A program made the position numbers and the translations under genes. From the NCBI GenBank assembly GCA_026196875.1, contig JAPHTP010000052.1, positions 1 through 32,828 of the forward strand: a DNA stretch of 32,828 nucleotides, read 5' to 3'. The notes beneath the pieces were generated by a model, which saw only the letters and a list, made by a program, of their open reading frames with translations, had not been told where the DNA came from and made no database searches. Source of the stretch: Kangiellaceae bacterium (lineage in GTDB: Bacteria; Pseudomonadota; Gammaproteobacteria; Enterobacterales; Kangiellaceae). Below are positions 1 to 32,828 of this stretch, piece after piece. The first letter of the stretch is position 1. Each line of letters opens with the position of its first letter.

Positions 1-121
1 CACCATCGCTTCGCGGTTAAAACCGCTCCTACATAATTCTCTCAACCTGCAGGAGCGACTTCAGTCGCGATAAGCTCTCTCAGTGCCCACCATCATTTCG
101 CGGCTAAAGCCGCTCCTACTA
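1..121. repeat. Composite REP-like palindrome cluster, left copy
   Basis: Three related palindromic units lie in alternating orientation: about 5-33, 50-73 (reversed) and 92-120. Each is a short hairpin of the type GCGGCTAAAGCCGC next to CTCCTAC, which reads on the minus strand as GTAGGAGCGGCTTTAGCCGC. The same three-part order, with similar linkers such as GATAAG and CACCATC, occurs again at 28059-28169. The cluster begins at the stop codon of the large minus-strand sensor gene, so it lies in the 3' untranslated part of that transcript. REP elements of this kind are common in gammaproteobacteria and can stabilise or end transcripts. That role here is inference. Confidence 0.85.
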
Positions 122-3100
122 ATTATGCTCTTTTTGGTAATCCGACGGACTCACCCCATAATGCGCCTTAAAGCACTGACTAAAGTAATTAGCCGTAGTG
201 AAACCTACTTCCAGGGATACTTGAGTAATTTGCTGCCCATTTGCCAACAACTCGGCTGCACGCTGTAATCGATAGAGTCGCAGATAATCTCTTAAAGTTT
301 GATCGAGCAATGCTTTTAATTTGCGTTGAAGTTGGCGTTCACTCATCGCAACAGCCTTTGCTGTCATTTTTAAATCGAGATCCGGTTGTTGGTACGTCTC
401 TTCGACAAATACTTCAAGCCGATTTAAAAATTGCTGGTCCTTCGGCGATAGCTCCGCCAAATCGGATCTTCTTTCCTCTATCGACTTAGCATCCTGATTC
501 GGAGAATGGATTAAATGCCCTAAACGGCGACCTAACATCTGACGAATATTGAGGATATTTTTTGCCCTAATCACCAGCTCTTCACTATCAAATGGTTTAG
601 CTAGATAAGCATCAATATCCGATTTCCAGGCGTCAATCCGGCTTTGATTATCTCCTTTAGCGGTTAGCATAATAATCGGTATATGCGAGGTTCTTTCATC
701 TGCTCTCAAAGTTTGGGCAAGTTCGTAGCCTGATTTATTGGGCATCATCAGATCGGTCACAATAACATCCGGAACCATCTCCAGAGCTATCTCGATTCCT
801 TGCTGACCATCATTGGCAAAACGACATTGGAAATGTGGCGTTAAACATTGACCGATAAACTCCTGCATATCGATACTGTCTTCGACAATAAGCAGCTTGG
901 GCTTGCCATTATCTATTTCAAGATCTTGACTATCAGCTGACTGATCAGCGTTTAATTTATTTTTAGTGTTCTCCCAATTATCAAGGATATCCATTTCTTG
1001 CCGGATATAATCCTCATCCAATTCAAGTTCTTGCTGTGCAGCTGGCGTCTCAACTTGTGGCAGACTAATGGTAAAAGTTGTTCCCTCACCCGCTTGGCTA
1101 GCGACGCTAATCTCACCATTTACCTGCTCAACTAACTCCTTAACCAGCGCCAGGCCTAATCCGGAGCCTTGTATATTTTTATTATGTCGTTGGTTGAGTC
1201 GAACAAAACGCTGAAATAGCATTTCCAGCTCATTTACATCAATGCCAATCCCTGTATCTGAAACGGTTAAAATTATTTTTCCATCAATGTTTTTAAGCGC
1301 CAGATTAACACGACCATTATCGCTATTATATTTAACCGCATTAGTGAGTAGATTAACGATAATTTTCTCAGCCGAATCACTGGTCAGTGCGACAAACAAT
1401 TCGTCTTCAACATCCATAGTAAAGGTTACCTGGTGGCTTACGAATAACGATTCCAGCGACTGACAAATATGCCTTGTCAGCTCACTCATATTTATCACAC
1501 CGTTTTGTTCTTCTTGGTGGTAATCCAAACGGGCAAGTTCTAAAATCTGCTCAACCATTCTTTGCAGTCTTTGTGCATTTCGTTTAACCAACTGCAAATC
1601 ATCACTTTGTTGTTTATTTTCTGAATGACTAATCAGTGATTTCAAAGGGCCTAATATCAAAGTTAGCGGCGTTTTAAATTCGTGAGAAATATTTGCCAGC
1701 AGTTCGTTCTTTTTCTCAAGCAGTTCTTGTACTAACTCTGTACGTTCTGCTTTCATCTTAATCTCGGATAAAGCTTTTTGTTGTGCCGATACTGTTTTAA
1801 TTCGCCGCTGCATAAACCAATATAAGCTAAAAGCGGCAAGCAGACCGACCAACCATTTAAACCAGAGTGTTTGATAGAAAAATGGCATCGCCTCAATGTT
1901 AAGTAAAACTGAGTTTTCCGACCACTCGCCGTGACGATTCGAGCCTTGGATAAGCAATTGGTAGTGACCCGGAGATAAAGACTGGTAATTGATAAAACGT
2001 AACTCTGAGGAAACTGTCTTCCATTGTTCATCAGCCCCCAGCATTTTGTAGCGATATAAGTTCGCTTTTGGTTCGGTATAATCGAGTGATGAAAAGCGAA
2101 TCGAAAAATTAGTCTGGCCTGGTTTTAAACTTAATCCTTGCTCGACTGAATTGACAATGACTTCCTCCCCTTCAATCTTCGCTTCTGTAATAACTAATGG
2201 AGGTTGATACTGCCATGGTTTAAATTTATCGGGGTCAGCAAGTAACATTTGCTGGGTCGACACGTTGATTATTTTTCCATCTCGAGTAATTAGCATATCG
2301 GGCATTTTCGTTTTATCGATATTGCCGTCCGCCGGTAGAAAATGGGCTAGCTCCCGACCATTTGAATCGATATAAAATTCCGTACCGTACCAAAAATTCC
2401 CATTTTTTAGCGGTAGGAGCGTTTTTAATCTTTCCGGCTTCTGAACGACTTCAGAAGCAAATGGTTCAAAAATAAGTTCGTTGTCCTTGACTTCAATTAA
2501 CTTATCGATCCCTGCATTGTGACTTAAATAAATGTTACACCGATTGTCCTTTGTGAGACCTGCAAAGTTGCTACCTCTAACAGTATCCAAGCCATCACCT
2601 TTGCTAAATGGACGTAGCTCAGCTTTGCCCTTTGTCACCACAGCAATCCCTGTTCGGGCCATTAAAAGTAATTGTCCATCACAAGATTCAATGGCTCGAC
2701 TACTGGAACCTTTTTCAATAATCCCCGCAGGATTAACTACCGGTTCAAACTCTAGTGTTTTAATATTTAAACGGTGGTTGCCAGCGGATGATGAAAACCA
2801 TAAGTATTTTTCATCTTGAACGATCAGAACTTTTACATGATCGGCTTTGGTCACTCGGGGCGTTGGCGCTTGAACCATTAACTTTTCTTTTGATTCGGCA
2901 TCGAAACGTAGAATTTTTCCATTAGTGCTGCCAAACCAAAAAGTAGTTGCACTTTCGCGTATAACAGAGCTAATTCGCCCAAAGTCCGGGTCAAGACCTT
3001 CTAAAAAAGCGCTAATACCTCCGTTGGTTAAGTTAAATTTAACCACCTTGTCTCTGGCAATTACCAGCAAATCTTCGTCATTAAGCAAATGCGCATCTAA

Positions 3101-4216
3101 GGTTCCACTTTCAAATAGGCGTTTGGTACTTTCTTTGCTGGCGCTGATCATTCGAAATGCCTTATTAAATGGATTATAAAACTGCAATCCCCTTGGCGTT
3201 GACAACCAGACCAATCCCGACCGCGAAGCCATTAGTTCAAATACTTGATTATTCGACAAACCATGTTCATGCGGTAAATCTGCTTTAATCACATGTTCTA
3301 ATGCGCCTGTGACGGCATTTCTAATTTGAATTCCCTCGGTTCCTGAAATCCAAACTTGATCACCGGACTGAGTGATACCGACATGGGTTTTTCCTTTACC
3401 TTCCTCTTCCATCGGCAGAGCAAAAAACTGTTGCTGTTTATGGTCAATAACAAATACCCCTGCGCTAAAGGTTGTTAACCAAATCCTTTCATCTGCTGCA
3501 ATAAGAATACGTGAAACGACGATATCTTTGAGTTCTTTTTTATACTCGTCACTGCTGACACTATCTGTATAAACTCGGTGAAAACCTTGGGATTCGGGAT
3601 CAAAGTGTGCAACACCATTAGCCGTTGCTAACCATAGTCTATTACTCGAATCAAAAGCTAAATCGAGAATATAATTAGCATAGGGATTTTGCGGCTGTTC
3701 GCTTGAGCGAAAGTTTTGGAAAGATTTTGTGGTAGGGTTAAACTTGCTTACCCCCTTAGCCGTCGCTACCCAAAGCTGAGAAGACTGATCAAAAGCCAGC
3801 CCCATTACATGAGTATCGGCCAGGGAACTTGAATCGCCTTTTTTGGCACTATATTGAGTTGCCTCACCGGTTCGCATGTTGTAATGATATAGGCCTTCAC
3901 TACGAGTCCCTATCCACAAGTGTTCTTTATCTGGCAAAAGCGCCAAAACATGCAGGTTTTCGACTTCGCCGGTGGGTAATTTTAACTTAGTCTTTTTATA
4001 TTCATATCCATCGTAACGGAATAAACCACCACCCGACCCATACCAGATAAAACCTTTATCGTCTTGAGCTATGGCTGCATCGGCAGAAAATGCTCTATCG
4101 TTGTTTGTATTGGCGCGATAGAGGATGGGCGAAAACAGATCCTCATTTATTTCAGCGATGCTCGAAGCGCTTGCGAAATAGAAAAGTAATGTGCAAAGAA
4201 AAGGTGTAAGTCTCAT
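119..4216 (-). CDS. Hybrid two-component system protein (periplasmic propeller sensor, histidine kinase, receiver, AraC output)
   Basis: This is a one-protein signalling system of about 1365 residues. A signal peptide (about 1-22) is followed by a long periplasmic region of two-component-regulator propeller repeats (motifs such as LWIGTRSEGLYHYN and LWLATANGVAHFDP). Then come a Y_Y_Y domain, a single membrane helix (LWFKWLVGLLAAFSLYWFM), a HisKA domain with the phospho-acceptor His near residue 845 (ISHEFKTPLT), and a HATPase domain (DTGIGID, GSGLGLALV). A receiver domain has its acceptor Asp near 1155 (VTDLMMPNKSG), and an AraC helix-turn-helix ends the protein (VGFTTANYFSQCFKAHYGVSP). This architecture is best known from Bacteroidetes, where it senses glycans. 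The ligand cannot be read here. I chose the ATG at 4216 because a promoter 27 bases upstream leaves the in-frame TTG at 4234 almost no leader. The stop codon abuts the REP cluster. Confidence 0.95.
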   Translation of the reverse strand: MRLTPFLCTLLFYFASASSIAEINEDLFSPILYRANTNNDRAFSADAAIAQDDKGFIWYGSGGGLFRYDGYEYKKTKLKLPTGEVENLHVLALLPDKEHLWIGTRSEGLYHYNMRTGEATQYSAKKGDSSSLADTHVMGLAFDQSSQLWVATAKGVSKFNPTTKSFQNFRSSEQPQNPYANYILDLAFDSSNRLWLATANGVAHFDPESQGFHRVYTDSVSSDEYKKELKDIVVSRILIAADERIWLTTFSAGVFVIDHKQQQFFALPMEEEGKGKTHVGITQSGDQVWISGTEGIQIRNAVTGALEHVIKADLPHEHGLSNNQVFELMASRSGLVWLSTPRGLQFYNPFNKAFRMISASKESTKRLFESGTLDAHLLNDEDLLVIARDKVVKFNLTNGGISAFLEGLDPDFGRISSVIRESATTFWFGSTNGKILRFDAESKEKLMVQAPTPRVTKADHVKVLIVQDEKYLWFSSSAGNHRLNIKTLEFEPVVNPAGIIEKGSSSRAIESCDGQLLLMARTGIAVVTKGKAELRPFSKGDGLDTVRGSNFAGLTKDNRCNIYLSHNAGIDKLIEVKDNELIFEPFASEVVQKPERLKTLLPLKNGNFWYGTEFYIDSNGRELAHFLPADGNIDKTKMPDMLITRDGKIINVSTQQMLLADPDKFKPWQYQPPLVITEAKIEGEEVIVNSVEQGLSLKPGQTNFSIRFSSLDYTEPKANLYRYKMLGADEQWKTVSSELRFINYQSLSPGHYQLLIQGSNRHGEWSENSVLLNIEAMPFFYQTLWFKWLVGLLAAFSLYWFMQRRIKTVSAQQKALSEIKMKAERTELVQELLEKKNELLANISHEFKTPLTLILGPLKSLISHSENKQQSDDLQLVKRNAQRLQRMVEQILELARLDYHQEEQNGVINMSELTRHICQSLESLFVSHQVTFTMDVEDELFVALTSDSAEKIIVNLLTNAVKYNSDNGRVNLALKNIDGKIILTVSDTGIGIDVNELEMLFQRFVRLNQRHNKNIQGSGLGLALVKELVEQVNGEISVASQAGEGTTFTISLPQVETPAAQQELELDEDYIRQEMDILDNWENTKNKLNADQSADSQDLEIDNGKPKLLIVEDSIDMQEFIGQCLTPHFQCRFANDGQQGIEIALEMVPDVIVTDLMMPNKSGYELAQTLRADERTSHIPIIMLTAKGDNQSRIDAWKSDIDAYLAKPFDSEELVIRAKNILNIRQMLGRRLGHLIHSPNQDAKSIEERRSDLAELSPKDQQFLNRLEVFVEETYQQPDLDLKMTAKAVAMSERQLQRKLKALLDQTLRDYLRLYRLQRAAELLANGQQITQVSLEVGFTTANYFSQCFKAHYGVSPSDYQKEHN

Positions 4217-4249
4217 CCAGTTGGAGTTAAACAATCAGATTAATTTGCT

Positions 4250-4277
4250 ATTATAATCGCATAGCTAGGCGACTCAA
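4250..4277 (-). promoter_or_regulatory. Sigma-70-like promoter of the hybrid sensor gene
   Basis: On the minus strand there is a -35 element TTGAGT (4272-4277), a 16-base spacer and a perfect TATAAT -10 (4250-4255). The expected transcription start, near 4243, gives a leader of about 27 bases to the ATG at 4216. No strong Shine-Dalgarno sequence precedes that ATG. Confidence 0.6.
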
Positions 4278-4398
4278 GCTAGCCAAATTCTCACTCCTCG
4301 TATGAGCTATTACTCAAAACTTAATGTCCGGTGACTTTTTACGAGGGTATAATATATGCGGGCTATATAGGAACAATAGTCCGTTAGTCACAATAGCC

Positions 4399-4827
4399 TT
4401 AATCAAAATCCTCATCCCATTCTGGCTCTGGTAATTCCAAAACATTAGAGGCCACAAGAGTTAAATCTCTTGTTTCATGATTCCACCATAGAACACCGTC
4501 CTCCATTTGGCCGTCTTCGCCAATACGATACAACAATAAATCGCCCGTACCATTTCCAGCAATTGCAACCAAATCGTCACCAAGTTCCCAACCTTCACGC
4601 GCAGACATCGTTTCCTTAACAATATCATTACACGTACGTTTAACTCGTTTGCGATCACTATCATCGAAAAATGGAAAAAAATCGAACTCCTCCGCAAGAA
4701 TACACTCTTTAACATATACCTCGCGTGCATTTACTTCCATCATCGCGTTGCGGAAACCTTCAGGGAATTTTGCTTTAAGCCGTTCCTCAGCGCTTATAAT
4801 GAACTTTTCGTCTAATGGAAAAGGCAT
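4399..4827 (-). CDS. SMI1/KNR4-like protein
   Basis: This is a 142-residue acidic cytosolic protein. The pattern EERLKAKFPEGFRNAMMEVNAREV, followed by FDFFPFFDDSD, a GNGTGDLLLYRI segment and a WNHETRD segment, matches the SMI1/KNR4 (SUKH) fold. In bacteria these proteins often act as immunity proteins to contact-dependent or secreted toxins, but many stand-alone copies have no known role. An excellent ribosome binding site (AAGGAGG, 4 bases before the ATG) fixes the start. It lies 55 bases downstream of a membrane protein gene on the same strand, so the two are probably co-transcribed. No recognisable toxin gene is next to it. Family assignment is by motif reading; an immunity role is a guess. 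Confidence 0.75.
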   Translation of the reverse strand: MPFPLDEKFIISAEERLKAKFPEGFRNAMMEVNAREVYVKECILAEEFDFFPFFDDSDRKRVKRTCNDIVKETMSAREGWELGDDLVAIAGNGTGDLLLYRIGEDGQMEDGVLWWNHETRDLTLVASNVLELPEPEWDEDFD

Positions 4828-4882
4828 ATAACCTCCTTATTAAAGTTAATAGTCGATGAACTTTGTAGAATTAGTATTCGAT

Positions 4883-5776
4883 TTAATCACTATCATCTTC
4901 CTTATGGAGATCTTTAAACTGAGAGATAAACTTTCCTTTTGGAGTGACATGAATTTTATTCTTAATAATCTTAATCAATCCTGACTCTCGTAAGAAAACA
5001 TGGGAGTCATTTTTTCTGTCATACCTGAGTACTTCAGGATAACCTCGACCTTGCCTTTCGATTTTGTTGAAATGATAAAAAGCTTTGTCTTTAGGGATAA
5101 GACCTGAGTTAATTTCGGCCAGCCACTGTTCCACTGAACGAGAAGAATAGTCTGGGAGATAGACTCGTTTAGAGTGTATATCTTCGTTATCGATTATGTT
5201 GGTTATTAGGACAAATGAGCTACCAATCAAACAATATCCAATTATTGTCCCGATAACTACGTTGTTTTCGAAAAAGTTGATGTACTGATTCAGCATAGTA
5301 AGGCGGTCGGTCGAAATTGAAAAACCAACTTCTATAACTAACAAAATCATAACCGCGATAGAAAACTTTCTAGCAAGTGCCGCTTTTTCTATTTCTTTTA
5401 TTTTCTTTTCGCAGTAACTATAAATAATTGAATTAGATTCAACGATTGCTCGTTCTCTCAAGTGTCCCAATCGAATCCACTCGTGTTTATCATAGTTTTC
5501 GTATCTGTCCCTATAAGGTAGCAGCCTATCAATAACAAACAAAATGCTGGGGACAAAAATCGCATAGAAAACAGAAAAGGAAAAAAAGAAGAAAAGAATA
5601 TGTGGAAGAAAAATGTTATATTCTAGCCAAGCATAGCGCGCTGAAAATATACCTTTTTTAAATTCATATACTAAAAATATATCGGCAAACAGTATCAGGC
5701 TTAAGAAAAAAATTAAGTAGTCAAACTCCATTAAATTCTTATACCATTCAACGTGTTTATTCGTTGGGTGAGACAT
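4883..5776 (-). CDS. Four-helix membrane protein of unknown function
   Basis: I do not recognise this 297-residue protein. It has four predicted membrane helices: residues about 19-39 (YLIFFLSLILFADIFLVYEF), 53-86 (very aromatic, FLPHILFFFFSFSVFYAIFV), 138-158 and 173-195. The soluble C-terminal 100 residues end in a segment (VFLRESGLIKIIKNKIHVTPKGKFISQF) that reads like a small winged-helix unit. A charged stretch between helices 2 and 3 contains DRYENYDKHEWIRLGHLRERAI. The ATG at 5776 has AAGGAA about 8 bases upstream. It sits just upstream of the SMI1/KNR4-like gene on the same strand. AT content is higher and codon use looks more A-rich than in the flanking kinase gene, which may point to separate acquisition; that is inference. 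Confidence 0.7.
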   Translation of the reverse strand: MSHPTNKHVEWYKNLMEFDYLIFFLSLILFADIFLVYEFKKGIFSARYAWLEYNIFLPHILFFFFSFSVFYAIFVPSILFVIDRLLPYRDRYENYDKHEWIRLGHLRERAIVESNSIIYSYCEKKIKEIEKAALARKFSIAVMILLVIEVGFSISTDRLTMLNQYINFFENNVVIGTIIGYCLIGSSFVLITNIIDNEDIHSKRVYLPDYSSRSVEQWLAEINSGLIPKDKAFYHFNKIERQGRGYPEVLRYDRKNDSHVFLRESGLIKIIKNKIHVTPKGKFISQFKDLHKEDDSD

Positions 5777-6066
5777 AGTTACATTCCTTGTAATTTGAAA
5801 AGGCAGCTATCTGTAAGGTACTTAGCGATACTTCCCTATTGATGTTAAGTTATTGAACTTATTAAATAAAATCTGTGCTATTGACGATATACATGACTTC
5901 ATAACATGTCAATCCTTTTCAAATTGTGCTATGTGAGAAATCGATTTCGCTTTGAATGATTAAAATAAATGCAGCTAGTCAAGTTGCGTTTTTAATAATT
6001 TGGCCAGATAACAAACTAAACATTGAACAAGCGCCTTGACCAATTTTCTATTGTGCTGGTCATACT

Positions 6067-6258
6067 TTGCACAAAGACCAGTTAACTCTATATCCTGGAG
6101 AATTAATTGCCACCCGAAACCATTATCTAATTACGCGGCATGACGGCAATTTAGTGCTATATCGTTTTAACAACAGACAGGTTGGTGGGCTACTTTGGAC
6201 AACCGGTACCAACAAGATTAATCAACATCAGGTAATTTTCCAGTTCACTATTCAATAA
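6067..6258 (+). CDS. Small bulb-type lectin-like ORF, possibly a remnant
   Basis: The 63 residues contain the sequence PGELIATRNHYLITRHDGNL followed by VLYR and LLWTTGTN. This resembles one repeat of the bulb-type (B-type) mannose-binding lectin fold, whose signature is a D-G-N-L-V-L-Y strand followed by a W-x-T-G-T turn. A complete domain has about three such repeats, so this is either a very small single-repeat protein or a leftover piece of one. The start is a TTG without a clear Shine-Dalgarno sequence, and the frame is open back to a stop at 6037. It ends 51 bases before the kinase gene on the same strand and could share its transcript. Coding status is uncertain. Confidence 0.4.
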   Translation: MHKDQLTLYPGELIATRNHYLITRHDGNLVLYRFNNRQVGGLLWTTGTNKINQHQVIFQFTIQ

Positions 6259-6309
6259 CACACTATTATTATTAGCAATGGTTTTGAATTCACCAACAAA
6301 GCAGGTTTT

Positions 6310-8913
6310 ATGACTGACCCACTCATTGGCAAAATACTCAACGACGCTTATCAAATTAAGAGCGTGCTCGCCGACGGAGGCATGGGGTTGGTTTATATTG
6401 CCGAGCAGCTCAGTCTTGGTCGCGATGTCGTGCTTAAGGTACTACGCCCCAATTTAGTCGATAATGATTTCGCAGAGCTATTTCTTAGGGAAGCCCGGGT
6501 CAACAGCCAGCTCAATCATCCGAATGTTGTGAGCGTCTTTGATTTTGGTAAAACCGATGACAATATCGTCTTTCTGGCAATGGAATATTTAGACGGACAA
6601 ACCATCGGCGATATTGTCAAAGCACAGGGCGGACTGTCACTCGCCAAATGTCTGTGGGTGATGGAACAGATCTGTAGTAGCGTACATGCTGCCCACAAAA
6701 TGCATATTGTTCACCGTGATATTAAACCCAATAATGTGATGGTCAGTGTAGTTTCCGGCGATACTATGGTCGCCAAGATACTCGACTTTGGCATCAGCAA
6801 GCCACTGGAAGAGCGCGACCTTAAACATACCCGCATGGGTACGGTCATGGGCACTCCCGGCTACATCGCGCCGGAACAGATATCTGGAGAGCAAGATATC
6901 GATATTCGAGCAGATATCTATGCCTTGGGCGCCTTACTCTACTTTATGGTTACCGGACAAGCGCCCTACCGAGGCGGTAGCGGCGAGGTGGTGATGCATA
7001 AACAGCTATCATCTTTACCTACACCACTGGCGCAAAGCCCCCTTAAAGATTCTGACGCGGCAATCCTGCAACAGGTGATCGAAAAAGCCATGCAACTGGA
7101 GCGAGAAGAGCGTTATCAGGATGTTAACAGCTTTTGGACAGACATCACCCAAATAGCCAGCGGCAAAAAAAACGCAAGCTCTCAAGCGACTCCCTCTGCA
7201 GCTACTCGCTATTATTTCATTTATAAAGGTGAGTTAAGTGAGGGCGTCTCGGAGCATGAAGCTAAGCTAGGTTTGCATAAAAGCCTTGGCTACAACACCA
7301 AACAAATCAGCAAACTGTTTAGCGGCAAAAGTATCGTAGTACGTAAAAACGTCAGCTTCGAAGAAGCCAGCAAACTCGCAGAGCAATTTAAGCTGCAAGG
7401 TGCTCTGGGTAAAATTGAAGAGATGCAAGACGCCACCCGGATTGTTACCCGTCCGGGACATGATCCAAACACCCTGCCCTCGGTGAGTCGCTTGGAAGCA
7501 ATCTCCCTTGATGACATTAAAGCCGCTGCGGAAAATGCAGAAAAAGAAAATCAAGCGTTGGAAGTGCAAAACTCTCGCCCTATGCCTGGTGCCCGTGATG
7601 GTCATACCGGCCCCAATGTTACCGCCAGCCAAATCCTTCATGGAAAACAGGCCGTAAAATCAAAAAGTATGCGACGAGGCCTCATGGCATTAATAGGCAT
7701 TGGCGTGATCGCTGCCGGCTTATGGTTTTATCTGCCGTTACGCTATCAATTGCTCGATTTCTATCACTACTCAATACAAGGTAACCCGGTCCCGCGAGGC
7801 GTCCACAGCGACACACTAAACATTGGCATGAGTGCTGCCTTTTCTGGCAGTGCTCGCGAAATCGGCCACTCCATGCGTACCGGTATTAACACCTATTTCC
7901 AGCATATTAATAGCCAGGGTGGAATTCATGGTCGCCAATTAAAATTAATAGAACTGGACGATGGTTACGAACCCGCGAGAGCACTCGATAATATAAATCA
8001 TTTTTTAGACCCGGAAAAAGGTTCATTCGCGTTACTCGGCAATGTCGGTACACCAACCGCAAAAGCCGTTCTACCAACCCTGCTTGATAATCGGACGATT
8101 GTTTTCGGCACTTTCTCCGGTTCGTCAATTTTGCGCAATAATCCACCGGATCGTTATGTGTTTAACTACCGCGCCAGCTATGCTGAAGAAACCGCGGCTT
8201 TAATCAATTACTTTACCAACGAATTAGAAATACCCGCCAACCGCATCGCAGTGTTTTACCAAAACGACAGCTATGGCACCGCAGGATTAACTGGAGTTGA
8301 GACGGCGCTACATAAACAGGGGATATCACATGATGATGTTGTAAAAGCCAGTTACGAACGCAACACCTCACAAGTCAGCAAGGCAGTTGAGTTTTTCTCC
8401 GCCCCCGAGCAAAGTATTGATGCAATTGTAATGGTAAGTACCTATGCAGCCAGCGCTGAGTTTATTAAAGAAATGCGGCAAACAGGTTACACGGGACACT
8501 TTGCCAATGTGTCCTTTGTTGGTTCCATTGCATTAGTAGAACGTTTACAAGAAATTGGTGTATCTGGTGAAGAGGTAATTATTTCGCAAGTTGTTCCCCC
8601 TTTTAATTCATACGCGACGGGCGTCTTGAAATATCGAGAACACCTGAAGGATTATTATCCCGGTGAAAACCCTAATTTTATTTCTTTGGAAGGTTATATT
8701 GTCGCGCAGATTTTCACTGAAGCACTGACTCGGTCCGGTCGCTATTTCGATACAGAAACAATGGTCGAAGCACTGGAAACACTTGAAGATTTTGATTTAG
8801 GCATTGGAACCCCTATCAGTTTTAGCCTCTCCAATCATCAAGGTAGTCACCGGGTGTGGGGAACGAAGATCGATAAGGATGGTGGTTTCGTTTCGGTTGA
8901 GTTGACGGAGTGA
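6310..8913 (+). CDS. Transmembrane Ser/Thr protein kinase fused to a periplasmic ligand-binding domain
   Basis: This is an 867-residue receptor kinase. Residues about 14-285 form a PknB-like kinase with a glycine-rich loop (DGGMGLVY), the ATP-binding Lys at 43, the catalytic HRDIKPNN with Asp 137, DFG at 159-161 and APE at 187-189. All key residues are present, so it should be active. Residues 300-371 form a small separate domain (YKGELSEG, then LFSGKSIVVRK, ending GALGKIEE). A basic stop-transfer segment (KSKSMRR) precedes one membrane helix at about 456-475, which puts the kinase in the cytosol. Residues about 502-867 are a type I periplasmic binding protein of the Peripla_BP_6/branched-chain amino-acid receptor class (LNIGMSAAFSGSAREIGHSM, LIELDDGYEPARAL, ALLGNVGTPTA). 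The likely job is to turn periplasmic ligand binding into Ser/Thr phosphorylation. The ligand is unknown; amino acids are the family norm. Confidence 0.95.
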   Translation: MTDPLIGKILNDAYQIKSVLADGGMGLVYIAEQLSLGRDVVLKVLRPNLVDNDFAELFLREARVNSQLNHPNVVSVFDFGKTDDNIVFLAMEYLDGQTIGDIVKAQGGLSLAKCLWVMEQICSSVHAAHKMHIVHRDIKPNNVMVSVVSGDTMVAKILDFGISKPLEERDLKHTRMGTVMGTPGYIAPEQISGEQDIDIRADIYALGALLYFMVTGQAPYRGGSGEVVMHKQLSSLPTPLAQSPLKDSDAAILQQVIEKAMQLEREERYQDVNSFWTDITQIASGKKNASSQATPSAATRYYFIYKGELSEGVSEHEAKLGLHKSLGYNTKQISKLFSGKSIVVRKNVSFEEASKLAEQFKLQGALGKIEEMQDATRIVTRPGHDPNTLPSVSRLEAISLDDIKAAAENAEKENQALEVQNSRPMPGARDGHTGPNVTASQILHGKQAVKSKSMRRGLMALIGIGVIAAGLWFYLPLRYQLLDFYHYSIQGNPVPRGVHSDTLNIGMSAAFSGSAREIGHSMRTGINTYFQHINSQGGIHGRQLKLIELDDGYEPARALDNINHFLDPEKGSFALLGNVGTPTAKAVLPTLLDNRTIVFGTFSGSSILRNNPPDRYVFNYRASYAEETAALINYFTNELEIPANRIAVFYQNDSYGTAGLTGVETALHKQGISHDDVVKASYERNTSQVSKAVEFFSAPEQSIDAIVMVSTYAASAEFIKEMRQTGYTGHFANVSFVGSIALVERLQEIGVSGEEVIISQVVPPFNSYATGVLKYREHLKDYYPGENPNFISLEGYIVAQIFTEALTRSGRYFDTETMVEALETLEDFDLGIGTPISFSLSNHQGSHRVWGTKIDKDGGFVSVELTE

Positions 8914-8956
8914 TGGGAAAGAGCGTAACGGGGCAAGTTGTGTTTGGAGAAAGTAA

Positions 8957-9274
8957 ATGTTACGACTATCGTTATGGGTTAACTTAAGCTTACTTTTGAT
9001 TGGGTGTGGCTCATTGCCTTATCAAAAACTAGTGGTCGCCTCTTCACCTTACGGTTATGAAGAGAAAGTTATCGATAAATCAACTTTCCTGGTTTCCTAT
9101 CATGGGAAAAAAGGAACACCAACTGATGTTTTTAGAGCTTACCTTGCTAGGCGAGCTACTGAACTTTGTGAAGGAGACTTTAAGATCTCAGAAATATCAG
9201 AAAAAATCTCAGTTGCGTCTCATCGAAAACCTGGAACGCTTCCACTCATCAAAGGTAAGGTTCAATGTTTTTAG
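8957..9274 (+). CDS. Small putative lipoprotein
   Basis: This is a 105-residue protein with a lipoprotein signal: a short hydrophobic N-terminus and the lipobox LLIGC, giving lipidated Cys 17. The mature part (YEEKVIDKSTFLVSYHGKKG, then an AYLARRATELCEGDF helix) resembles small lipoproteins of the type with a Y-x-x-K/R ... F-x-V-x-Y-x-G ... RAxELC pattern. Their function is unknown. GGAGA lies about 7 bases upstream of the ATG. It starts 43 bases after the kinase gene and is probably co-transcribed, so it may be an envelope partner or a target of that receptor. That link rests on position only. Confidence 0.75.
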   Translation: MLRLSLWVNLSLLLIGCGSLPYQKLVVASSPYGYEEKVIDKSTFLVSYHGKKGTPTDVFRAYLARRATELCEGDFKISEISEKISVASHRKPGTLPLIKGKVQCF

Positions 9275-9318
9275 TCGACATAACCGGTTCTGATCGCATT
9301 TTTTATTTTCATTAAAAA

Positions 9319-11046
9319 TTAAGACGAACAGCTATAGTGCGACACACCGCCCGCATTAAAAAACTCTTTAGGTTTTAGGCGGTAATATTTCTCTTCAACT
9401 TCTTTTGATTGCTCGTCATAAGGATAGCTCAGCACTTCTTGAAGTTCTTTAACCAGAGAATAATCGCCCTGCGAGGCTTGTTGGTAAGCTGGGACTATTA
9501 ACCACTCGCGCCATGTATATTTAGGGTTAGCTTGTTTCATTTTTGCAGATACCCCGGATAAATCTTTATCGGAGTTGACAAGCTCGCGCCAATTGTCTAA
9601 CCAAGACTGCCATTGCTCGTCGAGCGCCTGAGAAGTTTTGACGTAAAAACTCTTTTTTAACACTGATACATCGTCGGGTATATGGGATAACTCGCGGAAG
9701 AAAATGGTGTAATCCACCTCAGAACGAGTCATTAGTTCTAGCAGTGTTTTAAATAGCTGTGGGTTAAATTCAGCTAAGCCAAGTTTGGTTGCCCACATCT
9801 TTTGAATTTGATTTTGCATTTCTTCTGCAAAGCCACGACGTACTTGGTCGAACTGCTCTAAAGCTTCTCCATCGTCTTCGGTTTCTTTTGCAGTATCTTT
9901 TGCCAGAAGCGGTCGCACTGCAGTCCAAAACATATGAAAATTCGCTTCCGCTGCGACTGGCTGATTGAAGAATGAAAAGTGCTTACCGCCACCAGTCCAA
10001 GGTTGAAACTCAGTATCAAAAATTTCACAAAAACCAAACGGGCCATAATCAAGCGTAAAACCACCGGCAGCACAGTTGTCGCTATTAAAATTGCCCTGGC
10101 AGTAACCAACCCGAAGCCAATTGGCCACCAATGAAGTAAGGCGCTGACGAAATAGCTTTGCCAACTCAACTAATTGTTCTGCAAAATCTAGTTTTTGATC
10201 AATGTCGTTTTTGTATTCTCTTTCAATCAAGTGTGCAACTATCATATGCAACTCTTCTAATGCTCTTGGATGAGCATTGCTGCGAACGCGACGGGCAAAT
10301 AATTCCAGCTGACCAACGCGCAAAAATGAAGGAGCCACGCGGGTAGAAATAGCCACCGGATTGTCAACCAAAATATCGGGGTCATTGGAGCAGGAACCCT
10401 GGGAATACCAAGGTCGGGTAACGGTTTCAGATTTGGAAACGTACAGTGTTAAAGAGCGCGATGTCGGTACTTTTAAGGCATGCATATATTCTTGAGCTAG
10501 AAACTCTCGCACACTTGAGCGCAAAACCGCTCGCCCGTCAGCACCACGACAATAAGGCGTTTGGCCGCCACCTTTTAACTGCATTTCCCAGCGCTGGCCG
10601 TTGAACACAGCTTCAAATACGGATATTGCTCGGCCATCACCATAACCATTGCCAGTACCAAATGGGCATTGTTGGACGTACTCGGTACCATAAATAGATA
10701 GCGCATAACCTGTCGCCCAGCCGACTTGGCGCATCGGAGCGCGCGCCGCCGAGATATCGCCACTAAATACCAGGCGAAATTCTTCGTTTAGCGCCAGTTC
10801 GTCGCTTAGCCCAAGCTCATTAAAAAAAGTGCTGCTATGGGTTACATATTCTGGTTCTGCAAGCGGCGTTGGTGCCACTGGTACGAAATGGCCAGAAAAC
10901 ACTTGGCGGGCCAGGTGATCATCACCACCGCTTTTGGCATCAGGATCGGCATTTAAGTTATCCATCAGAGAATAGTCAGCCAACCGTACAAACTCATCGA
11001 AAGTTGCCACGTAAGTTTGAGCCGGTGATTTAGATGGGAGTGTCAT
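9319..11046 (-). CDS. selO: SelO/YdiU family protein AMP transferase (pseudokinase)
   Basis: This is a 575-residue member of the SelO (UPF0061) family, which transfers AMP from ATP to Ser, Thr or Tyr of target proteins and is linked to redox stress. Family hallmarks present are [31 protein letters not shown], the [13 protein letters not shown] loop and [17 protein letters not shown], which hold the nucleotide and metal-binding residues. The protein ends in CSS. In selenoprotein members the residue at this position is selenocysteine, and here it is an ordinary Cys. The protein is longer than the roughly 480 residues of the E. coli protein. No strong Shine-Dalgarno sequence precedes the ATG, and a three-copy 16-base tandem repeat lies 31-78 bases upstream of it. 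It converges with the lipoprotein gene. Confidence 0.96.
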
Positions 11047-11474
11047 TTTGTAAAAACCTATATTGGATATTGAGCTGCCGTGATACTAATGTGCTGTGAT
11101 ACTGATGCGCCGTAACTGAGTATACATCAGCAATAACGGTTCGGGTTTACACCAATGATGGCATGATGCAACAAATACAAGGAGCAATTTATTGTCAGTC
11201 TACATTCTCTAACTTTTACTACCTTCGATTTAAAGCCAGGTAACAAACTGCAACTATGACAAGCGTTTGAGCCATTTCAATTGACCCATAAGTCCATCTC
11301 TCCTTATTGTAACGCTTTTATATATAACGAGTCAGGTTACGTTTTTAATGTTAACCCTCGACCGCTGCTTTTTTGTCACATTTTGTAAATAGCTATTCAA
11401 ACCCCTTTGCTTTACACTATCACTATATGAGATATTTAATTTTAAGCTTAAAGTCTATGTAGAGAGGTTAGGTT
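11047..11474. other. Intergenic stretch between selO and a small gene
   Basis: This stretch holds the 16-base tandem repeat near the selO start and, close to its right end, a possible plus-strand promoter (TTTACA at 11411-11416, 16-base spacer, TATTTA at 11433-11438). I see no other gene or RNA in it. Confidence 0.5.
11077..11124. repeat. Three tandem 16-base units upstream of selO
   Basis: The units are 11077-11092 (gccgtgatactaatgt), 11093-11108 (gctgtgatactgatgc) and 11109-11124 (gccgtaactgagtata). The first two match at 13 of 16 positions and the third is more diverged. They lie in the selO 5' region and could be repeated regulator sites or simple slippage products. Confidence 0.6.
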
Positions 11475-11699
11475 TTGAGACGATATAGTTTATTTCACAG
11501 GGAATTGAATGAGGTTATTGAACTGGGGCCCGTTTTAGTACAGAACAAGTATCTCGCTCCATCAAACCGAGAATACGAAGACCATGCCTGGAATCTCGCG
11601 GTACGTGAAGGGTTGGTTTCTGAGATGGACCGCGGAGACTACATATTTGAATACCAAGAATCACGAAAACTTCGCTATATTCAGCACCTGGATTCTTAA
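11475..11699 (+). CDS. Small hypothetical protein
   Basis: This is a 74-residue charged soluble protein (HRELNEVIELGPVLVQNKYL, REYEDHAWNLAVREGLVSEM) that I do not recognise. Support for coding is modest: a TTG start with AGAGAGG 7 bases upstream, a possible promoter about 40 bases upstream, and a protein-like mix of residues without low complexity. It stands alone between divergent selO and a convergent lipoprotein gene. Confidence 0.5.
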   Translation: MRRYSLFHRELNEVIELGPVLVQNKYLAPSNREYEDHAWNLAVREGLVSEMDRGDYIFEYQESRKLRYIQHLDS

Positions 11700-11773
11700 T
11701 TGCTTATCCAAGCATTTCATTGATGTTTAGTTCACAACCGCCCTAATTCCAAACTGCCTCGCTTTCACAAATT

Positions 11774-12265
11774 TTATTCACTAAGGCTTAATGAAAAATA
11801 GCCTAACTTTTTGGTTTCCCAACCAAAACCAATGTATTCTCCATTTACATAAAAATCTTTAAGCTCTCCACTAAGATTAAGATAAGCGTCACAGATTTGG
11901 TTACGACCTATTTTCAATTGGTTGCCGTTAAGTTCATAAGATAGTGGTTCAGTCGCTGGAAAAAAACTCTCATCCGTAGTTTGATAAGACTCGACAATAA
12001 TATTTCTCCAATCACCACCAATGCACGAAGCGGCTTTCTTCGCTGAAAATTTAATTTTCAGCGTTGCTACTAGTTCGCGTTGTAAGTTCTCGACTTTTAA
12101 TACCCATATACCATTCAACTCCAGGGGAAAACGATAAGTCTTTTGTTCTGGTTGAGTACTTTGAGCCCCGATACAACTTGTTAGCAAAAAGAACGTACAA
12201 ATGAAAACAAGCCTTATTTTTGCGCCCCCTATTTTTACAGCCCTGTGAAACGAAATATTTTTCAT
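11774..12265 (-). CDS. Putative lipoprotein of unknown function
   Basis: This protein has about 163 residues from the ATG at 12265, which has AGG 8 bases upstream; an ATG five codons earlier lacks a good site. A long N-terminal hydrophobic segment (IRLVFICTFFLLTSC) ends in the lipobox LLTSC, so it should be lipidated and placed in the outer membrane or periplasm. The mature part starts with a spacer and then FPLELNGIWVLKVENLQREL, a beta-rich layout with two cysteines that might pair. The order W-x-L-x-V ... YELNGNQLKIGRN resembles small lipocalin-like proteins, but I cannot assign a family. It follows the LpxR-like gene on the same strand by about 100 bases. Confidence 0.7.
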   Translation of the reverse strand: MKNISFHRAVKIGGAKIRLVFICTFFLLTSCIGAQSTQPEQKTYRFPLELNGIWVLKVENLQRELVATLKIKFSAKKAASCIGGDWRNIIVESYQTTDESFFPATEPLSYELNGNQLKIGRNQICDAYLNLSGELKDFYVNGEYIGFGWETKKLGYFSLSLSE

Positions 12266-12368
12266 GATAAACCTATCCATATTGGTTGAATATCTACAGC
12301 TCGGCAGACTATCAATCTAATCACTATCGGTCTAATCACTACTAATTTAGTCAATTACAATCCGATCA

Positions 12369-13370
12369 CTAAAAGCGCCAAGCAATTGATAGAGTGCCGT
12401 ATTGAGTTAAGTTTTCCAAAGTTTCTTCTTCTGTGCCAGTTTGGAGGATATTGGCGTCGGCCATTGCAAAGGAAAAAGAGTAATTATCCCATGAATAAGC
12501 CACACCGATACTTAATTCAACAAATGTTTGCTCATAATCAATCGAAGGGCTATCTCGGAAAGTGTTTCCGTCAGTAAAAATCTGATTAAAAAGATAACCG
12601 CCTTGCATACGTGCATAAATATACCACCCCCTATTAATAGCGCTAGGGTTGATTATTCGAGAGTTACTAAAAAGAGTGGTGACATAAGAGTTTTCCAGCC
12701 CCTTACCATAACGCATTGTTACTCCGGCACTAACGTAGCTACTGATAGTGCCCAGGCTGAGTTCGGTATTTTGAATAAGGTCAAAATCACCGGAATCAGA
12801 AACCCAGCGACGCTGAGCACGAGAGCGGGAGAATTGAAATACCAACTCATTTTTTAATTGGGTTCCCCACCCTAGTGGCTCGTCTGCCCCAAGAATCTCG
12901 TGCACAACTTTTTGTATTTCTTCTCCTAAAGCGGCGGGCCCAATGATTCCTACTGTTGTGCTAACTTGATCAGCGACAAAACCATCAAAGGTGACATAGC
13001 TATTGGTAAACGCGAGCAATGCAGAATAAGGAATTTCGTTTGGTCCTGGCTCTGCTTCGTTGATATCACTAGGCGTTATCATAGTTTGGCCAATCATATA
13101 GGCATTAACAGCACTTCGCTTCTGATCTTTCGACATACTCCATAATAAAGGAGTGACCCAAAAATCAGAGGATGGAGTAGTTTGTGATGATTCCCCTGTT
13201 TCAAACAAGGATACGTAAAGTCCATTGGTATATCCGTTGTCAGTCTCAAAGAAAAGATCGTTATCCAGATTGACGGACATCCAGTCAAAATCAGCTTTTG
13301 TTGATAGTGACACGATCAGTAAACTAGCAAAAATTATCATTTCTACTATTTTATGTATTGTTTTCTTCAT
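12369..13370 (-). CDS. LpxR-like lipid A deacylase (DUF2219 outer-membrane barrel)
   Basis: This protein has about 333 residues with a signal peptide (MKKTIHKIVEMIIFASLLIV) and a 12-strand-type barrel. It matches the LpxR family, which removes the 3'-linked acyl chains of lipid A in the outer membrane. Signature elements are the N-terminal VNLDNDLFFETDNGYTNG (calcium and active-site Asn, Asp and Thr), the GIIGPAALGEEIQKVVHEIL segment with the expected catalytic His, and PLGWGTQLKNE right after it. The final residue is Phe, the usual barrel signal (SIAWRF). I prefer the ATG at 13370. The frame extends to a GTG at 13418, but that extension would put charged residues before the signal peptide. 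The AraC-type gene lies upstream on the same strand. Confidence 0.9.
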   Translation of the reverse strand: MKKTIHKIVEMIIFASLLIVSLSTKADFDWMSVNLDNDLFFETDNGYTNGLYVSLFETGESSQTTPSSDFWVTPLLWSMSKDQKRSAVNAYMIGQTMITPSDINEAEPGPNEIPYSALLAFTNSYVTFDGFVADQVSTTVGIIGPAALGEEIQKVVHEILGADEPLGWGTQLKNELVFQFSRSRAQRRWVSDSGDFDLIQNTELSLGTISSYVSAGVTMRYGKGLENSYVTTLFSNSRIINPSAINRGWYIYARMQGGYLFNQIFTDGNTFRDSPSIDYEQTFVELSIGVAYSWDNYSFSFAMADANILQTGTEEETLENLTQYGTLSIAWRF

Positions 13371-13518
13371 ATCAGGACCGTAGGTTTGGTCGAGGAACGA
13401 ATACCTAATTTGAGGCACAACGCCCCTATAATTTCATGGATTGAGTCTCCAACCGATACAGACTTTTGTTGTTTGATCTACTTGTTAGCTCTACTTTTGC
13501 TATGTGCCCCCGCAAAGC

Positions 13519-13538
13519 GCTTCGAGTATACTCGAAGC
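13519..13538. promoter_or_regulatory. Perfect 20-base palindrome between the AraC-type and LpxR-like genes
   Basis: GCTTCGAGTATACTCGAAGC reads identically on both strands. It lies about 17 bases beyond the AraC-type stop codon and about 150 bases upstream of the LpxR-like start. There is no spacer, so it is a better candidate for a dimeric regulator site than for a stable RNA hairpin; no T-run follows it. Confidence 0.5.
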
Positions 13539-13555
13539 CAAGCAAAACTACTGAG

Positions 13556-14503
13556 CTATTTTTTTATCACAGGTATCCACCAACGAATTCCCATTTCCTT
13601 TAGGGGTCTAAAAGCCATCGGGAAATAAGCCGCTATGTCAGGTTTATTTCCGTCTCGCTCATACCCAGTTGAAGCAAACCATTCGCCATAAATATATCTA
13701 TTTGTCTTCATTGATGTTTGGTACGTGCAGTTAAATTCAGCGTAAGTTGCAGTTGGAATTGAATAAGTATCAAATTTATTTGAGCCTATCTCTTTTTTTG
13801 AGCTAACTTCTTGCTTTGAGTCAATTTCTTTGTTTGAACCAGTCTCTTTTTTTGAACCCGCTTCGAAAATTTTCTCGATAGCAAGAATATCGGTAAACGC
13901 GTTTTTACTTCTTTGCTCATTCGGAAAGTACACTGACATAAGAGGGGCTTCTGATATCAGACCACACCTGCCATTTGTTAATTCCAAAAGCAATTTATAT
14001 TCATCTGAGCTGACGTAATCTTTCCAGAACTTTGGGCCTTCTTTTACAAATTTATCGAACTCGAAATCTTTACTTTTACCAAGCACCTTGAATGCTGGTT
14101 TGTCAATAATTCTATAATCTAACATCTCTTTTCCTTTTGTTTCTAAGTGAAAGGAGACACGGTTATATGCAGAGAGTTTAACTTGCGATGAGCGAACTTT
14201 GCTGGGATTTAAACCGTGTAACTTTCGAAATGCTCGAGTAAAAGCATTCGGCGAGTCATAACCATACTTTGACGCTATATCAATAACTCGTCCATCCCCA
14301 GATACCAGATCTGCTGCCGCCTTAGTCAGTTTGCGGTTTCGGATGTATTCCGCGGGAGTGACGTTAAATATGGCATAAAACATACGATGAAAATGATACT
14401 TAGAGGAATAGGCTATTTTTGCCACCTCCTCGATAGCAATATCACCATCAAGATTATCTTCAATATATTCAATCGCCAAATTCATTCGTTTAGACCAATC
14501 CAA
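13556..14503 (-). CDS. AraC-family transcription regulator with GyrI-like effector domain
   Basis: This is a 315-residue protein. Residues 1-105 are a double helix-turn-helix (MNLAIEYIEDNLDGDIAIEE, then YKYGYDSPNAFTRAFRKLHG-type region with GLNPSKVRSS). Residues about 130-315 are a GyrI-like small-molecule-binding domain of the SoxS/Rob-associated class that binds hydrophobic compounds (YRIIDKPAFKVLGKS at its start, WWIPVIK at its end). The start is TTG with AAAGGAGG 9 bases upstream. The residue pattern before the first helix (MDWSKRMNLAIEYIE) is usual for this family. A run of hexapeptide repeats rich in Ser, Lys and Glu (about residues 212-241) interrupts the effector domain. It lies upstream of the LpxR-like gene and may control it. 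Confidence 0.92.
   Translation of the reverse strand: MDWSKRMNLAIEYIEDNLDGDIAIEEVAKIAYSSKYHFHRMFYAIFNVTPAEYIRNRKLTKAAADLVSGDGRVIDIASKYGYDSPNAFTRAFRKLHGLNPSKVRSSQVKLSAYNRVSFHLETKGKEMLDYRIIDKPAFKVLGKSKDFEFDKFVKEGPKFWKDYVSSDEYKLLLELTNGRCGLISEAPLMSVYFPNEQRSKNAFTDILAIEKIFEAGSKKETGSNKEIDSKQEVSSKKEIGSNKFDTYSIPTATYAEFNCTYQTSMKTNRYIYGEWFASTGYERDGNKPDIAAYFPMAFRPLKEMGIRWWIPVIKK
13779..13868. repeat. 18-base tandem repeat inside the AraC/GyrI gene
   Basis: Five consecutive 18-base units begin with tttgag or tttgaa (13779, 13797, 13815, 13833, 13851). On the minus strand they encode diverged hexapeptides of the form S-K-K-E-x-G/S. The frame is preserved, so copy-number change would lengthen or shorten a flexible loop without breaking the protein. 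Confidence 0.8.
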
Positions 14504-14928
14504 ATTACCAAGCCTCCTTTTTTACGAGATAGAATAAATGGTTATTTAATATTGAGTCTCACCTTTTTTTGCTATTTTGATTGGTGGGCTATGCTATTTG
14601 CTAATAAGTAGAAAAAATAAGCTGGCACAGTACCAAAATAATCAGGATGTTTACAGACCAATTTCTAGCCTTTTTGATTTGAAGCTGGGTATACCTGCGG
14701 ATAAATCAAAGCCTATCAGCTTCAATAGCTATTTGGAATTCCAATGCGGATAGTCTCAATATTACCCGGCTCTCAATGTTAAATATTGGGATTAGTGAAA
14801 ACAAAGATACAGATTTGATCTAAACTCTAAGTTATTTGACCTTGGATTAATCTTATTATCTGATCTCGGATGCAGGATCCCTGCTCAATAACTCCAAAAC
14901 TAACAAACAAATAAAGCCCAGGTTTTAA
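14504..14928. other. Intergenic stretch between the AraC/GyrI gene and glsA
   Basis: This is an AT-rich region of divergent promoters. It contains the AAAGGAGG site of the AraC-type gene (14513-14520), a perfect 12-base palindrome TTGGAATTCCAA (14733-14744), and a 7-base inverted repeat CAATATT/AATATTG around 14757-14790. I see no gene or RNA. Confidence 0.45.
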
Positions 14929-15861
14929 ATGAAGCAAACACCAAAGTCGGAATTACTAAAACAACTTGATATTATCACTGATAAGGCGCGCAGCTTAATT
15001 GGCAAAGGCAAAGTCGCCGACTATATTCCAGCATTAGCTAAGGTTGTTCCCGACCAATTTGCTTTGGCTTTATGCGATCTGGATGGAAATGTCTATACTA
15101 GCGGTGACGCTAACAAAGCATTTTCAATTCAAAGTATCAGCAAATTATTTTCTCTGGTGCAAGCAGTTAATATTTACGGTGAAGATCTTTGGCAAGGATT
15201 GGGGCGAGAGCCTTCCGGCCAGAGATTTAATTCCCTTGTTCAGTTAGAGTCGGAAAATGGAGTGCCTCGTAATCCCTTTATCAATGCCGGCGCTTTATTA
15301 GTATGTGATCGATTGGAGTCACGATGCTCAGCGCCCAATTTTCAATTGTTGGAATTACTCAAATCCTTATCAGAAAACACCAAATTAAGAGTCGACCATG
15401 AAGTTGCACGTTCGGAAATGGAACATGGCTCACGCAACGCAGCTATGGCCTACCTGATGAAAGCATTTGGTAATTTCCACAATCCAGTTGAAAAGGTTTT
15501 AGAAAGCTACGCCCATCACTGTGCGATTGAAATGAGTTGTATAGATTTGGCCAAGGCGGCTTTGTTCTTGGCAAACCAGGGACAGACTCTCAATGGAAGA
15601 GAGATCCTATCTGCTTTGGAAACTAAAAGAGTCAATGCCCTGCTATCGACTTGTGGCTTATACGACGAAGCAGGAGAGTTTGCGTTTAAAGTGGGCTTGC
15701 CAGGGAAAAGTGGTGTCGGCGGAGGTATCGTTGCTATATATCCGGGACATTATTCGATCTGTGTCTGGTCTCCGGAATTAAACGTCGCGGGAAATTCCCT
15801 CGCCGGCTTTTATGCACTGGAATTGTTAGCTGACACTTTAGGCCTCTCGGTTTATTTGTAA
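14929..15861 (+). CDS. glsA: Glutaminase
   Basis: This 310-residue enzyme hydrolyses L-glutamine to glutamate and ammonia in the cytosol. It is full length for the family. The beta-lactamase-like serine active site is visible as SISK (Ser 69, Lys 72), with DYIPAL (Tyr 32), NPFINAGAL (Asn 119) and the C-terminal GLPGKSGVGGGIVAIYPG glycine loop in the expected order. The ATG has AGG 7 bases upstream. The gene stands alone: divergent from the AraC-type regulator on the left and convergent with the LysR gene on the right. In other bacteria this enzyme helps acid resistance and nitrogen handling; there is no context here to say which. Confidence 0.96.
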   Translation: MKQTPKSELLKQLDIITDKARSLIGKGKVADYIPALAKVVPDQFALALCDLDGNVYTSGDANKAFSIQSISKLFSLVQAVNIYGEDLWQGLGREPSGQRFNSLVQLESENGVPRNPFINAGALLVCDRLESRCSAPNFQLLELLKSLSENTKLRVDHEVARSEMEHGSRNAAMAYLMKAFGNFHNPVEKVLESYAHHCAIEMSCIDLAKAALFLANQGQTLNGREILSALETKRVNALLSTCGLYDEAGEFAFKVGLPGKSGVGGGIVAIYPGHYSICVWSPELNVAGNSLAGFYALELLADTLGLSVYL

Positions 15862-15936
15862 GCTACAAAAAATCAGCGGAGACCTTTATAGGAAAGACTT
15901 TTTACCATCAAGAAACTAATACAGTTTAAGCGTCAA

Positions 15937-16836
15937 CTAGAGCATCCAGGGTGCGGTCGGAGTCACTTTTTCCATCACATGGTCGATAAAGAGTCGAATG
16001 GGTTTCGCCATGTATCGATGAGACTGATAGATAACAAACATATTTGATTGGGGCGTATCATAATTTTTCAAAACTTGAATAAGCTGACCACTGTCGAGAT
16101 AAGGTTTGCTTAAAGCAATCGGTATATATGCAACTCCTAAACCATTTAAGGCAGATTCTATAACTAAATGCATGCTATTTGTTGCATATTTGCTAGACAC
16201 GGTCGCATGGAAAGCCTTCTTATTTTTGATGAAATGCCAATGATTGTTGGTCAGAGATTTCCCTAATACAATACAGTTAACCTTTTCAAGATCTTCTAAT
16301 CTTTTTATCCCCCCTACTCTTTTTAAAAACTCCGGACTCGCGCAACAAATATTTTGCTTCGGACCAATCCTTCTCGCAATTAATGAAGAATCTTGTAACG
16401 TACCGGAACGAAATGCTACATCGATTCGATCTTCCACCATGTTGACATAATCGTCAGATGTATCTAACTCAATACTAATTTCAGGGTACTCTCGTAAAAA
16501 CTCGGTAATCCAAGGTTGCACATATCTAATTGCAAAATCTAACGGCGAAGTGATGCGGATTTTCCCTTTCGGCTTTGACTGTGCTTGCGTGATTAAAGCA
16601 TTAGCCTCTTCAAGAGCAACAAGGTGTTGCTGGCACAACTGAAAATAATGACTGCCTTCTTCGGTCAAAGAAAGCTTGCGAGTACTTCTATGCAGCAGTT
16701 TGACTCCAAGACAGGCTTCAAGCGCTAAAACTTTTCTGCTGACAGTGGTTGAAGGCATATCCAGCGCTTTACCTGCCCCGGCAAAACTGCCTGCTTCAAC
16801 AACGTTAATAAACACCTTGATATCATTAAGGTTCAC
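15937..16836 (-). CDS. LysR-family transcription regulator
   Basis: This is a 299-residue protein with the N-terminal winged helix of the family (MNLNDIKVFINVVEAGSFAG, then PSTTVSRKVLALEACLGVKL and LHRSTRKLSLTEEG). A two-lobed effector-binding domain follows (GKIRITSPLDFAIRYVQPWI, DVAFRSGTLQDSSLIARRIG), typical of the subgroup that resembles DsdC/AaeR-type repressors. The start is GTG, with a modest Shine-Dalgarno sequence (TAGGT). It is transcribed away from the pirin-isochorismatase pair with 108 bases between them, so it very likely controls that pair and itself from the shared region. Confidence 0.95.
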   Translation of the reverse strand: MNLNDIKVFINVVEAGSFAGAGKALDMPSTTVSRKVLALEACLGVKLLHRSTRKLSLTEEGSHYFQLCQQHLVALEEANALITQAQSKPKGKIRITSPLDFAIRYVQPWITEFLREYPEISIELDTSDDYVNMVEDRIDVAFRSGTLQDSSLIARRIGPKQNICCASPEFLKRVGGIKRLEDLEKVNCIVLGKSLTNNHWHFIKNKKAFHATVSSKYATNSMHLVIESALNGLGVAYIPIALSKPYLDSGQLIQVLKNYDTPQSNMFVIYQSHRYMAKPIRLFIDHVMEKVTPTAPWML

Positions 16837-16882
16837 TTTTATTACCTACAAAAATGGGATTAAGAAACCAGAATACTCCATC

Positions 16883-16895
16883 TAATCATAGATTA
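16883..16895. promoter_or_regulatory. Candidate LysR-type binding site (T-N11-A)
   Basis: TAATC-ATA-GATTA is an interrupted palindrome of the T-N11-A form used by LysR proteins. It sits in the 108-base divergent region between the LysR gene and the pirin gene, at the distance expected of a recognition site. Confidence 0.5.
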
Positions 16896-16944
16896 AATCC
16901 TGTATTAGCATGTATCAATAGTATTTAACTCAGGAATTAATCAC

Positions 16945-17778
16945 ATGAAAAGACAAATTCGAGAAATTAGAAATGGCAGTAATCATGGGCCGGTAAACAG
17001 CTACGTGAGCTCAGCAAATATTGCCGATCTTAACCCATTTGTTCTGTGGGACCATTTCTATATGCCGCATGTTGAAGGGACTACGGGGTTTGGCTTTCAT
17101 GGTCACTCCGGCGTAGCAACCATAAGTTACCCACAAACCGGCGATATAGAACATGAGGATACAGGCGGGCACTCAGGTCTATTGAAGGCCGGCGGAGTTC
17201 AGATTATGTCGGCAGGCTCAGGCTTACTACACAAGGAAACGGTTTACCCAGACAACTTTAAAGCAGATGCATTCCAACTTTGGGTTGCATTACCAGCGAA
17301 AACTCAAGAAATGGGGCCGGTAGCCTACTCAACTGTGCAACTAAATCAAATGCCAATTGTTGAGGAACCGAATTCGGCAACTAAGGTGGTTATAGGTCAG
17401 TACAAAGGCAATAAAAGTACGGCAAAAGCCCCTGTGGATATGACTTATCTACACATCAATTTGAAACCGGAAAATGATTGGCATCACTCCGTTGAAGGGT
17501 CTCAAACAACAGTATTTATCTATGTTCGCTATGGTTCAGTCGATGTTGGAGGAGTGGCAATTTCATCTGGTGAACTCGGCGTATTTGAAAAGGGTTCTGA
17601 GCCTATCAATGTCAGAGCGTTGCAGCAAGGTGCGGAGTTTTTGATTGTTTCAGGTACGCCACTGGAACAGGAAATCATCAGTAATGGCGCCTCGGTCCAC
17701 AGCAACACATCCAATTTAATCGCAGGCACGCAAAAAATAAGACAACTGCAATCACACGGCGTAAGCCAAAATCATTAA
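16945..17778 (+). CDS. Pirin family protein
   Basis: This is a 277-residue double-cupin protein. The metal ligands of pirin are in place: His 52 and His 54 (FHGHSGVATISYP), His 96 and Glu 98 (GSGLLHKETV). The second cupin is at about residues 150-245. Bacterial pirins include quercetin dioxygenases and stress or redox-related proteins of unclear function, and nothing here picks one. It is the first gene of a pair with the isochorismatase-like gene 17 bases downstream and is divergent from a LysR regulator. This arrangement is common in proteobacteria and suggests a role in detoxifying small molecules. Confidence 0.95.
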   Translation: MKRQIREIRNGSNHGPVNSYVSSANIADLNPFVLWDHFYMPHVEGTTGFGFHGHSGVATISYPQTGDIEHEDTGGHSGLLKAGGVQIMSAGSGLLHKETVYPDNFKADAFQLWVALPAKTQEMGPVAYSTVQLNQMPIVEEPNSATKVVIGQYKGNKSTAKAPVDMTYLHINLKPENDWHHSVEGSQTTVFIYVRYGSVDVGGVAISSGELGVFEKGSEPINVRALQQGAEFLIVSGTPLEQEIISNGASVHSNTSNLIAGTQKIRQLQSHGVSQNH

Positions 17779-17795
17779 TAGAGAGGTTATCCACT

Positions 17796-18398
17796 ATGAA
17801 TTCTACAAATACTACAATCTTTACCCCTGAAAATTCAGTCATGTTACTGATCGACCATCAAGTAGGTACTATGGGTTGGGTCGGTTCAGCCGAACTAGAT
17901 GAAATTAAAAAGAATACGGTGGCTTTAGCTCGCGCAGCAAAAGAAACCGGCATGCCCTTAATTTTAACTTCTAGTATGGAAGACCAAGCTCAAGGCCCGC
18001 TTTTTGATGAGTTAATTCAAGCGGTGCCGGAAGCATACGAAAAGCGTATTCTTCGCGCCGGTGTCGTCGATAGTATGAAAGATGAAAACTTTGCCGCTGC
18101 TGTTGAAGCAGCGGGAAGAAAGAATTTAATTATTGCAGGGATCACTACGGATGTCTGTGTTGTCTACCCTGCAATCACTGCAAAAAACAGCGGTTACAAT
18201 GTACAGGTCGTGGTTGATGGTTCTGGTTCACCTACAACATTGGCCGATGAAACAGCATTGAGGCGAATGGAGAATAACGGTGTAACATTAACATCTACCA
18301 ACCAGCTTATTGCGGAACTTGCGCAAGACTGGAGTAGCGCAAACGGAGGTAAATTAATTCAGGTGCTGTTTGAAGAAATATTATCAAAACAACATTAA
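17796..18398 (+). CDS. Isochorismatase-like cysteine hydrolase (YcaC type)
   Basis: This is a 200-residue alpha/beta hydrolase of the isochorismatase superfamily. The acid of the catalytic triad is Asp 20 (MLLIDHQVG) and the nucleophile is Cys 121 (IIAGITTDVCVVYPA). The basic residue is likely Lys 83, Arg 84 or Arg 87 (YEKRILRAG). The cis-peptide region GITTDVCV is well kept. It resembles E. coli YcaC-type proteins, whose substrate is not established, more than true isochorismatases, which have an extended substrate pocket. AGAGG lies about 10 bases upstream of the ATG. It is co-transcribed with the pirin gene. Confidence 0.92.
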   Translation: MNSTNTTIFTPENSVMLLIDHQVGTMGWVGSAELDEIKKNTVALARAAKETGMPLILTSSMEDQAQGPLFDELIQAVPEAYEKRILRAGVVDSMKDENFAAAVEAAGRKNLIIAGITTDVCVVYPAITAKNSGYNVQVVVDGSGSPTTLADETALRRMENNGVTLTSTNQLIAELAQDWSSANGGKLIQVLFEEILSKQH

Positions 18399-18408
18399 GA
18401 AATAATAA

Positions 18409-18449
18409 ATGCCGTTACGCAAAGTTGTGTAACATCTGTGTAACGGCAT
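18409..18449. terminator. Strong stem-loop between convergent genes
   Basis: A stem of ATGCCGTTACGCA (18409-18421) and TGTGTAACGGCAT (18437-18449) pairs over 13 positions with one G-U wobble and a 15-base loop. The loop contains a further copy of TGTGTAAC, so a shorter alternative hairpin is possible. It lies between the convergent isochorismatase and NYN genes and probably ends transcription from both sides. No long T-run follows, so termination may not be of the simple intrinsic type. Confidence 0.55.
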
Positions 18450-18494
18450 AATAATTCGTTAGCATGTACACCATGAAAATAATGCCTTAAATGG

Positions 18495-19202
18495 TTATTT
18501 AGATTTTCGCTTATCTCTTACCAGATATTGGTTTCCAGGAGCCTTCTTTAACTCGAATAAGTCAATAGCTTTGAATAGATCACTTAACTTTTTGAATCCA
18601 TAATTTCGAGAATCAAAAGAAGTTTGGTTTGATATATGAGCGCCAATGGGCCCTAACCCAGCCCAGCCTTTGTCATCTTCGTTGGCCTCGATAGCCTGCC
18701 TTAGCAAATTGATCAATTTGGCGTCTCCTTTGAGACTTTTACTCGCAGCCTTTTTTACCTTTTCCCTATCTTCGGGCTCATCCAAATACAGAAACTTCGA
18801 ACACGCATTTACGAATGGCATGGCAGACTTTCTTTCTCCGAAACCTATAACAACCTTTCCTTCCTGTACAGCTCTTGTCGCAAGTGGAGTAAAATCACAA
18901 TCTGAAGAAACCAAACAAATAACATCTATATTTTTGGTATAAAGCACGTCCATGACATCAATAACTAACGCAATATCAGAGGCATTTTTACCTTTAGTTA
19001 AGTCAAATTGTTGAATCGGCTGAATCGCCGACTCCAAGAGAGTGTCCTCCCATGGCTTAATTGCTGGCTTTTTCCAATTTCCGTACGCTCGTCGAATATT
19101 TACTACACCATATTTGGCTAACTCAGATAGTATGGTGTCTATCTTGTTTGCAGGTGCATTATCGGCATCGATAAAAAGTGCAATTTTCTGTTTTTCTTCC
19201 AT
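18495..19202 (-). CDS. NYN-domain ribonuclease-like protein with OST-HTH/LOTUS domain
   Basis: This protein has about 235 residues. Residues 1-145 form a NYN (PIN-like) domain with the acidic metal-binding residues in IALFIDADNAPANKID, NASDIALVIDVMDVLY and CLVSSDCDFTPLATRAVQEG. Residues about 165-232 match an OST-HTH/LOTUS domain (INLLRQAIEANEDDKGWAGL, NYGFKKLSDLFKAIDLFEL). Such NYN-LOTUS proteins (LabA/MARF1-like) are thought to bind and cut RNA; LOTUS domains bind G-rich RNA or helicases. I chose the ATG at 19202 because AAGGA lies 11 bases upstream; an upstream in-frame start adds ten residues without a site. Confidence 0.92.
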   Translation of the reverse strand: MEEKQKIALFIDADNAPANKIDTILSELAKYGVVNIRRAYGNWKKPAIKPWEDTLLESAIQPIQQFDLTKGKNASDIALVIDVMDVLYTKNIDVICLVSSDCDFTPLATRAVQEGKVVIGFGERKSAMPFVNACSKFLYLDEPEDREKVKKAASKSLKGDAKLINLLRQAIEANEDDKGWAGLGPIGAHISNQTSFDSRNYGFKKLSDLFKAIDLFELKKAPGNQYLVRDKRKSK

Positions 19203-19499
19203 TAATCTAGTTTCCTTAAAACTTATTTGCATTTATCGGCCACGGCAAATCTTAAGCCACGGGCTGATTAAATTGTCATTTAATTCTGACTCAGTTGTTT
19301 AGAACAAGTTCTTTTGTCTAAATTAACACATTACTCAACATGTTGCAGACACCAACTATTATCATACAAATGCCAAAGAATTTGCCGATTCGCTGATTTT
19401 AGATTCGATCTTATGATTAAGATAACGTCAAGACTGATAAATAGAAACAAAAGGGGCAGGACTAGCTTCAAGAATTTTATTTACATTTCTTGCACAAGG
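19203..19499. other. Intergenic stretch without a recognisable gene
   Basis: This stretch contains the leader of the NYN gene on its left side and an interrupted palindrome AGAAC-AA-GTTCT near 19302. I see nothing else that supports a gene. Confidence 0.4.
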
Positions 19500-19641
19500 C
19501 TATTGAACCAATATCTTAGATAATAGCTGGCTGACAAGCACCTTCTCATCTTCGCCAAGCGCTACCAGGGCTTGTTCGTTGATTTCCGCCAACTTTGGCT
19601 CCAATAGTTTTGGTAAAACTTGACCAGCGATACAACTGTTA
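19500..19641 (-). pseudogene. 3' remnant of a MarR-family regulator gene
   Basis: The minus strand encodes about 45 residues ending GQVLPKLLEPKLAEINEQAL then VALGEDEKVLVSQLLSKILVQ and a stop. This is the characteristic C-terminal dimerisation helix of MarR proteins, but the winged-helix part is missing. The reading frame upstream runs straight into the intergenic region next to an intact MarR gene on the opposite strand. The likely reading is a decayed, truncated copy of another MarR gene. It has no start signal of its own. Confidence 0.65.
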
Positions 19642-19666
19642 GATAATGCTCTAATAATTAACCTTA

Positions 19667-19702
19667 AACCATATTGACAACATATTGTCAATATGGTTAT
19701 AT
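19667..19702 (+). promoter_or_regulatory. MarR operator overlapping its own promoter
   Basis: A perfect inverted repeat with 13-base arms (AACCATATTGACA at 19667-19679 and TGTCAATATGGTT at 19686-19698) surrounds a 6-base spacer. The -35 element TTGACA (19674-19679) lies inside the left arm. After 17 bases, a -10-like TTATAT (19697-19702) lies at the right edge. A dimer bound here would block polymerase, so the gene is almost certainly autorepressed. Confidence 0.8.
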
Positions 19703-19720
19703 ATGACACAGAGAGCATTT

Positions 19721-20164
19721 ATGAAAGAGAGAACACCACCTGGAGCTGCGTTGACAGAGTTGATTCTGGAAGTTTTTCAATTAAATGGCGCTCTTTTAGA
19801 CGCCGGCGATCAACTCACCAAACCACATCAACTTACTAGCGCTCGTTGGCAAGTGATGGGGGCGATAGAATTGGAAGGACGCTCACTAACAGTAGCTCAA
19901 ATTGCCCGACGCATGGGACTTGCACGACAAGGTGTGCAGCGAATCGTCAATGATCTGGAGAATCTGGGAATGGTTTTCTTTGAAGACAACGTCGATCACA
20001 AGCGCGCCAAGTTAGTCGGCTTAAGTGAAGATGGAATAAAGACAATGCTCGCTATCGATAAGGCGCAGATCACGTGGGTGAACCAACTCGCTGATGGCCT
20101 TAGTGAAAAACAGATTAAACAGACGGTTAGGCTTATGCAGATCATACGTGAAAGATCAGGATGA
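19721..20164 (+). CDS. MarR-family transcription regulator
   Basis: This protein has about 147 residues. The winged helix is clear: LTSARWQVMGAIELEGRSLT, VAQIARRMGLARQGVQRIVN, DLENLGMVFFEDNVDHKRAK, and the C-terminal helix LSEKQIKQTVRLMQIIRERS. MarR proteins usually respond to phenolic compounds or oxidants. I chose the ATG at 19721 because AGAGAG precedes it by about 6 bases; the earlier TTG (19685) lies inside the promoter/operator. Its stop codon overlaps an in-frame start of the next ORF, and it heads a probable three-gene redox operon. Confidence 0.93.
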   Translation: MKERTPPGAALTELILEVFQLNGALLDAGDQLTKPHQLTSARWQVMGAIELEGRSLTVAQIARRMGLARQGVQRIVNDLENLGMVFFEDNVDHKRAKLVGLSEDGIKTMLAIDKAQITWVNQLADGLSEKQIKQTVRLMQIIRERSG

Positions 20165-20196
20165 GAAAAACCGGCGGAGAAAAACAGGAGAACAAC

Positions 20197-20568
20197 ATGC
20201 CAGCATTCAAAGAACTTAATGACCAAATATCGTTAGCCGAACAAATGCAATCCGATGAACAAGGGCCGATTGTACTAATGAATGTGTTTACGGTAGCTCC
20301 AGCCGAACAAGAAGCTCTGCTCGCAGCCTGGTCTCATGACGCTGACTTTATGAAAGCTCAACCCGGTTATATCTCCACTCAACTCCATAAGGGAATTGCC
20401 GGAAGTTCCACTTTTATTAATTACGCCGTATGGGAAAGCGTAGAAAGCTTTCGCAACGCTTTTAATCATCCGGAATTTCAAAGCCGTATTTCGGAATACC
20501 CTTCGTCAGCGGTAGCATCACCGCACCTATTCAAGAAACTTGCTGTTCCTGGTCATTGCGTGAGTTAA
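20197..20568 (+). CDS. Antibiotic biosynthesis monooxygenase (ABM)-like protein
   Basis: This is a 123-residue protein with one ABM-type ferredoxin-like fold: GPIVLMNVFTVAPAEQEALL, AWSHDADFMKAQPGYISTQL, then FINYAVWESVESFRNAFNHP. Small stand-alone ABM proteins act on quinones, polyketides or haem without a separate cofactor, or bind stress metabolites. The ATG at 20197 has AGGAG 8 bases upstream and is preferred over the ATG at 20161, which overlaps the MarR stop codon. It sits in the same transcription unit as the MarR gene. Confidence 0.88.
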   Translation: MPAFKELNDQISLAEQMQSDEQGPIVLMNVFTVAPAEQEALLAAWSHDADFMKAQPGYISTQLHKGIAGSSTFINYAVWESVESFRNAFNHPEFQSRISEYPSSAVASPHLFKKLAVPGHCVS

Positions 20569-20668
20569 ATCAGAATGAACTAGTTTCTCGAGCAATCACT
20601 GATAGCCGAAACACATTCGCTCGAAAATCGCAAGACCCTTTATCATCACGCAAATGTGAGGAAGCGCT

Positions 20669-21727
20669 ATGAAAACCAGAATCCATGCGATCGCAGGTGT
20701 GATCGGATTTTTGACCATCACAACTTTTTGGACTTCGACTCTTTTCGCCGAGCTTTTAGGAACCAATGAGACTATCACGACAGTTAAGAACGCGATTTTA
20801 TGGGGCATGATTTTACTTGTTCCTGCGATGGCAATTGCAGGTGGTTCCGGAATGTCACTCGGCCAAGGACGAAATGACAAATCTATTGTTAGCAAGAAAA
20901 AACGCATGCCGTTTATTGCGGCTAATGGTTTATTAATTTTATTGCCGGCAGCTTTTTTTCTTGCCAGCAAAGCCAATGCAAATACCTTTGATGCCACATT
21001 TTATCTGGTTCAAATTATAGAAATGCTCGCTGGCGCGGTAAATATTTCTTTAATGGCATTGAACATTAGAGATGGTTTACGTTTAACTGGAAAATTACGA
21101 GGCTCGTCCAAGAACAACATATCATCAGCTTCAATTGAACTGCGTGAAAATGGACCGGCTATTGTTAGTGGTGCCATTAAGCTAGTTGATGAGAGTGGTA
21201 AAACTGTCAGCACTCACAGTAGCATGGCGCTTTGCCGGTGCGGAGCTTCAAACAATAAACCCTTCTGTGACGGTTCTCACAATCAAGCCGGCTTTTCCGA
21301 TAAAAAATTGGCAGCCCCAAATGACGATCGACTACTTAGTTATCGCAGCGACAAAATTAGCGTTCATTACAATCGATTACTTTGTTCTAAAGCGGCAGAG
21401 TGCGGTAAGCGATTACCCGCAGTTTTTAACAACCAATGTGATCCCTGGATAGAGCCGACGCATGGAACAGTTGATGAGATCATTGAGGTAGTGAAAGCTT
21501 GTCCTTCCGGCGCGCTAAGTTACCAGCTTCCATCTCAGAACATTCGCCACGAAGTAAATGAGGATAGCTCGATAATACTCGAGGAAAGTGGCCCCTATCA
21601 TGTAACCAATGCAGAATTACGAGACACAAATTGGAACGCAGGCGCCAGCCGGAAAAAATATTCGCTGTGTCGTTGTGGCGCTTCCAAAAACAAACCATTT
21701 TGCGATGGCTCACATAAAACTGACTAG
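20669..21727 (+). CDS. Membrane protein with two CDGSH iron-sulfur centres around a Fer4_19 centre
   Basis: This is a 352-residue fusion. Residues 1-135 form four membrane helices of an unassigned type (IHAIAGVIGFLTITTFWTST and so on). The soluble part holds a CDGSH centre with ligands Cys 189, Cys 191, Cys 200 and His 204 (CRCGASNNKPFCDGSH). Next is a Fer4_19-type 4Fe-4S centre with Cys 239, 245, 257 and 278 (LLCSKAAECGKR ... CPSGAL). A second CDGSH centre has ligands at 334, 336, 345 and 349. Soluble CDGSH-Fer4_19-CDGSH proteins are known; the added membrane anchor would place this electron-transfer or redox-sensing unit at the membrane. GAGGAA lies about 6 bases before the ATG. It follows the ABM gene by 100 bases and probably shares the MarR control. 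Confidence 0.92.
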   Translation: MKTRIHAIAGVIGFLTITTFWTSTLFAELLGTNETITTVKNAILWGMILLVPAMAIAGGSGMSLGQGRNDKSIVSKKKRMPFIAANGLLILLPAAFFLASKANANTFDATFYLVQIIEMLAGAVNISLMALNIRDGLRLTGKLRGSSKNNISSASIELRENGPAIVSGAIKLVDESGKTVSTHSSMALCRCGASNNKPFCDGSHNQAGFSDKKLAAPNDDRLLSYRSDKISVHYNRLLCSKAAECGKRLPAVFNNQCDPWIEPTHGTVDEIIEVVKACPSGALSYQLPSQNIRHEVNEDSSIILEESGPYHVTNAELRDTNWNAGASRKKYSLCRCGASKNKPFCDGSHKTD

Positions 21728-21920
21728 AACTTAAAAGAAAAACGGGGAGCTGAGTTAGTTACTTATTAGTGAAATAAACTAATGCTTTTCCCCTATTATT
21801 CCGGACACTCTCCAGATTGGCGAGAACTCTTTAAGACCTCAACTTAACAGTCATGTTTGCTTTGGACTTGCCAATCCAACTGTATTGGCCCAGTTAAAGT
21901 AAATCCTATCGACAACCCGT

Positions 21921-22145
21921 TCACTGCAATTTCAGATTTGCCACTTCGTCAGCATAAGCTTGCTTTTCACCATACCCTGTTTTATCAGCTAACCAATATG
22001 CCTGCTGATAAAGTTCTAAAGCTTTCTTATAGTTCCCATTACCTTTGTAAGCTTGCCCTAACCAGGCATAGTTCGGCGGAAAAGGGTTACTTCCATAGGC
22101 TTGAAGATTACGCTTAAGCACAACGATGGCAAAGACGGCTATCAA
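21921..22145 (-). pseudogene. Remnant of a TPR-containing protein (C-terminus)
   Basis: About 74 residues contain LKRNLQAYGSNPFPPNYAWL and GQAYKGNGNYKKALELYQQA, which is a clear tetratricopeptide repeat with the W-L-G-x-A-Y ... A-L-x-x-Y pattern. Two flanking half-helices and a stop follow. This resembles the C-terminal TPR tail of larger enzymes such as serine hydrolases. No ATG start or ribosome binding site fits, and there is no upstream part of the gene on this strand, so it looks like a 3' relic. Confidence 0.55.
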
Positions 22146-22254
22146 TAAGAGCGTGTCAGATATTTGAAGTTAGACGAAGGCGGGAAAAATTGGTTTGGTT
22201 TAATTGATCTAGTGCAAGAGATACCTAATGAGCCATTGCATTTGATGGCCAGGG

Positions 22255-22282
22255 TTGCGATTATTGATACTACTAGCATAAT
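22255..22282 (+). promoter_or_regulatory. Candidate promoter of the LolA-like/FtsX/ABC operon
   Basis: TTGCGA (22255-22260), a 16-base spacer and CATAAT (22277-22282) fit a sigma-70 promoter. Transcription would start near 22289, which rules out the ATG at 22288 and supports the start at 22333. Confidence 0.45.
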
Positions 22283-22332
22283 TAAAGATGTTTGTTGCTG
22301 TTCCACTAAACCAACCCAAAGGTCGTGTCAGA

Positions 22333-23103
22333 ATGTCTATGCAAACAACCAAGGTTATCATCCGATTCTTTATATTGTGTCCTGTCATTTTCTTGCCAGG
22401 CTATGCTGCTTCAAGCGACGCATCTAAGATCATCAAGGCGGCCATGGATCAGTGGCGCGGCATTACCTCACATTCTACCATGTCGATGACCATTCACCGG
22501 CCCGACTGGGAACGCACTATGACCATGGAAGGTTGGACCGAGGGTGAAAAGAAGTCACTGATTCGAGTATTGGAGCCGAAAAAGGACGCAGGTAACGGCA
22601 CACTACTACTCGATAACAAAATATGGACCTTTTCTCCTAAGGTCAACCGCGTCATTAAGATCCCCTCCAGCCTGATGAACCAAAGTTGGATGGGGTCAGA
22701 TTTTTCCAACAAAGACGTTGCCCGCTCCGCGGATATTATTGATCAATATGTTCACACTCTGATCAAAACCGAAACCAATAGCGAAGGCTTCAAGGTGTAT
22801 GAAATCGAATCAGTGACAAAAGAAGACGCGCCAGTTGTTTGGGGTAAGGAAATACTGCGCATTCGCGATGACTATGTCATGCTGGAGCACACGTTTTATG
22901 ATCAAGATATGCAAGCCGTTAAACGCATGCTAACTCTTAAGATTGGCATGATGGGGGGCCGAATGGTGGCGCTCCAGCAACGCATGGCAAAAATTGAAAC
23001 GCCGGATGAATATACTGAAATACAGGTTCTTTCAGCCGAGTTTGACATTGAGATACCGCAAACAGTGTTTACCCTTTCAAACTTGCGGAATCCCAGGTTT
23101 TAA
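22333..23103 (+). CDS. LolA-like periplasmic lipid/lipoprotein carrier
   Basis: This protein has about 256 residues with a signal peptide (VIIRFFILCPVIFLPGYA, cleaved near AAS). The mature protein has the half-barrel pattern of the COG2834 outer-membrane lipoprotein-sorting family: MSMTIHRPDWERTMTMEGWT, an EPKKDAGNGTLLLDNKIWTF strand, the conserved MMNQSWMGSDFSNKDV-type loop (here SLMNQSWMGSDFSNKD) and YDQDMQAVKRMLTLKIG. These proteins carry lipids or lipoproteins across the periplasm and typically sit next to RND or ABC exporters. It is the first gene of five packed genes, 3 bases before the first permease. The N-terminal start is chosen by the signal peptide and the promoter. Confidence 0.88.
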   Translation: MSMQTTKVIIRFFILCPVIFLPGYAASSDASKIIKAAMDQWRGITSHSTMSMTIHRPDWERTMTMEGWTEGEKKSLIRVLEPKKDAGNGTLLLDNKIWTFSPKVNRVIKIPSSLMNQSWMGSDFSNKDVARSADIIDQYVHTLIKTETNSEGFKVYEIESVTKEDAPVVWGKEILRIRDDYVMLEHTFYDQDMQAVKRMLTLKIGMMGGRMVALQQRMAKIETPDEYTEIQVLSAEFDIEIPQTVFTLSNLRNPRF

Positions 23104-23106
23104 CTC

Positions 23107-24342
23107 ATGGGAATTACTTTCCATCTTGCCTGGCGCAACCTCTGGCGAAACCGTCGCAGAACATGGCTCACCGCAGGTGCAATTGCGTTTTCAACCATAT
23201 TACTCGTGGCCTGGGTGCCGCTGCAGTTTGGCGCATATGACATCATGATTAATGCCAGCCTGAACGTATTTCCGGGTCATGCTCAGATACAGCGCCCCGG
23301 TTACCAGGACAAGCCCAAGATACGCAATTCAATCAATAATGCCGAGGCATTGGCAAAGCAACTCCGTGGCAGCGATCAGTACCAAGGAGTTTCTGTTCGC
23401 GCTCAAGGGTTCGCGTTACTTTCATCGGGATCACGAAGTTACGGCGCGCAAGTCGTCGGCGTCGAGCCAGAGTTTGAAGGCAATACCTCCAGTATTCCCG
23501 GACTGATAAAACAAGGACGCTGGTTATCTAGTATTGATGCGCAAGAAATAGTGATCGGTAGCACCTTGGCAAGAAATCTTAAACTTGAGGTCGGCGATGA
23601 AGTCACTTTGTTGGGTGGAGGTAAAGACGGCTCAGTAGCTGCAGCAATCTTTCCGGTGGTCGGCATTTTTAAGAGCGGTTCTAACGACCTCGATCGATTC
23701 TTCGCTGAAATCCCCCTGCGGACATTTCAAAATACCTTTAGCATGGGAGCATCAGCACATACCATCACAATCGTAGCCAAGTCTGTGGAAGAACAGCCAC
23801 AACTTCTTGACGCACTCAACGATGCAATTAAAGGCCGTAACGATGTCGTTGTGGTTGGTTGGGAACAGCTAGTGCCCGGGCTAAAAGAAGGTATCCAGAT
23901 CGATAAAGTTTCAGGCTTTATATTTTTGGGCATTCTGATCGCAGTGGTTGTGTTCAGTATATTAAACACCTTCCTGATGTCGGTGTTGGAACGCATTCGA
24001 GAATTTGGCTTGATGCTCGCACTTGGTTTAAAGCCGAGACGAATAGCTGGACTGATGATGCTTGAATCGACCTTACTAACTTTACTCGGATTAACTATCG
24101 GCATTTTTATCGGTAGCTTGCTGGTTTACTGGGCGCACGTTGAAGGCTTTGCTTATCCGGGTTTGGAAGATCTTGCTGAACAATATAATTTGCCGGGTTT
24201 GTCGCGTATTTACCCGCAACTAAAACTGATTAATTTTCTGATTGGTCCCATCTTCATTTTTATTGCAACCAGTATCGTAGCGTGGATCCCAATATTGCGC
24301 ATCCGCAAGCTGGAACCGGTGGAGGCGATGCGTACCATATGA
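23107..24342 (+). CDS. ABC transporter permease, FtsX/MacB type (first subunit)
   Basis: This is a 411-residue permease with one N-terminal membrane helix (LTAGAIAFSTILLVAWVPLQ), a periplasmic MacB-core domain of about 230 residues, and three C-terminal helices forming the FtsX domain (IFLGILIAVVVFSILNTFLM, LMMLESTLLTLLGLTIGIFI, FLIGPIFIFIATSIVAWIPI). The coupling segment SVLERIREFGLMLALGLKPR is typical for LolC/LolE and MacB. It is paralogous to the next gene: both carry WRNLWR near the start and GHAQIQRPGYQD / GHAQVHHPDYRD in the periplasmic part. The two probably form a heterodimer. The gene ends within the start of the next gene. Confidence 0.95.
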   Translation: MGITFHLAWRNLWRNRRRTWLTAGAIAFSTILLVAWVPLQFGAYDIMINASLNVFPGHAQIQRPGYQDKPKIRNSINNAEALAKQLRGSDQYQGVSVRAQGFALLSSGSRSYGAQVVGVEPEFEGNTSSIPGLIKQGRWLSSIDAQEIVIGSTLARNLKLEVGDEVTLLGGGKDGSVAAAIFPVVGIFKSGSNDLDRFFAEIPLRTFQNTFSMGASAHTITIVAKSVEEQPQLLDALNDAIKGRNDVVVVGWEQLVPGLKEGIQIDKVSGFIFLGILIAVVVFSILNTFLMSVLERIREFGLMLALGLKPRRIAGLMMLESTLLTLLGLTIGIFIGSLLVYWAHVEGFAYPGLEDLAEQYNLPGLSRIYPQLKLINFLIGPIFIFIATSIVAWIPILRIRKLEPVEAMRTI

Positions 24343-25571
24343 TGATTAAAACCCTGCCATTACTTAGTGCGCTCGGTTGGCGCAATCTGTGGCGACGCCC
24401 CAAACGAACTTTTGTTATCTTGTTTGCGATTACCCTTGGTGTGTGGTTTATGATTGTGAGTGCCGGCATGATGATCGGTATTATCGAGCAGCAAGTGCGC
24501 GATATGATTTTCAATCTAACCGGTCACGCACAAGTTCACCATCCGGATTACCGTGACGATCCCGCTATTGAACATTCCATGCTTCTGCCAAGTAAAAAAT
24601 TACAGGCAGTATTGAATAGCGCAGAAGTCAAACAATGGAGTTCGCGTGTGCGGCTACCCGCGGTTGTGATGAGTGAACGAGAGTCGCGCGGCGTTATGCT
24701 GGTTGGCATTGAGCCCTTGCGCGAACAAGGACTCTCCTTTATCGGCGAACCGGTTGTAGCCGGCCGCGCGCTGCAATCGATTGATGATAATGGAATCGTT
24801 ATCGGACGACGCATGGCCGAAAAACTAGAGACTCAAATTGGTAAACGCATTGTGGTGATGGCTCAGGATAAACATGGAGAAGTGGCCGACCGGGGATTTC
24901 GAATTGTAGGATTGTATCAGGCAGAGTTAGAAGCGACCGAAACCGGATATATTTTTACCGGCCTTTCCACCGCACAGAAGCTATTAGGAATGAGCGAGAT
25001 TTCAGAAATCTCACTCATCACTGAAAACCGCGACGAAATTGATTCCCTGGTAGCCCGGCTAAGCGCGGCTGAACCACAACTGGCCACTCAGTCATGGACT
25101 GAGTTGGAACCACTGATGGTGACCGCACTGGAGGTCTACGATAACTTTATGATCATCTGGTACTTGATCATTTTTGCCGCGATGGCATTCGGACTCATTA
25201 ATACCATGCTAATGTCTGTATTCGAACGAACTCGAGAAATAGGCTTATTTCAGGCTCTAGGTATGCGACCGAGTTTTATTGTTATTCAGGTGATGATAGA
25301 AACGCTGATGCTTCTTCTTATCGGGATCACGCTCGGTAACCTCGCCGGCTGGTTCACCATCGATGTAATTTTTGCCGACGGAATAGACCTGACCCAATTC
25401 GCTCGTGGTTTAGACGCATTCCAGATGAGTAGCATTATGACGTTTCAGCTTGAGGCCAGAGATATAGTCACAATTAACATAATGGTCATTGCACTCGGCC
25501 TTTTGGCCAGCCTTTATCCGGCAGCAAAAGCGGCCCGTTATATTCCCATTGAAGCCATTACAAGGACCTGA
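24339..25571 (+). CDS. ABC transporter permease, FtsX/MacB type (second subunit)
   Basis: This 410-residue permease has the same layout as its neighbour: an N-terminal helix (FVILFAITLGVWFMIVSAGM), a periplasmic core, then three helices (IIWYLIIFAAMAFGLINTML, a VIQVMIETLMLLLIGITLG stretch, MVIALGLLASLYPAAKAARY). The coupling helix motif is SVFERTREIGLFQALGMRPS. The start is the ATGATG at 24339, which overlaps the previous stop codon by 4 bases and has GGAGG in a tolerable position; an earlier in-frame ATG (24282) lies deep inside the first permease. The ATPase gene follows after 2 bases. Confidence 0.95.
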   Translation: MMIKTLPLLSALGWRNLWRRPKRTFVILFAITLGVWFMIVSAGMMIGIIEQQVRDMIFNLTGHAQVHHPDYRDDPAIEHSMLLPSKKLQAVLNSAEVKQWSSRVRLPAVVMSERESRGVMLVGIEPLREQGLSFIGEPVVAGRALQSIDDNGIVIGRRMAEKLETQIGKRIVVMAQDKHGEVADRGFRIVGLYQAELEATETGYIFTGLSTAQKLLGMSEISEISLITENRDEIDSLVARLSAAEPQLATQSWTELEPLMVTALEVYDNFMIIWYLIIFAAMAFGLINTMLMSVFERTREIGLFQALGMRPSFIVIQVMIETLMLLLIGITLGNLAGWFTIDVIFADGIDLTQFARGLDAFQMSSIMTFQLEARDIVTINIMVIALGLLASLYPAAKAARYIPIEAITRT

Positions 25572-25573
25572 TC

Positions 25574-26260
25574 ATGTCCACAGTCACTCTAAAAAAGGTA
25601 TGTAAAACTTTCGGAGAGGGAGAACTTGCTGTACATGCTCTGAAAGACGTCGACCTTGAAATTAAAGCCGGCGGATTTCTGTGCCTCTCCGGCCCTTCCG
25701 GTTCCGGAAAGTCAACCTTGCTGAATATGGTTGGTGGCCTTGATCGACCCACAAGTGGTGAGATCACTGTGGCTGACAAACGCATCGACCTCATGAGCAA
25801 AAGCGAACTGGCGGAAATACGTTTGCATAACATTGGTTTTATCTTCCAGGCATATAACTTAATTCCGGTATTAACCGCACGCGAAAATGTTGAGTTTGTG
25901 ATGCAGCTTCAAGGTATCCCCACGGAGGAACGCCACCAGAAGTCTACTAACATACTCAGAGAAGTCGGACTTGAAGGGCTTGAAGATCGTAAACCGTTAG
26001 AACTTTCCGGCGGCCAGCAGCAACGTGTCGCGGTTGCGCGTGCACTGGTATCAGAACCGGCTTTGATTCTAGCCGACGAACCCACCGCAAATCTGGATTC
26101 TACCAATGCAGAAAATCTGATGAATCTATTACGCCATCTCAATGACGATCATAAGATCACTTTTTTAATTTCAACCCATGACAAACTGGTAATGAGTCAT
26201 GCGCGCCGACTGCTGAAATTACATGATGGTCAAATTATCGATGATATACAACAACGCTAG
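25574..26260 (+). CDS. ABC transporter ATPase, LolD/MacB type
   Basis: This is a 228-residue nucleotide-binding subunit. All motifs are intact: Walker [10 protein letters not shown] (40-48), Q-loop Gln 92, signature LSGGQ (144-148), Walker B LILADE with catalytic Glu 169, and switch His 202. The sequence [20 protein letters not shown] and the [20 protein letters not shown] segment are typical of the LolD/MacB/FtsE group, which drives mechanical extraction or export and not uptake. It powers the two adjacent permeases. Its last 38 bases overlap the following outer-membrane gene. Confidence 0.96.
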
Positions 26261-27569
26261 TTCGACAAGTACTCTTGCTTATCAGCTACTTTATAAGCTA
26301 TCCGGCCTGTTCCTTTGCGTGTTTGTTTCCCTTTTCGTTTCCATACCGGCGGTTCAGGCAGAGGAATGGGACATCAACAGTCATGCAAAATATTTTTTCT
26401 CTCATACCCGTTATGAAAACGACAATATTTTTTCGCAGGTTGACACTTTCGCAAATAGTGAGCCTACGGATCAAACAGCAAACATTCGACTGACCGCAAA
26501 AAAACGCTGGGGCTCAAAGTGGAACGCTGTGATACATTATGAGCTCGGCGCCTTTCACAGCGACTCAATCAATGCAGCGCGTGAATTAGGCTTATTATCC
26601 AATGCCCTGGACTACGGTCCACCCAATGATGATGCTCGCTTGTTTGACCTGACATCGGTCATTAGTGATGAAGGGAAACGCATACTTTTTCATCGACTCG
26701 ATCGGCTTTCGGTAAGGTATACCACAACTAACTTTGTGTTTCGTTTTGGCCGCCAAGCCGTCAGTTGGGGCAACGGCCTGGTGTTTCAGCCGATGGATAT
26801 CTTTAACCCGTTTGCGCCCACGGCTATTGATAAGGAATATAAAACCGGCGACGACATGCTCTATATGCAATACCTGCTCGACTCGGGCGATGACGTGCAA
26901 ACAGTTATTGTTCCAAGACGCGATATCATCAATAACAAAATTGAAGCACAGCAATCGTCATTTGCAGTAAAGTATCACACGATTTACGGTACCACAGACA
27001 TTGACCTGTTGATCTCACAACACTTCGATGACAATGTTGTCGGTATCGGATTTGCTGCTGACTGGAAAGGTTCTGTCCTACGCGGTGATTTAGTTCGAGC
27101 CTGGAATTCAAATGAGTCGGCCCTTTCCGGCGTTGTCAGTATTAACTACTCATGGATTTGGGGTGGGCATAACGTATCAGGCTTTTTGGAGTACTTCCAT
27201 AATGGTAATGGTATTGACGATGGGGATTATAGCCCGGCGGCGCTGGCTGTGAACCCAGCTTTAACAAACCGACTTGCGCGCGGAGAAATATTCACCTTGG
27301 GTCAGGATTATCTGGCTGGCGGTCTTACAGTGGAGTTAACTCCGCGCTGGTTGTTCAATCCATTATTAATTAACAATATGAACGACCATAGTTGGCTAAC
27401 ACAGTGGAACGCAACATTTGATTGGCAGCAAAACTTGACGCTCTTACTTGGCGCCAATCTCCCCTTAGGTAATAAAGGTACAGAATACGGCGGTATTCCA
27501 GGTTCGATGCCTGATGTGTACAACGGAGGGGGACGTTCGGCTTTTGTGCAGCTGGCTTATTATTTCTAA
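26223..27569 (+). CDS. Outer-membrane beta-barrel protein of the export operon
   Basis: This is a 448-residue protein with a signal peptide ending AVQA before EEWDIN. Repeating amphipathic strands with alternating aromatic residues follow, such as LSVRYTTTNFVFRFGRQAVS, SVLRGDLVRAWNSNESA and SAFVQLAYYF at the end (a C-terminal Phe, the barrel-assembly signal). It resembles DUF1302/alginate-export-type barrels in the phrase GRQAVSWGNGLVFQPMDIFN. The start could be 26223, 26226 or 26241, all inside the ATPase gene. Translational coupling to the ATPase suggests it is the outer-membrane partner of this transporter, perhaps a receiver or a pore for the lipid cargo. That role is inferred. Confidence 0.85.
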   Translation: MMVKLSMIYNNASSTSTLAYQLLYKLSGLFLCVFVSLFVSIPAVQAEEWDINSHAKYFFSHTRYENDNIFSQVDTFANSEPTDQTANIRLTAKKRWGSKWNAVIHYELGAFHSDSINAARELGLLSNALDYGPPNDDARLFDLTSVISDEGKRILFHRLDRLSVRYTTTNFVFRFGRQAVSWGNGLVFQPMDIFNPFAPTAIDKEYKTGDDMLYMQYLLDSGDDVQTVIVPRRDIINNKIEAQQSSFAVKYHTIYGTTDIDLLISQHFDDNVVGIGFAADWKGSVLRGDLVRAWNSNESALSGVVSINYSWIWGGHNVSGFLEYFHNGNGIDDGDYSPAALAVNPALTNRLARGEIFTLGQDYLAGGLTVELTPRWLFNPLLINNMNDHSWLTQWNATFDWQQNLTLLLGANLPLGNKGTEYGGIPGSMPDVYNGGGRSAFVQLAYYF

Positions 27570-27663
27570 TGATCGGAACCGTCTATTTGCGGTGAAATAA
27601 TATATGAAGGCCATGTCGGAACGGTTTAACTCAAGATAATTATCACCTCGCTCAGGTTCAGTT

Positions 27664-27939
27664 TTAACCTACCAAGCTTACTTTAGCCCCCTTTTGATAT
27701 AACTCCGAATAAAGTGAAAACCACTTTTCTTCCTCACCAAAAAAGGTAAAGTTAAAACTATCTACTGGCGATGAGAATTGACTCTCAAACCAGTCGATGA
27801 AATCGATCCCGAGATGTTCAAAACTAAGTCCTGAAAAAGTACTGGAAAACACTCCCTGGGCTTCATTGACGAAAATCTGCATCCTTGGATAGTTGTCGGA
27901 TTCCGGTAACAGATATAGATTAACTTCGTTTTTATCCAT
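27664..27939 (-). CDS. Small hypothetical protein
   Basis: This is a 91-residue acidic, aromatic-rich soluble protein (LSFEHLGIDFIDWFESQFSS, NFTFFGEEEKWFSLYSELYQ) that I do not recognise. Its composition is protein-like with regular hydrophobic spacing, and the frame is free of low complexity. No Shine-Dalgarno sequence is visible before the ATG. It converges with the outer-membrane barrel gene and is followed at a distance, on its upstream side, by the REP cluster. Confidence 0.5.
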   Translation of the reverse strand: MDKNEVNLYLLPESDNYPRMQIFVNEAQGVFSSTFSGLSFEHLGIDFIDWFESQFSSPVDSFNFTFFGEEEKWFSLYSELYQKGAKVSLVG

Positions 27940-28058
27940 TTGTTTAGTTTGTTAGTACCATGTTAGTCATGTTTTCTTCGTAGCACCCGGCATCGTTTCT
28001 CGGTTGGCAGTTATGTGCTCCTGCTCCAACAGTAGGCTCTTAAGAGAGAACTGCATTG

Positions 28059-28169
28059 GTTGCGTCGACTCAAACCACTCCTACAAAATCTCCGAATATG
28101 TAGGAGTGACTTTAATCACGATAAGACTCACAGCACCCACCATCGCTTCGCGGCTAAAGCCGCTCCTAC
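28059..28169. repeat. Composite REP-like palindrome cluster, right copy
   Basis: Three units are present: a degenerate one (28059-28084), a reversed one (28100-28125, GTAGGAGTGACTTTAATCAC) and a perfect one (28138-28169) whose stem GCGGCT-AA-AGCCGC spans 28150-28163. Order, orientation and linkers match the left cluster at 1-121. The stop codon of the large minus-strand surface protein (28166-28168) is the TAG inside the GTAGGAG of the last unit. Confidence 0.85.
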
Positions 28170-31100
28170 GGGGTTCCTGTTTTATATCGGCGATAACAAC
28201 CGATTAAACCAAGCACCAATATTCCGATACCGAATGACCCACCGCCGGCAGATGAACTTTGTTCTTCTTCAACAGTTTCATCATTGTCGTTGATGGTTAC
28301 AGTTGCGGTTGTACCTCCAGCGATTGTTGTATTAACTGCATTACGCAACTCAACACTAAACGACTCATTATTTTCATCCACACTGTCATCGACAATGCCA
28401 ATCGTCAGGGTTTGACTGGTTTCTCCATCAGCAAAATACAATGTTCCATTAGTCCCGTTAAAGTCTTCACCATTAACAGCCGCACCATCGATAAACGCAT
28501 AATCCACACTAATCTCACCATAGCTACCACTGGTTCTGAGCACCGTCACCATAAGTTCATTGAATGACTCACTAATACTAAAAGCATTACCACTGAATTG
28601 GATGTTGCCACTTGACGGCACAGGATCATTTTCTCCAATGGTAATCATAGCTTCGTTGACACTGCCCAAGCTTGCATCACCGTTTAAATTGGTTAACTGC
28701 AGAGTAAAGTTCTCTTCGCCTTCATATTCACTGTCGTCAAAAATTAAAATCGACACGGTATGGCTGATTTCTCCCTCTAAGAAGGTGAATTGGCTTTCAG
28801 CTATTCGATAATCAATACCGTAAGTCGCTGTGCCACTAACCACTGATAAATCAACAGTCACTTCACCAAAGCTGCCATGGGTTCGAGTAAGAGTGACTGC
28901 CAAGCTACCTTCTGCTTCTCCAATCGAGTAAATCGCACCGCTAAATTGGATCACACCTGCCGGTGGAACAGCATCGTCTTCTGCAATGATGACAGTTGAT
29001 AGCATTTGACTACTGAGCTCAGTGCCAGTTGAATTGACCAATTGCAAAGTAAATGTCTCATTCCCTTCATAGGTTGAATCATCAATCAAACTAACAGTAA
29101 TTGTTTTCGCGGTTTCACCATCGGTAAAGGTCAGCGTTTGATTGACACTTTGATAATCTTCACCCGCGATGGCTGAATCATTTTGTGAAACAACATCCAC
29201 ACTCACTTCGCCAAAGCTTCCACCACTTCGAACAACGGTTACTTCAAATGAATCGTCATTTTCATTTACTTGATAGCTACCATTTTCAATCTGAAGTACG
29301 CCTGATGGTGGCACTGGATCATCGTCTAAGATGGTCACAGTTGAGTTCGATGTACCTAAATTCGCATCACCGGTTAGGTTGGATAAAGCCACTCTGAACG
29401 ACTCATCGAACTCGTATAGCTCATCATTGACCAAGTTAATAGTGGCTGTTTTTTCTATTTCACCATCGGCGAAAGTGAGTGTCTGACTTAGAGCTGTATA
29501 GTCACTAGTTGCAACGGCAGTATCATCCAGGGTCGCTAAAGAAACTGAGACTTCGCTATAGCTACCACCGGTACGAACAACCTTGATAGAAACTTCGCCA
29601 TCATTTTCATCAACCAGTTCCGTATCAAATTCAAATCCGATCTCGCCGGCCGGTGGAACCGCATCATCTTCTTGAATGGTAATCCTTGCTGTCAATAGTG
29701 AACCTAATGAGGATTCACCGACACTTTGTAAATTGCTTAGATTAATTGTGAAAGATTCATCACCTTCATAAGTTGAGTCATCAACGATGTTAACCATAAT
29801 GTTTTGTTCGGTTTCACCATCAGCAAAGGTTAAAGTATCAGCGGCAAATTCGTAATCGTTAGTTGCCGTGGCGGAGCTATCAGAATCTCTACCATCTTGC
29901 ATCGCATAATCGACAGTTAACTCTTGATAATCACCATTAGTTCGAGTGACTTTTACCTCAACACTGAAACCATTTTCTGCAACCAAGTAATCGGTCAACT
30001 CAAAGTTAATATCACCGGAGTAGGGATAAGGTGAGTCATCACTATTATCCCCAATGCCATCACCATCAGAATCTTGCCATTCAGTTTCATCGAGTGGGAA
30101 TGCATCTTCATCGTCTGCAACACCGTCGTTATCATCATCGGTATCCGCATTGTTTCCAATACCATCACCATCGGTATCAACTGATTCGTTTTCATCGAGT
30201 GGAAATGCATCTTCGCTATCAGCAACGCCATCATTATCATCATCAGTGTCTGCGTTATTGCCGATACCATCGCCATCGGTATCTTCCCATTCACTTTCAT
30301 CGTAAGGGAACGCATCGTCGCTGTCTTCAACACCGTCATTATCATCATCCGGATCAGTGGAATCTCCAATACCATCACCGTCCCAATCTGTATCCAAAAT
30401 CTCAACAGATCGAGTTACTGTTGTTGCTGCATTACCGGCCGAGTCACTCACATCGTAACTTAAGAGATAGGAGCCGATGGAAGAAGTGTCTACCGATCCA
30501 CCGATCACAATATCAGCCGAAAGATCGCCATCATTGTTGTCGCTGGCACTCGCGCCCGTTTCAACATAAGGATTGCCGACAGTCATCGATAGAGAAGCAT
30601 CACCATTTAAAGTAATGACCGGCGCAGTTTGATCGGTCACAGTAATGGTTCGGGTCACCGAAATGGCCGCATTGTCTGCCGTATCCACAACATCATAAGT
30701 AAGGGTATAACTACCGACCGTATTAGTATCCACACTACCGCTTACGGTAATCGCGCCACTTAAATCACCATCCACATTATCACTCGCAGTCGCCCCATCA
30801 TCGGAATAACTTGAGCCTTGCGCAATAGTCATCGCCGCCTCGCCGGTTAAAGTAATTACCGGTGCAGTTTGGTCAGTCACAGTAATGGTTCGAACAACTT
30901 CATCAGCTTCATTATCGGCAGCATCTCTGACATTAAATGCTAATTGATAATTACCCAATTGATTGGTGTCTACCAAACCCGTCATGATGGTTTGGGCTGT
31001 GATATCCCCATCAGCGTTATCATTGGCAGTCGCACCTGGGTCAACATAATTGTCGCCGTGAGCAACAGTGATAGCCGCTTCACCATTTAAGCTAATCACC

Positions 31101-32827
31101 GGTGCAGTTTGATCATTGATAGTCACTGTAGCCTGTGCAACCCCGGTATTGCTTGATAAGTCCGTTGCACTAAAGGTGACGGTGGTGACACCTAATGGAA
31201 AGACGGTAGGCGCATTATGGGTCACCGTTAAGTCACCGTCGACCACATCATTGGCGGAAGCACTTGCCAGGAAATTGGCAATAGTGGTATCGGTATCAGG
31301 TGTGCCACCGGCATCAATTGCAGCCACGGTGATATTGGCAGGAACAGTCACGACCGGCGCATCCGTATCTTGCACTGTCACTTGACGGGTGAGTGCAGTC
31401 GCGGCATTGTCGGCACTATCACTCACTCGATAGGTAAGAATATAAATGCCAACCGCGCTGGTATCGACGCTACCGCTAATTTCAACTTGGTCACTGATAT
31501 CGCCATCGACATTGTCAGTAACGGTTGCACCTTGCTCGGTGTAACTATCACCAACCGCTAAGGTGATGGCATTGTCACCGTTTAAGCTCATGACCGGGGC
31601 GGCTTGGTCATTGATGGTGACTGTGGCTTGCGACTGACCGCTATTGCCTGAGCTATCAGTGGCACTAAATGTCACGGTGGTCACGCCGAGTGGGAAAACC
31701 GCCGGTGCATCATGGGTTGGCGCCAAAGCGCCGTCCACATCATCACTCGCGGTTGCCGCCGCTAAGAAAGTTTGAATTTTGCTATCAGTTGCCGGTGTGC
31801 CATCAGCATCTACCGCGGCCACAGTGATACTGGTTGGCGCGGTGACAATTGGTGCAAAGGCATCCTGAACACTCACCGAGCGAGTGACTTCGGCGGCCGC
31901 ATTACCGGCGGTATCAGTGACATTATAGCGTAGGGTGTAAACACCCAAATTGGTGGTATCAACACTGCCACTTTCGGCGATGCTAGCCGTTAAATTCCCA
32001 TCCACATTATCGCTTGCGGTAGCACCGGCATCGGTATAAGTTTCGCCAATATTCACTGTGACCGAAGCATCACCGATTAAACTAATAACAGGTGCAGTCT
32101 GATCGGTAACGGTAATGATTGACTGTACGTTACTGGTATTCCCTGCTGAATCAGTTGCGCTAAAAGTAACGGTGGTTGTACCCAATGGGAAAATACTTGG
32201 CGCATCATCATCGACCGTCGCAATCACTCCATCGTTTGCATCCGAAGCGGTAGCTGAGGCTAAGAATAAAGCAATATTTGAATCTGTTTTGGCTGTGCCA
32301 CCAGCATCGGCAGCTGCGACAGTCAAAGCAGTTGGCGCAGTCACCACAGGCGCGGTTTGGTCGGTAACGATCACTGTTCGAGTGACTTGCACAGCGGCAT
32401 TACCCGCCGCATCAGCAACATTATATGTGACGGTATAACTGCCGACGGTGTTAATATCTACAGGATTTACTGTGACGATAGCGCTTGATATTTCACCATC
32501 GTTATTATCATTAGCCGTCGCACCTTGATCGTTATAACTTGAACCTTGAGCCACAGTAACAGTCGCATCGCCTACTAAGGAAATCACCGGCGCTATTTGA
32601 TCGGTAACAGTGACTGTTCGAGTCACTTCCACGGCGGCATTACCCGCCGCATCGGTCACATTATAAGTCACCGTATAATTGCCGACGGTGCTGGTATCCA
32701 CCGAATTAACGGTCACGATTGAACTAGTGATATCGCCATCATTATTATCGCTGGCCGAGGCTCCAGCATCGGCATAGGTCGAGTCTTGTGCAACCGTGAC
32801 GCTGCTATCGCCAAGCAGTGAAATCAC
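28166..32827 (-). CDS. Giant calcium-binding repeat surface protein, GlyGly-CTERM (5' end beyond window)
   Basis: The C-terminal 1553 residues of a secreted protein run off the right edge. In order: residues 1 to about 810 are Ig-like repeats of two interleaved kinds, DUF5011 type (GDASVTVNIGETYTDAGATA, VTRTVTVTDQTAP) and HYR type (FPLGVTTVTFSATDSSGN). At about 811-934 are thrombospondin type 3 calcium repeats (DTDGDGIGNNADTDDDNDGV). At about 935-1520 are five Calx-beta domains (EDD-x-x-PP at joints, DDSTYEGDESF turns). A GlyGly-CTERM tail follows (SSAGGGSFGIGILVLGLIGC then YRRYK): Gly motif, helix and basic end, which is processed by rhombosortase in type II secretion systems. The likely role is an adhesin or cell-surface scaffold stabilised by calcium. 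The N-terminal functional domain, if any, is not in the window. Confidence 0.95.
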   Translation of the reverse strand: MISLLGDSSVTVAQDSTYADAGASASDNNDGDITSSIVTVNSVDTSTVGNYTVTYNVTDAAGNAAVEVTRTVTVTDQIAPVISLVGDATVTVAQGSSYNDQGATANDNNDGEISSAIVTVNPVDINTVGSYTVTYNVADAAGNAAVQVTRTVIVTDQTAPVVTAPTALTVAAADAGGTAKTDSNIALFLASATASDANDGVIATVDDDAPSIFPLGTTTVTFSATDSAGNTSNVQSIITVTDQTAPVISLIGDASVTVNIGETYTDAGATASDNVDGNLTASIAESGSVDTTNLGVYTLRYNVTDTAGNAAAEVTRSVSVQDAFAPIVTAPTSITVAAVDADGTPATDSKIQTFLAAATASDDVDGALAPTHDAPAVFPLGVTTVTFSATDSSGNSGQSQATVTINDQAAPVMSLNGDNAITLAVGDSYTEQGATVTDNVDGDISDQVEISGSVDTSAVGIYILTYRVSDSADNAATALTRQVTVQDTDAPVVTVPANITVAAIDAGGTPDTDTTIANFLASASANDVVDGDLTVTHNAPTVFPLGVTTVTFSATDLSSNTGVAQATVTINDQTAPVISLNGEAAITVAHGDNYVDPGATANDNADGDITAQTIMTGLVDTNQLGNYQLAFNVRDAADNEADEVVRTITVTDQTAPVITLTGEAAMTIAQGSSYSDDGATASDNVDGDLSGAITVSGSVDTNTVGSYTLTYDVVDTADNAAISVTRTITVTDQTAPVITLNGDASLSMTVGNPYVETGASASDNNDGDLSADIVIGGSVDTSSIGSYLLSYDVSDSAGNAATTVTRSVEILDTDWDGDGIGDSTDPDDDNDGVEDSDDAFPYDESEWEDTDGDGIGNNADTDDDNDGVADSEDAFPLDENESVDTDGDGIGNNADTDDDNDGVADDEDAFPLDETEWQDSDGDGIGDNSDDSPYPYSGDINFELTDYLVAENGFSVEVKVTRTNGDYQELTVDYAMQDGRDSDSSATATNDYEFAADTLTFADGETEQNIMVNIVDDSTYEGDESFTINLSNLQSVGESSLGSLLTARITIQEDDAVPPAGEIGFEFDTELVDENDGEVSIKVVRTGGSYSEVSVSLATLDDTAVATSDYTALSQTLTFADGEIEKTATINLVNDELYEFDESFRVALSNLTGDANLGTSNSTVTILDDDPVPPSGVLQIENGSYQVNENDDSFEVTVVRSGGSFGEVSVDVVSQNDSAIAGEDYQSVNQTLTFTDGETAKTITVSLIDDSTYEGNETFTLQLVNSTGTELSSQMLSTVIIAEDDAVPPAGVIQFSGAIYSIGEAEGSLAVTLTRTHGSFGEVTVDLSVVSGTATYGIDYRIAESQFTFLEGEISHTVSILIFDDSEYEGEENFTLQLTNLNGDASLGSVNEAMITIGENDPVPSSGNIQFSGNAFSISESFNELMVTVLRTSGSYGEISVDYAFIDGAAVNGEDFNGTNGTLYFADGETSQTLTIGIVDDSVDENNESFSVELRNAVNTTIAGGTTATVTINDNDETVEEEQSSSAGGGSFGIGILVLGLIGCYRRYKTGTP
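30040..30395. repeat. 105-base tandem repeat encoding thrombospondin type 3 units
   Basis: About three units repeat with a 105-base period (for example, matching GGTATCCGCATTG near 30140 and AGTGTCTGCGTTATTG near 30245), encoding 35-residue acidic units with DxDxDG calcium loops. The bases are well conserved between copies, so recent duplication or gene conversion is likely. Confidence 0.75.
30400..32827. repeat. About 240-base repeats encoding Ig-like domains
   Basis: Successive DUF5011-type units repeat at about 240 bases. The phrase GTTTGATCGGTCACAGTAAT near 30628 returns near 30869 and in variants at later joints. HYR-type units of similar length alternate with them. The array continues past the right edge. 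Confidence 0.75.
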
Positions 32828-32828
32828 G

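What the first reader, a model, noticed from the sequence alone, without database searches (positions are those of the whole stretch)
6310..8913. Receptor Ser/Thr kinase whose sensor is a periplasmic amino-acid-type binding protein
One polypeptide joins an apparently active PknB-like kinase (K43, D137, DFG 159-161), a small linker domain, one membrane helix with basic residues on the cytosolic side, and a full type I binding protein of the Peripla_BP_6 class. Binding proteins normally feed ABC importers or histidine kinases; here the fold would drive Ser/Thr phosphorylation directly. No importer genes are adjacent, so the domain appears to be purely a sensor. Neighbouring genes encode a lectin-like fragment and a lipoprotein, possible accessory or target proteins.
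Basis: partly seen in the sequence, partly recalled or inferred. Interest (0 to 1): 0.8.

Follow-up and report, generated by a model that had tools for sequence, protein, structure and literature searches.

The report
Binding-protein sensor fused to protein kinase
This gene encodes a bacterial receptor that joins a Ser/Thr protein kinase inside the cell to a small-molecule binding protein outside the membrane, and related binding proteins are often encoded next to chemotaxis or two-component receptors, so it is probably a small-molecule sensor wired directly to protein phosphorylation.

Summary
ORF 6310-8913(+), 867 aa, is Pkinase (14-269, E 1.5e-44), a small folded domain (300-372), a linker, one membrane helix running into a stalk (456-489) and Peripla_BP_6 (502-858, E 1.2e-55). 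Catalytic residues are invariant in 18 of 18; the binding domain folds confidently (pLDDT 95.4). That domain belongs to a family whose other members look like signalling proteins: of the 64 loci without a kinase fusion, 24 lie beside a chemoreceptor or histidine-kinase-type gene, 1 near LivH/LivM, and 36 have no partner that I found. The LivJ Glu226 position is Ser in 89 of 89 rows, so 'amino-acid-type' is not supported; nor are accessory roles for neighbour genes. Best reading: a single-pass receptor Ser/Thr kinase gated by a signalling-type binding protein; ligand and targets unknown. New variant of a known kind: such control exists in trans (GlnH-GlnX-PknG), and Pkinase fusions of another binding-protein class are tabulated in print.

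The parts
6310..8913 (+). whole ORF, receptor Ser/Thr kinase with C-terminal type I binding protein, 867 aa
   Evidence: orthologue L002, 864 aa, 78% identical
6349..7116 (+). Pkinase domain (residues 14-269), PknB-like; K43, E61, HRD 135-137, N142, DFG 159-161 intact
   Evidence: 18 of 18 invariant; best PDB sequence match PknB 1mru, E 5.4e-50
7207..7425 (+). small folded domain (residues 300-372) without a Pfam name; a related module lies in a separate 192-aa ORF of the same genome (G000:C155)
   Evidence: model; Pfam (only a sub-cut-off FtsX match); own-genome match E 9.1e-6, 27% identical
7429..7674 (+). poorly conserved cytosolic linker (374-455) with a predicted helix at 400-419
   Evidence: 374-384 and 417-455 pLDDT under 50; pN 0.341 against the orthologue
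7675..7776 (+). single membrane helix continuing as a periplasmic stalk (residues 456-489)
   Evidence: KD19 2.06, K/R 5 before and 1 after; one unbroken helix in the model
7813..8883 (+). Peripla_BP_6 type I binding protein, predicted periplasmic sensor (residues 502-858)

Best explanation
It is a single-pass receptor Ser/Thr kinase. The C-terminal Peripla_BP_6 domain, held outside the membrane on a helix, binds a small molecule and closes; the change (or a change in dimer arrangement) passes through helix 456-489 and the linker to the cytosolic PknB-like kinase, which phosphorylates itself on the activation loop and then its targets. The binding domain belongs to a family used mainly for signalling: relatives are separate proteins encoded beside chemoreceptors and histidine kinases, and fused domains of Ser/Thr kinases. 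Shown by computation: architecture, catalytic-residue conservation, topology signal, fold, family membership, neighbourhoods. Inferred: ligand binding, closure, direction of regulation, dimerisation, targets.
For: Both domains far above cut-off and found in 18 of 18 fusions. Catalytic set invariant. One strong membrane segment in the linker of 18 of 18, with more K/R before than after it in 16 and equal numbers in 2 (L010, L018). Models and fold match. In 16 of the 80 best loci the kinase lies upstream in the same ORF. Neighbours of the family: an MCP beside 15 and a histidine-kinase-type gene beside 9 of the 64 loci without a kinase fusion; LivH and LivM near 1. Of 6 plasmid homologues opened, 4 have an MCP next to the gene, 3 annotated and 1 read from its translation. 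One set of conserved residues across output types. Kinase-domain and binding-domain trees share the groups {window, L002, L010}, {L012, L014, L015}, {L011, L016} and {L033, L035, L036, L043}.
Against: No ligand, activity or target is known. Of the 64 loci without a kinase fusion, 36 have no signalling partner that I found, and 1 (L021) has LivH and LivM within 6 kb. Full-length pTM is 0.55, so domain placement is undetermined. TM plus stalk is one of the least conserved parts between the orthologues (50% identical). Two fusion kinases (L017, L019) fall outside the kinase clade. The 80 loci are the best matches to this query, so 16 of 80 overstates the share of kinase fusions. Rare: 2 of 61 relatives, 2 of 7 of the genus, and 1 of 370 class genomes (own one; at most two candidates scored per genome) carry it; 0 of 1172 plasmid records with a match cover 80% of the query.
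Confidence: 0.7

Rival explanations
1. The binding domain does not sense a free ligand by itself but docks another periplasmic protein; ligand binding is vestigial.
For: Binding proteins are known to act on receptors by docking (PMC9602780, passages). The ligand is unknown.
Against: R609, R621, E627, Q651, D653, R684, S735, Q760 and E794 are conserved at 1.00 of the non-gap rows among 89 family rows, though which of them line the cleft is inference. No neighbour is shared across the fusion loci compared, except a common neighbourhood in L012, L014 and L015 and histidine-kinase homologues at varying distance in four loci (14 of the 16 fusion loci, the window and L091).
Confidence: 0.16
2. It still serves an ABC importer encoded elsewhere, and the kinase reports on or regulates uptake.
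For: The genome has 14 other Peripla_BP_6 matches. L021 has LivH, LivM and LivG matches within 6 kb, and L040 has LivG (ABC ATPase) matches next to the gene on the other strand. The Ruegeria homologue L006 has xylose importer genes upstream, with their own XylF.
Against: The domain is tethered to the membrane through a kinase; LivH and LivM were found near 1 of 80 loci (single E. coli references, E 1e-8); no importer family is among the 25 of 53 families shown for 62 flanking ORFs of otherwise unclassified loci.
Confidence: 0.09
3. A chance or recent fusion without function.
For: Patchy: 2 of 61 relatives have the fusion.
Against: Same architecture in 18 sequences of several phyla with the catalytic residues kept; synonymous sites saturated while pN is 0.085 (kinase) and 0.114 (binding domain) between the two orthologues.
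Confidence: 0.03

Closest known systems
GlnH-GlnX-PknG of mycobacteria (PMC6069109; abstract and passages seen)
   Same: A solute-binding protein outside the cell is proposed to control a Ser/Thr kinase in response to a small molecule.
   Different: Three separate proteins, with GlnX as the membrane part; GlnH binds Asp, Glu and Asn. Here sensor, membrane helix and kinase are one chain and the sensor is Peripla_BP_6.
SBP_bac_3-Pkinase genes in siderophore gene clusters (PMC13293324; one table passage seen)
   Same: A solute-binding domain and a Pkinase domain in one gene: 5 of 55 SBP_bac_3 genes.
   Different: Another binding-protein class. In the same table 2 of 14 Peripla_BP_6 genes have a second domain, and it is DAO, not Pkinase.
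Sensor domains of signal receptors that match binding-protein Pfam models (PMC9602780; passages seen)
   Same: The paper states that many domains recognised by these Pfam signatures are sensor domains of receptors such as sensor kinases.
   Different: The passages name sensor kinases and transcriptional regulators; for Ser/Thr kinases they cite only the PknG work (refs 20, 21).
PASTA receptor kinases (PknB, StkP; topology recalled)
   Same: N-terminal cytosolic kinase, membrane helix, C-terminal outside sensor; kinase domain closest to PknB.
   Different: The sensor is a type I binding protein; NF033483 gives 276.3 bits against cut-off 450.
TorT-TorS pairs (recalled, except the TorS model match)
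   Same: Type I binding protein feeding a receptor; the Legionella partner kinase L074 matches TorS TIGR02956 over residues 11-846 (310.8 bits).
   Different: In trans, histidine kinase output; below the model's cut-off of 676.5; no PDB sequence match for the sensor region of L074 or of the MCP of L059.
4kv7, possible Leu/Ile/Val-binding protein of Rhodopirellula baltica
   Same: Closest solved relative of the sensor: E 3.1e-69, TM 0.91.
   Different: Solved as a binding protein alone; the one search for its code found no paper about it.

Membership tests
Hanks-type (PknB-like) Ser/Thr kinase | Pkinase fold and catalytic residues (Lys, alpha-C Glu, HRD, DFG) | tested here: met
Hanks-type (PknB-like) Ser/Thr kinase | Ser/Thr phosphorylation activity | not testable with these tools
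   needs an in vitro kinase assay
PASTA kinase (Stk1/PknB family, NF033483) | PASTA repeats outside; model cut-off 450 | tested here: not met
   276.3 bits over residues 6-295 only; no PASTA match in Pfam
Peripla_BP_6 type I binding protein | Pfam match above cut-off and two-lobe type I fold | tested here: met
LivJ/LivK-type importer binding protein | Neighbouring LivHMGF importer | tested here: not met
   no Pfam-named importer gene among the ORFs next to the gene; LivH and LivM near 1 of 80 family loci
LivJ/LivK-type importer binding protein | LivJ ligand residues S79, T102, Y202, E226 (recalled) | tested here: not met
   these fall on T581, G604, T711 (conserved Y712 next to it) and S735; Ser in 89 of 89 rows at the E226 position
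Binding-protein family shared with MCP- and HK-adjacent proteins (grouping made here) | Clade with, and same conserved residues as, MCP- and HK-adjacent members | tested here: met
   sister groups (SH-aLRT 99 and 96) inside a group of 68 rows (98); 13 of 15 MCP rows and 6 of 7 HK rows are in the sister group; conserved residues

The most novel reading that the evidence does not exclude
One family of type I binding proteins, not named in the papers that I found, acts as an interchangeable sensor for one conserved ligand across four outputs: chemotaxis (beside MCPs), two-component signalling (beside histidine kinases, one of them TorS-like), DUF4388 proteins (fused, Myxococcota) and Ser/Thr phosphorylation (fused, as here). 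The shared conserved residues predict one widespread signal molecule for all of them.
Probability: 0.38. Interest if true: 0.68.

Novelty: new variant of a known kind. Interest (0 to 1): 0.5.

Why it matters
The stimuli of many bacterial Ser/Thr receptor kinases are unknown; [quoted passage not shown] Here the sensor is predicted to be a well-folded binding protein with stand-alone homologues beside chemoreceptors, so its ligand can be sought by ordinary binding screens and would give a defined signal for a Ser/Thr kinase and perhaps for several chemotaxis and two-component systems at once.

Tried and rejected
Accessory neighbours: the upstream 'lectin' stretch (6061-6258) and the downstream lipoprotein were tested with Pfam and NCBIfam and against the same-genus orthologue's 19-kb locus, where only the fusion gene and two ORFs inside it matched; a role was rejected. 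Minus-strand ORF clusters lie over the fusion gene and were read as shadow ORFs.

Promoters and terminators: the scan of 5700-9400 found no more than shuffles (6 against mean 7.0; 3 against mean 3.9).

dN/dS: synonymous sites saturated, so only pN is given. Kinase tree: 18 fusions against 8 other rows (5 from own-genome loci, of which two are one protein, and 3 from L036 and L050); 8 of 13 own-genome kinase loci offered gave no row, and the L050 row has a branch of length 10, so the control set is thin. One origin of all fusions is neither shown nor rejected (p-AU 0.25 kinase; 0.296 binding domain).

PDB sequence search with the sensor regions of two partner receptors: no match. Literature on 4kv7 and 3lop: the three papers listed concern other things. 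Literature searches: listings only; I opened PMC3355149, PMC6069109, PMC9602780 and PMC13293324 with term searches and saw abstracts or passages, no whole text. An NCBI product name for kinase/binding-protein fusions in actinomycetes is recalled, and one phrase search for it found no paper; actinomycete genomes were not searched.

Full report
Observation. The ORF at 6310-8913 (+) is complete: 867 aa, ATG start. Pfam finds Pkinase at 14-269 (E 1.5e-44) and Peripla_BP_6 at 502-858 (E 1.2e-55), both far above cut-off. Of 14 Pkinase matches and 15 Peripla_BP_6 matches in the own genome, this is the only ORF in both lists. The kinase is nearest to PknB among solved sequences (1mru, E 5.4e-50).

Anatomy. 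AlphaFold2 of the full chain (24 sequences, mean pLDDT 85.4, pTM 0.55) shows the kinase, a compact small domain at 300-372, a low-confidence linker, one unbroken helix 456-489 and the binding protein. The binding domain alone (45 sequences) gives pLDDT 95.4 and pTM 0.93; best PDB matches are 4kv7 (TM 0.91) and 3lop (TM 0.85). The first part of the long helix is the one stretch of this protein above KD19 1.6, with five K/R before and one after, which by the positive-inside rule (recalled) puts the kinase inside and the binding protein outside. The small domain has no Pfam match above cut-off; a related module, 27% identical, lies in a 192-aa ORF of the same genome. Read by eye, it is clear in L002, L010, L011, L013 and L016, altered in L012, L014 and L015, and not recognisable in the other nine fusions; a call meant to align it failed.

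Distribution. A search with the whole protein in 61 relatives at E 1e-60 gave 3 of 61: own genome, one same-genus genome with the full fusion, and one same-order genome with a separate binding protein; that is 2 of 7 genomes of the genus. In 370 class genomes at E 1e-110 only the own genome matched (1 of 370; at most two candidates scored per genome). On plasmids, 0 of 1172 records with a match cover 80% of the query. In 16 of 80 the match lies in one ORF with an upstream kinase: L010-L020, L022, L033, L035, L036 and L043, titled Teredinibacter, Hahella, other gammaproteobacteria, Phycisphaerales, Chloroflexi, Myxococcaceae, Acidobacteriota, Thermoanaerobaculia and Blastocatellia, many of them MAGs. 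With the window and L002 this makes 18. All 18 match both Pfam families and keep the catalytic residues. All 18 have a strong membrane segment in the linker (KD19 1.71-2.81), with more K/R before than after in 16 and equal numbers in 2 (L010, L018); four (L012, L014, L015, L033) have a further stretch just above 1.6 elsewhere, at most 1.69 among those printed. Because the 80 loci are ranked by similarity to this query, the share of kinase fusions is overstated.

The sensor's family. Homologues on plasmids are annotated 'ABC transporter substrate-binding protein' in 39 of the 40 rows listed. Of six opened, three have an annotated methyl-accepting chemotaxis gene next to them (L006, L008, L009), a fourth (L005, Halomonas, unannotated) has an ORF about 45 bases downstream that reads as an MCP, and two (L004, L007) have neither. 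Against this, L006 also has xylose importer genes upstream, with their own XylF. Among the 80 loci, a search with reference proteins gave an MCP beside 15, a histidine kinase beside 7 (one at 255 bases), and LivH plus LivM within 6 kb at 1, L021; LivG alone, a general ABC ATPase, also matched near L040 and L017. Pfam of further neighbours added HATPase_c genes beside L060 (with Hpt) and L079. So 24 of the 64 loci without a kinase fusion have a signalling gene beside them, 3 are DUF4388-type fusions, 1 has LivH and LivM, and 36 have no partner that I found. Of 39 loci left unclassified after, 35 entered the neighbour list and 4 were skipped (L048, L064, L065, L088); 62 flanking ORFs gave no importer family among the 25 of 53 families shown. 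Several contigs end near the gene. Five partners were scanned: L059 and L052 are HAMP-MCPsignal, L087 MCPsignal, L074 and L054 HisKA-HATPase-receiver; in L059, L052 and L074 about 380 residues precede HAMP. L074 matches the TorS model over residues 11-846, below cut-off. Of the DUF4388 group, L034 matches above cut-off and L041 below it; L037 groups with L041 on the tree but was not scanned.

Trees. On a tree of 91 binding domains with LivJ/LivK as outgroup, the 18 kinase fusions, the three DUF4388-type proteins and 19 separate proteins, mostly of Bradyrhizobium and Acetobacteraceae, form one group (SH-aLRT 99), sister to a group (96) with 13 of 15 MCP rows and 6 of 7 HK rows. The kinase label needs 2 changes (shuffled mean 16.6); one clade is not rejected (p-AU 0.296). 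On the kinase-domain tree 16 of 18 fusion kinases form one clade (98) and repeat sub-groups of the binding-domain tree; L017 and L019 lie outside on long branches, and one clade is not rejected (p-AU 0.25). Kinase and sensor seem mostly to have been inherited together; kinase replacement in two lineages is possible.

Pocket. Aligned with LivJ, the recalled ligand residues S79, T102 and E226 fall on T581, G604 and S735, and Y202 on T711, next to the conserved Y712. S735 is Ser in 89 of 89 family rows; R609, R621, E627, Q651, D653, R684, Q760 and E794 are printed at 1.00 of non-gap rows, whatever the neighbour or fusion partner. This speaks against the standard LivJ pocket and for one ligand class, but which residues line the cleft is inference, since no coordinates were available.

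Mechanism. The most likely chain is ligand binding outside, lobe closure, movement or dimer rearrangement through helix 456-489, and activation-loop autophosphorylation of an RD-type kinase with conserved T174. Only the anatomy is shown; each dynamic step is inferred from receptor kinases and binding-protein receptors in general.

Comparison with the known. Control of a Ser/Thr kinase by a binding protein is described in trans: GlnH-GlnX-PknG (PMC6069109, abstract and passages). A 2022 survey cites only PknG work for Ser/Thr kinases and notes that many domains matching binding-protein Pfam models are sensor domains of receptors (PMC9602780, passages). A 2026 paper tabulates a Pkinase domain in 5 of 55 SBP_bac_3 genes (PMC13293324, passage). 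A Peripla_BP_6 sensor in one chain with a Ser/Thr kinase was not seen in my searches, which cover open-licence PMC papers. I therefore call it a new variant of a known kind.

Noticed in passing
L050:3216-9686; L048:2-1573: In Magnetococcales the family binding protein lies between an upstream CHASE2-Pkinase gene and a downstream MCP gene (L050); L048 also has a kinase ORF upstream, cut by the contig end. Possibly one sensor for two outputs.
   Followed up: partly
L033:7459-9756: A histidine kinase gene starts 325 bases after a kinase-binding-protein fusion in a Thermoanaerobaculia MAG.
   Followed up: no
L026, L027, L030, L032: Bradyrhizobium loci with two family binding-protein genes in tandem, 52-279 bases apart. 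The proteins have an N-terminal extension of about 150 residues or more that was not scanned; that of L040 has no Pfam match.
   Followed up: partly
window 7207-7425; G000:C155:36130-36351: Small unnamed domain (residues 300-372) between kinase and membrane helix, related to part of a separate 192-aa ORF of the same genome.
   Followed up: partly
L011, L016, L020, L033, L035, L036, L043: Seven fusions begin with a cysteine-rich, zinc-ribbon-like stretch before the kinase; the window protein does not (read by eye).
   Followed up: no
window 119-4234 (-): Hybrid two-component regulator: propeller repeats, Y_Y_Y, HisKA, HATPase, receiver and AraC-type HTH in one protein.
   Followed up: no
window 18495-19232 (-): NYN domain with an OST-HTH/LOTUS domain.
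   Followed up: no
window 9319-11046 (-): SelO-like protein of 575 aa, below the cut-offs of the three NCBIfam SelO models that it matches (289.3 against 431 at best).
   Followed up: no
window 28166-32827 (-): Large protein with Ig-like, HYR and Calx-beta repeats that reaches the end of the window, which is also the end of the contig.
   Followed up: no
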